Part shown: in pieces, positions 1 to 64,000 of the stretch
How the letters are laid out: every line of letters starts with the position of its first letter
Numbering within the stretch: the first letter of the stretch is position 1
Assembly: GCF_027923765.1 (NCBI RefSeq)
Contig: NZ_AP026709.1
Location: forward strand, 1,483,501-1,547,500
Length of the DNA stretch: 64,000 nucleotides
Direction: 5' to 3'
Source of the DNA: Pseudodesulfovibrio nedwellii
Lineage (GTDB): Bacteria; Desulfobacterota; Desulfovibrionia; Desulfovibrionales; Desulfovibrionaceae
Position numbers and translations under genes: made by a program
The notes under the pieces: model-generated
What the model was told of the DNA's origin: nothing
The model's input: the letters and a program-made list of their open reading frames with translations, nothing else
Databases searched by the model: none

Positions 1-287
1 AGTATTCGGCTGATTTCAGCCTGTCCAGCAGCACCGGACAAAGCATCGACCGAGGTGAGTGCCAGAATTGTTTCAAGGTCTGCCCGCCGCTCATCCAAAA
101 AACCCACAATCATATTTCTATGGTCGATTGCCACTTGTTCAATGGCATTGGTCGCAAAATTCTTTGTGGTTTCAACATATGAATAAAATCCTATGACAGC
201 TGCCAAAAACAACGGAACAGCCGGAACAATTATCATGGAGATAAAAAGCAGTCTGTGAACTCCGGTAAACATCGCGTTCTTATTCAT
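1..287 (-). CDS. N-terminal part of a membrane sensor protein (probably histidine kinase), cut by the window edge
   Basis: Reading from an ATG at 287 on the minus strand gives about 95 residues and runs off the window start. Residues 8-35 form a hydrophobic membrane segment (LLFISMIIVPAVPLFLAAVI) followed by a periplasmic-looking stretch with a charged helix (DERRADLETILAL). This layout is typical of the first part of Cache-type membrane sensors such as PAS histidine kinases in Desulfovibrio. No catalytic domain is visible, so a chemoreceptor or cyclase is equally possible. A near-perfect sigma-54 promoter lies about 120 bp upstream (405-420), so the gene is probably under nitrogen-type sigma factor control. 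It is divergent from the activator at 518. Confidence 0.6.
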   Translation of the reverse strand, partial: MNKNAMFTGVHRLLFISMIIVPAVPLFLAAVIGFYSYVETTKNFATNAIEQVAIDHRNMIVGFLDERRADLETILALTSVDALSGAAGQAEISRI

Positions 288-404
288 AAAATTTCGCTGC
301 CTGATTTTGCGCAAAACACTGCGAGTTAATTCTCAAATAATTACAAATATTTAACAAATCGCGCAAAGTAATATCGCATGATTGAAAAACCTCACACCTA
401 ATTA

Positions 405-420
405 AGCAACCGTTATGCCA
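405..420 (-). promoter_or_regulatory. Sigma-54 (-24/-12) promoter for the truncated sensor gene
   Basis: The minus strand reads TGGCATA-ACGG-TTGCT, which matches the sigma-54 consensus TGGCAYR-N4-TTGCW at essentially every position. The predicted start would give a leader of about 100 nt to the ATG at 287. Confidence 0.7.
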
Positions 421-517
421 AAAATGATTGACACCGACAAAAGAGAAGAATAATCGCAGAAATAGAGATTGTAATTTCGCCTCATAACGTTGCTGTTTTC
501 CATAACGGGAGGATGTC

Positions 518-3025
518 ATGACCGAGACTCGCACGACCGATCAATCCACGCAATCACGCCGGACCAAGATGGGATCATCCATCATACGTAGGCTGGGATT
601 GCGAGGAAAACTCCTCCTTGCTTTGCTCCCCCCCATTGTCGCCATTCTGCTTGTGACCGGATATGCTTCGTATACCGTTTCCGAAGACTTCATAGACATT
701 GCCCTTGAACGATCCGTAAAAATGCATACCCTGGCCATGGCGCATGAAGTTGAGGAACTCCTCGAACAATGCCGGATCGACCTTCTTTTCTTTGCGCAAG
801 GCAAAATGGAACCAAAAGCCCTACGTTCCATGCTGGAAAAACGTCTGCGTTCAGGTGGCAACCAGTATTTCGAACTCTCCTTTATTCCGGCCTCAGGCGG
901 CCAACCGTTTGCACTCATTCAGCAAGATGGCATAATACAAGAAATTCACGCCGACGCATTCGATACTATATACCCGAACCCTTTTGAAGAGTTGAACAAA
1001 ATTGATTTTCTCAAAGTCGGACAGGTGCTGCCTTCAGATATTATCGAAACGGTTTACCCCATGCCCAGTCACACGGCCTCGAACAGACACATCAAAACAC
1101 GCATTCTCCGTTTTTACACATACTTCCCAGGTGATGAAATTTCGCCCCCCGGCATCCTGTTCCTCTCCGTAAAAGCTACCGATATTCGCAATATTCTTTC
1201 CTGGTATAATTCGGAAGAATCACCATTGTGGGCATTTCCACGGAGTGATGAACTTCGATTCAGCTACTTCCTCAACAATGATGGCTGGATGCTCTTTCAA
1301 TCCGAAGCATTTAACGAAACCAACAAAGAGCTGACCACCTATCTTGCCAGAGAAAACTTCAGCGGCACACTGGGGAAAGACGGTCATGCTGCGGCATTTC
1401 GCCCTAATGAGAATCATGTCCGATATTGGGCAGCTGTCAACGACATCAACAAAGGGGAAAACGGTCTTACTCAGGTTGCTGAAGAACGCATCGGTGATTC
1501 AGCCGTAAATTCATTCTATTTCAGTTATGCCCCAGTTCGCTTTTGGGGCGACAGTAAAGATAAACCAACATCATTCGGCGGTGTTGTCTTCGTTGACAGA
1601 ACCCAACTTCCCATCATTGCAGGTTACAAGAATCTGGATGTGATGCTTTTTGTCACAGCCGGAGCAATTCTCTTGATATCCTGCCTCGTCTTCTGGTTTG
1701 GCCGCATCCTCACACGCCCAATTCACGCCTTGGCAACCAAACTTGATTCATTGAATTCATTGGAAGAAATGGAAGAGATCAACCTCCCGTACAGCGGAGC
1801 AGACATCACCCAACTTCAAAAAGCAATCAACGTCATTATTCGCAAGGTCAAACAGCAAGTGGTTGAGATTCAAGTCAAGGATGAAGCCATTCTTAACGTG
1901 AACAAACGGGAACGCGCCCCGCTAAAAAGGGAACGAGAAACCCTTGCAGAAGCCGAATTGAGCCGTATCCCGGAAATCATTGGCATTGGCCCGGTCATTT
2001 CAAATATGAAAGTAAACATCCTGAAAGCCGCCCAGGTGGAAGTCGACGTCCTCATCTCCGGCGAAACCGGCACCGGCAAGCAACTAGTTGCCGAAGCCAT
2101 TCATTCCCACAGCAATCGCACAGACAACCCGTTTATCTCCATCAACTGCGGTGCCTTAGATGAAAACCTTTTGCTCGACGCCTTGTTCGGACATATCAAA
2201 GGCGCATTTTCGGAAGCCAAAGAAGACCGTAACGGCGCATTTATCGAAGCTGATGGCGGCACTCTCTTTCTGGACGAAATCCAATCAGCCTCACCCAAGG
2301 TGCAACAATCTCTGCTCAGGGCCATTGCATCACGCAAAATAAAATCACTGGGTAGTGACAAGGAGTGTGCCGTAAACGTACGCATCGTCGCGGCAACCAA
2401 TGTGGATATCCCTGACCTGATCGAACGAAGAACATTCAGAGAAGACCTGTATTACCGACTCAAAGTTGTTTCCATCGCAACCCCGGCTCTTCGTGAACAC
2501 CGAGAAAACATCCCGATGCTCGCAGTCTATTATCTCAACCAGGCGGAACAACTCGCCGGACGAGAAAGCCTTGACCTGAGCAAAGGGGCACTTGCGAAGC
2601 TCGTCAACTACCAGTGGCCCGGCAATGTTCGCGAATTGGTCAACTGCATTACCAGAGCCGCTGTCATGGCAGAGAATGATATCATTCAGGCCGAAGAAAT
2701 CCGCTTGGAAAACGAAACGCCTCAGCCCGTAACAGAGCAAAACGATACTCCTCCGATCACACCGAAAGAAGAGAGTGATCCCTCGGTGAATCGAGTTGAG
2801 CCAACGCCACCCCCGGCAATGGCTTCCCCGCTGAACGCTCGCCAAAAAGAAGCGTGGCCGCATATACAAAAAAAGAAATCAGTGACGCGCAAGGAATACC
2901 AGGAACTGGTGAGCGGCACACTGCCCACACGAACGGCAATTTACGACCTACAGGACTTCGTCAAACGAGGGCTCCTTATCAAACAAGGGAAAGGTCCTTC
3001 TACAAGATATGAAGTCGTCAAATAA
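518..3025 (+). CDS. Membrane-bound sensor with AAA+ sigma-54-activator-like domain and C-terminal winged helix
   Basis: 835 residues. There is a short basic N-terminus, a transmembrane helix at about 31-50, a large periplasmic sensor region (about 55-370, Cache-like) and a second transmembrane helix at about 373-395. A HAMP-like segment and short coiled coil follow, then an AAA+ domain (about 480-720) with Walker A GETGTGK at 515-521 and Walker B GGTLFLDEI. The loop that contacts sigma-54 is GAFSEA at 562-567 instead of GAFTGA, so classic sigma-54 remodelling is doubtful. The last 65 residues look like a winged helix (GPSTRY near the end) rather than the usual Fis-type HTH. The start is fixed by GGGAGG at 507-512. 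It is the first gene of the plus-strand group leading into the kinase/regulator pair at 3129-6418. Confidence 0.75.
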   Translation: MTETRTTDQSTQSRRTKMGSSIIRRLGLRGKLLLALLPPIVAILLVTGYASYTVSEDFIDIALERSVKMHTLAMAHEVEELLEQCRIDLLFFAQGKMEPKALRSMLEKRLRSGGNQYFELSFIPASGGQPFALIQQDGIIQEIHADAFDTIYPNPFEELNKIDFLKVGQVLPSDIIETVYPMPSHTASNRHIKTRILRFYTYFPGDEISPPGILFLSVKATDIRNILSWYNSEESPLWAFPRSDELRFSYFLNNDGWMLFQSEAFNETNKELTTYLARENFSGTLGKDGHAAAFRPNENHVRYWAAVNDINKGENGLTQVAEERIGDSAVNSFYFSYAPVRFWGDSKDKPTSFGGVVFVDRTQLPIIAGYKNLDVMLFVTAGAILLISCLVFWFGRILTRPIHALATKLDSLNSLEEMEEINLPYSGADITQLQKAINVIIRKVKQQVVEIQVKDEAILNVNKRERAPLKRERETLAEAELSRIPEIIGIGPVISNMKVNILKAAQVEVDVLISGETGTGKQLVAEAIHSHSNRTDNPFISINCGALDENLLLDALFGHIKGAFSEAKEDRNGAFIEADGGTLFLDEIQSASPKVQQSLLRAIASRKIKSLGSDKECAVNVRIVAATNVDIPDLIERRTFREDLYYRLKVVSIATPALREHRENIPMLAVYYLNQAEQLAGRESLDLSKGALAKLVNYQWPGNVRELVNCITRAAVMAENDIIQAEEIRLENETPQPVTEQNDTPPITPKEESDPSVNRVEPTPPPAMASPLNARQKEAWPHIQKKKSVTRKEYQELVSGTLPTRTAIYDLQDFVKRGLLIKQGKGPSTRYEVVK

Positions 3026-3128
3026 CGATTTCAGCGTCCCAATTTTACGCTGTGGCAACAACAATTCATAAGGGGAATGACGGGCTTCGTTGGTGACAAA
3101 TGACGGCACTCTAAGGTATTCATGCACC

Positions 3129-5066
3129 ATGAAAGTAACCTTCCTGCTCCGTATTCATTTATTGCTCTTTATTGTCCTCGCAACATCTCCAGCCCTTGCG
3201 GCGGAGTCCTTACGCATAAGTATTTTCCCTTTTTCACCACCATTTTCGTATTATGCAGTCCAAAACGGCAATAAATACTTACAAGGATACACGATCGACG
3301 AGAGTCTGGCTGTAGGAAAAGAGCTCAAACAAGATATTGAATTCATTGCAGTAAGCGCCATCGATAGACAAATAGGAATTCTCAAAAAAGGCGACATAGC
3401 GCTCATTGCTCATGATTCCGCTTCCTATGCGAAAACACATGGGCTAACCTTTATCCCCGTGGGAGTCAGCCTACAACACCACTTGTATATCCATGAGGCA
3501 TGCGCCCCCTGTATTGATCTGCATAGCCCTGAAACTCTTCGGAATAAACGCGTTGTCACGGTCAAAGGCGCCCCTTATGTCATGGATATTTCGATGGTTC
3601 CCAACATCATCGAAGCGCCTTCAGCTCTTGAAGCCCTGAATCTCCTCAACCAGGGAATTGCCGACATTTATATAGCCCCGTCCGAACGAGTGGCAGATTA
3701 TCTAATCGTTGCCAACGGCTTTGACGCTGTCCTCAAGGACGGTGACTTTATCGGTGAAGCCCCATTAGGATTCATCGTCAATCCCGATGACACGGAACTC
3801 ATCAGTCGCCTCAAAACCGCCATCAAAACATTGGAACGACAAGGCACACTTGCAAGCATCCGAGACAAATGGTTCGACCAACCACATGAGTTCTCCCTCT
3901 CAAAATACTCCAAACAGATCGCCCTCACAGCGCTGGGTATAGCCACCCTGTTCGTAATGTTCGGTGTGTGGAATCTTTCCCTGAAGCGACGGGTAGCTCA
4001 AGTGGCGCGAGACTTGCGCCAGACTGAACAACGATATCGAGATCTCATCGAGTCATCACCCGATATGATTTTTTTGGTGACTGAGGACGGCGAAATCCTC
4101 CACGCCAATGAACGAGCATGCACCAATCTCCGCTTGAAGACACCGTTTAAAGGGTTAAACCTGCAGAACCTGATCGCACCGGAAGACAAAGAAGAAGTCG
4201 CCCCCTTTCTGGACAAGGTGTTCAACGACGGATGCGATAAATTCGAATTCAGGATGGACGAAAAGACAAGGCAGGACATGGAAGTTGAAATCGCAGGACG
4301 TATTCTGCAAGGCCCCATTCAACCGGGACTGCTGGCCTGCCTGTTCGCACGTAACGTCACGGACAGAAATCGTATGGAAGAAGAGCTCATCCAGTCAGAA
4401 CGACTCGGCATCATAGGGAAAATGGCCGCAGGAGTAGCTCATGAAATCAACAACCCGCTGGGCATCATCCAATTCAACGCAGAAGATATGCTCTATGCGG
4501 AAGAAATGAGCACCGAAGCCAGAGAAGGACTTACTGCCATCTCCCGCAATGCGGCACGGGCTGCGGACACGATCACTCATCTGCTGGATCTGGCATCGCC
4601 TAAACCAATGGCAAACGACATCCTCCATCTGGACGAAGCGGTCAAGGACTGTATCGCTCTGCTAGGGCCCAAAATCAAAAAGACTACGCTCACACTGGAT
4701 ATTCAAAACGAACCACTGAGCATGCGCGGAGACTCCAGAGCCATCCAGCAAGTTCTGGTCAACCTTCTGCTCAATGCCTTGAGCAGTATGCAGGGCAAGA
4801 GAAGCATCTCCATTTTCGGCGACAGGTCCCACGAAAGCATTCGGCTTGTCATCGAGGACAAAGGGAAAGGCATTGTGCGAAAAGATCTCCCTCATATTTT
4901 TGATCCATTCTTCACATCCAGAGAAAACGGATTTGGACTGGGATTATTTATCACACGACGCATTGTGGAACGTCATGGAGGCATCATTTTTGCTGAGTCC
5001 GAGCCAGATAAAGGAACGCGAATGATTTTGGAATTTCCCCTGCACGAAGATGAAGAGAGCGTATAA
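3129..5066 (+). CDS. Sensor histidine kinase with periplasmic solute-binding-protein domain and PAS domain
   Basis: 645 residues. A Sec signal peptide (MKVTFLLRIHLLLFIVLA..) precedes an SBP_bac_3-type domain (about 25-250) ending in the typical IRDKWF motif. A transmembrane helix (about 263-285) is followed by a PAS domain (about 300-410, LIESSPDMIFLV) and HisKA with phospho-acceptor His438 (GVAHEINNPLG). HATPase_c has N-box, DKGKGI, FDPFFTS and GFGLGLF motifs. The ATG at 3129 was chosen because the signal peptide starts there; an in-frame TTG at 3090 would put a polar extension before it. Its stop overlaps the ATG of the regulator at 5066 (TAATG), so the two are translationally coupled. It is closely paralogous to the kinase at 15286-17238. 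The ligand is unknown; amino-acid-like or sulfonate-like solutes are plausible from the domain type only. Confidence 0.9.
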   Translation: MKVTFLLRIHLLLFIVLATSPALAAESLRISIFPFSPPFSYYAVQNGNKYLQGYTIDESLAVGKELKQDIEFIAVSAIDRQIGILKKGDIALIAHDSASYAKTHGLTFIPVGVSLQHHLYIHEACAPCIDLHSPETLRNKRVVTVKGAPYVMDISMVPNIIEAPSALEALNLLNQGIADIYIAPSERVADYLIVANGFDAVLKDGDFIGEAPLGFIVNPDDTELISRLKTAIKTLERQGTLASIRDKWFDQPHEFSLSKYSKQIALTALGIATLFVMFGVWNLSLKRRVAQVARDLRQTEQRYRDLIESSPDMIFLVTEDGEILHANERACTNLRLKTPFKGLNLQNLIAPEDKEEVAPFLDKVFNDGCDKFEFRMDEKTRQDMEVEIAGRILQGPIQPGLLACLFARNVTDRNRMEEELIQSERLGIIGKMAAGVAHEINNPLGIIQFNAEDMLYAEEMSTEAREGLTAISRNAARAADTITHLLDLASPKPMANDILHLDEAVKDCIALLGPKIKKTTLTLDIQNEPLSMRGDSRAIQQVLVNLLLNALSSMQGKRSISIFGDRSHESIRLVIEDKGKGIVRKDLPHIFDPFFTSRENGFGLGLFITRRIVERHGGIIFAESEPDKGTRMILEFPLHEDEESV

Positions 5067-6418
5067 TGACCGACAAAATATTACTGGTCGATGACGAACT
5101 GGACTTGCTATCAACGGTTTCACGCGCCTTAAAACGACAGGGGTACACTGTCCACACGGCTACTTCTGGCGCAGAAGCTCTGGAAGCCTTGTCAGAAACC
5201 ATATATGACCTCGTCATCAGCGACCTTGCCATGGAACCCATCGACGGCATGGAACTACTCAAACGGGTCCGTTCCATTGACACCCTCTTACCGATAATCA
5301 TGATGACCGGCGTCGGGAGCATCGAAACCGCTGTGGAATCCATCAAACTCGGTGCCTATCATTATATCACCAAACCATTCACCCCGCAGGAGTTGTTGCT
5401 CCTCGTCCACCGGGCCATCGAGCATGGGCAACTCAATCGCAAACTCGAATCCATTCAGGCTCGTGACGACAATAAAGAAAGTGATTCCATGGTTATCGGC
5501 AACAATGCCATGATTCAACAAATGATGACAACCATGGATAAAGTGTCTGAATCGGATGCCCCTATTCTAATTCAAGGAGAGACCGGCACCGGTAAATCCC
5601 TGTTCGCCAAACGCATTCATACGATCAGCTCACGAGCGGATAAATCATTTTTTACCATAGATTGTGGAGCACTCACTGAGACCCTGCTGGAAAGTGAGCT
5701 TTTTGGTCACGTTAAGGGAGCATTTACCGGAGCAACACGAACCAAACGCGGCCTACTCGAAGAAGCACAGGGCGGCACTATCTTTCTGGACGAAATCGGC
5801 GATTTGTCGCCTTCAACACAGGTTAAACTTCTGCGAGCCATTCAGGAAAAAGAAATCAAGCCTGTGGGCAGCAACACATCAAGCATCATTGATGTCCGAT
5901 TTCTCGCTGCCACCAGTCGCGACCTTGAATCAGGGGTGGAGACCGGCGAATTCCGCAAGGACCTCTATTACCGCCTTGCAGTCATTCCCGTTCGTCTGCC
6001 GCCACTGCGTGAACGTCAGGATGACATCGTCCTGTTCGTCGATTTCTTTGTGCGCAAATTCAACAAGCGCTATAACAAAGCCGTGACAGCCATTGACCCC
6101 AGTGCCATGCAGGTCATTCTCGATTCTCCATGGCCGGGAAATATCCGAGAACTGGAAAATGTCATTGAACGCGCCGTCCTTCTCGCAAATGGTGAAACCA
6201 TTGCCCTAAACAGCCTCAACACCTGCCCACAGTCCTTTGCTACAATGCAAACTCATAATGCCCCTCTCCCACTCAAGACCGCAGTCTCGAAAGCTGAAGC
6301 AACCGCTATTCGCACGGCCTTGAAAGCGACCAATGGCAACAGGTCAAAAGCAGCGCAAATTTTGGGCATCGGCAGAACGACCCTGTATGAAAAAATTGAT
6401 GCTTACCGCATAGACTGA
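5066..6418 (+). CDS. NtrC-family sigma-54-dependent response regulator
   Basis: 450 residues. The receiver domain (1-120) has acidic D9/D10, phospho-acceptor D53 (ISDLAMEP) and the KPF lysine motif. The AAA+ domain (about 145-375) has Walker A GETGTGK at 171-177, an intact GAFTGA at 218-223 and [11 protein letters not shown]. The C-terminal Fis-type HTH contains [20 protein letters not shown]. It is the cognate partner of the kinase immediately upstream (1-nt overlap). A close paralogue sits at 13941-15296, and both flank the arylsulfotransferase genes that carry sigma-54-like promoters, which makes those genes the likely targets. The target assignment is an inference from position. Confidence 0.93.
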
Positions 6419-6444
6419 CAATTAAAATCAACACAACAACAGCC

Positions 6445-6483
6445 AAAAAAGGGGCGCCCAACACCCGATGTGTTGGACGCCCC
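6445..6483 (-). terminator. Intrinsic terminator of the first sulfotransferase gene
   Basis: A 14-bp stem with one mismatch (6451-6483) is followed on the minus strand by TTTTTT. It lies just past the stop of the gene at 6509 and also separates it from the convergent regulator gene ending at 6418. Confidence 0.85.
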
Positions 6484-6508
6484 ATATCTATTGAGGAGGT
6501 TAAACTCT

Positions 6509-8032
6509 TTAGTAAACCGGCATGGTGTTAGGACCATCGTCGGTATCAACTTCGACCTCTTCACCCTCGTCAGTCATGGAAACATTGGAAAGAAGGCCGC
6601 CGCCGGTCATTTCACCGACTCTGGGCTTCTGTCCCTTGACGTTGGGGATCTGAAAACTGTTGTTTGCCGGAGGCACAACAGCAACTTCTTCAGCGTGTTT
6701 ACCCTGCGGTGCCCACTCGTAGGGGACACGATAGGCGCGGTACACGTAATTGGTGCCGGGGATATTGCCGGGATAAGGAGAAATATATTCCCAGACAACC
6801 TCGCCTTCATGGGTCACTTCAATGAAGCGGCCATTGGAACCTTCGCAAATCAAAGTATTGCCGTTGGGCAAACGCTGTGCGGAACTAATAAAGGGGCTGA
6901 ACTCTTCATAGCCAAAGAGCTTCCAGGGCTTCTTGCGGGACTTGATGGAATATTCCCACACAACTTCCTTGGTCACAGGATCAATTTCCAATACGCGTGA
7001 GTAGAAACGATGGATTGTTGCCAGTCCATTGGGGGACATAGAATTTGGTGCACCGTAGCCAGCCTGACCACCGTTGTCATAGACCATCACGTTGCTTCCA
7101 CCGGGCAAGCCATTGGGAATCATATGTGTATGGTGGGGTCCAAGAATCTGACCAATCTTTGCTTCTGCGACCTGAGTATAATCCGGGCCGAGACGCCAGA
7201 CGACCTTGCCGGTCTCGTGGCTGATAATACACAGAATATTGGCTTCACGAGAGTCAAAAATGATGTTGTCAGGATGAAAACGCTTGTCGCCTGCATCGTA
7301 CCATCTGTTGGGCCCGAGGTAGGATGCACAGTTCTGATGCCACCAGTCAAAGCCGTTCTTTTCGGCACCGGCCTTGGGGCTCCAGCCTTTGATGGCCTTG
7401 ATGGCATCCTTATCGAAGCCATATTCCTTGAAATGCTCAGAAGCGACCCATTCCCAAATGACCTTACCGTTTGCATCCACTTCGTACACGGTGTCGTCCA
7501 TCAGCACATGGTCGCTGACATCCTTGTTCACGTGCCACTTATGCCCCAGAATCAGGGTCTTGCCCTTCATCTTGTAGCTATGGCCCGGCACATAATAAAC
7601 TGGGTTACCTGCATGTTGCAGGTCATGATGCTGTGTGGAAATCCACATATCGCCTGCAGCTGGATTCTTGGGGTCTTTGACAACCTTGGCGTACTTACCG
7701 AATTCCCAAACGGTCTTGCCATTCCAGTCGAGCTGCTTCACGGTTATGGCATCATCAATGTACCCCTTCCAACGCTCGCCGGTGGAAAGGAGCTGGCCGC
7801 CGGGCAGCATCTTTGCGGGGAAACCGTTCACGCCTTCCCATTCATTGACGAGATTGCCATTCATATCCACAAGGCGGGCTTTACCACCTGCAATCAGCGT
7901 GTAGCCATTAAACGTCTTGTCCGGGGAATACTTTACAGTACCAGTCGGAAACACCGAGGTGGTAGCATAGGCTGCTGTAGCGACGAGAACCATCGCAAAA
8001 GCCAGCAAGGCCTGTCGTGTTAACCTTTTCAT
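6509..8032 (-). CDS. Arylsulfotransferase (ASST) family protein, paralogue 1
   Basis: 507 residues with a Sec signal peptide (MKRLTRQALLAFAMVLVATA). The mature part consists of beta-propeller blades marked by repeated 'G.vvWe(Y/W)' motifs, as in bacterial arylsulfate sulfotransferases (Arylsulfotrans, PF05935), which move a sulfate group between phenolic compounds in the periplasm. It keeps DWWHQN, HHTHM and YSRVLEID motifs around the positions used for catalysis in the family. Which His would be the sulfated one cannot be settled by eye. GGAG lies 8 nt before the ATG. No sigma-54 site was found upstream, unlike its three paralogues. The C-terminus is acidic (EGEEVEVDTDDG). True substrate unknown. 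Confidence 0.85.
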   Translation of the reverse strand: MKRLTRQALLAFAMVLVATAAYATTSVFPTGTVKYSPDKTFNGYTLIAGGKARLVDMNGNLVNEWEGVNGFPAKMLPGGQLLSTGERWKGYIDDAITVKQLDWNGKTVWEFGKYAKVVKDPKNPAAGDMWISTQHHDLQHAGNPVYYVPGHSYKMKGKTLILGHKWHVNKDVSDHVLMDDTVYEVDANGKVIWEWVASEHFKEYGFDKDAIKAIKGWSPKAGAEKNGFDWWHQNCASYLGPNRWYDAGDKRFHPDNIIFDSREANILCIISHETGKVVWRLGPDYTQVAEAKIGQILGPHHTHMIPNGLPGGSNVMVYDNGGQAGYGAPNSMSPNGLATIHRFYSRVLEIDPVTKEVVWEYSIKSRKKPWKLFGYEEFSPFISSAQRLPNGNTLICEGSNGRFIEVTHEGEVVWEYISPYPGNIPGTNYVYRAYRVPYEWAPQGKHAEEVAVVPPANNSFQIPNVKGQKPRVGEMTGGGLLSNVSMTDEGEEVEVDTDDGPNTMPVY

Positions 8033-8353
8033 TCAATCACTCCATTCTGCTATGAGTCATCCGATTATTAAAGCAATCCAAATGGATCGCTCTCCTCTTC
8101 TTCCGGCTTACATTTCAAGGAGTGTTCCAATCATGATTTCATGGAACGACAAGATGATACAAAATTCACATTCAAATAAAAGTCTTAAATTACAAACGGA
8201 TAGGACCTCTCAAACTTGTTATCAATCGATCAGATTTCCACCCAAAACAACATGGTGTTATTTTCGTCACAGCCGGTTGTCCGGCTGACCGAACACTTGT
8301 GCGTGGTCTCGGACAGAACAACCGAATGCTCTCTCATTCTGACCGACAAAAAC
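8033..8353. other. Intergenic region before sulfotransferase paralogue 1
   Basis: About 320 bp without a credible gene on either strand. It should hold the promoter of the gene at 8032, but no clear -24/-12 or -35/-10 pair was recognised. The only recognisable element is the terminator at its left-hand neighbour's end (8354-8387). Confidence 0.5.
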
Positions 8354-8387
8354 AAAAAGGGCCTCAAGCATTCGCTTGAGGCCCTTT
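8354..8387 (-). terminator. Intrinsic terminator of the small helix-hairpin-helix gene
   Basis: A 14-bp perfect stem (AAAGGGCCTCAAGC with its complement) and 4-nt loop, followed on the minus strand by TTTTTGTTT. It ends the unit formed by the genes at 10265-8417. Confidence 0.88.
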
Positions 8388-8416
8388 GCCTTTTCCTGGC
8401 TAACAGGAGAAACCTT

Positions 8417-8746
8417 CTAACACTTGGACGGAGCCAGTGCAGGCTCTGCATCCGGGTCAAAAACGACATCACCGTCATCAGTAACCTGCGGATTCAATTC
8501 TTCCAGAAAATCCTGTGTCATACCGGGAACCTTAACCATGTCGTCAGCCTTTTTGAACGGTCCGTTGACGGTACGGTATTCAACAATGGCCTTGGCAATG
8601 TCCTCAGAGACATCTACGTCTTCGATGGACATAAGCTCTTCCACGCTGGCCTTATTGAAGCTGACAATATCATCCTGAGCAAAGGCCGCTGTGGCAAACA
8701 ACATGCACAGTGCAGCCAGACAGATGGTTATGATAAGTTTGTTCAT
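8417..8746 (-). CDS. Periplasmic helix-hairpin-helix (ComEA-like) small protein 1
   Basis: 109 residues. A Sec signal peptide ends near AFA-QDD. The mature part carries the ComEA/T2SK-type HhH pattern (FNKASVEELMSIEDVDVSEDIAKAI, then GPFKKADDMVKVPGM; about 28-80), normally a DNA-backbone-binding fold. The tail is acidic and ends in SKC, one residue after Lys, so a single C-terminal Cys is exposed. It lies downstream of the sulfotransferase at 8826 with an 80-nt gap holding a strong hairpin, so it is probably cotranscribed. A second copy is at 18563-18859. Its role in a sulfotransferase locus is unknown; DNA uptake is not suggested by any neighbour. Confidence 0.85.
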   Translation of the reverse strand: MNKLIITICLAALCMLFATAAFAQDDIVSFNKASVEELMSIEDVDVSEDIAKAIVEYRTVNGPFKKADDMVKVPGMTQDFLEELNPQVTDDGDVVFDPDAEPALAPSKC

Positions 8747-8773
8747 ACTATTTCCTTATACTTTTTATAAAGC

Positions 8774-8808
8774 GGACAGGGCGACGCGGAGGGGGCATCA
8801 CCCTGTCC
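8774..8808 (-). other. 14-bp intergenic hairpin between sulfotransferase 2 and the HhH gene
   Basis: On the minus strand two 14-nt arms (GGACAGGGTGATGC and GCGTCGCCCTGTCC) pair fully if two G-U pairs are allowed, with a 7-nt C-rich loop. There is no U-run directly after it, so it is more likely an mRNA processing or stability element, or a partial terminator, than a full stop. Confidence 0.65.
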
Positions 8809-8825
8809 AGAGAGAAGTTCTGTTA

Positions 8826-10265
8826 TTAATCAGCCTTGATACGGAATGTGGTATTTTCCGGCGGAGTGACGGCCTTCTCCTTGGGCTGCTTCAACTGGGG
8901 AACATAGTCATACGGTACACGCATGGCACGATAAACCAGATTGTAATTACCCTTCTTGGTGTAATACGGGCTGATATATTCCCAAACAATTTCGTGATCC
9001 GGGGTCACTTCTTGGAACTGACCGACTGCGCCGTTAGTAATCATCGTGTTGCCATTGGGCAAACGCTGTGCAGAGGACACGTAATCGGAATAGAACTGAT
9101 ACTTGTTACGCATACCCATCTGCTTGGCGGAATGTTCCCACACGATTTTCAGAGTACGAGGATCGAACTCGATAACGCGGGAATAGTCACGACGAGCATT
9201 TGACCAGCCATAAGGGGCACCGGGGTTGCGCGGGCCGTAACCAGCATAACCGCCATTGTCGTAAACCATGATGTTACCTTCACCCGGCAATCCCTTGGGA
9301 ATCATGTGGGTGTGGTGCTGACCAATGATCTGGCCGAGCTTCTTGTAGGCCTTCTTGTACTTCTTGCCGTTGAATTCCCAGACGGAATCCTTGTAATAAT
9401 AGGGACCAATCTGCCAAACGAGCTTGCCCGTCTTCTTGTCGATGATGCAGGACGTGTTGGTCTGCCGGTTGGAAATAATGATATTATCCGGGTTGAACAT
9501 GGAATACGTCTTCGGATCTTCATCGTACCACTTGTTGGGGCCGAGATAGGAAGCCGCGTTGACATGAATCCAGTCGCCACCCTTCTTGCCCGGAGTACGG
9601 GTCATGGAGAAAGTGGGGTACTTGCGCAGAGTCTTCTTGAATTCCGGGGGGAAATTCATTTCGTCAAAATGGTCGGAAGCGAGCCATTCCCAAATGATCT
9701 TGCCGTTCTTATCCACTTCCACGATATAATCGTCGTACAATTCTTTTTTCGTAATCTTATCATTGTGTACGAACTTGTGGGACAAAATCAACATCTTGCC
9801 CTTACGGTTGTCCACAGGCATGCCGGGAGCGTGGTAGCCGACCGGATTGCCTTCGAACTGGTAATCATGGTGCATACCAGCACGGGGAATCTTGCGAACG
9901 ACCTTTTCATTCCAATCCACAACCACGAGGTCAGTCGAAGATTCGTCGCCCCAAGTCCGACCCTTTTTCTCAGGCGAAGGACGCTTGGCACCAGCCAGAT
10001 AGCCACCCTTCAACAACTTGGGAGGATGCTCTGCCTGACAAATATCCGTCCACTGTTTGACCACGTTACCGTTCATGTCGATAAGCACGGTGCCTTCAGC
10101 TTCAACTTCGGTACCGAACACGGTAAAGCCATTCCAGCACTTCGAAGGCTTATAAATGGTCGTGCCATGAGGAAATACGGTGGGAAAGCTCATGGCCTCC
10201 ATGGGATTGACCAACGCGGTGGCGGCAAGAGCTGCGCACCCGGTCAAAAACTGACGTCTTTTCAT
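8826..10265 (-). CDS. Arylsulfotransferase (ASST) family protein, paralogue 2, Tat-type leader
   Basis: 479 residues. Unlike the other three copies, its leader is MKRRQFLTGCAALAATALV: a twin-arginine RRxFL motif overlapping a possible lipobox (LTGC), so it may be Tat-exported and perhaps lipid-anchored. The propeller body keeps DWIHVN, GQHHTHM and YSRVIEFD and is closest to paralogue 1 (both have a YLGPN(R/K)WYD insertion). The gene is preceded by a sigma-54-like site (10338-10353) and followed by the HhH gene. Function as an aryl-sulfate sulfotransferase follows from the family; the substrate and any cofactor that would need Tat export are not evident. Confidence 0.85.
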   Translation of the reverse strand: MKRRQFLTGCAALAATALVNPMEAMSFPTVFPHGTTIYKPSKCWNGFTVFGTEVEAEGTVLIDMNGNVVKQWTDICQAEHPPKLLKGGYLAGAKRPSPEKKGRTWGDESSTDLVVVDWNEKVVRKIPRAGMHHDYQFEGNPVGYHAPGMPVDNRKGKMLILSHKFVHNDKITKKELYDDYIVEVDKNGKIIWEWLASDHFDEMNFPPEFKKTLRKYPTFSMTRTPGKKGGDWIHVNAASYLGPNKWYDEDPKTYSMFNPDNIIISNRQTNTSCIIDKKTGKLVWQIGPYYYKDSVWEFNGKKYKKAYKKLGQIIGQHHTHMIPKGLPGEGNIMVYDNGGYAGYGPRNPGAPYGWSNARRDYSRVIEFDPRTLKIVWEHSAKQMGMRNKYQFYSDYVSSAQRLPNGNTMITNGAVGQFQEVTPDHEIVWEYISPYYTKKGNYNLVYRAMRVPYDYVPQLKQPKEKAVTPPENTTFRIKAD

Positions 10266-10337
10266 GTCCTCTCCTTAAAGTTCACTTCCACGACATTGAC
10301 TGCCACGGATAAGATTATGCAATTTCACTTCACATAA

Positions 10338-10353
10338 AGCACAGATCGTGCCG
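10338..10353 (-). promoter_or_regulatory. Sigma-54-like promoter of sulfotransferase 2
   Basis: The minus strand reads CGGCACG-ATCT-GTGCT, keeping the essential GG and GC dinucleotides at the correct 10-nt spacing. It is about 73 nt before the ATG. Confidence 0.6.
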
Positions 10354-10464
10354 AAAAGAATTTTCATAGTATTTTAATGAGATAGAGAACAAAGCAACAT
10401 CTTTTGAGTGCGTCCTCATGCACACTCGCCCGAACAGTGTACGGACTGACGCACACCCGGAGAT

Positions 10465-10506
10465 TCAAAAGAAAGGCCCCCTGCACACAAAGGGTGCAGG
10501 GGGCCT
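10465..10506 (-). terminator. Intrinsic terminator of sulfotransferase 3
   Basis: A 13-bp perfect GC-rich stem (AGGCCCCCTGCAC and its complement) with a short loop, followed on the minus strand by TTTCTTTTG, just after the stop of the gene at 10531. Confidence 0.87.
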
Positions 10507-10530
10507 GTTATTCTTTGTAATCAGATAGAC

Positions 10531-12012
10531 CTAGTATGCATGCATGGCAGGGCCATCCTCTTCTTCGGTATCATCATTTTCATTAGCGAATCCTTCGCTT
10601 GTTCCACCGTCAAGGATTGCACCACGCTTATAGTCTTTGTAAAAACGCGGACAGTCATCGCCACAAATATATCCCTGCGGAGTCATATCCTTACCCTTGA
10701 AGGCAGGATAATCCTTGCTGTAACGATAAGCGCGATGAATGTAGTTGTTTGCGATATCATACGGGGTCATCCCTTTCTTGGCCGTATATTTTTTGCTTTC
10801 ATCAAACATACAATGCGCTTCTTCACCGAATATGGGATTCACAAATTCCCAAACAACCTTGGGATTCTTGCCGCCAGTTACTTCGATCAGATGTCCCTGA
10901 CCGGTTGAAGTGATAAAAGTATTACCATTTTCCAAGCGTTGTGCGCCACCTTGGTACATGGAATAAAAACTGTTAGTCAGCTTACTTGTATACTCCCAAA
11001 CAACTTTGCCGGTTTTGGGATCCATTTCCACTGCGCGGGAACGGTTTCCTTCAGGACGATACCAACCATTGTCAAAAATCAAAAAATGACCATTTTGCAA
11101 CCAAGTAACATGGTGATTACCAAACAGTTGTTGATCACCGTTATCGATAAAGGCAGGGGCCTTTCCGGCATCATGTGTACTCGGATTACCCCATCGGTAT
11201 TCGATTTTTCCAGTCTTACGATCAATTACGTAAAATTCACCAAAGTTACGAGAATTCAGGACAATTTTTTTACCGTCTGGAGATACATCAACGGAGTTGC
11301 AATGCGTCCAATCAACAACGTCCATTAATTCGACGATGTTACGATCACCCCTGAGATACCAGTTGATATCAATCTTATCCGGTCCGGTTCCAATATGGTC
11401 CCAAATATGCCATTCCCAAACAACCTTGCCATTCTGATCAACCTCTTGGACATAATCAGCCCAAGTGTACTTGAATTGCATCCCCCACAGCTTCAAACCG
11501 CCCTTGGGCATAGCCTTGGGATCACGGCCTTTTGCAATGGCTTCTTCATTCGTTTTTCTTTCCCAGCACAACACAAGAGTATTGCCGTTAGGAAGTCTGC
11601 GAAAAGAATGATGCTGAAGAGACGTATCGCTAAAATTCTTATACTTCCATACGAGTTTGCCATCCCAATCAAACTCTTCCAAAAGCCCACCCTCTCCGCC
11701 GAAACCGACAGTGGCAGGCTTATCCAGATGGCTAGCTCGAAGCAGATGCCCATTGGGAAGCAACTGGGAGTGGGCTCCGGCTTTAAACTTGTGCTTCCAC
11801 GTATGAACAATATTGCCTTCCATATCTATCAGATAAGTAGACGTTCCCATGCCAGGATCAAATAGTGTATACCCTTCAAGAGCCTTGCCTTCTTCATACT
11901 TCAAAACACCGGTGGGCCCGGTCAATGCCTCATAAGCCTGTGCCGGAACAGCCAACACAACTGCTAACAGCGCGGCCAGTGCAAATGTGTAAAAATTGGA
12001 TTGCTTGCGCAT
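10531..12012 (-). CDS. Arylsulfotransferase (ASST) family protein, paralogue 3
   Basis: 493 residues with a Sec leader (MRKQSNFYTFALAALLAVVL..AQA). Propeller motifs include IDMEGNIVHTWKH, DWTHCNSV, FGNHHVTWL and SRAVEMDP. A C-terminal segment with CGDDCPRFYKDYKRGA contains a CxxxC pair, and the tail is acidic, ending EEDGPAMHAY. It is a tandem duplicate of the gene at 12246-13760: leader, CGDDCPRF segment and last seven codons are nearly identical, even at DNA level around the stop codon. It has its own sigma-54-like promoter and terminator, so it is a monocistronic unit. Sulfotransfer activity is a family-level assignment. Confidence 0.87.
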   Translation of the reverse strand: MRKQSNFYTFALAALLAVVLAVPAQAYEALTGPTGVLKYEEGKALEGYTLFDPGMGTSTYLIDMEGNIVHTWKHKFKAGAHSQLLPNGHLLRASHLDKPATVGFGGEGGLLEEFDWDGKLVWKYKNFSDTSLQHHSFRRLPNGNTLVLCWERKTNEEAIAKGRDPKAMPKGGLKLWGMQFKYTWADYVQEVDQNGKVVWEWHIWDHIGTGPDKIDINWYLRGDRNIVELMDVVDWTHCNSVDVSPDGKKIVLNSRNFGEFYVIDRKTGKIEYRWGNPSTHDAGKAPAFIDNGDQQLFGNHHVTWLQNGHFLIFDNGWYRPEGNRSRAVEMDPKTGKVVWEYTSKLTNSFYSMYQGGAQRLENGNTFITSTGQGHLIEVTGGKNPKVVWEFVNPIFGEEAHCMFDESKKYTAKKGMTPYDIANNYIHRAYRYSKDYPAFKGKDMTPQGYICGDDCPRFYKDYKRGAILDGGTSEGFANENDDTEEEDGPAMHAY

Positions 12013-12054
12013 TCGTCCTCCTCAAAATGATTGTTACAGTAGATACACCTACAA

Positions 12055-12070
12055 TCCAACTTCCGTGCCA
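12055..12070 (-). promoter_or_regulatory. Sigma-54-like promoter of sulfotransferase 3
   Basis: The minus strand reads TGGCACG-GAAG-TTGGA: a perfect -24 element and a -12 element with G in place of C. The same TTGGA variant is found before paralogue 4. It lies 43 nt before the start codon. Confidence 0.65.
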
Positions 12071-12188
12071 TTATTCTATTTTTTATTACTCAATATATTC
12101 AGACACTTAAACTCAATTTAAAATTCATTCATGCCAAGTTCCGCACACCACACAAAGCGACTGTGTTAACGCCCGCACAGAAGTCCAT

Positions 12189-12215
12189 AAAAAAAGACGA
12201 CCCCGAAGGGCCGCC
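12189..12215 (-). terminator. Intrinsic terminator of sulfotransferase 4
   Basis: On the minus strand GGCGGCCC-TTCG-GGGTCGTC forms an 8-bp stem (two G-U pairs) capped by a stable UUCG tetraloop and followed by TTTTTTT. Confidence 0.87.
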
Positions 12216-12245
12216 CTGTTTGAATTCATATAATATCGTAAAGAC

Positions 12246-13760
12246 CTAGTATGCATGCATGGCGGGGCCATCTTCTTCCATGCTGTCGTCTTCCTCATCA
12301 GCGTATTCGTCTGTATCGCCGCCTAAGGTTGCACCCTTTTTAAAGTCACGGAAAAAACGCGGACAATCATCGCCACAAACATATTCTTGTGGAGTAAGGT
12401 CTCTCCCTTTCAGACCAGGGTAGTCCGGGCCGTAACGGAACGCACGATGAATCATGCCCCACATGGAATCATCATGACCATCATAGATAGCATCTTCGTC
12501 ACCCAATACGCACTTAGCCTTACCAAAGACGAAGGGATTAACAAATTCCCACACGATTTTCTTATCGTTTGTTACTTCCATGACGTGACCACCATGGGTG
12601 GAACAAATCAAGGTGTTGCCATTGGGCAGACGCTGCACTCCACCCTGACGATGAGAGGAAAAGCTGTTGCTGTGCTGTGTATGAAATTCCCAAACGACCT
12701 TACTCGTCTTAGGATTGACTTCAACTGCACGAGAAAGTCGCTTCTCCGGTGCTTCAGAACCGTTATCAAAAAGGAGAACGTTACCATTCTCCAATGGAAC
12801 CGCGCAATGCTGGCCCCATATTTTCTGATCGCCATTGTTGTACCAACTTGGCTTTTGGGCCTTGGGATTCCAAGCGGTATCGTTACCCCAGCGATACTCA
12901 ATTTCACCGGTCTTGTGATTAACAAAATAAAACTCGGACAAGTTACGGGAGTTCAACACGATGGTATCAGTTTCCGGGATATAACTGACCGTATTGAAAT
13001 GAGACCAATCGTATGATGAATAAATGGAACCAACCGGTTTCGGAAGAACATAATTAAAATCGAGTTTTTTTGGTCCCTTACCCATATGATCGGCTGTATG
13101 CCATTCCCAGACAGTCTTTCCTTTGGAATCAACTTCACGAACGAAATCATTCCAAAAACCTTCATGACTAGCCCCTTGATACACAACAGGCTCGGAAGGG
13201 ATAGTCTTGGGATCACGACCCTTTTTTATGGCCTCTTCCTTGGTCATGTATTCCCAGCCAAGGATCAGGGTGTTGCCATTGGGCATACGATGGAAAGTAT
13301 GGTGATGGATCTCCTTGTACGGCTCGGCCATCTCATATTCCCAAACGACATTGCCGTCCCAGTCGATTTCTTGAACGATGCCACAAGCACCTCCAACACC
13401 GACATATTTTTTGAGATCTTTTTTACCCAGTTTCTTCCCATATTTCTTCTCCAGCTGCTTCTGCTGATTGACACGTCCACCACGAAGAAGATTTCCATTA
13501 GGCAACAGCTCAGCATACAAACCAGGACCTGTTTCGCAATCCCACGTGTGAACAATATTACCTTCCATATCAATCAGGTAAGTAGTCTTGCTCCCAACTT
13601 GGGGCGAAAACAGGGTATAACCTTCGTAGGCTTTTCCTTTTTCATATTTCAGGACGCCGGTGGGTCCTGTAGCAGCCTCATAAGCCTGTGCCGGTACAGT
13701 GAGCACAACCGCCAGCATAGCGGCCAGTGCAAATGTGTAAAAATAGGATTGCTTGCGCAT
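12246..13760 (-). CDS. Arylsulfotransferase (ASST) family protein, paralogue 4
   Basis: 504 residues, Sec leader almost identical to paralogue 3. It keeps IDMEGNIVHTWDC, DWSHFNTV, SRAVEVNP and the C-terminal CGDDCPRFFRDFKKGA and EEDGPAMHAY segments. At the position of HHTHM/HHVTW of the other copies it has WGQHCAVP, so one of the paired His residues is Cys; this may alter activity or metal binding. An extra Lys-rich insertion (about 100-120, LEKKYGKKLGKKDLKKY) is absent from paralogue 3. A sigma-54-like promoter lies at 13803-13818 and its own terminator at 12189-12215. The upstream neighbour is the response regulator at 13941. Confidence 0.87.
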   Translation of the reverse strand: MRKQSYFYTFALAAMLAVVLTVPAQAYEAATGPTGVLKYEKGKAYEGYTLFSPQVGSKTTYLIDMEGNIVHTWDCETGPGLYAELLPNGNLLRGGRVNQQKQLEKKYGKKLGKKDLKKYVGVGGACGIVQEIDWDGNVVWEYEMAEPYKEIHHHTFHRMPNGNTLILGWEYMTKEEAIKKGRDPKTIPSEPVVYQGASHEGFWNDFVREVDSKGKTVWEWHTADHMGKGPKKLDFNYVLPKPVGSIYSSYDWSHFNTVSYIPETDTIVLNSRNLSEFYFVNHKTGEIEYRWGNDTAWNPKAQKPSWYNNGDQKIWGQHCAVPLENGNVLLFDNGSEAPEKRLSRAVEVNPKTSKVVWEFHTQHSNSFSSHRQGGVQRLPNGNTLICSTHGGHVMEVTNDKKIVWEFVNPFVFGKAKCVLGDEDAIYDGHDDSMWGMIHRAFRYGPDYPGLKGRDLTPQEYVCGDDCPRFFRDFKKGATLGGDTDEYADEEDDSMEEDGPAMHAY

Positions 13761-13802
13761 TTGTCCTCCTCAAAAAATTTGTTACAATAGATGCGCTTCT
13801 AA

Positions 13803-13818
13803 TCCAACAATCATGCCA
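13803..13818 (-). promoter_or_regulatory. Sigma-54-like promoter of sulfotransferase 4
   Basis: The minus strand reads TGGCATG-ATTG-TTGGA, the same arrangement and the same -12 variant as before paralogue 3, 43 nt before the start codon. Confidence 0.62.
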
Positions 13819-13940
13819 GCACACAAAATGAAAAATTTCACAATATTATAAGCTATTACGGCACCACAAAAGGCCACATGTGCAGAACATCGCGCGGTTT
13901 TACCGCACACTGTATAGAGCGCCGCACAGGTTGAAAAATA

Positions 13941-15296
13941 TCAAAGATTATAGGTATCGATTTTATCGTAGAGCGTCCGCCGACCAATGCCGAGGATCTT
14001 GGCAGCCTTGGAACGGTTGCCTTCTGCAACGGCGAGAGCCTGCCGAATAGCGGAAATTTCAGCCTTTTCAACGGCACTTTTCAACTCAACTGGCTGACTA
14101 GGATTTTCGTACTTGTTTTGAGCACATGTTCTCGCATTGGTACACAAGGAATCAAGCGTAATGATATTATCGTCTGAAAGCAGCACAGCACGCTCAATAA
14201 CATTCTCCAGCTCACGAATATTCCCCTTCCACGGTGAATCCATAAGCATTTGTAAAGCACTCGGAGACAATTCTGTAACATCCTTGTTGTACCGGGTGTT
14301 GAACTTGCGCACAAAGTGATCGACAAACAACAGAAGATCATCCTGTCGTTCTCGCAAAGGAGGCAATCGCAACGGGATAACAGCCAAACGGTAATAAAGA
14401 TCCTTACGGAACTCGCCTGTTTCCACCCCTTCGTCCAGGTTCCGACTCGTGGCAGAAAGAAAACGAACATCGATATTGATAGGAGTGTTGCCACCCACTG
14501 GCTTAATCTCCAGCTCCTGAATTGCCCGAAGGAGTTTCACCTGCGTAGACGGTGACAGTTCACCTATTTCATCCAGAAAAATCGTGCCACCCTGCGCTTC
14601 TTCAAGCAGACCGCGTTTGGCGCGCGTTGCCCCGGTGAAGGCTCCCTTAACATGACCAAACAACTCACTTTCCAACAGATTTTCAGTGAGCGCACCGCAA
14701 TCAATAGTGAAAAAAGGTTTGTCTGCACGAGAACTTGCCAAATGAATCCGCTTGGCAAACATGGACTTGCCAGTACCGGTCTCGCCCTGAATGAGTATGG
14801 GGGCATCTGAACCAGACACCTTATCCACAGTGTTCATCATCTGCTGGATAACCGCGTTGTTGCCAATGACCATGGCACCTGTCTGATCATCTTCTTCCTG
14901 GGCATTGAAAGATTCCAGTTTGCGATGCAACTCACCGTGTTCGATGGCCCGGCGGGCGAGTAAAGCCAACTCCTGAGTCTTAAACGGCTTGGTAATATAA
15001 TGGTAGGCACCAAGCTTGATGGCATCCACCGCCGTCTCAATAGACCCCGCTCCGGTCATAATTATAAAGGGCAAAATGCTATCAATAGTCCGCACCTGCT
15101 TGAGCAATTCAAGTCCGCCCATAGGCTCCATGGCAAGATCACTGACAATCAGATCATACATGGTTTCAGAGAGAGCCTTCCACGCTTCCTCACCGGACGA
15201 AGCTGTATGCACCACATATCCCTGACGGCTCAAAGATCGCTTCAGGATGGAAAGCAATTCCTGTTCATCATCTACGAGCAGTATTTTATGAAGCAT
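13941..15296 (-). CDS. NtrC-family sigma-54-dependent response regulator, second copy
   Basis: 451 residues, same architecture as the regulator at 5066. The receiver has D9/D10, D53 (VSDLAMEP) and the KPFK lysine. AAA+ has GETGTGKS, intact GAFTGA and [11 protein letters not shown]. The Fis-type HTH has NRSKAAKILGIGRRTLYDKI. It starts inside the 3' end of the kinase gene (11-nt overlap), so the pair is coupled. The recognition helix differs from the first copy only slightly (GRRTLYDKI against GRTTLYEKI), so both may bind the same enhancer sites. It sits directly upstream of sulfotransferase 4 in the same direction and probably activates the -24/-12 promoters of this locus. Confidence 0.93.
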   Translation of the reverse strand: MLHKILLVDDEQELLSILKRSLSRQGYVVHTASSGEEAWKALSETMYDLIVSDLAMEPMGGLELLKQVRTIDSILPFIIMTGAGSIETAVDAIKLGAYHYITKPFKTQELALLARRAIEHGELHRKLESFNAQEEDDQTGAMVIGNNAVIQQMMNTVDKVSGSDAPILIQGETGTGKSMFAKRIHLASSRADKPFFTIDCGALTENLLESELFGHVKGAFTGATRAKRGLLEEAQGGTIFLDEIGELSPSTQVKLLRAIQELEIKPVGGNTPINIDVRFLSATSRNLDEGVETGEFRKDLYYRLAVIPLRLPPLRERQDDLLLFVDHFVRKFNTRYNKDVTELSPSALQMLMDSPWKGNIRELENVIERAVLLSDDNIITLDSLCTNARTCAQNKYENPSQPVELKSAVEKAEISAIRQALAVAEGNRSKAAKILGIGRRTLYDKIDTYNL

Positions 15297-17238
15297 CAGT
15301 CTTATCCTTATGTCGATATGCGGGAAATTCCAAAATCATACGAGTGCCGTCCCCAGCTTCCGACTCAGCGAAGATCAAGCCGTCATGACGCTCAACCATA
15401 CGACGGGTAATAAACAGGCCCAAACCGAACCCGCCCTTGCGAGAAGTAAAAAAAGGCTCAAAAATACGTGGCAAATTCTTACGAGGAATTCCTTTCCCCT
15501 CATCTTTGACCTCCAGTCGCACAGTCTGAAGATCATGTTCTCCCTGCCGCCAAACCAAAATCTCAATAAACCCAACCCCGTCCATACTCGCCAAGGAATT
15601 AAACAGCAGATTCACTATAACCTGTTGCAAGACACGATTATCGCCTCGAATAAAGAGAGGGCCGTCCTCCACACGCACTTCAATTCTGCTCTTTTTCGCC
15701 TTGGGACCAAGCAGGGAAAGCGACTCATAAATCATGTCGCCTACATTGATTTTTTTCAAAGAAATGGGTTTAGGGGAAGCCGCTTCAAGCAGGCCTTTGG
15801 TTATCTCACCCGCACGGATGGCATTCCGCTGAATGGCAGACAATCCTTCCTTCACATCCTTGTCAACATTAGCTTCACACAAAAGCTCTTCGGCGTTGGC
15901 CTGAATAATGCCCAACGGGTTGTTGACTTCATGGGCTATACTTGCCGCCATCTTCCCGATAATTCCAAGTCGCTCAGATTGAATGAGTTCCTCTTCCATA
16001 CGATTACGTTCCATCACATTTCGCGCAAAGAGACAGGCAAGGAGCTCTGTATGCAACGGCCCCTGTATAACGCGACCGGCAATCTCCACTTCCATCGGGT
16101 TGCCTGACACACTCTGCATGCTGAATTCATGCTTGTCGCACCCGTCATTAAAAACTTTGGTCAAAAACGCCGCGATTTCATCAACATCATCAGGGACCAT
16201 GATCTGCCCAAGATTCACAATATCATCCTGATCCGGAAACAAAAGAAATGATTGAGCGCGCTCGTTGGCGTGCAAGATATCGCCAGCCTCGTTGACCAAA
16301 AAAATCACATCCGGGGAAGACTCGATCAAATCACGATACCGTTGTTCTGTCCGACGTAAATCGCTGGCAGCTTTGTCCACTCGACGTTTGAGCGAAACAT
16401 TCCACAAAACAATACCGATAAAAATCAAGCCGACTATCGCCACAGCAATGGCAATATGTTTGGCATAGTAAGTGAGGCCGTCCCTTCGCGAATGCTCACC
16501 AAACCATTTATCTCGCAATTGAGCCAAATGTCCGGTTTCCCGCAAGTGCCGCACGGCAGACATCAGGTCAGCGGCAAACTGCCTGTCGTGCCGAGAAACA
16601 GACAGTCCAAGAGGCACTTCACCCAAGACCTTCCCTTTTTTCTCGATATTCGAAAAACCATTCTGATCGATCAGGTAATCCGCCACCCTCTCGGACGGCG
16701 CCACAAAAATTTCAACAACACCCTGATCAAGCATACTCAAGGCTTCAAGCGGAGAGGTCACTCTGATCACATCATCGCCGAACTCGACTTCCGGGCTATA
16801 GGGAGCCCCGGTAATAGCCACCACACGCTTGCCAGCGAGTTTATTTGAATTATTAACCACTGGACTCTTCGTGTTGACGAAAAGATGATTACGCAGACTG
16901 TATCCCAGCGGAATAAAAACAAATGAAGAACGGGAAGATGGACGTGATCCGTGTGCCATGAGGTCAAGTTGCCCGTCTGCATACATGCGAGGGTAGTCAA
17001 CCAGACTATCTACAAGGACAAATTCGATATCCGCATCAAGCAGTTCACCAAGCAAAACCCATTCATCGATGGAATAACCACGAACCCCTTGTTCGCCATC
17101 CTGCATGGCAAGAAACGAAAATGGTGGAGATATAGCCCGAATACCAACTTTGCAAGTCTCACGACACCACGCATTGCCAGCGGAAAAGAAAAGAACAAAC
17201 GCCATAAGAATCAGGCTGAGGTAAACGGAGCGTCGCAT
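15286..17238 (-). CDS. Sensor histidine kinase with solute-binding-protein and PAS domains, second copy
   Basis: 650 residues from the ATG at 17238, chosen because a Sec leader (MRRSVYLSLILMAFVLFFSA) begins there; the open frame continues 55 codons further upstream without a plausible start. The SBP_bac_3-type domain ends in LRDKWFGE. A transmembrane helix lies at about 262-284, PAS at about 300-405 (LIESSPDVIFLV), HisKA has His436 (SIAHEVNNPLG), and HATPase_c has DEGKGI, FEPFFTS and GFGLGLF motifs. It is paralogous to the kinase at 3129-5066; the binding domains have diverged most, which suggests different but related ligands. It is encoded at the end of the long minus-strand gene set that begins at 23354. 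Confidence 0.9.
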   Translation of the reverse strand: MRRSVYLSLILMAFVLFFSAGNAWCRETCKVGIRAISPPFSFLAMQDGEQGVRGYSIDEWVLLGELLDADIEFVLVDSLVDYPRMYADGQLDLMAHGSRPSSRSSFVFIPLGYSLRNHLFVNTKSPVVNNSNKLAGKRVVAITGAPYSPEVEFGDDVIRVTSPLEALSMLDQGVVEIFVAPSERVADYLIDQNGFSNIEKKGKVLGEVPLGLSVSRHDRQFAADLMSAVRHLRETGHLAQLRDKWFGEHSRRDGLTYYAKHIAIAVAIVGLIFIGIVLWNVSLKRRVDKAASDLRRTEQRYRDLIESSPDVIFLVNEAGDILHANERAQSFLLFPDQDDIVNLGQIMVPDDVDEIAAFLTKVFNDGCDKHEFSMQSVSGNPMEVEIAGRVIQGPLHTELLACLFARNVMERNRMEEELIQSERLGIIGKMAASIAHEVNNPLGIIQANAEELLCEANVDKDVKEGLSAIQRNAIRAGEITKGLLEAASPKPISLKKINVGDMIYESLSLLGPKAKKSRIEVRVEDGPLFIRGDNRVLQQVIVNLLFNSLASMDGVGFIEILVWRQGEHDLQTVRLEVKDEGKGIPRKNLPRIFEPFFTSRKGGFGLGLFITRRMVERHDGLIFAESEAGDGTRMILEFPAYRHKDKTDAS

Positions 17239-17309
17239 GCCGGTCCCATAACGCAAAGAGCCACTATGCACCAGCCCGTACAACGTCCATTTCCCAAAAA
17301 CAGGGACTG

Positions 17310-17333
17310 CCCCCGGCATGTCTATGCCGGGGG
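17310..17333 (-). other. Hairpin between the DUF1573 gene and the kinase gene
   Basis: A 10-bp perfect stem (CCCCCGGCAT and its complement) with a 4-nt loop. On the minus strand a TTTTT run comes only about 9 nt later, so it may be a weak terminator or attenuator that lowers kinase/regulator expression relative to the upstream genes. Confidence 0.6.
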
Positions 17334-17386
17334 AAATCTCAGGGAGGAGGTATGATGAATTTATACTATTCATCTGGTTATGATAA

Positions 17387-18085
17387 CTATTTGGTCTCGC
17401 CAATCAACACGGCTTTGTACCCTTTTCCTATGTCATTTCTGGCATCGGAATACACCATGATGATATCCATGAACCGGCCGAGCTTGTTTGGTGTGACTAA
17501 AAACTCAATGGGTGCGGTCTGCCCGGCTTCGAGTTTCAGTGCGCCCTGCCAGTAAGTCGTCTTGAACTTGCGCGACTTGACGGCCGTCACGGTCATAGAG
17601 GCGTCACCAGAATTCTTGATCATGATTTTAGTCGGAGTAGCCTTGCCATTGACCAAACCTTCCACCGTGGTCTTGCGCGGGGTTACAACCATAACACCCA
17701 TAGGGATCGGATCGACATAACCGACGATATGAATGGTCTGTTGGCTTTCCTTGCCTTCACCCGTGCTGACCGTCACGGTCTTGTCGAATTTACCAGGATA
17801 CTTGAACGTGTTGTAGCTGATGACCATTTCAACAGATTCACCAGGATTGATGCTGCTCTGTCCCAGAGCAGTTGTGGTGCAACTTCACGACGTCGTCACG
17901 TTCTTAATCGTGACAACCTCCTTGCTGACATTGGTGAGCATCACCGTTTTGCTGGCAACAGGCCCTTCGATCATGGAACCGAAATCAACCTTCATATCAC
18001 TGATGGAAACGGGCTGGGCCGCCATTGCCGAAGAGGCAAACAGCAAACCAAGCACCAGAGCCATAAGCTGAATTTTCTTGAACAT
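17387..18085 (-). CDS. DUF1573 periplasmic protein, probable selenoprotein (in-frame UGA = Sec67)
   Basis: One reading frame of 233 codons from the ATG at 18085 to TAG at 17389-17387, interrupted by a single TGA at 17887-17885. Residues 1-22 are a Sec leader (MFKKIQLMALVLGLLFASSA). The DUF1573 pattern continues without a break across the TGA: VDFGSMIEGPVASKTVMLTN, then NVTTS-U-SCTTTALG, then INPGESVEMVI and YPGKFDKTVTV. DUF1573 proteins carry a conserved SCGCT motif here; this gene has S-U-S-C-T, so the UGA replaces the first Cys. A SECIS-like hairpin follows (separate entry). It sits between the tetrahaem cytochrome (9-nt gap) and the kinase. A thiol/selenol redox role in the periplasm is inferred. 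The alternative is a pseudogene by nonsense mutation, with the C-terminal half reinitiating at 17827. Confidence 0.8.
17839..17887 (-). promoter_or_regulatory. UGA codon with SECIS-like element
   Basis: After the UGA (17887-17885) come 13 nt and then CTGCTCTG-GGA-CAGAGCAG, an 8-bp perfect stem (17871-17853). The loop begins with GG, 21 nt after the UGA. Bacterial SECIS models ask for a loop G and a 16-37 nt distance. CACCA (17879-17875) can pair with TGGTG (17843-17839) to form a lower stem. Confidence 0.72.
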
Positions 18086-18094
18086 AGTGAGTCC

Positions 18095-18553
18095 TTACTT
18101 TTTCCCGTGAACGAACCGGGATTTCAAACTGTAGTCAAAGTTCTTGTCCTGCCCTTCGGTATGACAGGTGCGACAATTATCCTCACCGGGCTTCCCGATA
18201 ATATCCTTGGGGTCCTCGGACTCGGTATGAGCCAACCCCGGACCATGGCAGGATTCACACTGAACATCCTTGAGTTCAGGGGTCAGTTCAATGTCAATGA
18301 AGCCGCCGTCCGCATCCATTGCCACCACGTGACATTGGACACATCCCTGCACCTGTTGCTTTTCCTCGCCCTGCTCCTTGAGGGTCTCGAAAGCGTGCGC
18401 ATGCGGGGTCGTCTTCCACCCCTCCACGATCTCAGCGTGGCAGTCCGCACACGCTGTGTACCCCACGTAATCGCCAAAAATTTCGGCATTGGCAGCCGAA
18501 ACCAGCGACAAGACAAAGAAAATGGCAACGATGCTGAGCACAAGGCGATTCAT
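18095..18553 (-). CDS. Periplasmic tetrahaem cytochrome c (c554-like)
   Basis: 152 residues with a Sec leader (MNRLVLSIVAIFFVLSLVSA). There are four CxxCH haem sites: CADCH, CVQCH, CESCH and CRTCH. Spacing and the YVGYTACADCHAEIVEGWKTTPHAHAF start match the cytochrome c554-like multihaem family (multihaem electron carriers or nitrite/hydroxylamine-type cytochromes). It is exported and matured in the periplasm, where it could carry electrons to or from the neighbouring DUF1573 selenoprotein. It is 9 nt from both neighbours, so part of the operon. Its redox partner outside this locus is not known. Confidence 0.9.
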   Translation of the reverse strand: MNRLVLSIVAIFFVLSLVSAANAEIFGDYVGYTACADCHAEIVEGWKTTPHAHAFETLKEQGEEKQQVQGCVQCHVVAMDADGGFIDIELTPELKDVQCESCHGPGLAHTESEDPKDIIGKPGEDNCRTCHTEGQDKNFDYSLKSRFVHGKK

Positions 18554-18562
18554 GATATATCC

Positions 18563-18859
18563 CTAACAGTTACAAGATGATGCAGGTTCCAAGAACAAGA
18601 ACTTGCTCAGTTTACGCAATAAGGTGGAATCAATGCCGTCCACATCAAGCAATTCATCCATATCCACGAACTCTTCATTTTCAGTACGCAACTCGATAAT
18701 TGCCTCGGCCATGGGCTGATCAATGCCGTCGATGGCAACCAACTGCTCCACGGTTGCGGTATTAAGATTAAGCTTGCCATCATTGTCACCGGCAAAAGCG
18801 GGAACAGAGGCTATGGCAATGGTCAACAGAAGGGTCAATGCGATGATGATATTTTTCAT
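18563..18859 (-). CDS. Periplasmic helix-hairpin-helix (ComEA-like) small protein 2
   Basis: 98 residues from the ATG at 18859; AGGAG is 7 nt before it, while the ATG at 18865 is too close to that site. A Sec leader (MKNIIIALTLLLTIAIAS) is followed by the HhH pattern LNLNTATVEQLVAIDGIDQP and FVDMDELLDVDGI. The tail ends SSCNC, a CxC pair at the very C-terminus, where the paralogue at 8417 ends SKC. Small exported HhH proteins are usually linked to DNA uptake, but all neighbours here are redox or sulfo-transfer proteins. The acidic surface (many D/E) also argues against DNA binding. Confidence 0.85.
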   Translation of the reverse strand: MKNIIIALTLLLTIAIASVPAFAGDNDGKLNLNTATVEQLVAIDGIDQPMAEAIIELRTENEEFVDMDELLDVDGIDSTLLRKLSKFLFLEPASSCNC

Positions 18860-18876
18860 TTTCATACTCCTAAAGA

Positions 18877-19080
18877 TTACCAGCCGAGATAGTGATGGCT
18901 GTACAAAACGGACCAGACCAGACAGGAAACAGTTCCGCTGACTATTCCGGAAAACACTTTTTTTGCGAATGATGTGGTGCCCCTATGAGCCTTAAACGCG
19001 CCCATATACAAGGCTGCGGAAGACATAAGGACCAACAAAACAGCGACCAATGGCAGAATGACGTAGTAGATGCCATGCAT
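18877..19080 (-). CDS. Small membrane protein of unknown function
   Basis: 67 residues with two predicted membrane helices (about 5-28, YVILPLVAVLLVLMSSAALY, and about 42-60, FSGIVSGTVSCLVWSVLYS) and a basic loop between them. GGAGGG lies 8 nt before the ATG. It is 11-12 nt from each neighbour, inside the operon that also encodes the cytochrome and the permease. I recognise no family. By position it could be a small subunit of a membrane complex formed with the 50-residue protein next to it or with the UPF0324 permease. Confidence 0.75.
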   Translation of the reverse strand: MHGIYYVILPLVAVLLVLMSSAALYMGAFKAHRGTTSFAKKVFSGIVSGTVSCLVWSVLYSHHYLGW

Positions 19081-19092
19081 TGTGAAGCCCTC

Positions 19093-19245
19093 CTAGAGCA
19101 TACCCATGTATTGGCTGATGGTGATAATGGCCATAATTGCCAAGGCAAAGATCACGCCGAGGCTATCCCGGTCCTGTTCTTCCTGTCCTTTATTGTCCAT
19201 GTAATTGAACCCGGTTTCATCAGTGGTGTGCATATGTCTTTTCAT
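19093..19245 (-). CDS. 50-residue single-span membrane protein
   Basis: The ATG at 19245 is chosen because AAGGAG sits 8 nt upstream; an earlier in-frame start lacks a binding site. A polar, His- and Asp-rich N-terminus (MKRHMHTTDETGFNYMDNKG) precedes one helix (LGVIFALAIMAIITISQYMG). It lies 11 nt after the permease and 12 nt before the next small membrane protein, so it belongs to the operon. No family recognised. Confidence 0.75.
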   Translation of the reverse strand: MKRHMHTTDETGFNYMDNKGQEEQDRDSLGVIFALAIMAIITISQYMGML

Positions 19246-19256
19246 TGTCAGACTCC

Positions 19257-20417
19257 TTAGGCCGGAAGCAGGCCGGTTTTGACGCAAAGCAGGATCACTG
19301 CCAACAACAGCGCGATACGAATGAATCCGGCAATACAGGTGACCAAAAATCCTTTGAAGCCATGCTCACCTATGTCACGGAAGGAAAGGGAAAGCCCAAG
19401 AGCACCCGCTGCCAGCGAGAAATCCCACTTGACCATTTCAAAAATGGCATGATGTGCAGGCTCCTTAAAGACATGCAGGCAGGCCAGCACCCAGAAGAAA
19501 ATGAACACGCCAAGCCACAACGGGAAAGTCTTGATGCCACGGGTGGCACGGACTTCCTCATTATTCCTGTTCCGCAATTTGCGAATGAACATGACGATGA
19601 ACACATACAGAAAACCAGCGGGCATAATCACATGGCGGCCAACATCAAACCAGCTTGCCCAACGCCCAGCCTCGTAACTGTTGCCAAAGGCGGCATAAAG
19701 GCCTTGTGTGCCGTTACCGACACCGACAACGGATGCCAGCCCAAAATACTTGGCCGGAATACCGACCAGATCACCCAGAACTGGCAGAAGCTGCATGGCA
19801 ATTAGGCCAAAGACAATGACACAGACAAAGGCATTGACGACCTGACCACCCTTGGCCTTGATCAGCGGCATGAGAATGGCACAGACATGGGGGTCGCCAG
19901 TGGACAGGCCACCCGCGATAATGGAACCATGCCGGTCATCCAACTTGAGCAGTCGGGAGACCCCCAATGTCACAGAGGCCGTGACAAACAGGGAACCGGT
20001 GCAAATCAAGATGGGGATCAGGCCTATCTTGAAAGCATGACCGATCATGAAATGAGGGGCCAGCATGATGATACCCAACGGCATCAACATATGAATGTAG
20101 GACAGACCGCGTTTCCAACTATCCGGCACACCAAAGATGTTCCCAATAAGCAAACCAAGCAGCAGCGGATTCCAGACGAAGTTGGAGTTCAGTATCTGAA
20201 AAAAAGGCTGATGGTTCAGCGGACCGATAACTCCGTCAAGCCATGCAAACAGATTCTGGAGCGTGAACGGATTCGGCACGCCCGCCAAATTGTTACTGAA
20301 GATGGCGACAAAGAACATTGCCAGCAGACCGGGCAGCACTTCCTTGAGGCTGTAAAGCGAACTGAACCAGGATTTCCTGTTCAGATCGTAGTTCAATGTT
20401 GCACTCGAAGTATTCAT
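19257..20417 (-). CDS. UPF0324 (YeiH-type) putative sulfate exporter
   Basis: 386 residues from the ATG at 20417 (AGGA 6 nt upstream; an ATG at 20429 has no site). About ten hydrophobic segments are visible. The central region (SIIAGGLSTGDPHVCAILMPLIKAK and KYFGLASVVGVGNGTQGLYAAFG) matches the pattern of UPF0324/Cons_hypoth698 membrane proteins, some of which are proposed sulfate exporters in sulfonate degradation. Next to four arylsulfotransferases, export of sulfate or sulfite from the cytoplasm or exchange of a sulfated compound is a reasonable idea, not shown. It lies 30 nt after the 968-residue gene. Confidence 0.75.
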   Translation of the reverse strand: MNTSSATLNYDLNRKSWFSSLYSLKEVLPGLLAMFFVAIFSNNLAGVPNPFTLQNLFAWLDGVIGPLNHQPFFQILNSNFVWNPLLLGLLIGNIFGVPDSWKRGLSYIHMLMPLGIIMLAPHFMIGHAFKIGLIPILICTGSLFVTASVTLGVSRLLKLDDRHGSIIAGGLSTGDPHVCAILMPLIKAKGGQVVNAFVCVIVFGLIAMQLLPVLGDLVGIPAKYFGLASVVGVGNGTQGLYAAFGNSYEAGRWASWFDVGRHVIMPAGFLYVFIVMFIRKLRNRNNEEVRATRGIKTFPLWLGVFIFFWVLACLHVFKEPAHHAIFEMVKWDFSLAAGALGLSLSFRDIGEHGFKGFLVTCIAGFIRIALLLAVILLCVKTGLLPA

Positions 20418-20447
20418 TGTATTCCTCATATTTCTTATAAATAGCCG

Positions 20448-23354
20448 CTAGCGACGGATATGGGCGGAACCGCCGGTATTCACCGAGCCACTCAACTTTT
20501 CATATGGAGCATGCTGTCCGATACGCCAGTAATCCTTGAAGGCGAGACGGGGCAGCATTGAAAGGCGCAGGAAACCTTCGATAGTCCCGTTAACTCCCAC
20601 CAGCACGTCGACGTTGTTCCTCGGACGGAAGGCAAGATTCTCAGTGGAATAGTGCTTTTTCCTGTACTCGGTCTCGATGTGCCATGCGTGAACCATTTCA
20701 CCGTCAAAGCTATCCACCACAATCGTAAACAACGGTTTACCATTCTCATCACGAGGGCCTTCGTAGACAGGATGTTCCTTGTCCAGAATGATAGTCTCAG
20801 GGTTGTCCAAAAGGACTTCGTTGAGCTGATAGCAGTGACCACAAACGTCAGGGCGAACCATGAAGCGTGGATCATGTTCGAATGGTGTGTCTCGCTCCAA
20901 TTCCTGAATGTCCGTAAAGAAGTAGAGATTGACCTTGCCGTCCTTGAAGGGCTTTTTCACATCCAGTTCGGCCATGACGGAACCATATTTGAGCTGCATG
21001 GTCTGGGCGACATCCTGATGCTGTGGCAGCAATTCTTTGGCGGCGGCGTTCAGCGGGCCAAGAATTTTGGAATCAACGTGATTGCCCTTGGCATCAAACA
21101 GGGTCAGGCCAACGGTTCCGGCGGTGGCATCAAAACTGTTGAGCTTCAATGTAAACTTCCCAAGCTTTGCCGTTTCTCCGACAGCCAGAGAATGCCCTTT
21201 CGGCTTGTTGAAAGAGTAGCTGATGGCCTGAATAGACGGCGTGCCGAATTCCTTGATCTTCACGTAATTGGAACCGATGTACTCCGGTACAATGTAGGTA
21301 GCTCCTTCCGAAAAGACTTCTGGCATATAGTAGCGATTGCCCGCTTTTTCATCTTCATTGAAACCTTGCGCAAGGTAGAAATGTGCGCCCCAACGGTTAC
21401 CGGAATATTTCATAAGAGAAAGCGAGGCCACAGGACGGTCATCCAGATAAGTATGGCCGGTATACCGAAGTGCCTTGTTGCGCACGCCGAGCATCTCATC
21501 CTGCCAGTACATCAGGTTACCGTCGCCCATCGGCTGGTTCTTCCAGAAATCCAAATCCAAATTTTTACGGACAAACGTACCGGAGGTAAATGTCGCCAGA
21601 TAGGCACGCTTGCCGAGCAAAAAGAAAGACTCGCCTGCCAGCGTGCGGATATTTCGCGCATTGCGGGAGGTGTAGCAGAGGCCAGCAGGCGGAATGACGA
21701 TACGATTATTCTTGTAATCAACATAGCTGCCGCGAATGACGATGGCCTCGGCGGACAACAATTTTTCCCGTTTACGATTACGCGAGGTCTTGCGCATCAA
21801 CCCTTTGAGGCGAGGCACAAAGGGCGCGGTGTGATCCGGCTCGTAAAAGGAAGAGTTGGGCACAATCTTGGGGTAGGAAGTAAAACGGGATTCCTCGACC
21901 ACGGTGCCGTATGAAGAATCGGCAAGACGTGTAAGAAAACTACCTTCGATCATCGGTTCAAGGACCGGAGAAGAACCAAGAAAGAAATCGAGGTTAGTAC
22001 GCCCTTCGTCAGCCCACATAACCATATTATCCGTCCGCATCATATAATAGTCGCGAACATACAGATTACGGACCACGTCGCCTTCAAATTTGTTGGCAAC
22101 TACTTTGAACGCGGGACGATTCCAAATTTCAGAATATTTCACAGGTCCGTCAAAGCTGTCGTTGTCGTTGTCAAAAACCAACACGTCATTGTTCTCAATG
22201 AGCAAACGCTGCAACATCCCTGTCTTGAGATTCGGCTCAAGCACAACAGAATACCGAGAATCCAAAGGCCAGTCCTGACCGTTTTTCACGGTAACGAGAT
22301 CACGATAAACAACAAAGGAAAAATGGCCGGTTGAATATCCATGAGACTTGCTGGTGGCCCAAGGCACAAAGTCGGAATCCTTGAGAAAACTTGGATCCAT
22401 GACAATCTCAACACGCATATCCAACTCGGGAATCGTCAGGTTGTACTTGTCCTTTTCCCCCATCCGTGACTTGTATTCCTGTGCAGACGTCGGCTTGACC
22501 AATTTCTCAGCCAACACTTCGCTCCCGGTAAAGTCAGTGACCTTCACCATGAAGCCGTCAGGCTGACGGTAAGCGTAAATGCGCTTGTCGCCGTAGAAAC
22601 GATAATCTTCCTGACGCACTTCCAAAATAATGGGACGCTGCATGGAAAATGTCGCGTCCGTAATTTCAGGGAATTCAATGGACTCAAACACGGCATCGTC
22701 AAAATCGATCTTGCTTGCCACATACTTGCTGGCACCAAAATAATAGGTGTTATCCAGATAGAAATTCTCCAACTGCGAGTTCAATCCTTCCTTGAGAGAG
22801 AGTTTACGAACTTCTTCACGTCCGGGGAACACAGTTGAAATAGGAAATTCAAGCGGCCATCCACCAGACGGAGACATCACAGCCAGTTCAGCATACGGCT
22901 TTTCATAATGGTCCGTGGAATAATCGAACCAGAGACGATAGCCGGTGTCGCCCAATGGCTTTCGGTCGCCCTTCTTGAGAGCAAAATCCTTGAAGACTCG
23001 CTTGGTGGAGTTTAAATCAACAAGATACGCGTGTTCGCCCAACACCAAAAATGGGTCGCGCATGAAAGGACGAGCATCGTGGGATGTTTCGGAAAGATAG
23101 AACAACCCGCCGGGTTGAACTGTGGCTTTGCCATCCTTGATCTCGCTGCCGCGCATGATGATGGCTTCGGACAAATGTTTTTTCTGTCCGTACTGGTTCT
23201 TGAAAACCTTGTTTCTCAAGCCTGCCAAGTGCGGCAAAAAAGTCATATCCGCTGCCGGGGACAACCCGTGCGGATCGTTGGCGGCCAAACCTACTGTAGG
23301 TATGGCAAAAAGGATCGCCAACGCGATGGCCAGAAGTCGTACTGTGTTTTTCAT
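20448..23354 (-). CDS. Large exported protein of unknown function with internal duplication
   Basis: 968 residues with a Sec leader (MKNTVRLLAIALAILFAIPT). I recognise no family. Two halves share a module: about 40-150 (FLPHLAGLRNKVFKNQYGQK.., AIIMRGSEI, GGLFYLSE, FLVLGEHAYLVDL, PLGDTGYRLW) and about 520-625 (FVPRLKGLMRKTSRNRKREK.., AIVIRGSYV, AGLCYTSR, FFLLGKRAYLATF, PMGDGNLMYW). A late PDVCGHCYQL holds a CxxC of the kind seen in PDI-like oxidoreductases but is not a haem site. The body is rich in beta-type and aromatic stretches, consistent with a periplasmic or surface protein. It is the first gene of the operon, behind a sigma-54-like promoter. It may be the large subunit of whatever complex the cytochrome and DUF1573 protein serve. 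Confidence 0.8.
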   Translation of the reverse strand: MKNTVRLLAIALAILFAIPTVGLAANDPHGLSPAADMTFLPHLAGLRNKVFKNQYGQKKHLSEAIIMRGSEIKDGKATVQPGGLFYLSETSHDARPFMRDPFLVLGEHAYLVDLNSTKRVFKDFALKKGDRKPLGDTGYRLWFDYSTDHYEKPYAELAVMSPSGGWPLEFPISTVFPGREEVRKLSLKEGLNSQLENFYLDNTYYFGASKYVASKIDFDDAVFESIEFPEITDATFSMQRPIILEVRQEDYRFYGDKRIYAYRQPDGFMVKVTDFTGSEVLAEKLVKPTSAQEYKSRMGEKDKYNLTIPELDMRVEIVMDPSFLKDSDFVPWATSKSHGYSTGHFSFVVYRDLVTVKNGQDWPLDSRYSVVLEPNLKTGMLQRLLIENNDVLVFDNDNDSFDGPVKYSEIWNRPAFKVVANKFEGDVVRNLYVRDYYMMRTDNMVMWADEGRTNLDFFLGSSPVLEPMIEGSFLTRLADSSYGTVVEESRFTSYPKIVPNSSFYEPDHTAPFVPRLKGLMRKTSRNRKREKLLSAEAIVIRGSYVDYKNNRIVIPPAGLCYTSRNARNIRTLAGESFFLLGKRAYLATFTSGTFVRKNLDLDFWKNQPMGDGNLMYWQDEMLGVRNKALRYTGHTYLDDRPVASLSLMKYSGNRWGAHFYLAQGFNEDEKAGNRYYMPEVFSEGATYIVPEYIGSNYVKIKEFGTPSIQAISYSFNKPKGHSLAVGETAKLGKFTLKLNSFDATAGTVGLTLFDAKGNHVDSKILGPLNAAAKELLPQHQDVAQTMQLKYGSVMAELDVKKPFKDGKVNLYFFTDIQELERDTPFEHDPRFMVRPDVCGHCYQLNEVLLDNPETIILDKEHPVYEGPRDENGKPLFTIVVDSFDGEMVHAWHIETEYRKKHYSTENLAFRPRNNVDVLVGVNGTIEGFLRLSMLPRLAFKDYWRIGQHAPYEKLSGSVNTGGSAHIRR

Positions 23355-23411
23355 TCTCTTGTTCCTGAGTGTCTGAATTCAATGTCCGTGGACAAATGTC
23401 TTCCAACATAC

Positions 23412-23427
23412 AACAAGAACCGTACCA
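23412..23427 (-). promoter_or_regulatory. Sigma-54-like promoter of the 968-residue-protein operon
   Basis: The minus strand reads TGGTACG-GTTC-TTGTT; the GG is in place and the -12 element is one base off (T for C). It lies 58 nt before the ATG. Together with the sites before sulfotransferases 2-4 it suggests one sigma-54 regulon. Confidence 0.55.
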
Positions 23428-23706
23428 CTTCATTAAAAATTAATTAAACACTGTATTTACAGCGCTTTACAAAACAGACTTCTCTCATCTACTTTCCACA
23501 ACTGTGCAGGCCACCGCACACTCATTTCGTGAGTGTCCCTCCACACGCACAATACAGCCCGATCCCTATAAAGGGTTGCGAATAGAACAATTCATCAAGC
23601 CCTTTTTCGAAGGATCTGTCCTGCTTGAGGCTTGATAAATCCCCCAAGAAAGTACCCGAATTTCAGGTTTGATTCGAGATAAACCCCAGTTGTTATGAAT
23701 AAAAAC

Positions 23707-23738
23707 AAAAAAACAACGGCCTTTCACAACCGCTGTTT
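23707..23738 (-). terminator. Intrinsic terminator of IclR regulator 1
   Basis: An 8-bp stem (AACAGCGG with CCGTTGTT on the minus strand) followed by TTTTTTTG. Between it and the gene at 23354 the only other recognised element is the sigma-54-like site. Confidence 0.8.
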
Positions 23739-23809
23739 TCAAATTTCAAACAGATACAAATAATTTGCTATAAAAACCATCCGTACTCAGGCTTCAGCTA
23801 TAATTACGT

Positions 23810-24595
23810 TCACCCAATAGGAGGATAACTGCTCGCACCCAGCCGAATCGACAATTGTTCTGCGGCTTTATAAAGCTCAAGACTGACCGTCTCACGAACA
23901 CCAGAAGAGAACCGTACGCTGGGCACGGAAACACCGATGGTTGCGACCAATTCATCGTTGTAATCAAACACTGGGACTGCGGCACAACAAACGCCATGGT
24001 ATATTTCTTCATTGTCATACGAGACGACATTTTTTCGCACTTCTTCAATTTCCTTGATAAAATCAGCCATTTCAGGTGGTCTGATCTTTCCTTCTGATTC
24101 TCTCCGGATAGCCTCCAACAAAGCCCCTGACTTCGCGGAATCCATGAAGGCAAGATATGCTTTTCCAGAAGCCGATTGATACAATGGAAATGAACGACCA
24201 ACAATTGAATCCTGGCGCAGCACCTGCGTTGTCACTTGCCTATCGACAACAACCATTTCAATGCCGGAGGGGACACAAAGGTTAATTGTTTCACCGACCA
24301 CCTCAAGCAGCCGTTTGCAATATGGCCGAGCTGCTTCCTGAATACTCATATGCTCAGTGACCATGCTTCCCATTTGAAAAAGCTTGAAGGTCAAGGCATA
24401 GGCACTCTCCTCTTCTCCTTGCGAAACATATCCAAGATCCTGCAAAGTCAACAAAAAGCGATGAACCGTTGTTTTGGGAAGACCAACAGATCTACTCAGT
24501 TCTGCCAGTTCCCACTTATGCTGTTTCGTCATCTGTTCTATGACAGAAAACACCTTCACCACAGATCCAATCGTATAATACGCGTCTTTCGCCAT
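23810..24595 (-). CDS. IclR-family transcriptional regulator 1
   Basis: 261 residues from the ATG at 24595, chosen for GGAGA 8 nt upstream. The N-terminal winged helix (about 10-75) has ELSRSVGLPKTTVHRFLLTL and DLGYVS. The C-terminal effector domain (about 80-250) has GRSFPLYQSASGKAYLAFM and the C-A-A-V-P-V-F segment typical of IclR. It lies upstream of and in the same direction as the sulfotransferase operon but has its own terminator. It may be autoregulated or act on the BCCT/ProC genes, since a second IclR regulator lies nearby. Confidence 0.92.
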   Translation of the reverse strand: MAKDAYYTIGSVVKVFSVIEQMTKQHKWELAELSRSVGLPKTTVHRFLLTLQDLGYVSQGEEESAYALTFKLFQMGSMVTEHMSIQEAARPYCKRLLEVVGETINLCVPSGIEMVVVDRQVTTQVLRQDSIVGRSFPLYQSASGKAYLAFMDSAKSGALLEAIRRESEGKIRPPEMADFIKEIEEVRKNVVSYDNEEIYHGVCCAAVPVFDYNDELVATIGVSVPSVRFSSGVRETVSLELYKAAEQLSIRLGASSYPPIG

Positions 24596-25126
24596 ACTTT
24601 CTCCACTCACAACTTCTCAGCCTTGCCAAACGGGGGGACCTACAGGATTTTCCAACAACAGTATCAGCTCCGTCAATCCGACAGTCACTCTTGACTCTCA
24701 CACTTTAAGACTTCAGCAAAATAGACGATCATACAACAAAATGCCATCTCTCTTTTTGAGGAATTCACGTCCTTCCCAATTCTTTATACAACCAATTCAG
24801 CCCGCACTCAGGGAAAACGCTTCATAACCTGTAGAAGCCATTTCATTAAAACTCATCAAAAGACCTAAACACCAACCAACAATCTCACAAAGATATTCAT
24901 GATATCAAATCATTCAAACAAACCTGCCGAGTAAACAAATTAAAAAACAGTGTTTACAGCGCACGACAATAAAAACCGTATCCCGATTTCAAAAACGGAA
25001 CACAAAAGACCGTATCAATGTGTTGAAATATAGAATGAAGAGATGGACTTAACAGCCAGATTTCCCTGCAATTTCTAAGATATGCAGACAACAGAAAAAG
25101 ACTTTATCGATCAGGTATACGCCCTT
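24596..25126. other. AT-rich gap between two IclR genes
   Basis: 530 bp with no credible gene. It contains CAGTGTTTACAGCGC at about 24951-24965, closely similar to CTGTATTTACAGCGC at about 23453-23467; the shared TTTACAG half-site could be a regulator-binding sequence. No terminator for the gene ending at 25127 was found here because that gene ends at the other side. Confidence 0.4.
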
Positions 25127-25957
25127 TTATGCAACTGATGATGCTGCAAGAAGTTCAGCAATCGCAGAGACCTCTAGATTAAAAGAGTGGTCAGGCGCTT
25201 GAAAAAGTTTGGAAGCTTCTGATGCGGCCATTGGTATTTCCTGAAGAAGCTTGTACGATAAGGATCGGTCCAGACGCACTGTGGGAACAGAGCAACTTAT
25301 TGTTGCGACAACTTTCCCTAAATCATCAAAAATGGGGGCGGCCACACAGCGTATTCCCCTAAACAACTCTTCAAAATCCAAACCAATGCCTTTTTCGCGG
25401 ACAGATTCAAGTCTTGTATAGAGCGAGTTTATTTTATCGATATTCATCGCGGTATCACTGCGTCTTAATTCCTTGATAAATACACGCAGATCATCCTCGG
25501 GCAAAAAGGCCAAAAAGACCTTTCCTGATGCGGACGCATAGGCAGGGAAAGATGTTCCTACAATTGAATCCATTCGCAAGGCATGCCGGGATGTTGTTTG
25601 GTGGACAACCACCATGTCTACACCAGACAAAATACTCAAATTAACGGTTTCGTTCACTTCATCACGCAAATGATGAAGGACGGGCTGCACCAGAGACGCT
25701 ATATTACTTTGTGAAAAAACCTGATTGCCCAATTTATGGAATTTTAGCGTCAACGTGTACGCCCCGCCACGTTGGACTTGCCGAACATATCCCAGATCTT
25801 CCAAAGTTCGCAAAATGCGCTGCAACGTCCCTTTGGGGATACAGCAAGCCTCATTAAGACTCTTAAGCTTCCAATTCTTTCTAGTCGCCATGGTTTCTAT
25901 GACAAAAAGAGCTTTTTCCAAAGAACGCATCATATAATATTTATCGGCCTGTGGCAT
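25127..25957 (-). CDS. IclR-family transcriptional regulator 2
   Basis: 276 residues from the ATG at 25957 (GGGGAA upstream). The winged helix has NEACCIPKGTLQRILRTLEDLGYVRQ. The effector domain has GTSFPAYASASGKVFLAFLP and CVAAPIFDDLGKVVATIS. It is downstream of the BCCT transporter gene in the same direction, separated by a strong bidirectional terminator, and is a plausible local regulator of that transporter. The palindromes upstream of the BCCT gene are candidate binding sites for one of the two IclR proteins. Confidence 0.92.
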   Translation of the reverse strand: MPQADKYYMMRSLEKALFVIETMATRKNWKLKSLNEACCIPKGTLQRILRTLEDLGYVRQVQRGGAYTLTLKFHKLGNQVFSQSNIASLVQPVLHHLRDEVNETVNLSILSGVDMVVVHQTTSRHALRMDSIVGTSFPAYASASGKVFLAFLPEDDLRVFIKELRRSDTAMNIDKINSLYTRLESVREKGIGLDFEELFRGIRCVAAPIFDDLGKVVATISCSVPTVRLDRSLSYKLLQEIPMAASEASKLFQAPDHSFNLEVSAIAELLAASSVA

Positions 25958-26007
25958 TATTTCCCCGGCAAACATGGTCTTTGGTTTTGCGCATAGTAAA
26001 ATATAAT

Positions 26008-26046
26008 TTCAAAGGCCCTTCAAAACACTTGAAAGGCCTTTGAAAA
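26008..26046 (-). terminator. Strong hairpin terminator after the BCCT gene
   Basis: Two arms (TCAAAGGCC..TTCAA and TTGAA.GGCCTTTGA) pair over about 14 bp with one bulge. A/T-rich tracts on both sides would let it act in either direction. Confidence 0.8.
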
Positions 26047-26055
26047 TTATTGTTT

Positions 26056-27612
26056 TTATGTATCTTTGTCTAGCCAATTTGGTTTTTCCAATAAATACAT
26101 ACCCTCCTTTACAAGGGAAATGCACATGGCGAACGTAAATATCATCATGGGGAATGCTGCAAGTGATATCAGCCCTCGGACAGGTTCAATTCCGCCGCAT
26201 ATACACAACACATAAGCGATAAGTCCGGTAACTAAACCCCAGATAATCTTCAAACTCTTGGGAGGTTCCTCACTTGCCCGAACACCTTTGGTCGATATAA
26301 TTGCCAGTGTTGCGACTAATGAATCAGTCATTGTGGCAAATGAAAATACAATCGTGACGACAAAGAGTCCCATCAAAATCTTGCTGAAGGGGAACTGGGA
26401 AAGAAGGATGTATACCATCGATTCCATCCCATGCTGATGTATGCCAGCCCAGACATCGACTAAGCCTGTCCATTGAAAATACACGGCTGTTCCACCAAAC
26501 GTCGCGATCCAAAAGTGACAAAAGATTGTCGGAGGGATGATATTGACCAGAATAAACTGACGAACAGTTCTTCCCTTAGCCATACGAGCCAGAAAATGTC
26601 CCAATAGCGGAGCAAAAATAAAAAAGATCTCCATATATGGAACAAGCCACTGCATGGGCCACTTGTCACTTATCTGCATGGTGTTGAGTAAGGTGCTATT
26701 GCGGAAAAAATTATTTGCAAAATACCCAAAGGATTCAACGCCAATCCCAAGAATGAACAGCGTAGGTCCCACAAAAAGGACAACTGCCATAAGCAGGAAA
26801 AACGCTCTTGTGGTTCCCGTGGAAAGGATACGCATGCCCTTCTTTAGACCGGAATAGGACGACAATACGTAAATTGGAATAATGATCGCTGCAGCAGCGG
26901 CCCAGGTCCAAGGACCTGGAGTATAATCAAAAATAGTTCCTGTTCCGCTGCCTATCTGCATAAGGCCGGCCCCCATGCTGGTAGCAATTGCACAGCAAAG
27001 AGAAAAAAGACAGATCGCGTGAACAGTGGAAGACAAAAACGGACGCATTTTCACAGGGAACAGGGCATACATGCCAGCAGCTATTGAGAGTGGATAGTCA
27101 CGGTTAAAACTTACCAGGGCAATAGCTACTCCGCAGATGGTATAAAAACAGTATTGCGCGATAGTCCAATGCAGCGTTGTTTGAGCTATGGCAAAGACTC
27201 CGGCATCCTTTGATCCGGGTTCAATATGCAAACTCAATGGCGGTTGCATCATATGAAAAATTGGCTCTCCCATTGCCCAAAAAAGTATTCCGATCCCGAT
27301 ACAGCCACAAAGAGAGAGAGCAAACCACTGCCAGAAGGAAAACTCGGGCTTGGCATCCTTACCTCCAAACCTAATATTTCCAATAGGAGAAAAAGCGATC
27401 GCCACGGTAAACATCACAATAATGATGGCCAAAGAAACTTCCAGCCATCCGAAATTAATATGAATCCACTCCATCGTCGTGCTCAAAATTGCCGCGAGAC
27501 CTTCTTGATATGACAGACCTAAGGTAATTCCGGCGAGTAAGAGTATGAATCCAGGCCAAAAAGTATAGTGATTGAGTTTTCTGTGTTCATCCGTTTTCCC
27601 TGCCTCTGACAT
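26056..27612 (-). CDS. BCCT-family transporter
   Basis: 518 residues from the ATG at 27612 (AGAGAGG upstream; the frame is open 43 codons further without a good site). Twelve hydrophobic segments are visible, with family marks GCIGIGILFWAMGEP, MGAGLMQIGSG and a long helix-loop ending ARMAKGRTVRQF. BCCT carriers take up quaternary ammonium or sulfonium compounds (betaine, choline, carnitine) by Na+ or H+ symport or precursor exchange. The family's aromatic box on helix 8 (W..fYWaWW pattern) reads WLVPYMEIFFIFAPLLG here, so a betaine substrate is not assured. It is divergent from proC with a 530-bp shared regulatory region. Confidence 0.88.
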   Translation of the reverse strand: MSEAGKTDEHRKLNHYTFWPGFILLLAGITLGLSYQEGLAAILSTTMEWIHINFGWLEVSLAIIIVMFTVAIAFSPIGNIRFGGKDAKPEFSFWQWFALSLCGCIGIGILFWAMGEPIFHMMQPPLSLHIEPGSKDAGVFAIAQTTLHWTIAQYCFYTICGVAIALVSFNRDYPLSIAAGMYALFPVKMRPFLSSTVHAICLFSLCCAIATSMGAGLMQIGSGTGTIFDYTPGPWTWAAAAAIIIPIYVLSSYSGLKKGMRILSTGTTRAFFLLMAVVLFVGPTLFILGIGVESFGYFANNFFRNSTLLNTMQISDKWPMQWLVPYMEIFFIFAPLLGHFLARMAKGRTVRQFILVNIIPPTIFCHFWIATFGGTAVYFQWTGLVDVWAGIHQHGMESMVYILLSQFPFSKILMGLFVVTIVFSFATMTDSLVATLAIISTKGVRASEEPPKSLKIIWGLVTGLIAYVLCICGGIEPVRGLISLAAFPMMIFTFAMCISLVKEGMYLLEKPNWLDKDT

Positions 27613-28144
27613 AATGCCTCTCTCGCTGGTTTGTCCGATAATTGTTTTTTTTAATCGCCGAGTCTCATACCGCGATGCAATATTGATTAACTCTTTAAGC
27701 GGGTCAACAACCCTGTCGGAACGTTTTGGGTATAACAGCATCCATTGAAAAAGCGCTTTTTCGGTACAGTGTACCGTTTGGTGGTAAGATTAAAAAAACT
27801 ACAAATTCATGTCAATAAGCGTTTTATTTTTTTTAGGGATCTGCTCATATTCAATAATAGTCTCATTTTCTTTGAGAAAATAATTTTACAAACACATCGG
27901 TAAAAGGATGACGTAAACTTTCGCCTCAGTTATAGTAAACAAATCGGTATGGCTTACCACTATATGGTACGGTATTCAACCTCAGATCGTATGCTTTCTC
28001 ACACGAAATGGTACGTCGTCCCAAATTAGAATAACTTTCATTCTTCAGAACAGTTTTTTTACTCAATAAAACAAAGAATCTTTTCAACAAATATTCTCAA
28101 ACTATGGCTGTTTTTTAAACCAACACAAACAATGGAGGCTTAAA
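27613..28144. promoter_or_regulatory. Divergent regulatory region between the BCCT gene and proC
   Basis: 532 bp without a gene. It contains a perfect 15-nt palindrome CGGTACA-G-TGTACCG at 27762-27776 and several further GGTAC/GGTAAG-type half-sites (for example about 27950-27975 and 28009-28015). Such spaced palindromes fit IclR-type or TetR-type operators; the two nearby IclR regulators are the natural candidates. Confidence 0.5.
27762..27776. promoter_or_regulatory. 15-nt perfect palindrome, candidate operator
   Basis: CGGTACA-G-TGTACCG, symmetric over all 14 flanking positions, about 150 nt upstream of the BCCT start. Confidence 0.5.
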
Positions 28145-28936
28145 ATGAATATCGGTTTTATCGGGACAGGCAACATGGGAGGGGCCATTATCAGAACGCT
28201 TTCTGAAGTGGAGAACCTTACAGTGTATGGATTGAACCAAACCAGAAAAAAACTGGAAGAATTGGCGAAAGAAACCGGCCTTGTTCCTTGTGATTCCATT
28301 GAAGAATTAACCACAAAATCAGATTTTATTGTTCTGGCGGTCAAACCGCAGCAGGTAAAGGGGATATGGTCTAAGATGGTCCCGGCTTTAACGAAAGACA
28401 AATGCTTGGTGTCGATCGCAGCCGGCTTGACGTTAAATTCATTAAAAACCAGTGTTCACAATATTTGTCCGGTCATTCGAGTTATGCCAAACACTCCGGT
28501 TTTGATCAAAGAAGGAGTAACCGCTATTTGTCTGGATGATGAAACCATTTCAGAGCCACAAAAAGCATTTATTCAAACCATTTTCCAAAACTCAGGCGAC
28601 GTACACATCTTGGCTGAAGATCAATTCGATGTGTTTACAGCGCTCATTGGATCCGGGCCAGCTTTTATCTTTTACCTCATTGAAACCATGATCGAATCAG
28701 GAGTGGAGTTGGGGTTGCACCGGGACATCTCGTCAAGCATGGTCAAAAAACTTTTCAGTGGGTCCAGTCTTATGGCGGAACACTCAAAAGAACATGTCAG
28801 CATGCTCAAGGAGATGTCGATTGCTCCCGCCGGAACAACAATTGCTGCCTTAACGCATTTTGAAAGAACTGCCCTGCGCGGAAATATCATGGATGCAATC
28901 CGCATGGCCTATAACCGCAGCGTAGAATTGGGCTAA
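28145..28936 (+). CDS. proC: Pyrroline-5-carboxylate reductase
   Basis: 263 residues. The N-terminal Rossmann motif GFIGTGNMGGAI (NADP binding), LAVKPQQV and VIRVMPNTPVLI are followed by the C-terminal dimer domain with LIGSGPAFIFYLIE and the ProC signature MSIAPAGTTIAALTHFE. It reduces 1-pyrroline-5-carboxylate to proline in the cytoplasm. GGAGG lies 8 nt before the ATG. Next to a BCCT transporter and IclR regulators it may serve catabolism or osmoadaptation rather than basic proline synthesis, for example as part of proline-betaine use; that is inference. Length is normal for the family. Confidence 0.93.
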   Translation: MNIGFIGTGNMGGAIIRTLSEVENLTVYGLNQTRKKLEELAKETGLVPCDSIEELTTKSDFIVLAVKPQQVKGIWSKMVPALTKDKCLVSIAAGLTLNSLKTSVHNICPVIRVMPNTPVLIKEGVTAICLDDETISEPQKAFIQTIFQNSGDVHILAEDQFDVFTALIGSGPAFIFYLIETMIESGVELGLHRDISSSMVKKLFSGSSLMAEHSKEHVSMLKEMSIAPAGTTIAALTHFERTALRGNIMDAIRMAYNRSVELG

Positions 28937-29276
28937 TAGAAAAATTAGTCCTGTCGATTGCTCGTTAGAAGAAAGCACACAGGCCTCCGTAATAAACGAA
29001 GGCTTGTGTGCTCCTCATAAATATCTCGTGGTCCCATCTTGAATGACACAATTTCAAATATATTCATAAGAATCATTTGAACCTGTAACCAACTCTATAA
29101 ATTCGCTCTAGTTCAAACGCACAGCAAATTACAAGCGGTTAGCCACAAAGACACCGTACAGATTCGATTGAATTATTCAATTTAAAACTTTAAGCACAAA
29201 CGCAACAAAAAAAATGCAACTACTTAGGCAGCTTGCACCTCTTTTCTTTGTCATGCAAAAGGAGTTGACCTAAATA
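28937..29276. other. Gap after proC with a hairpin
   Basis: The hairpin at 28974-29012 (17 positions, one mismatch, one G-U) probably ends the proC transcript although no U-run follows. Nothing else recognisable up to the MarR operator. Confidence 0.55.
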
Positions 29277-29291
29277 GTTAAGCTGGTTTAC
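29277..29291. promoter_or_regulatory. MarR operator candidate, copy 1
   Basis: GTTAA-GCTGG-TTTAC, an inverted repeat with one mismatch, just before the MarR gene. The same sequence pattern recurs before the methyltransferase (29788-29802). Confidence 0.55.
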
Positions 29292-29300
29292 CATCTGTGC

Positions 29301-29771
29301 ATGGATAGTCAGACAAAAACACAAATGAACATATATAATCAATTGCGCCGAATCATCGAAAACCATACGCACATGGATGAACAACCGTTTATGCTGAATG
29401 AATCCATGTCACTCTCTCCGCGAGAGGTACGAACTATCGATTTTTTGGGTCAAAACAAAAATAAAAATGTGACCAACGTGGCTACACATTTCAACTTCAC
29501 CAAAAGTGCTGCCTCACAATTGATAAATAGACTGGTTAAACGCAAACTCGTCAGCAAAAAGATTTCGAAACACAGCGACAAAGAATTTCACCTTTCCTTG
29601 TCACCGGAAGGCAAGAAGGCCCATCAACTCATCCAAATTATGACAAACCAACGTCTGGAAATGTTTCTGGAAATGACGGAACGCTTCTCCGCACAACAGA
29701 TCGCCACGACCTCCGAGGTGCTTGAACAAATTGAGACTATGGTGAACGAACGACTCAAACGATTCAAATAA
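29301..29771 (+). CDS. MarR-family transcriptional regulator
   Basis: 156 residues. The winged helix-turn-helix of MarR is seen at about 35-110 (LSPREVRTIDFLGQN, THFNFTKSAASQLINRLVKRKLV, then LSLSPEGKKAH in the wing). The ATG at 29301 has no clear Shine-Dalgarno sequence; the nearest AGGAG is about 37 nt upstream, so the mRNA may have a short or odd leader. It is followed by a methyltransferase gene, and both are preceded by the same GTTAA-N5-TTAAC-type palindrome, which predicts autoregulation plus control of the neighbour. Confidence 0.9.
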   Translation: MDSQTKTQMNIYNQLRRIIENHTHMDEQPFMLNESMSLSPREVRTIDFLGQNKNKNVTNVATHFNFTKSAASQLINRLVKRKLVSKKISKHSDKEFHLSLSPEGKKAHQLIQIMTNQRLEMFLEMTERFSAQQIATTSEVLEQIETMVNERLKRFK

Positions 29772-29787
29772 TTTTTTTACTACAATA

Positions 29788-29802
29788 GTTAAGCTTATTA
29801 AC
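29788..29802. promoter_or_regulatory. MarR operator candidate, copy 2
   Basis: GTTAA-GCTTA-TTAAC, a perfect inverted repeat in the gap between the MarR gene and the methyltransferase. Confidence 0.55.
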
Positions 29803-29900
29803 CTTCATAAATCCATACTCTTCGACTCACGACACTGGATGGCAATAAAAAAAAAGACGCTTCAAATTTCCCCAAATACACATTGAGGAGAAAATGCTTT

Positions 29901-30494
29901 ATGCCTGAAAGACATAAGACACATTGTCCCGAGGAACGTATCAATGCCAAAGGATATGGACCAACTAGCTTCTGGCTTCATGAACCGGAAGCATTGATCA
30001 AACAGCTCGACCTTTATCAGGGAATGGTCCTGCTGGACGCCGGATGCGGAGCTGGAGAATACTCTCTGCTGGCAGCGCAGCAAGTGGGAGACAAAGGTCA
30101 AGTCATCGCTTTGGATACCACCCCCCTTTCCATAGAAAAGCTTGCTAAGACATCCAAAAGAGAAGGTCTGACCAATATCCAAGGTCATGTCTGCGACATA
30201 ACAGGCCACCTCCCAGTAGCCTCCCGAAGTGTGGACCTGATATTATTAAGCACCGTGCTTCATATTCGCGCAGTACGAAATCGAGCCTCGGACATATTTC
30301 ACGAATTTCGACGCGTGCTGCGCCCCAAGGGGAAAGTAGCCATTATCGAATGCAAAAAGGAAAAAGCCGACTTTGGCCCTCCCCTGCACTCACGACTTGC
30401 TCCAGAAGAAATCGAATCCATGGCGGCCTCAAGCGGTCTGCAAAAGACTTCATTAATCTTGTTCGACTACACATATCTCCTCAACCTGGCATAA
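29901..30494 (+). CDS. Class I SAM-dependent methyltransferase
   Basis: 197 residues from the ATG at 29901 with GAGGAGA 10 nt upstream. Motif I LLDAGCGAGEYSLLA binds S-adenosylmethionine. Motifs for the adenine-binding Asp (VIALDTTPLSIEKL), VDLILLSTVLHI and VLRPKGKVAIIE follow in order. It resembles UbiE/arsenite-methyltransferase-like small methyltransferases. A start segment with THCPEERIN supplies a Cys that could matter for a metalloid substrate, but that is not established. It is probably controlled by the MarR protein next to it, so the substrate may be a toxic small molecule. Confidence 0.85.
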   Translation: MPERHKTHCPEERINAKGYGPTSFWLHEPEALIKQLDLYQGMVLLDAGCGAGEYSLLAAQQVGDKGQVIALDTTPLSIEKLAKTSKREGLTNIQGHVCDITGHLPVASRSVDLILLSTVLHIRAVRNRASDIFHEFRRVLRPKGKVAIIECKKEKADFGPPLHSRLAPEEIESMAASSGLQKTSLILFDYTYLLNLA

Positions 30495-30808
30495 ATTCGA
30501 ACACCTTTCATTTGATTGCCCCTTGCCTCAGCATTGACCAAGAACTTCAAGCCTTCCATATCAAACACGCCTTCACGCCCGAAAGCATGCGGACTTCTAT
30601 CCACCATGGAAGGGATAATAATCCATCACTGTTCCACTCAATATATAATGCTTCATCCCTTTGTAAAATTCGTCAGGATCTATCAACGCCACATCTTAAA
30701 ATTAATAGGTGTTTTTATCAGAATAGAACGTACAAGTTTTTATGTCTCACGACAGACAAAAAACATCGTGTTCTGTTCTTGCCAAAGTAAAGTCAATCAT
30801 ATGAATTA
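30495..30808. other. Gap between the methyltransferase and the insertion sequence
   Basis: 314 bp; no gene, RNA or clear hairpin recognised. The missing first part of the SpoIIE gene found on the other side of the insertion sequence is not here. Confidence 0.5.
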
Positions 30809-30869
30809 AGAGGTGGCCTCGGTTCTTCGGGCCACTGAGCAGCGAATTTAAGATGGACGAGTTTACGGG

Positions 30870-31639
30870 TTACGCTGCCTTTTGATTCCAAGCCAATGCC
30901 TCACGCAGTTCACTTCCTGTGCTTAGCTCACGCAAATACACGCATTCATATTTCAACGAACGCCATAGCCGTTCGATCATGCCGTATCCATCCTACGCCC
31001 CCGTCCATCCATTGAAATGTGTATACCAGCATCCCTGAGAGTCTTCGTGAATTCATAACTGGTAAACTGTGAGCCTTGATCAGTATTGAATATCTCTGGC
31101 GCGCCATAGCAATTTATGGCTTCTTCCAAAGCTGCTACACAGAAATCCGTATCCATCGTATTCGACAATCGCCAAGAGAGAACTGCGCGACTGTGCCAGT
31201 CCATGACAGCTACGAGATACAGGAATCCACGTTTCATGGGGATATACGTAATGTCCGTGCACCAAACTTGGTTCGGCTTTGTGATCGGCAAATTCCGAAG
31301 CAAGTATGGATAAACCTTATGCCCAGGATGAGGCTGGCTCGTTCGAGGCTTTTGATAGACAGCCATCAAACCCATTTTACGCATCAGCCTTCTCACCCGT
31401 TCTCGACCGACGGAATACCCCGTATCTCGCAGGATATTCCGCATCTGCCTTGAGCCGAAAAACGGCAGTTCCATAAACAGCTCATCGATTTTACGCATCA
31501 ATTCCAGATTGAGCGGAGACTCGCCGATAGGCTGGTAGTAATATGTTGATCGTTGCAATTGCAGAACTTTGCATTGTCGCCGAATGCTGAAACTAGGATA
31601 TCCGCTGTCGACGATTTTGCGCCTTCGTCCGCAGTTCAT
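30870..31639 (-). pseudogene. IS3-family transposase orfB, broken
   Basis: The first 220 codons read well ([18 protein letters not shown] and [14 protein letters not shown] carry the first two Asp residues of the DDE site). After DGRGRRMD one nucleotide has been lost near 30989; in the next frame [19 protein letters not shown] resumes with the catalytic Glu. The C-terminal part is also shortened, jumping from a GSELREAL segment directly to the final QKAA and TAA. The product cannot be active. Confidence 0.88.
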
Positions 31640-31920
31640 ATTTGGGCGAAGGCTTGTTGCAAAAAATCCTTCTCCACAGTCAACTGGCCGATCTTTGCAT
31701 GAAGATCCTTGATCTGCGCTTCGTTGTTTTGTGGGATATTCTTGGTCTTGCCGGAAAAGGATTCGACGATCTCTTCCTTAGCTTGTTTCTTCCACGTGGA
31801 AATCTGGTTGGGATGAACACCATGTTTGCTGGCCAGTTCTGAAATCGTGTGCTCACCGGATAATGCATCAAGTGCGACACGGGCTTTGAACTCTGCTGAA
31901 AAACGTCTTCTCTTGGACAT
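31636..31920 (-). CDS. IS3-family orfA
   Basis: 94 residues from the ATG at 31920 (GGAGG upstream). It has an HTH of the IS3 orfA type (MSKRRRFSAEFKARVALDAL, SELASKHGVHPNQISTWKKQ) and a leucine-zipper-like end (IKDLHAKIGQLTVEKDFLQQ) used for oligomerisation. Its stop overlaps the orfB start by 4 nt, the usual set-up for coupled or frameshifted orfAB expression. Confidence 0.9.
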   Translation of the reverse strand: MSKRRRFSAEFKARVALDALSGEHTISELASKHGVHPNQISTWKKQAKEEIVESFSGKTKNIPQNNEAQIKDLHAKIGQLTVEKDFLQQAFAQI

Positions 31921-31987
31921 GATCGAGCCTCCTTCGGCTACTATATGTCCACCTAAACAAGTGGTCCAGTTTTCTGAGGCCACCTCT

Positions 31988-32571
31988 AACGAACACAACT
32001 GCTTTTCTCTTTAGGCGATGTGTCCGGAAAAGGTGTGCCAGCAGCCCTGTTCATGTTCGCAACGCAACACATGCTCCGCTCACTGGCCATGCAGGGCATG
32101 CCCCTGAACGCCATCATGAAAAAGCTCAACAACACACTTGCGACGAACAACACTTCAGCCATGTACGTCACCATGGTCGTAGGCCGCTACGATCTTCGAA
32201 CCGGAGACTTGGAATATATTTTGGCAGGCCACCAGCCACCGCTATTAAAACACGCAAACGGGACTCTGACGAATCTGGAAGGCGCAGCCAACTTTCCAGT
32301 GGGCAATATCAGTAACATTGAATTTGAAAGCCAAATGGCAAAACTAAAAAGCGGAGACAGATTGGTCGTCTTCACCGATGGAGCGACCGAAGCATACGAC
32401 GGTCAAAACAACCTTTACGGTATGAAACGCTTGGTGTCGCTGGTACGTGAAGACAAAGGAAGTTGTTGTGAAGAATTGTTAGAGACCGTCTTCTCTTCGG
32501 TTACAAAATTCTCCGAAGACAAAGACATGCATGACGATATCACGGTACTCTGTCTCCATCGTAAAGAGTAA
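31988..32571 (+). pseudogene. C-terminal fragment of a SpoIIE/RsbU-type PP2C phosphatase
   Basis: From GDVSGKGVPAALFMF (about 32014 on) the frame is open to 32571 and carries the SpoIIE phosphatase signature motifs: GHQPPLL, FTDGATEA and the final MHDDITVLCL with metal-binding Asp residues. The sensor or HAMP part and the first phosphatase motif are missing, because the insertion sequence ends directly before it. An ATG at 32020 could start a 183-residue piece, but it would lack one metal-binding segment. The rest of the gene is not found on the other side of the element, so a deletion removed it. Confidence 0.8.
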
Positions 32572-32654
32572 AACACCAATCAGTAAAGAACTATAGACTT
32601 CTTTACTCCTTCAAAAAACAACTAACAGTCCATCATTCGTATAGCCCACGAAAA

Positions 32655-32684
32655 AAGGCTTAGAAGAAAAACCTTCTAAGCCTT
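32655..32684 (-). terminator. Terminator-like hairpin beside the left tRNA-Ala fragment
   Basis: AAGGCTTAGAAG pairs perfectly with CTTCTAAGCCTT around a 6-nt loop and is followed on the minus strand by TTTTTT. It is in the position of the natural terminator of a minus-strand tRNA-Ala gene. Confidence 0.75.
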
Positions 32685-32687
32685 AAC

Positions 32688-32743
32688 TTTCTTGTGGTGG
32701 AGCTGGAGGGAATCGAACCCACGACCTCTTGAATGCCATTCAA
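32688..32743 (-). repeat. Island end 1: 56-bp direct repeat containing the 3' part of tRNA-Ala(GGC)
   Basis: On the minus strand the sequence runs from the anticodon arm (TTGAATGGCATTCAA, anticodon GGC) through the T-arm (GTGGGTTCGATTCCCTC) to the CCA end. The 5' half of a tRNA is absent; the adjoining bases do not fold as D-arm. The identical 56 bp occurs at 43387-43442. This is an attachment site for a tyrosine recombinase, not a functional tRNA. Confidence 0.85.
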
Positions 32744-32973
32744 TGGCTGATTCGTCACATGCAACACGCTAACCATCTATAATAAATACGAGTATTCGCT
32801 TTGCTTTTCCTAAACCATCATGTTGTGCACTGCATGCATGTGACGAATAATTCCAGTTGGTTATGCAGAGAGTGGAAATGAAAAGGAATACATAACGAAC
32901 ATATTCCTCACTCCTAGGCTTCTAAATAAAAGAAATCAAAGGACATAATACGGATAGCTCCTATGGCAGCATC

Positions 32974-35094
32974 TTAACTCTTCCCATATTTCTTTCTCAA
33001 CACGCCAACCATCTTTTCAGTCAATGAATTGGAGAGTCGTGCGTTATATGACTGGTGATATTGAACCGGCTTCTCAGCGAGCGATAAATCAATTGGTGGT
33101 TGAATAGATGGATCTTCTTTATCATCCTGAGGACGACTGGGGTCCATCGACGGGATATCCGCCAGTACAATACTTGATGTGTTTGCAAAGTTGGGTAGCA
33201 GATCAGTCTGCACGATTTGTTGTGTTGCAATCGCATATCTTCGTGACATCTCAGCAGGAGTTCCCTTTTTAACGGCAGGGTTAACATTAACTGCGTCAAT
33301 TGAGATTGTATCGTCATCATTAAAGAATATCTCAAAATTCCTAAACTGCTGAGGGAAATCTCGAAGCGATGACGTTTCAACCTGCCAAAAGCCTCTCTCC
33401 GGCTTTGTAACATCATCGGGTTTGATAGCTTTCACGGTATTAAAATGGCGATGACCGGCTATCCACATTAACAGATTCGGAGTATTTCTAAGCTCGGAAA
33501 CAAGCTCAGAAAGAGTGCAGCCATTTTGCGTTTTCGTCGTCGGGTCACCAAACGGATTGTTTTTTGTTTTGCCACCTGCCCACCATTCAAGCTCAGTGCC
33601 AATTCCTGCAACACAGATTGGGATATGGGCAGCAATAACCATCAACTGATTATTTTTTTGTCCTTCTTTCAGTTCTTTTTTTAACCACTTCCACCTGAGA
33701 GGATCAAGAAAACCGTGGCCATGGATATCATGGGAGCCGTCATCTTCTCTTTGCGTGTTATCCAATACGATTATTTTGATGGGTACTTCGGACTTGGATT
33801 CTGGCACGAAGCTATAACAGGCAAAACCAGTCGGTCTTTTGTCAGGGAGTCCGAAAGAATACTTAACTCGGTCAAAACCGTGTCCTTCAGGCTTCGAAGA
33901 AGTAGTGAAAAACTCTTCCATCCACTCTGTTCTTTTAAGAGGACGACGGTCGGCATCTGCTGTGACCGGAGGGGCCATTGTGCCCTTTTTAATCGGCCCC
34001 TCAACGTGAAGGATGTCCCCATTCGGAGTTGATCCATCAATGACACCACCAAAATATCGGTCCCTTCCATTCCCTTTCTTGAGCGTATCGGAATTAAAAA
34101 GAGCGGGGAAAGTCGTCATATCTGCCTTGAGAAAATCAGTAACCGTCCAAACTTTATTATCCGTAAAAGAATCTTCCAAACCAAGATTTGAGTAATCTTC
34201 AAATATTGGGAATGACCCGATTAAAAAATGATCATGGTTCCCTAAGACTTGGTAAAAAGGAATCTCCTTATTGAGCCCTGCTGCCTGAAAAGGCTTTTGA
34301 TAGTCAATTGCATTTTCTCCCAGATGGGCACCCGAACTTGGTCTAATTTTCTCACCATCGAGAATGTCGATGTACCACCGAAGCTCATTATACATTGCCG
34401 TATTACTCACATCCCCTAAAGAAATACCAAAATCATAGTTTTTCTTTTCATGAAGAGCATTAGCTGTTTGCAAAGCTGCATCAAAAACATGAGGTGTATA
34501 CACCATCACCGGGGAATAGACGGATGTATTAGTACAGGAAGAATCCTCTTGCTGATTATGAATAAACTGGTTTGGAGCCTCCTTATCGGTAAGATGAATG
34601 TCGGTCATCGCAAAAAAATTCAGTAGCGATGTTCTCTTCTCGACATCTGGCGGCAGATAACCAATTGGCATGAAATCGGTGCGGGGAACGATTGGGAGGC
34701 CTGAACCATAACTCCAAAGCCCATAGCCCCGCCTTTCGTACTCTGAAACCCTATGTAGTTCTTTGATTTCCAGTCCCTTGTGCTTCCCATCGGGAGCCAT
34801 TGGAGGAGTCTTCCACTTTTTTGGTGGCACATCTGATAAGTTTATATTAAAGGCGATCATCCGCTCTACTGTAGTTTCTACAACCGTATCGATCTCATAC
34901 CTTGGGAGATCAAAATCTGACCAAATAGGTTCTTTGGAACCACAACCAACTAAAGGAATCGGCAATATGGTACCAGCCAAAAGAGTCGTGCTGTATTGTA
35001 TAAATTTTCGTCTTGTTAGATCTGTAGACTTTTGGGTTTCATGCTCTTCGTCGAGAGAAACTCTGGTATTCTTGCTGATATCTTTTTTGCTCAT
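32974..35094 (-). CDS. Tat-exported metallophosphoesterase (TIGR03768-like)
   Basis: 706 residues. A twin-arginine leader has TRRKF at 27-31, then a hydrophobic stretch and a lipobox LVGC (Cys51), so export by Tat with possible lipid anchoring is likely. Calcineurin-type metal-binding motifs appear in order: FAMTDIHLTD, SLGDVSNT, VLGNHDHFL, VIAAHIPI and WIAGHRHFNT. Overall it resembles the large bacterial metallophosphoesterases classed as TIGR03768 (RPA4764 family), of unknown substrate. It is followed, in transcription order, by nothing on its strand; the fused phosphoesterase at 35158 lies upstream with a 63-nt gap, so the two probably form one unit. Confidence 0.85.
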   Translation of the reverse strand: MSKKDISKNTRVSLDEEHETQKSTDLTRRKFIQYSTTLLAGTILPIPLVGCGSKEPIWSDFDLPRYEIDTVVETTVERMIAFNINLSDVPPKKWKTPPMAPDGKHKGLEIKELHRVSEYERRGYGLWSYGSGLPIVPRTDFMPIGYLPPDVEKRTSLLNFFAMTDIHLTDKEAPNQFIHNQQEDSSCTNTSVYSPVMVYTPHVFDAALQTANALHEKKNYDFGISLGDVSNTAMYNELRWYIDILDGEKIRPSSGAHLGENAIDYQKPFQAAGLNKEIPFYQVLGNHDHFLIGSFPIFEDYSNLGLEDSFTDNKVWTVTDFLKADMTTFPALFNSDTLKKGNGRDRYFGGVIDGSTPNGDILHVEGPIKKGTMAPPVTADADRRPLKRTEWMEEFFTTSSKPEGHGFDRVKYSFGLPDKRPTGFACYSFVPESKSEVPIKIIVLDNTQREDDGSHDIHGHGFLDPLRWKWLKKELKEGQKNNQLMVIAAHIPICVAGIGTELEWWAGGKTKNNPFGDPTTKTQNGCTLSELVSELRNTPNLLMWIAGHRHFNTVKAIKPDDVTKPERGFWQVETSSLRDFPQQFRNFEIFFNDDDTISIDAVNVNPAVKKGTPAEMSRRYAIATQQIVQTDLLPNFANTSSIVLADIPSMDPSRPQDDKEDPSIQPPIDLSLAEKPVQYHQSYNARLSNSLTEKMVGVLRKKYGKS

Positions 35095-35157
35095 AATATT
35101 TACTCGCAGGTTAATGGATACAATTAATTAAAAATCATTGCAGTAATTCGCATTCAT

Positions 35158-37638
35158 TTATTCTACTACTGGAGCCGAGATAACAGGAGTAGAAAAGGCT
35201 CTCACTGATTTGCAATCTGTATACGTAAAAGCTCCCTTTATCTTCGTCACTCCTTTGCTCTTTGATTTGATCTCAATATCACCGGTTCCAAGAGTGCCCC
35301 CCTCTGCGGTTACCGTAACGGAACTGTTGGTTTGACTAATGATGGGAGCAGAAATTCCAATAATATTTACACTCGTAATATCGTCCCCATTGCCCAGACC
35401 ATTGCCTTTGATCGTCACTTTACAACCATCTTTGTGGCATGCGTTATTAGGCGTAATGGTAAAAACGGTTCGAGACTTTAAGTTATTATCAGCAGGATAT
35501 AAATCTGTCTGAAGTGCCAAGAAACCCTGCGCTACAAATTCTGAAATCTCTGCAGCCGCATCAATATGACGTTTGGCTTCTTCATTGATACTTTCATCTC
35601 CTGCATAGTGAACCATCAGTGATTCGGCAAAAAGATTTCCAAGTAATTTACCTTCTTTCGCGTTAAATCCTTGTTTTGAGTAGACGATTTCTCCCAACGT
35701 TTGCAGTCCCTTGGCTCCATAGGCTTTTGCATATTCTTGAAAGGTCGGATCTCCCGCGCTCATGAAACTGTGACCGTCTTTTACATAGTCAATTTTTTCA
35801 ACTTTCTTCGTAGTGATGTCTAACGATCCATCTACATGAATAGTGCAAATTCTGTAAGGCACAGGATATGAGGCCAGTGAGCCCGTTTCAATGTCTGTCA
35901 GGCTATGAATTCCGTTATTGTCAGACCATGATTTTGTCACAATATCAGTTGCATGAAAGTGGCCCGTGAACATTATCTCAAGACCAGCTTTGGCAAATTT
36001 TTCAGATAGGTTGTCAAAATCCTGAACCACAAAGTCTGCATAGGTTTCACTCTGTCCAGAGAAATGCTCAAGGATGGCATGATGCATCATGCCATAAACA
36101 ATTGCTCCTTCTGCTTTGGCTTCGTGTATATGATCTATAATCCACTTTTCCGTTTTGGCAGTGATTCTTCCGGCAGTCACCGGTTTTGTCGGGTTCTCAT
36201 TATGCAGAATATCGACATAGATACATGAATCAATGACGATGAGTTTTACCCCGGGAACCGGTTCGCATACGTAAGACAATGATTCTTGATCGTGATCGAG
36301 AGCGTCGGCATACCCATTCTTTGCATAAATTTCGACAAATTCATTAGGCGTCACTGTTTGAACGGGATAGGTCGAGTCTCCGTCATATTTTTTGGCATCC
36401 CGGTTATTAATATCATGGTTGCCGGTCGTAACCCACGTGCTGATTCCAGCCTTTTCCAATTTATTTAAATGACCGGCCACCAAATGATGATTCAGCGATT
36501 CGCCATCTTTAGTCATATCACCGGCAATAAGTACGAAATCGACATCGGCTGCAATAATTTCATCAACCGCCGCCTCCATGATCGCATCGGATTCATGGAA
36601 CAATTTAGGGTTGCTTATCAAATACTTTTGGAAAGCTGTTCCTTCATCAATAAATTTCTCATTGCAGTAATGCGGGTCAGATAAGATAGCGAATCGGGCC
36701 TTGGGCTTTTTCGCAAAGCTCTTGACACGCAACGCGACGTTATCTTGGATGTTTTTATAAAACAGAGAGTAGTCGAACGAATGATAAATCCCGACATACG
36801 GACCGCTTGTCGGCCCAATTATCGAAGGATCTGCGGCAAGAACCTGAAGGGCACTATTCACAACTTGAGCCGTCGCGAAATGTGCGCGACTCGTCGTTGA
36901 GCCATCCTCGTTGAAAAAAATCGACTCCTGGTTCAGCGAGGCTGAAGCAAAGACACTGTCGGTCTTCCATGTAAGCGGATTGACCACGTAGCTCTTTCCC
37001 CTGGTCAAAGATTCTATCTTTGACTGTTTGCCGGGGGCGATGCTGTTGTAGGCTATGAAACAACCCGTTTGATCGTCATTTTTACACACCTTGATTGCCG
37101 GGTTCTTTTTTATGTCTCCCGGTGTTACAGACCAACCGAGTGTATACGCCGCGACAAGCAGGTTATGTTTCGGAGATGTTCCCCATAGTCTTGTCGCAAT
37201 CTCCACAAGGTGTTCAGATCCTTGACTGTGACCTGCCAAAATGAACGGACGCCCATTGTTGTAATTAGCAAGGTAATATTTGAACGCAGCTTCAACATCC
37301 TGATTTGCCGTTTGATGAATGAGTGTGGTGTCGCCTTGAGTAAACAGCGTTGCAATATTCGTTTGCCGATACGCGGGAGCATAAATATTGGTCTGCCCTT
37401 CAAAAACGCTCGCTTGCGTGATGACAGTCTCCATAGCAGCTTGGCGCAAACCTAGATCGTCAATATCCATTAACCACTGTATGTCATTGTTCAATATGGT
37501 TGGATACACCCAAAAAACATCAACAGGGTGCTCATCTGGATTTTTCGGCAAAACCAGCCAGTCGTTCGTTTGGTCGTAGGCAGGACTGCGCGGAATAACC
37601 GCATCAGCTGGATTTGTTCGCGGCGTATTGGATCTCAT
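35158..37638 (-). CDS. DUF3089 hydrolase fused to a metallophosphoesterase and an IPT-like domain
   Basis: 826 residues. Part 1 (about 25-290) is a DUF3089 alpha/beta-hydrolase: VDVFWVYPT, YAPAYRQ and the nucleophile elbow GHSQG with Ser138. Part 2 (about 310-690) is a calcineurin-type phosphoesterase: LSDPHYCN, IAGDMTKDG, TGNHDINN, MMHHAILEH and FTGHFHATD. Part 3 (about 725-805) looks like an IPT/TIG-type beta domain (ITPNNACHKDGCKVTIKG). No signal peptide is encoded; a stop codon lies 4 codons before the ATG, and AAGGTG is 9 nt upstream. This is odd because such domain sets are normally exported. Either the leader was lost or a cytoplasmic role applies. Confidence 0.83.
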   Translation of the reverse strand: MRSNTPRTNPADAVIPRSPAYDQTNDWLVLPKNPDEHPVDVFWVYPTILNNDIQWLMDIDDLGLRQAAMETVITQASVFEGQTNIYAPAYRQTNIATLFTQGDTTLIHQTANQDVEAAFKYYLANYNNGRPFILAGHSQGSEHLVEIATRLWGTSPKHNLLVAAYTLGWSVTPGDIKKNPAIKVCKNDDQTGCFIAYNSIAPGKQSKIESLTRGKSYVVNPLTWKTDSVFASASLNQESIFFNEDGSTTSRAHFATAQVVNSALQVLAADPSIIGPTSGPYVGIYHSFDYSLFYKNIQDNVALRVKSFAKKPKARFAILSDPHYCNEKFIDEGTAFQKYLISNPKLFHESDAIMEAAVDEIIAADVDFVLIAGDMTKDGESLNHHLVAGHLNKLEKAGISTWVTTGNHDINNRDAKKYDGDSTYPVQTVTPNEFVEIYAKNGYADALDHDQESLSYVCEPVPGVKLIVIDSCIYVDILHNENPTKPVTAGRITAKTEKWIIDHIHEAKAEGAIVYGMMHHAILEHFSGQSETYADFVVQDFDNLSEKFAKAGLEIMFTGHFHATDIVTKSWSDNNGIHSLTDIETGSLASYPVPYRICTIHVDGSLDITTKKVEKIDYVKDGHSFMSAGDPTFQEYAKAYGAKGLQTLGEIVYSKQGFNAKEGKLLGNLFAESLMVHYAGDESINEEAKRHIDAAAEISEFVAQGFLALQTDLYPADNNLKSRTVFTITPNNACHKDGCKVTIKGNGLGNGDDITSVNIIGISAPIISQTNSSVTVTAEGGTLGTGDIEIKSKSKGVTKIKGAFTYTDCKSVRAFSTPVISAPVVE

Positions 37639-37871
37639 ATTCTTTCACCTTACGGAGCACATTGGCCTGTTGGGAGCTTTCGCTCTGATGTCAACAATGG
37701 AATAACCAAAACCCTGAAAAGGACATAGTCGTCTATCAAATGAAACACTTACTCAAAAAAAATGTCCCGTGAGGCATATCGTACAATTGAAGAAGCACAT
37801 CAGAAAGTGCCTCACCATTTATCTGTTCCTGCTGTGTCATCATCAAATCAACGCTTCGTCATCCTGTGCAA

Positions 37872-39215
37872 CTATTCGGAAAACGGCAGAATGAGTTTGA
37901 ATTTCCCGGTTTTGGGATTCAGTCCTATGGAGTCCACGACTTCGACGCTTGAAGACACAAACTCAAGCTGCTCTTTTCTGAGAATGTCCAAGAGCTGTTC
38001 CTCTGCCAACTGCTTGGTGTCGCTATAGCCGTCGGCAACCGTGATCCGGGCGAGCAAGGCGTTGGGCGCGGTCTGTTCAAACTGGAATTTGTTCAAACCT
38101 GGCGCAAAAAAATCAACCAGCTTGAATGGATGAAGCGGATGCCCCTTGCCCTCGTCATCAACGAAAGTGAGAGCATCTGTCTCTCTGCCTGCAAATGTAT
38201 CAAGCGTGATAAACGGTTGGTCCGTTGTCTTGAGTGCCACGGTGTCAGACATCCGGTACCGGATGAGCGGCTGGAGTGAACGATAAAGTGGCGTTATCAA
38301 GAGGGAGCCGGGGGTGCCCTCCGGGAGAACTTCGTTGTCCTCATTCACCACTTCAATGTGGTGCCAGTCATTAAAAAGAAGGAAAGGGTCCTGACTGCTT
38401 TTCTGAATACCCAAGAGAATGGACTCCGAGCATGCGTACAAATTCACCACATCAAGATTGAATGCCTTGTCAACGGCCTCCCGCATCTGGTCAGAGAGTG
38501 CTTCCCCGGAGGATTGTATCCGTTTCGGTTTAATTTTTAACCGGCCATCAAGCTGAGCCAAAGCGAGTTGATGGATGACTCCTGCATAGCCTGAAATGAT
38601 ATCGGGCTGGAATTCGTTCATATCCCGTATCAAGCCTTCGGTGTCTTCCGGCTTGGAGAACTGCTTCATATTGTAGATGAGTCGAGGCGCATCAGCGGTC
38701 AGTGTTGCCCCGGCAAAATGTCCGATGGTTGCCCCGATAAACGCCAACTTGAATCGGCAAAAGGCTTTCGGCATCGGGTGCTTAATCCGTGCAGTCAAAA
38801 GAGCGACGATGAAATTCCATTCATCTTTTGAATAGACAAATATCCCGGGGACCCCGGTAGAGCCGGATGTGTGAATAATTGCATTGCCTTGAAAGCGATT
38901 CTTTGGATTGAAATCCTGGGTGATAAAGTCCTCAACCGCTCTGCGCGTAATGGACTTGTCAGTAATCAAGGAGTCAAAATTCTCCATCACCAGTGCTTTG
39001 TCAAGTATCGGCAGATCAGCTGGGGCAACGTCAGGAAGATCCTTAGGCTTGATTCCATGGGCACTATAAAAGTCGCGGTAGAACTCAGATGAGTGGTACG
39101 TTTTTTCCAACAAGATTGAAAATCGTTGACGAGACAACTCCTGCACTCTTTGAGAAGTAAGTTCTGAATCATTTTTAAATTTTCGCAACTGGGCCATCAG
39201 GGTAATTATATTCAT
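37872..39215 (-). CDS. PaaK-like AMP-forming ligase (phenylacetate-CoA ligase family)
   Basis: 447 residues. It has the adenylate-forming signature IIHTSGSTGVPGIFVYS, an SSGEALS segment and YACSE in the A5 region, plus a LIRYRMSD segment, as in phenylacetate-CoA ligase and capsular-polysaccharide CapK-like members. These enzymes activate a carboxylate with ATP. Many short CapK-type members modify lipids or polysaccharides, which would suit the phosphatidylserine-decarboxylase-like and phosphoesterase neighbours. No partner acyl carrier protein is present. Start at 39215 (MNIITLMAQLRKF) is not supported by a clear ribosome site. Confidence 0.85.
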   Translation of the reverse strand: MNIITLMAQLRKFKNDSELTSQRVQELSRQRFSILLEKTYHSSEFYRDFYSAHGIKPKDLPDVAPADLPILDKALVMENFDSLITDKSITRRAVEDFITQDFNPKNRFQGNAIIHTSGSTGVPGIFVYSKDEWNFIVALLTARIKHPMPKAFCRFKLAFIGATIGHFAGATLTADAPRLIYNMKQFSKPEDTEGLIRDMNEFQPDIISGYAGVIHQLALAQLDGRLKIKPKRIQSSGEALSDQMREAVDKAFNLDVVNLYACSESILLGIQKSSQDPFLLFNDWHHIEVVNEDNEVLPEGTPGSLLITPLYRSLQPLIRYRMSDTVALKTTDQPFITLDTFAGRETDALTFVDDEGKGHPLHPFKLVDFFAPGLNKFQFEQTAPNALLARITVADGYSDTKQLAEEQLLDILRKEQLEFVSSSVEVVDSIGLNPKTGKFKLILPFSE

Positions 39216-39575
39216 AAAAGTTTACTCATGCTTGCAACTGATTGGAAAAATAGAATTAAAACAAATTCCTCGCACTTCGTTCGCGTTAAGTCTTGTTTGA
39301 AAATATTCTTATTAAGACAACATCAATATCGGTCTCAGAAATGTAATATTATAAGATAAAAAAGGTGCCAGAAACAACTGACGCATTATTTAAAGACATG
39401 CATGTTTAAGCGCATTCTTTTAATTTGAAAAGTATAGTTTTTACAACAGCAACAAATACCGACATTTAATTTTATTTCATTATACTTACATTTAAGATTG
39501 CGTTATATTTAATTAGTTTTTCAATGTTTTTGTTTTATTAAAACTAAAGCCAACTTTTATCCCAGGTCGTGACCT
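39216..39575. other. Very AT-rich divergent intergenic region in the island
   Basis: 360 bp with long A/T tracts and no gene. It must contain the promoters of the ligase (minus) and the decarboxylase-like gene (plus). The base composition suggests recent acquisition and possible silencing by nucleoid proteins. No operator recognised. Confidence 0.5.
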
Positions 39576-40820
39576 ATGAAAAACAGTTTCCGTATACTCT
39601 CATTTGTATTTGCATTTACAATATTCGCTTCCATTTCAACCATATCCATTGCAGCCCAAAAGGTAGCCGTCCCTGACGATTGCCCATGTAAAAGGTCAAT
39701 TACAAATCTCATCGAGGCCTACAGTAATGATAAAGTCTTTAAAGTGCTTATTGATGAGGCATTTAAAAACATGCAGCCCCTCCCGGAAGGATACATGAAA
39801 GGTGGAAATCCTTGGATCGGCAAATCATTTGCCGACCTGATTCCGTTTTTTGTGGAATGGAGTTCTTTTTTACCGGAGGCAAAAGGCAGTAGTGATAATG
39901 GGCTTAAATACATCGAACAGATGGACGTTTTTGCATATAAAAACCCATTTGGCAGAGCCGCTTTTCAAACTTCGCCGGGAGTTGAGATCTTTGACCTTTT
40001 CGTGCGTGAACGCGGTGAGTTTTTATCCAGCAAAGCTTCAACAAAGAATGTAGCCAAATGGCTCGCTGACATACGCATCGAAAAAGAAGAATATGTCCTG
40101 CCCGATCCCACAGCTGCTGACGGCGGATTTAAATCCTACAATGAATTTTTCTCCCGCAAGTTTAAAGATATCAACAAGGTTCGTCCGCAAACCATGCCGG
40201 ACCGAGATTATGTAATCTCCTCACCGACCGATGCCATTATGAATCCTATTCCTGTAACAATTGTAGACGGAAGCACTCAGCTTAGGACCAAAGGTACTCA
40301 GGAACTGAATATTAAAGAGTTGCTGGCCGGTTCACGCTATTGGAATAAGTTTGTCGGCGGCACGGCTCTGTCATGCATCCTGATGCCTAACACCTACCAC
40401 TATTACCATGCTCCGGTCGGCGGTAAGGTTCTCGAAACCCGCCTTGTGGATGGAGCACTGATCGGCATGGAAGATTTTCCAAAATTCGCTCCGGCTGATG
40501 GCAATGTAGGGGCTCACGGAGCAAGCTTCGGCGCGTTCGAAAGCTATGCACGCGGTTATTTTGTCATAGATACCGGGAAATACGGCCTGGTAGGAGTTGT
40601 CCCAGTAGGCCTGAGCACCGTCGGCTCAGTTGTGTTCAAGGACAAATTCCTCAAAGCGAAAGGTCCGGTAACGATCAAGCGCGGTGATGAACTGGGACAC
40701 TTCCTTTACGGAGGATCTATGGTCATTTTGATTTTTGAACCCGGTAAATACAGTTCCGGTGCGATTAAAGTCCGCCTAGGAAATCAAATCGGAACATTTG
40801 ATACCGACTCAAATGATTAG
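39576..40820 (+). CDS. Exported phosphatidylserine-decarboxylase-like protein
   Basis: 414 residues with a Sec leader (MKNSFRILSFVFAFTIFASI), so it acts outside the cytoplasm, unlike normal PSD on the inner side of the membrane. It keeps FFSRKFK, SPTDAIM (for SPaDG), YHYYHAPVGGKV (for the YHR.H.PvdG region) and YGGSMV with Gly380-Ser381, the position of self-cleavage that makes the pyruvoyl group. The catalytic machinery therefore looks plausible. A CPCK segment follows the leader. PSD converts phosphatidylserine to phosphatidylethanolamine; here the substrate may be another amino-acid conjugate. It ends in a strong terminator and stands divergent from the ligase gene. Confidence 0.83.
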   Translation: MKNSFRILSFVFAFTIFASISTISIAAQKVAVPDDCPCKRSITNLIEAYSNDKVFKVLIDEAFKNMQPLPEGYMKGGNPWIGKSFADLIPFFVEWSSFLPEAKGSSDNGLKYIEQMDVFAYKNPFGRAAFQTSPGVEIFDLFVRERGEFLSSKASTKNVAKWLADIRIEKEEYVLPDPTAADGGFKSYNEFFSRKFKDINKVRPQTMPDRDYVISSPTDAIMNPIPVTIVDGSTQLRTKGTQELNIKELLAGSRYWNKFVGGTALSCILMPNTYHYYHAPVGGKVLETRLVDGALIGMEDFPKFAPADGNVGAHGASFGAFESYARGYFVIDTGKYGLVGVVPVGLSTVGSVVFKDKFLKAKGPVTIKRGDELGHFLYGGSMVILIFEPGKYSSGAIKVRLGNQIGTFDTDSND

Positions 40821-40839
40821 CGTCTAAGAAATTATAATG

Positions 40840-40877
40840 AATACAGCCCGGAAACAATCTTGTTTCCGGGCTGTATT
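40840..40877 (+). terminator. Terminator of the decarboxylase-like gene
   Basis: A 17-bp perfect stem (AATACAGCCCGGAAACA and its complement) with a 4-nt loop, followed by CATTTCTTT; one of the strongest hairpins in the window. Confidence 0.88.
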
Positions 40878-41040
40878 CATTTCTTTGCAGAGAAAAAAGA
40901 CAGAGATAGTCACGGTTGTTTGGAACGCTCAGTCGCAAGTTTAAAAAGACTGACAAAAAAAACTGTGCGCTTGCTCAATATTATAGGTTAAAATATGTTT
41001 GATGCGCAATCACACCCCTAACCAATAAAAACGTAACCCT

Positions 41041-41334
41041 ATGATTCCTCTTTTAAAATCCCTCGCCTCTCCCGACATCGCCCCTGTAGCGGAAAGCCTT
41101 CACTATGCGCTAATTTCAACGCAGCAGGCTCAAGATGAATTCCAGATTGAAATTCCTATTTCCAAATGGCTGAAATTTTACCGATCACATCGAAAAGTTT
41201 TGGATATTTCGCTGGAAAATATATTTTCGGTTTTGCCCGATTTATCCAACAAACTTGAAATCGAAAGCGGACAAATCATAACTAGCTTAAATAATGAAAG
41301 TATTTCGAATATGAACATCCGGTCGAAATTTTAA
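41041..41334 (+). CDS. Small island protein of unknown function (97 residues)
   Basis: No family recognised. The sequence is of mixed polar and hydrophobic character without signal peptide or membrane helix (MIPLLKSLASPDIAPVAESL at the start). It ends 11 nt before the next open frame, which is in another frame; the two may be cotranscribed or may be halves of one frameshifted gene. Phage-like or integrase-associated accessory gene by position. Confidence 0.45.
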   Translation: MIPLLKSLASPDIAPVAESLHYALISTQQAQDEFQIEIPISKWLKFYRSHRKVLDISLENIFSVLPDLSNKLEIESGQIITSLNNESISNMNIRSKF

Positions 41335-41345
41335 TTTCGGAATTA

Positions 41346-41864
41346 ATGTTTTCGGAGAATTACCCGGAAACCGGAGAATTCCCGCTTTCAAACGAAGGCT
41401 TTTTCACTTTCCGAATATTTCTCCCCTGCTGGCTGCATTATTTCGAAACTCCGACCGGATTATATCGAAAAGCGCGGCTCGGGAATTTGGACGCTCTGGA
41501 TAAGCTGCTCCGAATTGATAAACGAGTTATTGGAGACACCAAAATTTCACGCCATATAGCTCAATATGGAGCCAATCCAGCAAGCCCCGAATTCAAGCGA
41601 CTCATCAAAGCTCTTGAAGGCGCACCTCGAAAGCTGAGTGTCACGAAAGTGAAAACCTTCCTTGCAGCCTTCTTGTATGGTTTGTCCAAGCACCTCGGCT
41701 CCCCACTCACCTATCCACAAGTCCAAGACCTCTTCGACCAATCTGCTCAAAAAAGAGGGATTGGACTCACTGACCCAGACTTGGAGATGTCCCCCCAGTC
41801 TTTTGAAAAGGCTGTTCGCCGCAACTTACTTTTCTGGGGTCTTCATCGGACCGGACAAAAATAA
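41346..41864 (+). CDS. Island protein of unknown function (172 residues)
   Basis: No family recognised. A first part (GEFPLSNEGFFTFRIFLPCW) is followed by a helical, basic region (LRIDKRVIGDTKISRHIAQYG.., SVTKVKTFLAAFLYGLSKHLG). No signal peptide. It lies before the excisionase-like and integrase genes on the same strand, where phages and islands often carry regulatory or accessory genes. Could continue the gene at 41041 if a frameshift separates them. Confidence 0.5.
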   Translation: MFSENYPETGEFPLSNEGFFTFRIFLPCWLHYFETPTGLYRKARLGNLDALDKLLRIDKRVIGDTKISRHIAQYGANPASPEFKRLIKALEGAPRKLSVTKVKTFLAAFLYGLSKHLGSPLTYPQVQDLFDQSAQKRGIGLTDPDLEMSPQSFEKAVRRNLLFWGLHRTGQK

Positions 41865-41956
41865 GATTAGAACTGTCCGAGACTCATGTGCCTCCGCTCG
41901 CTAGTTTCTATGCACGCCCTGCATATCAGGGTGAATGAAACTGCTTGGAGAAAATT

Positions 41957-42163
41957 ATGACTAATCAGAAAATACTGCTCAATATTCAGGAAATCGCCGA
42001 TATACTGCGCGTGCATAGATCAACTGTTTCGCGCATGCTAGACAGTGGTGAATTGCCCATTATTTTGGTACGCTCTCGCAAGCTCATCCGCTATACCGAT
42101 GTGCTTGAGTTCATTGAAAACCAAATAGGGAGAAGCAAGGACGGATACTCGTGGGAGGACTAA
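41957..42163 (+). CDS. Excisionase-like helix-turn-helix protein
   Basis: 68 residues from the ATG at 41957 (GGAG upstream). The HTH_17/MerR-like excisionase pattern is clear: LNIQEIADILRVHRSTVSRMLDSGELPIILV, then RKLIRYTDVLEFIE. Such proteins bind near attachment sites and set the direction of recombination. The integrase gene starts 3 nt after its stop, so the two are coupled. Confidence 0.85.
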   Translation: MTNQKILLNIQEIADILRVHRSTVSRMLDSGELPIILVRSRKLIRYTDVLEFIENQIGRSKDGYSWED

Positions 42164-42166
42164 GCT

Positions 42167-43315
42167 ATGGCTACAGTCACCATCACCACACGCCCACGTA
42201 AGAAAGGCAAAAGCTACGTAATTCAATACCTGGAACCTGAATCCGGGAAAAAGCACCATCATGCGACATTCAGACGAAAGTCGCTTGCCATGCAGGAAGC
42301 CGACAAACTTCGCTCATTATTGGACGAGGGGAAGCTCCCTAAACCAAGAAAGAACAAGAAAAATGAGCTGGCGCAAACATTCGGCAGCATTGCAAATAAA
42401 TGCGTTTACGAATGGCAACGCAGACACAAGGAAGGTGATCTAAGCATCGCCACTTTGAAAGGCTATCTGAGTTTCCTCAAACCATTGCTCAAGAAATGGG
42501 GCAAAACGGTTTTGGGGACAATCAGCAAAGAAGACTTACTTGATTACCGGGCGGAAGTTGCAGCCAATCGTTCTATGGCATTGGCAAACCGCCAGATGTT
42601 CATTCTCAAGCAAGTCTTTGCGAAGGCTGTTGAATGCAAAGCCATCAAGAAAGCCCCAACCACAGGTATTAAATATCTGAGTGAAAAGGGACATGAGCGA
42701 AAGCAATTCATGCAGCCATAAATGGTTGAAAAGCTACTTGAGAAAGCAGCCAAAGGTCGTGCAAAACACTATCTACCTTTAGCAACCCTGCTGGCAGTTG
42801 AACATGGCTTGAGCAAACAGGAAGTCTTGGATTTGCAATGGTCTGACATTACTTTGAATTATGGTGAAACTGGAATCATCCGATTCTACAGAACCAAGAC
42901 CAAAGTAGAACGAGTCCACCGGATCATGCCCAGAACGAGGAAGGCGCTCCTGGCTCGCAAAGCTCACATCAGCAAGATGCGAAAACTCAGAGGAATCTCC
43001 AACAAAGGAGATTTCGTTGTAGGGCATCTGGATGGCAGCCGGATGAGCGAATTCAAATCGGCATGGAAAAGTGTTTGTAAATCACTTGGCCTCAAGGACT
43101 TCCATTTCCACGACAACAGGCATACCTACTGCTCCAACATCATTATGGCAGGCGGCACGCTCAAACATGCTAAGGAGATGATCGGCCACAAGACGCTCCG
43201 CATGGCGGATCGTTATTCCCACCTCGAAGCAGCAAGAGAAAACGTCATTCAGGACAACCTGGCCGCTCATTATGAAGCCCCAAAAGCTATGGCCTCGAAA
43301 AAAAGGAACACATAG
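42167..43315 (+). pseudogene. Tyrosine recombinase (integrase) with an in-frame TAA
   Basis: The same frame runs through a single TAA at 42719-42721. Before it is the SAM-like N-terminal arm and core-binding domain (IQYLEPESGKKHHHATFRRK, then TLKGYLSFLKPLLKKWGK). After it comes the catalytic domain with EHGLSKQEVLDLQWSDI, HFHDNRHTYCSNIIMAGG, MIGHKTLRMADRYSHL. The catalytic residues, Arg and His included, and the final Tyr are intact. An ATG directly after the TAA could make a 197-residue catalytic fragment, but the arm-binding part would be separate. Probably inactive as an integrase. Confidence 0.85.
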
Positions 43316-43351
43316 CGGACATATTCTCGAGACAGCCCCCAAAGACATGAA

Positions 43352-43385
43352 AAAAGGACTCCAAGTATTCACTTGAAATCCTTAT
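43352..43385 (-). terminator. Terminator-like hairpin beside the right tRNA-Ala fragment
   Basis: An imperfect stem (AAGGACTCCAAGT with ACTTGAAATCCTT) followed on the minus strand by TTTTTTC, in the same position relative to the tRNA piece as the hairpin at 32655. Confidence 0.6.
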
Positions 43386-43386
43386 T

Positions 43387-43442
43387 TTTCTTGTGGTGGA
43401 GCTGGAGGGAATCGAACCCACGACCTCTTGAATGCCATTCAA
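43387..43442 (-). repeat. Island end 2: 56-bp direct repeat containing the 3' part of tRNA-Ala(GGC)
   Basis: Identical to 32688-32743, from TTTCTTG past the CCA end to the anticodon loop. The sequence beyond (GATTGCCTGTGGG..) again is not a tRNA 5' half. So the complete tRNA gene must lie elsewhere, as expected for stacked integrations at one tRNA. Confidence 0.85.
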
Positions 43443-43670
43443 GATTGCCTGTGGGTGCGACAATGGATTAACCAACTAAAAACAAAGAGCTTTCGCCCGA
43501 ATATTCTGATTTGAGCATCGTGTGCACGTCGTGTAGGAGGCGCCTGATTTCAATGGATTACGCATGTTGTAGCTGTGGATTGGGACACAAAAAGGACACG
43601 AGACATCCCTTTATAGATTACTTGCCACTGGAAAACCAAATCAACCAGGATACTCATATGTATCAATAAA

Positions 43671-44123
43671 ACTGGATGCGCGCGCCAAGAAGTACTTGAC
43701 CTCAAATGGTCACACATTGGTCTGAAGTTTCAGAACTCTGGATTTATCAACTTCTTCCGCACCAAGAATACGCAAGAAAGGCTCTACTCAATCATGCTGA
43801 GAACAAGAGAAGCCCTGATCAAGCGAAAGGCTCATCTCGAAAAAATGTGGGATCAAAGCAAAAGAAGGATATGTCATCGGATGACTTAATGGCACTCTGT
43901 TTACCAACTTCAACAAAGCCTGGCACACCATCGGCAATACATGCGGAAGCTCAACTTCCATGGCAACTGCCAAACTTACGGCACGAACATCGTGCTGACA
44001 GGCGACCCGACCAAACATACGGCGGCCATAATCAGACACAAGGATCCACGCATGACTGAGCGTATACACCAACCTTGAGACATTGCGGCATAATCCGGTG
44101 CAGGACAAGTCAGCCGCACACTA
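43671..44123 (+). pseudogene. Relic of a second tyrosine recombinase
   Basis: Reading from ACT at 43671 gives TGCARQEVLDLKWSHI, FINFFRTKNTQERLYSIMLR and KRKAHLEKMWDQ, matching the catalytic domain of the integrase at 42167. It then has a TAA near 43886 and continues as FHGNCQTYGTNIVLTGD and AAIIRHKDPRMTERI. The catalytic Arg of the HxxR region is replaced (NCQTYG for NRHTYC) and further stops follow. It is an old remnant of a related island at the same site. Confidence 0.8.
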
Positions 44124-44172
44124 AGAAAACAAAAAAACATTTAGGACACATAGGTGACATAAAATCGACTTT

Positions 44173-44207
44173 TGGTAGAACGGATGGGGGGACGAACCCA
44201 CGTCTCT
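44173..44207 (-). repeat. Possible degenerate third tRNA-end (attachment site) remnant
   Basis: TGGTAGAACGGATGGGGGGA.. followed by CGAACCCACG resembles the TGGTGGAGCTGGAGGG..CGAACCCACG of the two repeats with several changes. It lies just past the integrase relic, where the end of an older island is expected. Similarity is judged by eye only. Confidence 0.35.
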
Positions 44208-44394
44208 AAATATATTCCTTGGGTGCACCTACCAACACACCTGTAATTAGTCTACTTATTCATCGTATAGCGACTTCGGGCACTATACAACAGCGCGTGC
44301 AATAGGTGTGGAATGTCACTACTTGAACATTGTGCAGAAAACTGAACGGACATATAACGGATACGAAATCAGCAAACAGTTTGTTAAACTCAAA

Positions 44395-45887
44395 CTATTT
44401 CATTGATATTTTATATTTTTTCAGCTTCGAATACAAAGATGTCCGTCCTATCCCCAACAATTCAGCGGCCCTGCTCTTGTTCCAATTACATTTATCCAAT
44501 GCATCGACAATGGCCTGCTTTTCCATGGTAACGAGTGTACTTTGTTGGGGGGATTGCGGGACTGTAGTGCCCAATCGGGAAGAAATGTCAGAGGGAGTAA
44601 TGAGGTCATTCTGGACAAGGACCACAGCTTGCTCCATAACATTTTCCAGTTCTCGTACATTTCCAGGCCATGGGTATTCTTGTAGTATTGAAAATACTCT
44701 AGGATGAATTTCTACGGATTCCCGTTCTTGTTGTTTTGCATATTTTTTTAGAAAGTGTCTTGCCAGCAGGATTATGTCGCTTTGGCGTTCTCGTAAGGCG
44801 GCAATTCAACGGGAATGACGTTCAGACGATAAAAAAGATCTTCTCTGAAATTTCCAGTCTTGGCTTCTTTTTCGAGATTCCTGTTAGTCACCGCAATAAT
44901 GCGGATATCTCCTTTTATAGTATGATCACTTCCCAACCTTTCGAACTGGTGATCTTGTAAGACTCTGAGGAGTTTGACCTGGGTGGAGTGGGGAATTTCT
45001 CCGATTTCATCAAGGAACACCGTTCCGCCTTCGGCTTGTTCAAATCGTCCTTTTTTGGTTTTGATTGCGCCGGTAAACGAGCCCTTTTCGTATCCAAACA
45101 ATTCGCTTTCAATAAGCGTTTCAGGATATGCGGCACAGTTAATGACGACAAATGGCTTGGACGCCCGTAAACTTTTTTCATGCAGTGCGTGAGCCACTAA
45201 CTCTTTTCCGGTTCCGCTTTCGCCCTGAATGAGTACTGTAGCGTCTGACGGACCAGCATTTTCTATGAGCGAATATATTCGTTGCATCGAAGGATGGCTG
45301 CCTACAATGCCGCAAAAATGTACCTCACCTCCAGGACTGACGCGCAACCGACGAAGTTCCTCTTCTTGAGCTATGGCGCGTAAAATACTGTCCATGACGT
45401 GCGAAAGAATTAATCTCGCCATTTCCGCTTCTTGTAAACGGGATTCATGTTCCGTTGGGGAGGCAAAACAGAGGGCACTGCTAAATTGACCATGTGCGTG
45501 GCTTAAAACAATACTGAATTGATCTGCTTGGCAGAAAGAAAATGGAAGCAGGTTTTCAGGTATGGGGAGTTCAGATATAAGAATTCCGGGCTGTGTCAAT
45601 TCCAGTGCCGTAATGGTTTGAGCAATGACATCGGTTTCATATTCCATTCTGACACCTTGTGCGCTTAGGATAAACAGCGTGTCGCGAGCAAGGGTGGGAA
45701 CAATTATTAAAACATCTTCGCACGAAAACATTTCACATTTTTTTTGTGTAACACCTTCCCCATAGCATGCCTCGGCTCCCTTACGGACAAGGGAGTCGAG
45801 GCACTTGGGAAAAGAAGTAATATAATGGCCCCGCCCCTTTAATAAGCTCTTTGGCTTTTCATCAAAGTCAGCCGAGGCTGCCAACAA
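44395..45887 (-). pseudogene. Sigma-54-dependent activator, broken by a frameshift
   Basis: From about 45887 the frame carries a sensory N-terminus (about 1-200, GAF-like at most) and an AAA+ domain with [14 protein letters not shown] and [11 protein letters not shown]. It goes off frame at VELPP near 44793-44797. Adding one base restores [20 protein letters not shown] and PWPGNVRELENVMEQA, then the Fis-type HTH NKSRAAELLGIGRTSLYSKL ending at 44395. The loss of one nucleotide explains the break. The start is unclear: only TTG is in frame near 45887, and an ATG at 45897 is in another frame, so the 5' end may also be damaged. Confidence 0.85.
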
Positions 45888-46079
45888 ACTTGTTCATGAA
45901 GTACAAGCTAAATGTAAGAAACAGGTTCATCCCATTACCTTAAATCACAACTCAGTGGTCCGACAAAGTGACCACATTTCTTACAACCAAGCCCACTTTA
46001 GGCCTTCTCCGTGTAGAATGGTCATTTTACAGTTGTCCTTCAGTTGGAATGTCAGTAATTCTGATTTTGAGGTCAAACC

Positions 46080-47477
46080 ATGAGAAAAATGCTAGTTATC
46101 ACACGCGACGGAAGCCGCTCCGAGGATGTTGGGAATTTATTAAATCGAAACGACGATATCCTGACGGAAACAACGTTGGAATCGTCAGATCCAAATGATG
46201 ATCGAGAAGTGGACACACTTTTCGTTGATGTAGGATCATTGGTTGGGAATAACGAATCTATTAATAAAGCACTTCAAGGACTTTGGGAGCACTACCCTTC
46301 AGCCGCAATCGTGGTCATGGCCGAAGAAGAACAGACCAAGGCTGCAGTTGACGCGGTTAAAGCTGGAGCCTTCGACTATCTCACCCACCCTATTGGCAAA
46401 GAAGAACTCGGTCTCGTTATGGACAAAGTCCATGAGTCTGATGTGTTACAATCTGAACTTGATTATTTGCGTGGCCAATTCTGGAATGAAGATTCTCTTG
46501 ATTATGTAGACACACGAAGCCAAGCCATGCGGGATGTTTTCGTCAAGATCAGACAAGTCGCCGGGACTCGAACTACCGTCCTCCTCACAGGAGAAACCGG
46601 AACCGGGAAAAGTCTCATCGCCAAACTCCTTCACAGTCACAGTAACCGTAAGGATATGCCCTTCATCAGTTTACATTGTGGAGCTATCCCGGATTCCCTG
46701 GTGGAAAGTGAACTGTTTGGTCATGAAAAGGGATCATTCACCGGCGCTGTCCGACGTAAACTCGGCAAGTTCGAACTCGCTCATGGAGGGACTCTCTTTC
46801 TCGATGAAATCGGCACGGTAAGTCAGTCTGTGCAGGTCAAACTTCTTAACGTCATTCAAGAACGAATTATTCAACGCGTAGGCGGAGAAAAAGACATCCA
46901 TGTTGATGTTCGCATCATTGCTGCCACCAATGAGGATATGGGACAGCTTTGCGACGAAGGTCGATTCAGACGCGATCTATTTTACAGACTCAATGTTTTT
47001 CCCATATGCATACCACCGTTACGCAACAGGATTGAGGACATTGCTCGAATATCAGAAAGTTTCATCCAACAATTCAACGGCCTTTTAAATACTGAAATCA
47101 AAGGCATCCACCCCGAAGTTCTCGACGCATTTCAAGAATACGACTGGCCCGGCAATGTTCGGGAACTCGAAAATATCATTGAACGTGCCTGTATTTTGGA
47201 AGCGACTGAAGTCTTACAACCAGAGAGCTTCCCTCCTGACCTTCTCGACACTCAGAGAGAGATAATGACCTCCCCCATAAGGACCAGCCTTCCAATCAAA
47301 GAGGCTCGACAGATAACCATCGACAAATTCGAAAAACAATATTTATCCAGCCTGCTTGAGCAATGCAATGGTATTATCAAGGACTCCGCAGAAAAAGCAG
47401 GCATCAGCACTCGACAGTTGAACAAACTCATAAAAAGACACGGCTTGGAACGAAAGGACTTCAGGCTGTCAAAATAG
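46080..47477 (+). CDS. Sigma-54-dependent activator with degenerate receiver domain
   Basis: 465 residues. The N-terminal receiver-like domain has one candidate acceptor Asp50 (LFVDVGS) but lacks the paired acidic residues (ITRDGS at 7-12). The conserved Lys is replaced by His in LTHPIGKEE, so phosphorylation is unlikely. The AAA+ domain is intact: GETGTGKS at 171-178, GSFTGA at 218-223, GGTLFLDEIGT. The C-terminal HTH has SAEKAGISTRQLNKLIKRHG. No kinase gene is adjacent. Two GGAAC-N5-GTTCC palindromes and a sigma-54 promoter directly downstream make the following operon its evident target. Confidence 0.9.
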   Translation: MRKMLVITRDGSRSEDVGNLLNRNDDILTETTLESSDPNDDREVDTLFVDVGSLVGNNESINKALQGLWEHYPSAAIVVMAEEEQTKAAVDAVKAGAFDYLTHPIGKEELGLVMDKVHESDVLQSELDYLRGQFWNEDSLDYVDTRSQAMRDVFVKIRQVAGTRTTVLLTGETGTGKSLIAKLLHSHSNRKDMPFISLHCGAIPDSLVESELFGHEKGSFTGAVRRKLGKFELAHGGTLFLDEIGTVSQSVQVKLLNVIQERIIQRVGGEKDIHVDVRIIAATNEDMGQLCDEGRFRRDLFYRLNVFPICIPPLRNRIEDIARISESFIQQFNGLLNTEIKGIHPEVLDAFQEYDWPGNVRELENIIERACILEATEVLQPESFPPDLLDTQREIMTSPIRTSLPIKEARQITIDKFEKQYLSSLLEQCNGIIKDSAEKAGISTRQLNKLIKRHGLERKDFRLSK

Positions 47478-47491
47478 GAACTCCTGGTTCC
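47477..47491. promoter_or_regulatory. Enhancer palindrome 1
   Basis: GGAAC-TCCTG-GTTCC, starting at the last base of the activator's stop codon. The same arms and spacing recur at 47632-47646. Confidence 0.7.
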
Positions 47492-47631
47492 CATACGAGA
47501 AACACAAGAACTAAAAGTTCTTATCTCTATCTATGCCGCTAATATAATAGATCATACTTGACTAAACCACGCTCAAAACGACTCAACTTTTCTCAAATTA
47601 TCCTGCAGAAACTCCTTCTTTCCTACAGAAA

Positions 47632-47646
47632 GGAACTATGAGTTCC
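47632..47646. promoter_or_regulatory. Enhancer palindrome 2
   Basis: GGAAC-TATGA-GTTCC, 56 nt upstream of the -24 element, 155 nt (about 15 helical turns) from palindrome 1. Confidence 0.7.
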
Positions 47647-47701
47647 CTTCTGTGACCTCACAAAAGATCTCTTTGTGTTAAATTACAACCACTTAAAGCC
47701 T

Positions 47702-47717
47702 TGGCACGTTCTCTGCT
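47702..47717 (+). promoter_or_regulatory. Sigma-54 promoter of the RimK/Pot operon
   Basis: TGGCACG-TTCT-CTGCT matches the consensus with one change (C for T at the start of the -12 element). It lies 35 nt before the first gene. Confidence 0.82.
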
Positions 47718-47751
47718 AACTTTCCTTCGTCCAAAGTAAGGACGAGAAAGT

Positions 47752-48024
47752 ATGAAACGACAAAAAACATCTGCGCATCAAAAGGAAACCGTTAGGGGGG
47801 TCGTTGTTCCTAAAGAATGGGACAATAGCTTCCAAGTAACGGAGCTCCTCATTGCCTGCAAGGATGAACGTGAGATTCGCGTTGAAAATCTGGACAAATT
47901 TCCGATCCTATTCTCACTTTCTCAAAAAGAGGCAAGAATAACTGGCACCATCCTAAAAGATGACGGGGACGAATCCATTATTGTTGAACATATTGATGTT
48001 ATTGAAAAGACAACACTGAGCTAA
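47752..48024 (+). CDS. Small protein of unknown function, first gene of the RimK/Pot operon
   Basis: 90 residues, cytoplasmic (no leader). The pattern TVRGVVVPKEWDN, FQVTELLIACKDEREIRVEN, EARITGTILKDDGDESIIVE suggests a small beta-barrel (OB-like) fold. The protein at 49102 has the same layout (TIYGQILPVDWNN, GLILLVDGEEEFIIEN, VTAQGIVEETDDEYRIRI), so the two are probably paralogues. GACGAG and GAGAAAG precede the ATG. Function unknown; the position suggests an accessory or regulatory subunit. Confidence 0.75.
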   Translation: MKRQKTSAHQKETVRGVVVPKEWDNSFQVTELLIACKDEREIRVENLDKFPILFSLSQKEARITGTILKDDGDESIIVEHIDVIEKTTLS

Positions 48025-48027
48025 AGT

Positions 48028-48498
48028 ATGCAGATATTTTTTACGGCAATGCTCATATCGGCCTTAATGATTGGAACATTTACAGCACGAGTCTATGCCG
48101 AAGATCAGCCGCACAACCCCATTGAAATCAAAGGGCTGGTGGTCAACTCCGAAAAAGGCCTAACCATCAACGACGGAACGCAGGAATATCTTCTCCTCGG
48201 CGTTGACGATATCGGCATAGAAGGACGCACCTGTATCATCTTTGGTGATCTAATTTACAACACAGAAATGCCAGTCATTGATGTATTTGAAGTTCATCTG
48301 TCCTCAGACGAATTCCTTCACGATGACAACATAGGCATTGATTACAACAGGCAATTCTTGACTCGGACTGTGCAATACCATTCTGGACATGCACGCCAAT
48401 TGACTCCCTGCGGACTGGCATGCTGGTATTGCGCAAATAGGACCTTCGAACAGGGAAAGAACGATGTGCCGATAGTCGGCACATCGTTCTGTTCATGA
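48028..48498 (+). CDS. Small exported protein with OB-like core and odd Cys-rich tail
   Basis: 156 residues with a Sec leader (MQIFFTAMLISALMIGTFTA). The core (about 28-90) resembles its two small neighbours: IEIKGLVVNSEKGLTIND, EYLLLGVDD and a final VIDVFEVH. The tail after DDNIGIDYNRQ contains CGLACWYC, but the DNA there consists of two inverted repeats (48369-48438 and 48459-48490). Part of the tail may thus be structure-driven rather than selected as protein. The start is 3 nt after the previous stop. Confidence 0.65.
   Translation: MQIFFTAMLISALMIGTFTARVYAEDQPHNPIEIKGLVVNSEKGLTINDGTQEYLLLGVDDIGIEGRTCIIFGDLIYNTEMPVIDVFEVHLSSDEFLHDDNIGIDYNRQFLTRTVQYHSGHARQLTPCGLACWYCANRTFEQGKNDVPIVGTSFCS
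48459..48490 (+). other. Perfect hairpin in the 3' end of the small exported-protein gene
   Basis: GAACGATGTGCCGA-TAG-TCGGCACATCGTTC gives at least 14 bp with a 3- or 4-nt loop and outer GAACAG/CTGTTC pairing. It is not followed by a U-run, so it is an mRNA structure between operon genes rather than a terminator. Confidence 0.75.
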
Positions 48499-48523
48499 CA
48501 ACCGCAGGAAGGGCGACATAACC

Positions 48524-49090
48524 ATGGAAACACCCATGATTAAAAATGAAGTTTTTGAGGGCGATGTTTGCGAAGTCAACATTACCTCCGGAGTTTCTCC
48601 AAAAGACGTTGAAAGTCTTCTCGATATGGCGAGAACCAGTGGTTTGTTCACTCCCAACGAATTGCTCGCAGCCGAAGACATGGCATGGGGCTGCGCTTAT
48701 CAAGGGGATAACACTTCATGCTGTTTTCTACAGGCCAAGATCAACACACCCGATGGTGATAAACCTATAGGGTTTCTATGCTTTGCCGAAATTTCTCATT
48801 GGGCACACAATTTTGAACTGTTCGGAATCGCCGTAACTCCTGAATATCAACGGCTTGGAATTGGTTCAGCCCTCATCGTGGAAATGGAACGCATCACGTT
48901 GGCTGCCAATGGGAAACGCATTCTCCTTGAGACTGGCGACAGCCGTGACTTTGAAGAACTCCGGCTTTTTTATGAAGCAAACGGTTATGTTATGGAACAA
49001 CATTTTTTCAAACAATTCATCCCCAAAGACGATGGTGTTGTTTATTGCCGCTTACTTGAATCCGTCGAGAACAGCGATAATTTCCAATAG
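48524..49090 (+). CDS. GNAT-family N-acetyltransferase
   Basis: 188 residues. The acetyl-CoA binding motif A is visible as FELFGIAVTPEYQRLGIGSA, followed by LIVEMERITL and a motif-B end FYEANGYVMEQHFFKQFIP. It transfers an acetyl group from acetyl-CoA to an amine; the substrate might be a polyamine brought in by the Pot transporter or an amino-acid product of the ATP-grasp enzyme. GGAAGGG lies 19 nt and a weaker GGGCGA about 12 nt before the ATG at 48524; an internal ATG at 48536 is also possible. Confidence 0.88.
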   Translation: METPMIKNEVFEGDVCEVNITSGVSPKDVESLLDMARTSGLFTPNELLAAEDMAWGCAYQGDNTSCCFLQAKINTPDGDKPIGFLCFAEISHWAHNFELFGIAVTPEYQRLGIGSALIVEMERITLAANGKRILLETGDSRDFEELRLFYEANGYVMEQHFFKQFIPKDDGVVYCRLLESVENSDNFQ

Positions 49091-49101
49091 AGGACAAAAG
49101 C

Positions 49102-49374
49102 ATGGCTTCAGACATCTATGAAGACACTATTTATGGTCAAATCCTTCCTGTGGACTGGAATAATGATGCCGTGACAGGCCTCATCCTCCTTGTGGATGGA
49201 GAGGAAGAGTTCATCATCGAGAATGATGATAACGGCGAAAGGCTTACAGATCACATAGACAAATGGGTGACAGCTCAGGGCATTGTTGAAGAAACTGATG
49301 ATGAATATCGCATCCGAATCCGCAATTTCAAAGTGGATGACGAACTTGATTATGACAATGATGACAAATGGTAG
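49102..49374 (+). CDS. Small acidic protein, paralogue of the operon's first gene
   Basis: 90 residues, very acidic (ends DELDYDNDDKW), no leader. Its beta-rich pattern repeats that of the product of 47752. GAGGACAAAAGC precedes the ATG. No known family. The presence of two or three such small proteins in one operon suggests subunits of a complex. Confidence 0.75.
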   Translation: MASDIYEDTIYGQILPVDWNNDAVTGLILLVDGEEEFIIENDDNGERLTDHIDKWVTAQGIVEETDDEYRIRIRNFKVDDELDYDNDDKW

Positions 49375-49413
49375 ATCCTATTTCCGCAGGCAACCATAAA
49401 AGCTTGTCTCATC

Positions 49414-50106
49414 ATGTACAGACCAATCAAAGCATCCTGTGAGAATACAGAAATGATACATCCCAATACTGAAGTGCGCTTCGTCAATCCGACTATTGGA
49501 TATGGCGTTTTTGCAACAGTAGATATCCCTCGTGGAACCATTGTGTACGTCAAAGACCGACTGGAAATTGAGTTGTCCGACACGGCATTTAATGAACTGG
49601 ACGAGCAACACAAGATCATAGCCGAAAAATATTCATACATAGACGAACACGGTGTCCGTATCCTGAGCTGGGATCACGCCAAATTTGTCAACCACAGATG
49701 TGACTGCAATACCATGAGCACAGGCTACGGTTTCGAGATAGCGGTACGCAACATATGGAAAGATGAAGAAATCTGCGATGAATATGGGCTGTTTAACCTT
49801 GAAGAAGTCACCCCAATAGCATGCGGCTGCATTGGGTGTCGCAAATTACTTCGCCCTGATGATGTTGATAATTTCCACACGCTTTGGGATGAACAAATTC
49901 TTTCCGCCTTGGAAAAAGTTACCTCAGTACCCCAACCACTTATGAAATACATGGATTCAAAAACCAAAGCACTGCTCAGAGCGTACCTTTGTGGTGAAGA
50001 CCCTTACACGTCAGTACTTGCATTGAAATATCACCAAAACAGGACTAACACGTCGAAGATTTTGACGGACAGTACACCGCATACCAATCAAGGATACAAT
50101 GGCTAA
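49414..50106 (+). CDS. SET-domain protein (putative lysine methyltransferase)
   Basis: 230 residues. SET motifs are clear: GYGVFATVDIPRGTIVYVKD at the start of the domain, FVNHRCDCNT (for NHS/C.pN) in the SAM site and DEEICDEYG (for GEEit.dY). A Cys-rich post-SET CGCIGCRKLL follows, which could bind zinc with the NHRCDC cysteines. It would methylate a lysine of a protein using S-adenosylmethionine; a target could be encoded in the same operon. The start could also be the ATG at 49453; neither has a strong ribosome site. Confidence 0.85.
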   Translation: MYRPIKASCENTEMIHPNTEVRFVNPTIGYGVFATVDIPRGTIVYVKDRLEIELSDTAFNELDEQHKIIAEKYSYIDEHGVRILSWDHAKFVNHRCDCNTMSTGYGFEIAVRNIWKDEEICDEYGLFNLEEVTPIACGCIGCRKLLRPDDVDNFHTLWDEQILSALEKVTSVPQPLMKYMDSKTKALLRAYLCGEDPYTSVLALKYHQNRTNTSKILTDSTPHTNQGYNG

Positions 50107-50569
50107 AACTCCAAAACAACCGAAGATGATCATCGGGTGGCGGGAGTGGATCTCGCTGCCCAATTTTTTTATTCCGGCCATCAAGGCCAAAATTGATACC
50201 GGGGCCAAAACCTCGGCGATCCATGCTTTTCAAATCGAACCGTTTGAAAGATCGGGAGAGAAATATGTTCGCTTTTATATTCACCCTCTTCAAGGGCGCG
50301 ACGACGTGTCCATTCCTTGTGAAGCAAGAGTAATCGACAAACGAAAAGTGACCAACTCCGGCGGAATAGGCCAAAAAAGATATGTCATAGGCACCACCGT
50401 TGAGATTGCGGGGCGGCAATGGGAAATCGAACTCACCCTGACCAACCGGGATGAGATGAAATTCCGAATGCTCCTTGGCCGTTCAGCCATGAAAGGGGTT
50501 CTCATTGTCGACCCACAACAATCTCATCAGACCGGAATAGTCAACACAGAAAAAATCTATAAAGACTAA
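50099..50569 (+). CDS. RimB-like retropepsin-type protein (PF05618, 'ATP-dependent zinc protease')
   Basis: 156 residues. The aspartic-protease-like motif [13 protein letters not shown] (D-T-G) and [15 protein letters not shown] are the hallmarks of the family that pairs with RimK enzymes (RimB in pseudomonads). The start overlaps the SET gene by 8 nt. In known systems these proteins cleave or trim glutamate-modified products of the ATP-grasp partner or modulate it. The RimK-like gene follows after 7 nt, confirming the pair. Confidence 0.88.
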
Positions 50570-50576
50570 AGACAGA

Positions 50577-51482
50577 ATGAAAATAGCAATCCTTTCGAGA
50601 AAAAAAAACCTGTACTCCACGAATGCTCTAGTGGAAGCAGGTGTTGCCAACGGGCACGACATGCACGTCATCAACCCATTGCGCTGCTACATGAATATTG
50701 CCTCCCACAACCCGACTATTCATTACAAAGGAGAAGACCTGTCTGATATTGATGCGATCATCCCTCGCATTGGTGCATCCATTACATTTTACGGCACAGC
50801 CGTAGCGCGGCAATTTGAGATGATGGGCGTATATAACCTAAACGAATCGGTGGCCATTACCCGATCCAGAGACAAATTACGCAGCATGCAACTCCTATCA
50901 CGCAAAGGCATCGGCCTCCCCGTGACCGGCTTTGCAAACTCTACAAAATTCACTGACGACCTCATCAAGATGGTCGGAGGTGCTCCACTTGTTGTCAAAC
51001 TACTTGAAGGCACACAGGGTATCGGCGTTGTCCTGGCAGAAAACAATCAAGCAGCCAAAAGCGTTATTGAAGCTTTTCAGGGTGTGAAGGCCAATATTTT
51101 GGTTCAGGAATACATCAAGGAATCAAAAGGGAAAGACATCCGCTGCATCGTCATTGGAGGCAAAATTGTCGCATCCATGCAACGAAAAGCTCCGGCCGGA
51201 GAATTTCGCTCCAACCTCCATAGAGGCGGATCAGCATCCACAGTCAAGATCACTCCAGAAGAACGTTCAACAGCCGTTAGAGCAGCCAAAATAATGGGGC
51301 TTAATGTATGTGGCGTCGACCTGCTCAGAACAAACCACGGTCCGGTGGTTATGGAGGTCAACTCATCTCCTGGACTTGAAGGTATTGAGACTGTCACAGG
51401 GAAAAACCTTGCGGCCAAGATCATCGAATTTATCGAGAAGAATGCCAAATCAGGCGGCAACAAAACCCGAGGCAAAGGGTAG
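50577..51482 (+). CDS. RimK-like ATP-grasp ligase
   Basis: 301 residues. The RimK family pattern is complete: [80 protein letters not shown] (ATP loop), [17 protein letters not shown], and [25 protein letters not shown] (metal ligands). RimK adds glutamates to the C-terminus of ribosomal protein S6, and relatives ligate amino acids to other acceptors. Since this copy sits in a sigma-54 operon with a polyamine transporter and an acetyltransferase, its acceptor may be a small molecule or an operon-encoded protein rather than S6. Confidence 0.92.
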
Positions 51483-51510
51483 GCCGCAAGGCCGGAAGAC
51501 GAGGCTGATC

Positions 51511-52629
51511 ATGAAAAAAAATGTTGTGACTATATCTGGTATTAACAAATCCTTTGATGGAGATATCGCTCTCAAAGACTTCACCCTTTCCGTTCGAGAT
51601 GGAGAATTTCTGACCCTGCTCGGTCCATCAGGATGTGGCAAGACCACTCTCCTACGCATCGTTGGCGGCTTTGAAACGTGTGACAGCGGTGAAATACACA
51701 TCGACGGACAGTCTGCCACAGGAGTTCCGCCCGAAAATCGTGCCGTGAACACGGTGTTCCAAAGTTACGCCCTATTCCCCCACATGACCGTATTCGACAA
51801 TATCGCCTTTGGGCTTCGTATAGCGGGAAAAACAAATTCTGAAATATCCAAAGCTGTACTTGATGCTCTCAAGCTGGTTCGTCTTGAAAACACTCGACAC
51901 AAGATGCCCGCTGAGCTGTCTGGCGGCCAACAGCAACGGGTTGCCATTGCCCGTGCAATCGTCAATAAGCCTCGGGTTCTCTTGCTGGACGAACCTCTTT
52001 CAGCTTTGGACTACCGCTTGCGTAAACAAATGCAAAAAGAATTGAAGGAACTCCAGCAAACTCTTGGTATCACCTTCATCCTTGTGACTCATGACCAGGA
52101 AGAAGCCTTCACCATGTCTGACCGCGTGGTTGTCATGGATCATGGTCAAATTGTACAAGTCGACTCACCACGCGCCATTTATGAAGAACCTGCCAATCTC
52201 TACATAGCCAGCTTCGTCGGCGAAATAAACGTGCTGGATGGTATCATTACAGGTCGCGGCGAAAGCCACTATGTAGCTGATGTTGAGAATGTATCCGTGA
52301 TCGTCAAATCGAAACGGGATTTCGCCATAGGCGACCCCGTACATGTGCTGCTTCGGCCTGAGGATTTTCGGATCGAAGTCATGCACGATCTTGAAGAATC
52401 GTCAACGCTAGCAAAGAAATTCGCCAAGGCTCTTCTTAAGGGGACAGTGGAATCCACCTATTACAAAGGTGCGACCTACGACGTCGACATCATCCTGAAT
52501 GACGGAAAACGAATTCTTGTAACGGAGTTTTTCGATGAAGACAGCGAGTCTCTCTATTTCAATCAGGGAGACCGTGTTGCAGTGGGTTGGTTTGAAGGCT
52601 GGGAGGTAGTATTGCCCCATGAAGGATAA
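51511..52629 (+). CDS. potA: Spermidine/putrescine ABC transporter ATP-binding protein
   Basis: 372 residues from the ATG at 51511 (GAGG upstream). Walker A GPSGCGKTT, Q-loop VFQSYALFPHM, signature LSGGQQQRVAIARAI, Walker B VLLLDEPLSALD and H-loop THDQEEA, then a TOBE domain (about 270-370). It powers uptake of a polyamine or similar cation with the two permeases and the binding protein that follow. It overlaps the next gene by 11 nt. Confidence 0.93.
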   Translation: MKKNVVTISGINKSFDGDIALKDFTLSVRDGEFLTLLGPSGCGKTTLLRIVGGFETCDSGEIHIDGQSATGVPPENRAVNTVFQSYALFPHMTVFDNIAFGLRIAGKTNSEISKAVLDALKLVRLENTRHKMPAELSGGQQQRVAIARAIVNKPRVLLLDEPLSALDYRLRKQMQKELKELQQTLGITFILVTHDQEEAFTMSDRVVVMDHGQIVQVDSPRAIYEEPANLYIASFVGEINVLDGIITGRGESHYVADVENVSVIVKSKRDFAIGDPVHVLLRPEDFRIEVMHDLEESSTLAKKFAKALLKGTVESTYYKGATYDVDIILNDGKRILVTEFFDEDSESLYFNQGDRVAVGWFEGWEVVLPHEG

Positions 52630-53473
52630 CCATTTTTTCAAGAACCTTGTCATATGGGGAACGATTGGATGGATAGCCATTTTTGGAGCTATTCCTACCC
52701 TCATGCTCACGGGTGTCAGCTTCCTCAAGAGTCATACGTCTAACCTGATCAAACCAAGCTTCAACTTGAGCAGTTATATCCGTTTGGCCGATCCCACTAT
52801 AGGCACAATGGTTATCAAATCGCTCTTCATGGCAGCCTCGGCAATGCTTCTTTGCCTTCTTATTGGGTATCCTTTTGCCTACATTATTGCCCGAGCTGAA
52901 AAACGGCACAGTCGAAGGATGCTTTTGCTCGTCATGATCCCTTTCTGGACCAATACGCTCATCCGCACCTACGCTCTGGTGGCAGTTCTCAAGGCTGATG
53001 GAGTCCTGAACAAGACTCTCATGTTTCTGGGGCTGATCGATACCCCCCTGAAAATCATGTATACTCAGACCGCCGTTTTCATAGGACTCATCTATACTCT
53101 ACTCCCATTCATGATTCTCCCACTATATGCAGCCATTGAGAAACTTGATTTCAGATTACTTGAAGCATCAAGGGACCTCGGCGCAAATCGCTGGAAATCA
53201 TTTCGAAAGGTCACCATCCCCCTGACCATGCCAGGCATTATTTCCGGGTGTATGCTGGTCTTCCTACCCGCCCTCGGCATGTTCTATATTCCGGACATTC
53301 TGGGAGGCGCACGAACCATGCTTCTTGGCAATTACATTCGAGATCAATTCCTTACCTCACAAGATATTCCAATGGGCGCTGCCGCAAGCGTTGCCCTAAC
53401 TCTTATTATGGGCCTCATGCTGTTAACGTACTATAGAAGCCTCAAAAATTCGGGAAGGACAATACGGCCATGA
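52619..53473 (+). CDS. potB: Spermidine/putrescine ABC transporter permease B
   Basis: 284 residues, six membrane segments. The EAA loop is EASRDLGANRWKSFRKVTIPLTMPGI, the contact site for the ATPase; the first helix and LLIGYPFAYIIAR are typical of PotB. It overlaps potA by 11 nt and potC by 4 nt, so all are coupled. Confidence 0.92.
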   Translation: MKDNHFFKNLVIWGTIGWIAIFGAIPTLMLTGVSFLKSHTSNLIKPSFNLSSYIRLADPTIGTMVIKSLFMAASAMLLCLLIGYPFAYIIARAEKRHSRRMLLLVMIPFWTNTLIRTYALVAVLKADGVLNKTLMFLGLIDTPLKIMYTQTAVFIGLIYTLLPFMILPLYAAIEKLDFRLLEASRDLGANRWKSFRKVTIPLTMPGIISGCMLVFLPALGMFYIPDILGGARTMLLGNYIRDQFLTSQDIPMGAAASVALTLIMGLMLLTYYRSLKNSGRTIRP

Positions 53474-54237
53474 TGCAATTCCTCAAATCCGTATATGCGT
53501 GGCTCATCTATCTCTTCCTCTATCTTCCGCTGGCAGTCATGGCATTCTATTCGTTCAATGCGTCGAAGTACTCTCTGACGTGGAAAGGCTTCACGCTCAA
53601 ATGGTACGGAAAACTACTGACCAACACTAACCTGTTCGATGCCGCACTTCGTTCCCTGACCATTGCCATACTCTCGGCGACCATTGCCTGTATAATCGGT
53701 ACACTGACAGCCTTCATGCTACATCAATATCGCTTTCGAGGGCGTAAAGCGATATTGGGTAGCCTTTTCGTAATGATGATGTCGCCCGACATCGTCATCG
53801 GCATATCCCTGCTTGTCCTCTTCCTCGCTGCAGGTTTTACTCTTGGCTTCTGGACGCTTCTGATGGGGCATGTAACTCTCTGCGTCCCATTTGTCGCAGC
53901 GACCGTGTACTCTCGCTTCGAAGGCTTTGATATCTCTGTTATCGAAGCGGCCAAAGATCTCGGGGCCAATGAGTATCAAGTTTTTAGCCGTATAATTCTC
54001 CCCATGGCCATACCGGGCTTTGTTGCCGGATGGCTGCTCAGTTTCACCCTGTCGCTAGATGATGTTATCATTAGCTTTTTCACAACCGGCCCAACTTATG
54101 AAGTCCTGCCTTTACGAATCTACTCCATGGTTCGTCTGGGGATCAAACCCGACGTCAACGCGCTCAGCGTGGTGATGATTGTCATAACCGTAGTCGCAGT
54201 CTTCCTGTCTCGGCGACTGCTCAAGGAGAAAAGATGA
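53470..54237 (+). CDS. potC: Spermidine/putrescine ABC transporter permease C
   Basis: 255 residues, six membrane segments. EAA loop EAAKDLGANEYQVFSRIILPMAIPG; LSLDDVIISFFTTGP near the end is a PotC mark. An alternative ATG lies one codon later (53473). It overlaps potD by 4 nt (ATGA). Confidence 0.92.
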   Translation: MMQFLKSVYAWLIYLFLYLPLAVMAFYSFNASKYSLTWKGFTLKWYGKLLTNTNLFDAALRSLTIAILSATIACIIGTLTAFMLHQYRFRGRKAILGSLFVMMMSPDIVIGISLLVLFLAAGFTLGFWTLLMGHVTLCVPFVAATVYSRFEGFDISVIEAAKDLGANEYQVFSRIILPMAIPGFVAGWLLSFTLSLDDVIISFFTTGPTYEVLPLRIYSMVRLGIKPDVNALSVVMIVITVVAVFLSRRLLKEKR

Positions 54238-55262
54238 AAAAATTCTTATTTGCACTCGTTTTTATTGTCCTTTGTTCCGCTCCATCCTATGCAGAAAATG
54301 AAGAACTTTTCCTTTATATTTGGTCCGAATACCTCCCGGATGAAATTGTGGAAAATTTCACCCAAGAAACCGGTATTAAAGTTCACATATCAAACTACGA
54401 CAGCAATGAAGCGATGCTCACAAAGATCAAACTGGCAGGCCAAGGCTATGATTTGATCGTTCCGTCTTCGGACTATGTAGGCCTGATGCGCAGAGAAAAC
54501 CTCCTGCTCCCACTCGACAAGTCAAAACTATCCAATTTCACAAACCTTTCCTCTGCGTTCGTGGATCAGCCATTCGACCCTGACAACACCTTTTCCGTAC
54601 CGTATATGTGGGGGTCCACATCCATCATTGTAAACACCGGCACACTCGGTTCCGCAGCTATCGAAAGTATTGCCGACCTTTGGAAACCGGAAATGGATGG
54701 AAGACTCATCCTTCCCAATGATATGCGGGATGTTTTTTCTGTCGCCTTGAAACTACTCGGATACTCTGTCAATGAAACCGACCCGGCACACCTTGAAGAA
54801 GCATATCAAAAATTAAAGATCCTCTTCCCCCGAGTTCGCGCGTTTGATTCGGACTCTCCCAAACAAGCACTTTTATCTGACGAAGTTTCCGTTGGCGTTG
54901 TATGGAACGGAGAAGCGTATATCGCCAACACCGAAAACCCAAATATCCAATACATATATCCCCCCGAAGGATTCAGTCTTTGGATGGATTCCTTGTGCAT
55001 TCCCAAGGGTGCCAAGAATCTTGACGAAGCTCATGCCTTCTTGAACTATTTACTCCGCCCAGACGTGGCCGCCGCTCTCAGCACGGAAATGGGTTACTCC
55101 ACACCCAACGCTAAAGCCATGGACCTTATTCCCGAAGAAATACGCACCAATCCCATCGTGTACCCGACCGAAGCAGAAATCCAACACGGTGAATTCCAAG
55201 ACTATTTAGGGGAAGCTCTGAAGATGTATAATGATTATTGGGTCAAACTGAAGACAAACTAA
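54234..55262 (+). CDS. potD: Spermidine/putrescine-binding periplasmic protein
   Basis: 342 residues with a Sec leader (MKKFLFALVFIVLCSAPSYA). PotD features: LFLYIWSEYLPDEIVENFTQ, YDLIVPSSDYVGLM, VPYMWGSTSIIVNT, VGVVWNGEAY and MDSLCIPKGAKN. The polyamine pocket residues usually found (W, D, E in these motifs) look present. It delivers its ligand to PotBC. Spermidine or putrescine is the family substrate; related uptake of other diamines cannot be excluded. Last gene of the operon, followed by a terminator. Confidence 0.92.
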   Translation: MKKFLFALVFIVLCSAPSYAENEELFLYIWSEYLPDEIVENFTQETGIKVHISNYDSNEAMLTKIKLAGQGYDLIVPSSDYVGLMRRENLLLPLDKSKLSNFTNLSSAFVDQPFDPDNTFSVPYMWGSTSIIVNTGTLGSAAIESIADLWKPEMDGRLILPNDMRDVFSVALKLLGYSVNETDPAHLEEAYQKLKILFPRVRAFDSDSPKQALLSDEVSVGVVWNGEAYIANTENPNIQYIYPPEGFSLWMDSLCIPKGAKNLDEAHAFLNYLLRPDVAAALSTEMGYSTPNAKAMDLIPEEIRTNPIVYPTEAEIQHGEFQDYLGEALKMYNDYWVKLKTN

Positions 55263-55632
55263 TCGGCTCATATTCATGTTCATTTGTACCATCTAACGAT
55301 GAGCATCGTAGACCACTCAAATTCATTCTTCGCACCGTAAAAAAGGATGTACTTCTAAAAAGAAGTGCATCCTTTTCCTGTACAAGATCCTGTCAACGGC
55401 TGACTTTAACGCCTTGTTAATTCTACTGACTGTTTTTCAAAGCTAAATTAAACTAGCATACCTATAAATAATATATGGATAACGAATAACGAGCAGCAAA
55501 AGATGAATTAAAGACTAAAAAAAACCTTTAAACCATTTTTCTTCAAGAAAAATTCCTGTAATAAATGATATAAAACAGATAGACGGATAGACTCCACAAT
55601 AAAAACAGCCCTTTCCATAAGGAATCCATATC
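55263..55632. other. Gap between potD and the SLC13-type permease gene
   Basis: Contains the operon terminator (55341-55376); the remaining AT-rich sequence up to the next start shows no recognisable promoter or gene. Confidence 0.5.
55341..55376 (+). terminator. Terminator of the RimK/Pot operon
   Basis: AAAAGGATGTACTTCT pairs with AGAAGTGCATCCTTTT (one G-U) around AAAA; the T-rich 3' arm serves as tail. Confidence 0.85.
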
Positions 55633-57468
55633 ATGATTTTCCCACCCCCGCCAAACTCACATGCCTTGGCTGTTCTTATTTTGACAGCAATTGCTCTCAT
55701 TCTTTTTAGCCGTGAGAAAATATCACTTGAGTCCTCAAGCCTATTTATCCTTATTTCTCTTGCTGTTGGGTTTGAAATCTTCCCGTATCAGACTGATGAA
55801 AAGACCTTTCATGCCGTGGATTTCTTCATGGGTTTTGGTAATGAAGCATTGATCGCGGTGTGCTCTCTGATGATCGCGGGACAAGGGATATTACGCACAG
55901 GTGCCCTTGACCCAATCGGACGAATACTTGCTAAACTTTGGCGGCTCAGTCCGACGTTATCGTTGCTGCTAACATTGTTGCTCGGCGCATTCATCAGTGC
56001 TTTCATCAACAATGTTCCTGTTGTCGTATTATTGCTTCCTGTGTTGATAAGCGTCTCTTTAAAAACCGGAGAATCAGCAACACCGATCCTAATGCCAATG
56101 GGGTTTTCGACCTTACTTGGAGGGACCAGCACAACTATTGGAACGTCAACCAATCTGCTCGTAGTAGCTGTAGCAACGGAAATGGGACTAAAGAAATTTA
56201 GTATGTTTGACTTCGCTGTCCCCGCAGTTCTGGCTGGCAGCATAGGCATCCTTTATCTTTGGCTTATTGCGCCTCGTCTTTTGCCCAAACGCAAAATCGC
56301 TATTAGTGACTCGTCGGCCCGAATTTTCACTGCACATCTTGCGGTTACGGAAGAAAGCCCAATCAATGGGAAAGCACTGATCAAGGCCCTTGAGCTGACC
56401 GATGGGAAAATGAAAATCATGGGGCTGGAACGAGGTGAAGGGAATAGTATTATGCAGCTTCCCGATGTACTTCTCATGCCCGGTGATCATTTAGTTATTA
56501 ATGACACGCCGGAAAATCTTAAAGAATTTGAAACAGTTCTTCATGGTACATTGTATCCCGTAGGGTCAGAAGATTCACCTGTCGATGAAAACAATCCCTT
56601 GCATGATAGTGACCAACAAATTGCAGAGGTCGCCATTTTTCAAGGATCACAACTTAACTCCACCACATTGAACAATTTCAGATTTTTCGACCGATATGGC
56701 TTGATGCCTCTTGCCCTGCACCGATCTGGAAAACGCTTCAAACGAATAGAGGATAAAATTGGCGAAATCAGATTACGCGTTGGTGATATTCTTCTCATCC
56801 AAGGACCACGCAGTAACATTACAAATCTCAAGAAAAGTAATGATGTTCTTGTTCTCGATTCAACCGTAGACCTTCCATATTCAAAAAAAGCACCTATAGC
56901 TATGGGCCTCATGCTCGCCATAATTATGACCGCAGCCCTTGGAGTACTCCCCATTGCCATTAGTGCCCCCTGCGGAGCATTGTTAATGATTATGACTGGT
57001 TGTCTCGACTGGCGGGATGCAACTCGGGCACTCAGTGCACAAGTCATCCTGATTGTCGTAACGAGCCTAGCTCTTGGAACTGCAATGCTTACGACGGGCG
57101 GCGCAGAATATCTCGGTTCAGTTTTTGTGGTTATGGCAGGACATGCCTCACCACCTTTGGTTATTAGCGGCCTGATGTTGCTTATGGCAATCTTCACGAA
57201 TATCATCTCCAACAATGCCACAGCAGTCATCGGAACCCCCATAGCCATATCCATTGCAAACCAAATGGGGCAATCAGCGGAGCCTTTTGTCCTTGCGGTC
57301 CTTTTTGGTGCTAACATGAGCTTTGCGACTCCCATGGCTTACAAAACGAACCTGCTCGTCATGAATGCTGGCGAATATTCATTTACGGACTTCCTCAAAG
57401 TTGGCATCCCCCTTGTAATCATTATGTGGGCAACACTCTCTTTTCTGTTGCCTATTCAATTCTTATAA
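55633..57468 (+). CDS. SLC13-type permease with two TrkA-C domains
   Basis: 611 residues. About ten to twelve membrane segments in two blocks (about 10-220 and 420-610) surround two RCK/TrkA-C domains (about 233-300 and 333-400, GDHLVIND and GDILLIQGP). NNVPVVVLLLPVL and GGTSTTIGTSTNLLV in the first block and TNIISNNATAVIGTPIA in the second are the paired substrate and Na+ sites of the DASS/ArsB superfamily. Members of this domain layout are annotated as sulfate or dicarboxylate transporters; in a sulfate reducer, sulfate uptake is a sensible guess. Confidence 0.87.
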   Translation: MIFPPPPNSHALAVLILTAIALILFSREKISLESSSLFILISLAVGFEIFPYQTDEKTFHAVDFFMGFGNEALIAVCSLMIAGQGILRTGALDPIGRILAKLWRLSPTLSLLLTLLLGAFISAFINNVPVVVLLLPVLISVSLKTGESATPILMPMGFSTLLGGTSTTIGTSTNLLVVAVATEMGLKKFSMFDFAVPAVLAGSIGILYLWLIAPRLLPKRKIAISDSSARIFTAHLAVTEESPINGKALIKALELTDGKMKIMGLERGEGNSIMQLPDVLLMPGDHLVINDTPENLKEFETVLHGTLYPVGSEDSPVDENNPLHDSDQQIAEVAIFQGSQLNSTTLNNFRFFDRYGLMPLALHRSGKRFKRIEDKIGEIRLRVGDILLIQGPRSNITNLKKSNDVLVLDSTVDLPYSKKAPIAMGLMLAIIMTAALGVLPIAISAPCGALLMIMTGCLDWRDATRALSAQVILIVVTSLALGTAMLTTGGAEYLGSVFVVMAGHASPPLVISGLMLLMAIFTNIISNNATAVIGTPIAISIANQMGQSAEPFVLAVLFGANMSFATPMAYKTNLLVMNAGEYSFTDFLKVGIPLVIIMWATLSFLLPIQFL

Positions 57469-57622
57469 CCTAGCGACGCCCATCAACAAAGAAACCGTAA
57501 AAAAAATTAGGCTAGCACAGGAATAAAACGTTATCCTTAGAATAATAAAAAATGTTTTATACAAACGACTTCACAGAATAAATTCATATTTTAATGTAGC
57601 CATAAAAATCGGGAATCTGCCA

Positions 57623-59929
57623 ATGAATCATTTCATAAAGAATCTATTCATCACCACCATACTATTCTGTCTAATAACATTTACATTGGGAGGAGTTGCA
57701 CTCAGTGTAGAGCAACAAAATCATGAGGATCTTCGCCACCGTATAGAAAAATTCTCTGTCATGATAGCAGAAGAACAAGCGGCAATTAAACGCACAGCAG
57801 CCCAGATCGACAATGCAAAACTCAAGCTGAACAATCTTTTCGACAATTACCAACAACTATTCATTTCCAGAAACACCTCAAGCGGATCCCCTTTGGAGCG
57901 CAAACACTTTGAAACAACCCTAACTTATCTTAGTAATAAGAATTCCAATCTGGTTGAGGATCTTACAAGTGAGACTGACGCTGTATCAATAAGGGTAGAC
58001 CTCTTCCAGGCATATGAACAACTGACATCAGACACCAAAAAGGCAACACCATCGTTGTTCAGACAGTTTGACGATGTATGGAAAAGAGCACATCACATTC
58101 AGACTGAGTCAGGTAAGCAGTTAGCCCAATTAGAATCCCTACTCCGCAAATCAAATCAATTACTTGGGCGGATTGACAAAATTCAAAAAGGTAAAAAATC
58201 CCTTTATGAACTGTGGAAACAGTATTTCCTAACCGGGAAAACGCCTATTTTCAGTTTAGAGTATTGGAATGAAGTTTTCCCCAGCGGGAGTTGGCTAACG
58301 CTTAAGGCCTCAGGACTCAAAGATGCGACAGCAGCCATCATAAACAATGCCGCCAGATTCCTTTTTTTATTCATGATCCTTGTGACCATGGGCATAACGA
58401 CAAAAAGATTCTTTAAAAAATATATACACGTAAAGGTAGACAAAGAGAGCTCTGCCATACGCTCTCAATTCTATTTCGTACTGGCAACAACCGGCCTATC
58501 CCTGTTTCTGGTAACTCGCATTACCTTTCCAACCAGTATGGAGTCCTTGGCAGCACTGGGGGCTGGTGTTTTCCTGCTCAGTATCCTCAAGCTCTCTAAA
58601 CATATGAATACTGATAAACACTTGAGTTCATATGGCTATTCACGATTCGCGTCGCTTTTTATTGTCAGCACCCAACTCCTAACCCAAGGTTTGCCAAGTC
58701 GCAGTATAACACTTGTATTTCTGGTCGTAATTACCATTCTATGGAGTAAAGACTCCATACTTACTTGGAAAAAAAAGAAGCAGCCCGTTACAGTAACTGC
58801 TATGCGTGGCGGAGCCTTAACCCCCCTCTTTGCGCTAGCCGTTTTGGGTTACGGAAGACTTGCATGTCTGTTCACTATTATATGGTGTCTGGGCATTTTT
58901 GTGGTGGCGTTAGGAACACTTTGGTCACAAATTATTTTTCAAGGGACAGAAAAAAGCACAAAAATTCAAAAGGGCCTCTCCAAAGGGCTATTAGTCCCAT
59001 TAGGGTGGGCTGGGGCCTTCACACTACCTTACTTATGGTTTGTAGATTTCTTCGGAGAGAATACTGTCAGCACCATATTGAATTCTCAAATTGCCCTTGG
59101 CGATTATACAATTTTCCTTAAAAGTATTCTTACACTCTTCATACTGTTCTTTCTTACCAAACATAGTCTCTCCGCTTTCAATGTCTCCATCGAATTTGTC
59201 GGTAGCCGTTGGCAAAAAGCTAAAAGAGGAGCCGTCCCTTCGATTCAAACATTGGCAACCTATGCCGTCTGGTCTCTATTTACGATGTTGGCAATGCGTA
59301 TCATTGGCGTCAGTTTAACCAGTATCACGGTAATTGCAGGTGGACTCAGCGTCGGAATCGGCTTCGGAATGCAAAATGTCGTCAACAATTTCATTAGTGG
59401 GCTTATTCTTCTTTTTGGTAGATCAATCCAGCAAGGAGATATCATTGAGATGAATGGTCTCTGGTGTACCGTGAAAAAAATCAACATTCGTACGACTGTG
59501 GTCGAAACTTTTGAAAATGCAGTCATCATGATCCCAAACTCAGACCTTGTTTCAACCCAGTTAACAAACTGGACAAAAAACAACCCGTCTTTGAGACGTG
59601 ATATTCTCGTAGGTGTTGCTTACGGCTCCGACACGGAAAAAGTGAGTCAGACACTCGCTCGGGTCGCAGATGAACACCTCAACGTCCTAAAATCACCTAG
59701 CGCCCAAGTACTCTTTAGTGCCTTTGGTTCAAGCAGCCTGGATTTTATCTTGAGAGTCTGGATTGATGACATAGACCATACGATTCGTGCGACATCCGAA
59801 CTTCGCTTTGCCATCGATGAAGCTTTCCGCAAAGAGGGAATCGAAATAGCATTCCCTCAAATGGATATCCATTTTAAAACGGCACCAGCACTTGCAGACC
59901 ATTTGGCAAAAAAACTAGGAAATAACTGA
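57623..59929 (+). CDS. Large MscS-family mechanosensitive channel
   Basis: 768 residues. A leader-like first helix is followed by a coiled-coil periplasmic region (about 28-200), several membrane helices (about 250-560) and a C-terminal MscS core. The pore helix is SVGIGFGMQNVVNNFISGL (about 572-590), then the beta domain GDIIEMNGLWCTVKKINIRTTVVET, VIMIPNSDLVS and the C-terminal alpha/beta domain. It resembles MscK/MscM-type channels that release solutes on hypo-osmotic shock. It is near a second, shorter MscS protein, LapA and CorA, an envelope/ion group. Confidence 0.9.
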   Translation: MNHFIKNLFITTILFCLITFTLGGVALSVEQQNHEDLRHRIEKFSVMIAEEQAAIKRTAAQIDNAKLKLNNLFDNYQQLFISRNTSSGSPLERKHFETTLTYLSNKNSNLVEDLTSETDAVSIRVDLFQAYEQLTSDTKKATPSLFRQFDDVWKRAHHIQTESGKQLAQLESLLRKSNQLLGRIDKIQKGKKSLYELWKQYFLTGKTPIFSLEYWNEVFPSGSWLTLKASGLKDATAAIINNAARFLFLFMILVTMGITTKRFFKKYIHVKVDKESSAIRSQFYFVLATTGLSLFLVTRITFPTSMESLAALGAGVFLLSILKLSKHMNTDKHLSSYGYSRFASLFIVSTQLLTQGLPSRSITLVFLVVITILWSKDSILTWKKKKQPVTVTAMRGGALTPLFALAVLGYGRLACLFTIIWCLGIFVVALGTLWSQIIFQGTEKSTKIQKGLSKGLLVPLGWAGAFTLPYLWFVDFFGENTVSTILNSQIALGDYTIFLKSILTLFILFFLTKHSLSAFNVSIEFVGSRWQKAKRGAVPSIQTLATYAVWSLFTMLAMRIIGVSLTSITVIAGGLSVGIGFGMQNVVNNFISGLILLFGRSIQQGDIIEMNGLWCTVKKINIRTTVVETFENAVIMIPNSDLVSTQLTNWTKNNPSLRRDILVGVAYGSDTEKVSQTLARVADEHLNVLKSPSAQVLFSAFGSSSLDFILRVWIDDIDHTIRATSELRFAIDEAFRKEGIEIAFPQMDIHFKTAPALADHLAKKLGNN

Positions 59930-60098
59930 CTCAATTTTTTCCTAATAACGACTGGAAAAAACAGAACAAATCCTTATATGCGAAGTAGTTAACTTCTATC
60001 ATAAAGAGACAAGGAACAGGCAAAAACAACGCCCCTCCATGTCGATCTTCTCTGGAGTAAGTTATTTGTTAAGCTTATCAGACTTCATCACTGCAAAG

Positions 60099-61154
60099 CT
60101 ACTCAGTAACAACATCCAATCCAGACTGCACTGACACCCGATGTTTCGGCAAACTTTCAGGATAATGCATGCGTAGGAATTCAACAAGCGCTTCCCTGAG
60201 TTGACAGCGCAAATCCCATGCGGAGGAGGCGTCAGGAGAACTAACAATCGCACGCAGTGTAAGCGTTTCAGGGCCGGCATCTGTTACCTGTAGAACACAA
60301 GTTTTGCCATCCCAAAGGGGCTTTGACTTAATGCAAAGACGGTTCAATTCTTCACGCAAAGGACCCAACGGACAAGTATAGTCTACATGGATAAAAATAG
60401 ATCCTATTATGTCGGCATTCTTTTTTGTCCAGTTCTGAAACGGTGTCTCCAGAAAATATGTCATTGGAACAACAATTCTTCTTAAATCCCAAGTTTTTAC
60501 AACCACATAAGTGAATGTTATTTCCTCAATCCGACCCCATTCGCCTTCCACTATGACCACATCATCCAGATTTATTGGATGTGAAAGGGCGATCTGTAAC
60601 CCTGCGACCATTGCTCCAAATGTTTTCTGGGCGGAAAAGCCTAATACAATACTCACAACGCCGGCAGAGGCTAGCAGTGTGCTTCCAAGCATCCTGAATT
60701 GATCAAAAAGCATTAATATACCAGCAATAGTCAGTAACCAAATAAGAACGACAACAATTCTTTGAAGAACTTTGACTTTTGTATGGACCTGTCGAGCCGC
60801 TAAATTATCCTTCACGTTGATGTCATATCGGCATTGGGCCATTTCGGAAACCAGGGAAACAATCATTGTCCCCGCCCAACCAGCCAATAATATCAGAAGA
60901 ATATCCAAAATTTTATTGACAGCTACCGATATCTTTCCATCTATACCAGCAATGGGCACAAGCACTACAACAATCAACGTAACACAGACGAAAGGAATCA
61001 ATAACTGCCCTTTTTTCTTCAAGGAACAAACAAATGAGTCCCTTAGACCTACATTGGAGTCCTTCATTTTTCGAATTGAAGACCATCCCCAAATTGCCCC
61101 TGCGAGAATGGTAATTGCTAATCCGATCCTCGCAACCCATACTAAGAAACTCAT
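60099..61154 (-). CDS. MscS-family mechanosensitive ion channel, shorter type
   Basis: 351 residues from the ATG at 61154 (GGGGCGAC upstream; an earlier GTG at 61223 is unlikely). Membrane helices at about 5-25, 60-80, 95-115, 140-160 and the pore region SIVLGFSAQKTFGAMVAGLQI, then the beta domain LDDVVIVEGEWGRIEEITFTYVVVKT. RRIVVPMTYFLETPFQNWT is typical of MscS relatives of plant and actinobacterial type. It is convergent with the large channel gene; both stops face each other across 169 bp. Confidence 0.88.
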   Translation of the reverse strand: MSFLVWVARIGLAITILAGAIWGWSSIRKMKDSNVGLRDSFVCSLKKKGQLLIPFVCVTLIVVVLVPIAGIDGKISVAVNKILDILLILLAGWAGTMIVSLVSEMAQCRYDINVKDNLAARQVHTKVKVLQRIVVVLIWLLTIAGILMLFDQFRMLGSTLLASAGVVSIVLGFSAQKTFGAMVAGLQIALSHPINLDDVVIVEGEWGRIEEITFTYVVVKTWDLRRIVVPMTYFLETPFQNWTKKNADIIGSIFIHVDYTCPLGPLREELNRLCIKSKPLWDGKTCVLQVTDAGPETLTLRAIVSSPDASSAWDLRCQLREALVEFLRMHYPESLPKHRVSVQSGLDVVTE

Positions 61155-61253
61155 TGTATCCACGTCGCCCCCTTTTATGTTAAATAAAATATTATAATTA
61201 TCACTTATAGCGAACGCTCGCACGAAAGAAGTATTATAACTTCAGGAGTTCCA

Positions 61254-61493
61254 ATGCAGTCACCCAAAACGACTCAAAACTTATGGGGAAAAACAAAAAC
61301 ATTTAGCATGTTAGCATTACTGGCTTTATTTCTCCTGTTCATTTTTCAAAACATACAACAAGTAGAAGTCTCTTTCCTTTTTTGGACCATATCGACTCCA
61401 CGCGCCCTTTTACTCTTCGCAGCATTGAGTATAGGCATTATTATTGGATACCTGCTCGCACAGACAAAAAGATCATACTCAATCAACGAATGA
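61254..61493 (+). CDS. LapA (DUF1049) family small membrane protein
   Basis: 79 residues with two membrane helices (about 18-35 and 48-68) and the short conserved IFQNIQQVEVSFLFW segment between them, as in LapA/YciS proteins linked to lipopolysaccharide assembly. It lies 15 nt before corA and is probably cotranscribed. Divergent from the MscS gene. Confidence 0.82.
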   Translation: MQSPKTTQNLWGKTKTFSMLALLALFLLFIFQNIQQVEVSFLFWTISTPRALLLFAALSIGIIIGYLLAQTKRSYSINE

Positions 61494-61508
61494 TTAAGGA
61501 GAAATAGC

Positions 61509-62573
61509 ATGGCACGCTTTCTTAAGAAATTTGACAAAAAGTCAGGTATGCCACCGGGATCACTCATCTTCATCGGACGACAAAAAACCGAAACACCTCG
61601 TCTACGCATCATTGATTACGACATGGGAATGATACGGGATGAATTCATTCAAACCATTGATGATGCTACCTGTGCAAAAACAACCGCAACGACAAGCTGG
61701 ATCAATATAGATGGCCTACATGAAATAGAAATCATTAAACGTGTGGGCGATAATTTCAACATACCATCGATGGTACTTGAAGACATCCTGAATACAGGAC
61801 AAAGACCAAAAATCGAAGAATACCCAAACCATATTTTCATTTCCATGAAAATGCTTCTCCTCGACGAAGACGAAACCACAGTGAGAGCCGAACAACTCAG
61901 TGCAGTCCTTGCAAAAAATTATTTAATCACCTTTCAGGAACAACCGGGTGATGTTTTCGAACCGGTTCGGGAAAGAATCAAAAGACAAGGAGGGAGACTC
62001 AGAAAACTCGGCCCGGATTATTTACTCTACACTCTCATCGACTGCATTTTAGAAAATTACTTGAAAGTAATTGAAAAAATGGGTGAAAGAATCGAGGAAA
62101 TGGAAGATGAAGTTTTTGGAAACCCTGAGCCAGATCTTTTAGAAGAAATAAACTTGTATAGGCGAGAGATGGCCTATGTGCGAAAGGCTGTACGCCCTAC
62201 AAAGGAAATCATTTCCAAAATCAACAAACTTGAATCTGACATAATTAGTACAGAAATCTTACCATTCTTGAAAGATTTATCCGACATCACAGAACTGTCT
62301 GTCGACTCCGCAGAAATTTACAAAGAGATGCTCGCCTCCCATATCACCACATATAACATGGTCATGGGAAACAGATTAAATGAAATAATGCAGTTTCTAA
62401 CAATCTTTGCAACTATCTTCATCCCCTTAACCTTTCTCGCGGGAATATATGGAATGAATTTCGACGTTATTCCGGAGTTGCATTATAAGTATGGCTATTA
62501 TGTCCTCCTGTCCCTCATGGTGGCTGTAGCAATAACAATGTTACTATACTTCAAAAAAAGAAGATGGATATAG
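61509..62573 (+). CDS. corA: CorA-type magnesium/cobalt transporter
   Basis: 354 residues. A long cytoplasmic part (about 1-285) is followed by two membrane helices with the GMN selectivity motif (FLAGIYGMNFDVIPE) and the basic C-terminal KKRRWI. The pentameric channel brings Mg2+ into the cell. GGAG lies 8 nt before the ATG. The length is normal for the family. The MPEL-type loop reads IPELHYKYGY. Confidence 0.93.
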   Translation: MARFLKKFDKKSGMPPGSLIFIGRQKTETPRLRIIDYDMGMIRDEFIQTIDDATCAKTTATTSWINIDGLHEIEIIKRVGDNFNIPSMVLEDILNTGQRPKIEEYPNHIFISMKMLLLDEDETTVRAEQLSAVLAKNYLITFQEQPGDVFEPVRERIKRQGGRLRKLGPDYLLYTLIDCILENYLKVIEKMGERIEEMEDEVFGNPEPDLLEEINLYRREMAYVRKAVRPTKEIISKINKLESDIISTEILPFLKDLSDITELSVDSAEIYKEMLASHITTYNMVMGNRLNEIMQFLTIFATIFIPLTFLAGIYGMNFDVIPELHYKYGYYVLLSLMVAVAITMLLYFKKRRWI

Positions 62574-62671
62574 CTACAAATGAGACATCGCTTTTGCTCT
62601 TAACAGTGACACCTTGTAAAGCCTTCATTCTTTGTTCCACCTACGAGTAGAAACTTCCGCTCGGTGAACTT

Positions 62672-62864
62672 GAGGTGGGTGCGGTTTTTAGACAAGTTGT
62701 TAAGGTCATGTTCACCAACGAGAAGGATTTCAAACCATGTTTTAGAGAAGACGTTTTTCAGCAAAGAGAGGTGGGTGCGGTTTTTTGGACAGGTTGTTAA
62801 GGTGGAGTTCACCGACGAGGAGGACTTCAAACCATGTCCAAGAGAAGACGTTTTTCAGCAGAGT
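62672..62864. repeat. Two tandem 96-bp related copies of an insertion-sequence left end
   Basis: 62672-62767 and 62768-62864 both start GAGGTGGGTGCGGTTTTT and end ..AGAGAAGACGTTTTTCAGCA, with roughly 85% identity by eye. The second is the true left end of the IS3-family element with the orfA start; in the first copy the orfA start reads ATG-TTT-TAG. The first is a remnant of a related element. Confidence 0.8.
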
Positions 62865-63118
62865 TCAAGGCCCGTGTTGCGCTTGATGCATTATCCGGCG
62901 AATTGACGCTTTCAGAGCTGGCCAGCAAGTACAAGATCCATCCCAATCAAGTCTCGACCTGGAAGCGACAGGCCAAAGATCAGATTGTTGACGGCTTTTC
63001 CGGCAAGGCAAAGTCTCGCCAAACAAATAGCGAGGACGAGCTCAAGGATCTGCACGCTAAGATTGGCCAGCTAACAATTGAGAATGATTTTTTACAAAAG
63101 GCCTTCGCTCGGAAGTGA
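62834..63118 (+). CDS. IS3-family orfA
   Basis: 94 residues. HTH (MSKRRRFSAEFKARVALDAL, SELASKYKIHPNQVSTWKRQ) and a leucine-zipper-like end (LKDLHAKIGQLTIENDFLQK). It overlaps orfB by 4 nt (GTGA), so orfB is made by coupling or by frameshift fusion. GAGGAGG lies about 16 nt upstream. Confidence 0.92.
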   Translation: MSKRRRFSAEFKARVALDALSGELTLSELASKYKIHPNQVSTWKRQAKDQIVDGFSGKAKSRQTNSEDELKDLHAKIGQLTIENDFLQKAFARK

Positions 63119-63999
63119 GCTGTGAACGAAGGCGGCGGATGGTCGATAAGTATCATCCATCGCTCAGTATATCCCGACAATGTTTCGTGCTAGGCATGTT
63201 GCGATCGACGTTTTATTACACGCCGAAAGGAGAAAGTGCGTTCAACCTGCAGTTGATGCGGTTGATTGATGAGCAATTCATGGAAACGCCTTTCTTTGGA
63301 AGTCGTCAGATGAAACGGCATATGGTCAATTCTGGCTATGTGGTTGGTCGTCGTAGAATTCAACGTCTCATGCGTAAAATGGGACTTTCTGCGGTCTACC
63401 AAAAGCCAAGGACGACAATCCCACACCCTGAGCATAAGATTTATCCGTATCTTTTACGTGGGCTTCGGGTTGATCGTCCGAATCAGGTTTGGTGCACAGA
63501 TATTACATACATTCCGATGAAGCGTGGATTTTTGTATCTTGTGGCGATTATGGATTGGCACAGTCGTGCGGTCTTGTCTTGGCGACTTTCCAACACCATG
63601 GACACCGATTTTTGTGTTTCAGCCTTGGAAGACGCGATTACTCGCTATGGCGTACCTGAAATCTTCAACACGGATCAAGGTTCACAATTTACGAGCTATG
63701 ACTTTACAAGGTCTCTTAAGGAGGCAGGAATCCGCATTTCCATGGATGGCAAAGGCCGTTGGATGGACAACGTCATGATCGAACGACTGTGGCGTAGCTT
63801 GAAATATGAATGTGTTTATCTGCGGGAATTGGAGACTGGCAGTCAGGCTCGAAACGAGCTTGCGAGATGGTTTAGATTCTATAACTGGCAACGTCCGCAT
63901 TCGACCTTTGACGGAAAGCGACCAATGGAGATATATTTGGACTCCCCCATTCCTGGGGGGCTAGCCCCCCAGGAATGGGGAGCCCGTCAGGCAGCGTAA
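63115..63999 (+). CDS. IS3-family transposase orfB
   Basis: 294 residues. HTH_21 segment ([25 protein letters not shown] start) and rve integrase core with the DDE site: [23 protein letters not shown] and [33 protein letters not shown] is the usual family end; then an unusual tail [18 protein letters not shown] is coded by a 36-bp perfect palindrome (63945-63980). The start codon is GTG at 63115. All catalytic residues are present. Confidence 0.92.
63945..63980. repeat. 36-bp perfect palindrome inside the transposase gene
   Basis: CCCCATTCCTGGGGGGCT followed by its exact complement, no unpaired centre. It codes for the extra tail of the transposase. Confidence 0.9.
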
Positions 64000-64000
64000 G

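Follow-up and report, generated by a model that had tools for sequence, protein, structure and literature searches.

A DUF1573 gene with a very likely selenocysteine codon in a conserved tetrahaem cytochrome block of Pseudodesulfovibrio nedwellii

Introduction

Selenocysteine (Sec, U) has been reported before in proteins of the DUF1573 family. A 2008 paper (PMC2398784) gives OS_HP2, assigned to pfam07610, with a UxC motif and two sequences; a 2022 paper (PMC9312934) gives DUF1573 with UGC, attributed there to Zhang and Gladyshev 2007; and a 2026 paper (PMC13188914) tabulates Sec-containing DUF1573 with the motif UGC. In the available portions of two other papers, DUF1573 is merely named in a table (PMC10434189) or the terms pfam07610 and PF07610 are absent (PMC12013277). 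A sequence-only reading of the DNA studied here was not aware that a DUF1573 protein with Sec had ever been described, a statement that has to be withdrawn in view of OS_HP2 and the available text of PMC2398784, PMC9312934, and PMC13188914. The same portions of these three papers give no role for Sec-DUF1573 and nothing on a gene block or on tandem Sec/Cys pairs.

Here, we describe a DUF1573 gene from a stretch of 64,000 nucleotides of Pseudodesulfovibrio nedwellii, called the window below. OS_HP2 (pfam07610 and NCBIfam NF041425; from an Olavius algarvensis symbiont) is likewise a DUF1573 protein with Sec in UxC. Against the OS_HP2 model NF041425 the window protein scores 52.7 bits, below the cut-off of 100, and we therefore treat it as a separate clade within a selenoprotein family that is already known. 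Its motif is U-S-C (U-A-C in relatives) rather than the U-G-C of OS_HP2, and it falls within the broader UxC as that motif stands in the available text of PMC2398784. Unlike OS_HP2, the window gene sits in a distinct conserved cytochrome block. This setting of Sec-DUF1573 is what is new: the block is conserved in all 13 gene-bearing genomes in which the neighborhood was read, and its partners are fixed.

Another described system touches the neighboring cytochrome. The C-terminal part of the UshA-like (seleno)protein NF041198 is its best NCBIfam match (120.9 bits, cut-off 275), and on what is available of that description a similar cytochrome domain is thus tied to a CxU selenoprotein elsewhere; NF041198 has, by name, a different main domain and is without DUF1573. 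Table 1 lists the features discussed.

Table 1. Positions of the DUF1573 gene, its elements, and its neighbors in the window
Feature	Position	Strand	Remarks
DUF1573 protein gene	17387..18085	-	232 codons + stop, UGA very likely Sec at codon 67; signal-like residues 1-22, then two Ig-like domains
In-frame TGA, codon 67, Cys position of S-C-x-C-T	17885..17887	-	UGA in 10 distinct genes, Cys in 6
SECIS hairpin (predicted)	17853..17871	-	8-bp stem, loop GGA, loop 21 nt after UGA
Tetrahaem cytochrome c554-type protein, four CXXCH	18095..18553	-	directly upstream of DUF1573 gene; fused to DUF1573 in P0070
Helix-hairpin-helix (HHH; ComEA-like) protein, signal-like N-terminus, C-N-C end	18563..18865	-	CNC in 13/13 block copies
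67-residue small membrane protein	18877..19080	-	own reading; similar small proteins in L012, L086, L087
35-residue hydrophobic small reading frame	19093..19200	-	own reading
YeiH-like membrane transporter	19257..20429	-	PF03601 88 bits; TIGR00698 40.8 bits, below cut-off
968-residue CGHC protein, signal-like N-terminus	20448..23354	-	no Pfam/NCBIfam family above cut-off
Sensor histidine kinase with family-3 solute-binding domain	15286..17403	-	listed TTG start overlaps DUF1573 stop
NtrC-type response regulator	13941..15296	-	NCBIfam matches below cut-off
Arylsulfotransferase-family protein ASST3	12246..13760	-	
Arylsulfotransferase-family protein ASST2	10531..12012	-	
Arylsulfotransferase-family protein ASST1	8826..10265	-	

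The Gene and the Selenocysteine Machinery

The DUF1573 gene is one frame of 233 codons with a sole TGA in the context T-T-S-U-S-C-T. The sequence-only reading had already seen this frame, without naming a strand, and had claimed family similarity without a gap on both sides of the TGA; both points stand, and the gene lies on the minus strand. With C written for U, the protein scores 81.5 bits against Pfam DUF1573 (PF07610; gathering cut-off 26.1) and is by that score a member of the family. The match runs unbroken from residue 28 to residue 124, across codon 67, and is the single PF07610 match in the whole genome. A second Ig-like part follows the PF07610 region, and residues 1-22, by our own reading, resemble a signal peptide.

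The machinery that reads UGA as Sec is present. A genome search recovered tRNA-Sec at 78.7 bits (cut-off 47), selB at 398.6, selA at 612.5, and selD at 340.6 bits, so that the selA, selB, and selC genes asked for by the earlier reading are all in the genome, with selD in addition. With a full Sec system present, we rejected the idea that UGA is read as Trp in this genome. An in-frame UGA, similarity on both sides of it, and homologues with Cys at the site are the marks by which a selenoprotein gene is recognized, and the DUF1573 gene shows them all.

As a side observation, selD (G000:C1:2702383-2703312) itself holds an in-frame TGA and is probably a selenoprotein gene too, judging by its sequence.

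Exchange of UGA and Cys Among Relatives

Among 288 genomes of the family, 11 gave 13 orthologue matches, seven with one TGA and six with none; in two genomes (G253 and G244) a UGA gene and its Cys counterpart lie in tandem. Scanning named genomes added four loci (L010-L013), of which L010 and L011 repeat G227 and G245 and were counted once. The other two come from an Acidobacteria MAG (L012, SUAC) and a Desulfoluna MAG (L013, SUSC), each with UGA. Sampling 395 genomes from the phylum brought one more UGA gene, in G333. In all, UGA stands in 10 distinct genes and Cys in six, which answers the call for a check of orthologues at this codon.

More widely, one TGA was present in 14 of the 65 match rows of the phylum sample. 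The site was read in 29 loci besides that of the window; apart from G333 and G599, four of these show U, three of them as U-G-C, and the U-G-C genes (G660, G418, and G662) are only distant matches. Cys 69 is invariant in 57 aligned DUF1573 sequences.

Protein databases gave 163 relatives, of which 120 are listed. The site is covered by 74 of those listed, with Cys in 71 and Trp in three; the three Trp entries are likely UGA codons read as Trp by a gene caller. Of the 46 listed relatives in which the site is absent, 44 start at reference positions 72-106, that is, 5-39 residues past it, as expected of Sec genes truncated by annotation, and the aligner set the other two at position 1. P0064, the 146-residue fragment from the window itself, is among the late-starting entries.

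A tree of 67 rows was built from 16 locus genes and 51 of the 74 site-covering database proteins, truncated Sec forms not included. With 13 rows scored as Sec (the three Trp rows among them) and 54 as Cys, at least six changes between Sec and Cys are required, five of them forced by well-supported branches. The four Pseudodesulfovibrio genomes that have the Cys form only all contain tRNA-Sec. The Sec system was therefore not dropped there, and Sec is therefore not essential to the role of DUF1573.

Two observations concern single relatives. G333, 98% complete in about 350 contigs, holds the UGA gene and selB; tRNA-Sec was not found in it at E <= 1e-8, which suggests a missing contig or a divergent tRNA-Sec. 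P0006 is a homologue of 335 residues with two DUF1573-like units, just one of which has kept S-C-A-C-T.

The part of the gene 3' of the UGA has dN/dS values of about 0.11, 0.12, and 0.19 against G252, G237, and G254, respectively, and shows zero differences from G227; judged from these comparisons it is under purifying selection. The stretch from the UGA to the next ATG is also conserved among the aligned UGA genes. Low dN/dS and a conserved UGA-to-ATG stretch together indicate that selection sees translation past the UGA.

These data bear directly on the possibility that the UGA is an ordinary stop, the gene being a pseudogene or translation simply ending there, and that a 146-codon frame, starting with the ATG at 17827, is translated on its own or not at all. 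Databases do hold 146-residue fragments of this kind, P0064 for example. Such a fragment would, however, be without the signal-like N-terminus, and neither the conserved stretch ahead of the ATG nor dN/dS of 0.11-0.19 after the UGA fits an ordinary stop. Nor does the recurrence of the same UGA in 10 distinct genes, those of the Acidobacteria and Desulfoluna MAGs included, nine of them with a rule-conforming hairpin. We consider a plain stop very improbable.

Separately, the gene is a mosaic. It matches G227 at all 495 nt after the UGA and differs from it at 17 of the 198 nt before; with G252 the reverse holds, the 198 nt before the UGA being identical and the part after it differing at about 69 sites. 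On this pattern, recombination close to the UGA is a likely cause.

The Hairpin Downstream of the UGA

The hairpin, CTGCTCTG-GGA-CAGAGCAG, lies 13 nt past the UGA, with the stem beginning at nt 14 and the loop at nt 22-24. An 8-bp hairpin with GG in its loop had been noticed earlier at this spacing, and it is confirmed. We coded the published bacterial SECIS rule ourselves: a loop of 3-9 nt, a stem of 4-16 bp, G in the first two loop positions, a distance of 16-37 nt from the UGA, and MFE <= -7.5. The SECIS prediction that had been called for was thus made by rule, and the window hairpin conforms to it (8 bp, loop GGA, 21 nt, -10.9 kcal/mol).

How often would such a structure arise by chance? 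Synonymous recoding of the hairpin stretch (20,000 variants) produced a stem of at least 8 bp with a GG loop in 0.29% of cases; among 9,339 coding positions in genes of the window, 75 have one. We also searched the window on both strands for TGA codons flanked on either side by 25 or more open codons and accompanied by a rule-conforming hairpin. Of the eight candidates, only the DUF1573 site is clear of other genes; the second is simply where the RR451 gene normally ends, and each of the remaining six has at least 82% of its length within assigned genes.

The rule separates the two kinds of orthologue: nine of the 10 UGA genes conform, compared with none of the six Cys genes, and the chance level is seven of 83 Cys codons in 17 window genes. 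The exception is the UGA gene G253a, which has a broken pair and, at -5.0 kcal/mol, falls short of the energy limit. For covariation we aligned nine UGA sequences, leaving out G227, in which the stretch is identical to that of the window. Paired cells number 69 of 72 (95.8%), and changes on both sides of a pair occur in six stem cells spread over two pairs. The percentage paired, the number of two-sided cells, and the covariation score were each reached by none of 500 shuffles; the number of pairs with two-sided changes (two) is not unusual, being matched by 345 of the 500. By this comparison, the predicted SECIS stem shows compensatory changes. Folded as 60 nt, the DUF1573 hairpin stretch is no more stable than its own shuffles (z -0.67), and an Rfam search of the UGA stretch returned no SECIS family, with one chance match (E 1.2) to another family.

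Could the TGA have come from faulty sequencing, or from mutation of a Cys codon in this strain? Cys orthologues do exist, as such an origin would have it. The same TGA, however, recurs in one gene each of seven Pseudodesulfovibrio-type genomes and again in three further lineages, and the hairpin is absent from the six Cys genes. Independent genomes with the same TGA refute this explanation in practice, and we give it a negligible chance.

Sec decoding at codon 67 is thus very likely on sequence grounds. The central claim of the sequence-only reading, Sec in place of the family Cys, has held up through the UGA/Cys exchange, the rule-conforming SECIS element, and the presence of selA, selB, selC, and selD.

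The Conserved Gene Block

The block has the same order in all 13 gene-bearing genomes with the neighborhood read: 968-residue protein, YeiH-like transporter, HHH protein, tetrahaem cytochrome, and DUF1573. These are the window genome and 12 others; G333 and G599, with flanks of 1.5 kb, are outside the count. The histidine kinase and the NtrC-type regulator come next in 12 of the 13 (they are absent in L012), and arylsulfotransferase-family genes are near the block in all 13. Because the listed TTG start of the kinase overlaps the DUF1573 stop, its true start is probably further in.

Each of the five copies of the cytochrome that were read has four CXXCH motifs, and P0070 is a natural fusion of cytochrome c554 with DUF1573. 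The U-x-C pair had earlier been linked to this cytochrome as an active partner in the periplasm; what now speaks for that link is the gene order and this one fusion, and it stands to that extent.

Outside the genus, the 968-residue protein and the transporter are retained in G277 and in three genomes of genus g33 (G177, G193, and G179), and no cytochrome or DUF1573 match was found in the stretches read of these four. The cytochrome and DUF1573 are therefore not obligatory partners of the other block proteins. The stretch read of G277 includes a molybdopterin oxidoreductase gene.

The 968-Residue CGHC Protein and Its Short Relatives

Each of the 11 family genomes with the DUF1573 gene also encodes the 968-residue protein, which, short relatives included, is found in 29 of the 288. 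C838, H840, and C841 are invariant in 38 aligned rows, and CGHC is found in 118 of the 120 listed homologues. A Foldseek search of its model against the PDB gave no full-length match; the best match is 3u2g, an archaeal S-layer DUF1608 domain (E 1.5e-6), and it is partial, with a TM-score of 0.13 on the 968-residue query. By sequence, no solved chain matched better than E 0.89. The homologue P0124 scores 28.1 bits against the Pfam S-layer family PF07752, just under the cut-off of 30, and no S-layer Pfam match was found in the window protein, P0190, or P0241. The partial 3u2g match and the sub-threshold P0124 match are weak hints of an S-layer-like surface protein, by which an electron chain might end at the cell surface.

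Short relatives of about 490 residues match the C-terminal half of the 968-residue protein, and 14 of 16 rows have one TGA (for example L075, G190:C2:43113-44441). Ten were translated; in eight the TGA falls at the first Cys of CxxC (R-P-D/E-T-U-A/T-S/T-C), and two have Cys there. No family scored above cut-off for the three short relatives run against NCBIfam or the two run against Pfam, and none of the short UxxC relatives was recognized in the 119-family table of PMC13188914, in its available form. For this group, tRNA-Sec was found in 12 of 14 genomes; G190 and G189 are the two without.

The structural signal after these UGA codons is mixed. None of the eight short UxxC genes conforms to the strict SECIS rule, and a consensus of the downstream region folds weakly (-3.54 kcal/mol, covariation term +0.61). 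In six of the eight, the fold is more stable than those of 90% or more of the synonymous recodings. Shuffle z values are -0.91, -4.87, -2.77, -2.38, and -0.98 for five short UGA genes and +0.70 and +0.21 for two short Cys genes. The short relatives are likely a second selenoprotein family, one without a Pfam or NCBIfam model.

In G193 (L081:2466-7753) the short UxxC protein has a CNC-ending HHH protein on one side and, on the other, a molybdopterin oxidoreductase accompanied by a 4Fe-4S protein; neither HHH protein nor molybdopterin oxidoreductase was seen in the short-relative neighborhood of G190. The short UxxC relatives and their neighbors in G193 support a redox role for CGHC in the window block.

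Proposed Function

The AlphaFold2 model of the DUF1573 protein, with Cys replacing Sec, consists of two Ig-like domains (mean pLDDT 94.6), and U67-x-C69 is placed between the predicted strands 62-65 and 70-74. HYDIN/ASH-type Ig domains (CEP192 SPD-2, 2qsv) have the same fold as the model. These proteins are mostly eukaryotic scaffolds, and their full-length TM-scores against the model are low (0.30-0.40), we think because the angle between the domains differs.

Based on gene order, the P0070 fusion, and the Sec/Cys exchange, we propose, with reasonable but not high confidence, that the protein is an exported two-Ig-domain DUF1573 with Sec67, read with the help of the conserved SECIS-type hairpin, whose U-S-C forms a redox relay with the adjacent tetrahaem cytochrome. 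Export would follow from the signal-like N-terminus. U67-x-C69 would cycle between selenol-thiol and selenenylsulfide, and electrons would pass to or from the four haems of the cytochrome. The block proteins may form one extracytoplasmic chain, since two of the partners have Cys pairs of their own, CNC in the HHH protein and CGHC in the 968-residue protein.

It is also conceivable that Sec is inserted and the U-x-C loop carries no electrons, binding a metal or metalloid instead or making a structural selenenylsulfide. Soft metals can be bound by C-x-C pairs, and the best structure matches are the scaffold-like ASH/HYDIN Ig domains, not enzymes. UGA/Cys exchange beside a conserved Cys nevertheless fits redox work better, as do the fusion to a multihaem cytochrome and the further Cys pairs in the block, and we regard a metal-binding or structural loop as unlikely. 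For the redox relay, a sulfur compound as substrate is a guess that we ourselves doubt, suggested by the YeiH-like transporter, the arylsulfotransferase-family neighbors, and the host group.

Conclusions

Taken together, the block may encode a so far undescribed, selenium-dependent module for extracytoplasmic electron transfer, one that may extend to the cell surface. Sec-DUF1573, the CNC-tailed HHH protein, and the large S-layer-like CGHC protein would pass electrons between thiol/selenol pairs and the tetrahaem cytochrome, and the short UxxC relatives of the CGHC protein would be a second unlisted selenoprotein family, in G193 beside a molybdopterin oxidoreductase. This whole picture is tentative, and we place its chances somewhat short of even.

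Beyond this locus, the data show that annotation can hide Sec genes: 44 of the 120 listed DUF1573 relatives begin 5-39 residues past the site. The neighboring CGHC family also points to another family of selenoproteins, for which our scans gave neither a Pfam nor an NCBIfam model. For DUF1573 itself, the fixed partners, the tandem Sec/Cys pairs, and the cytochrome fusion make its function directly testable.
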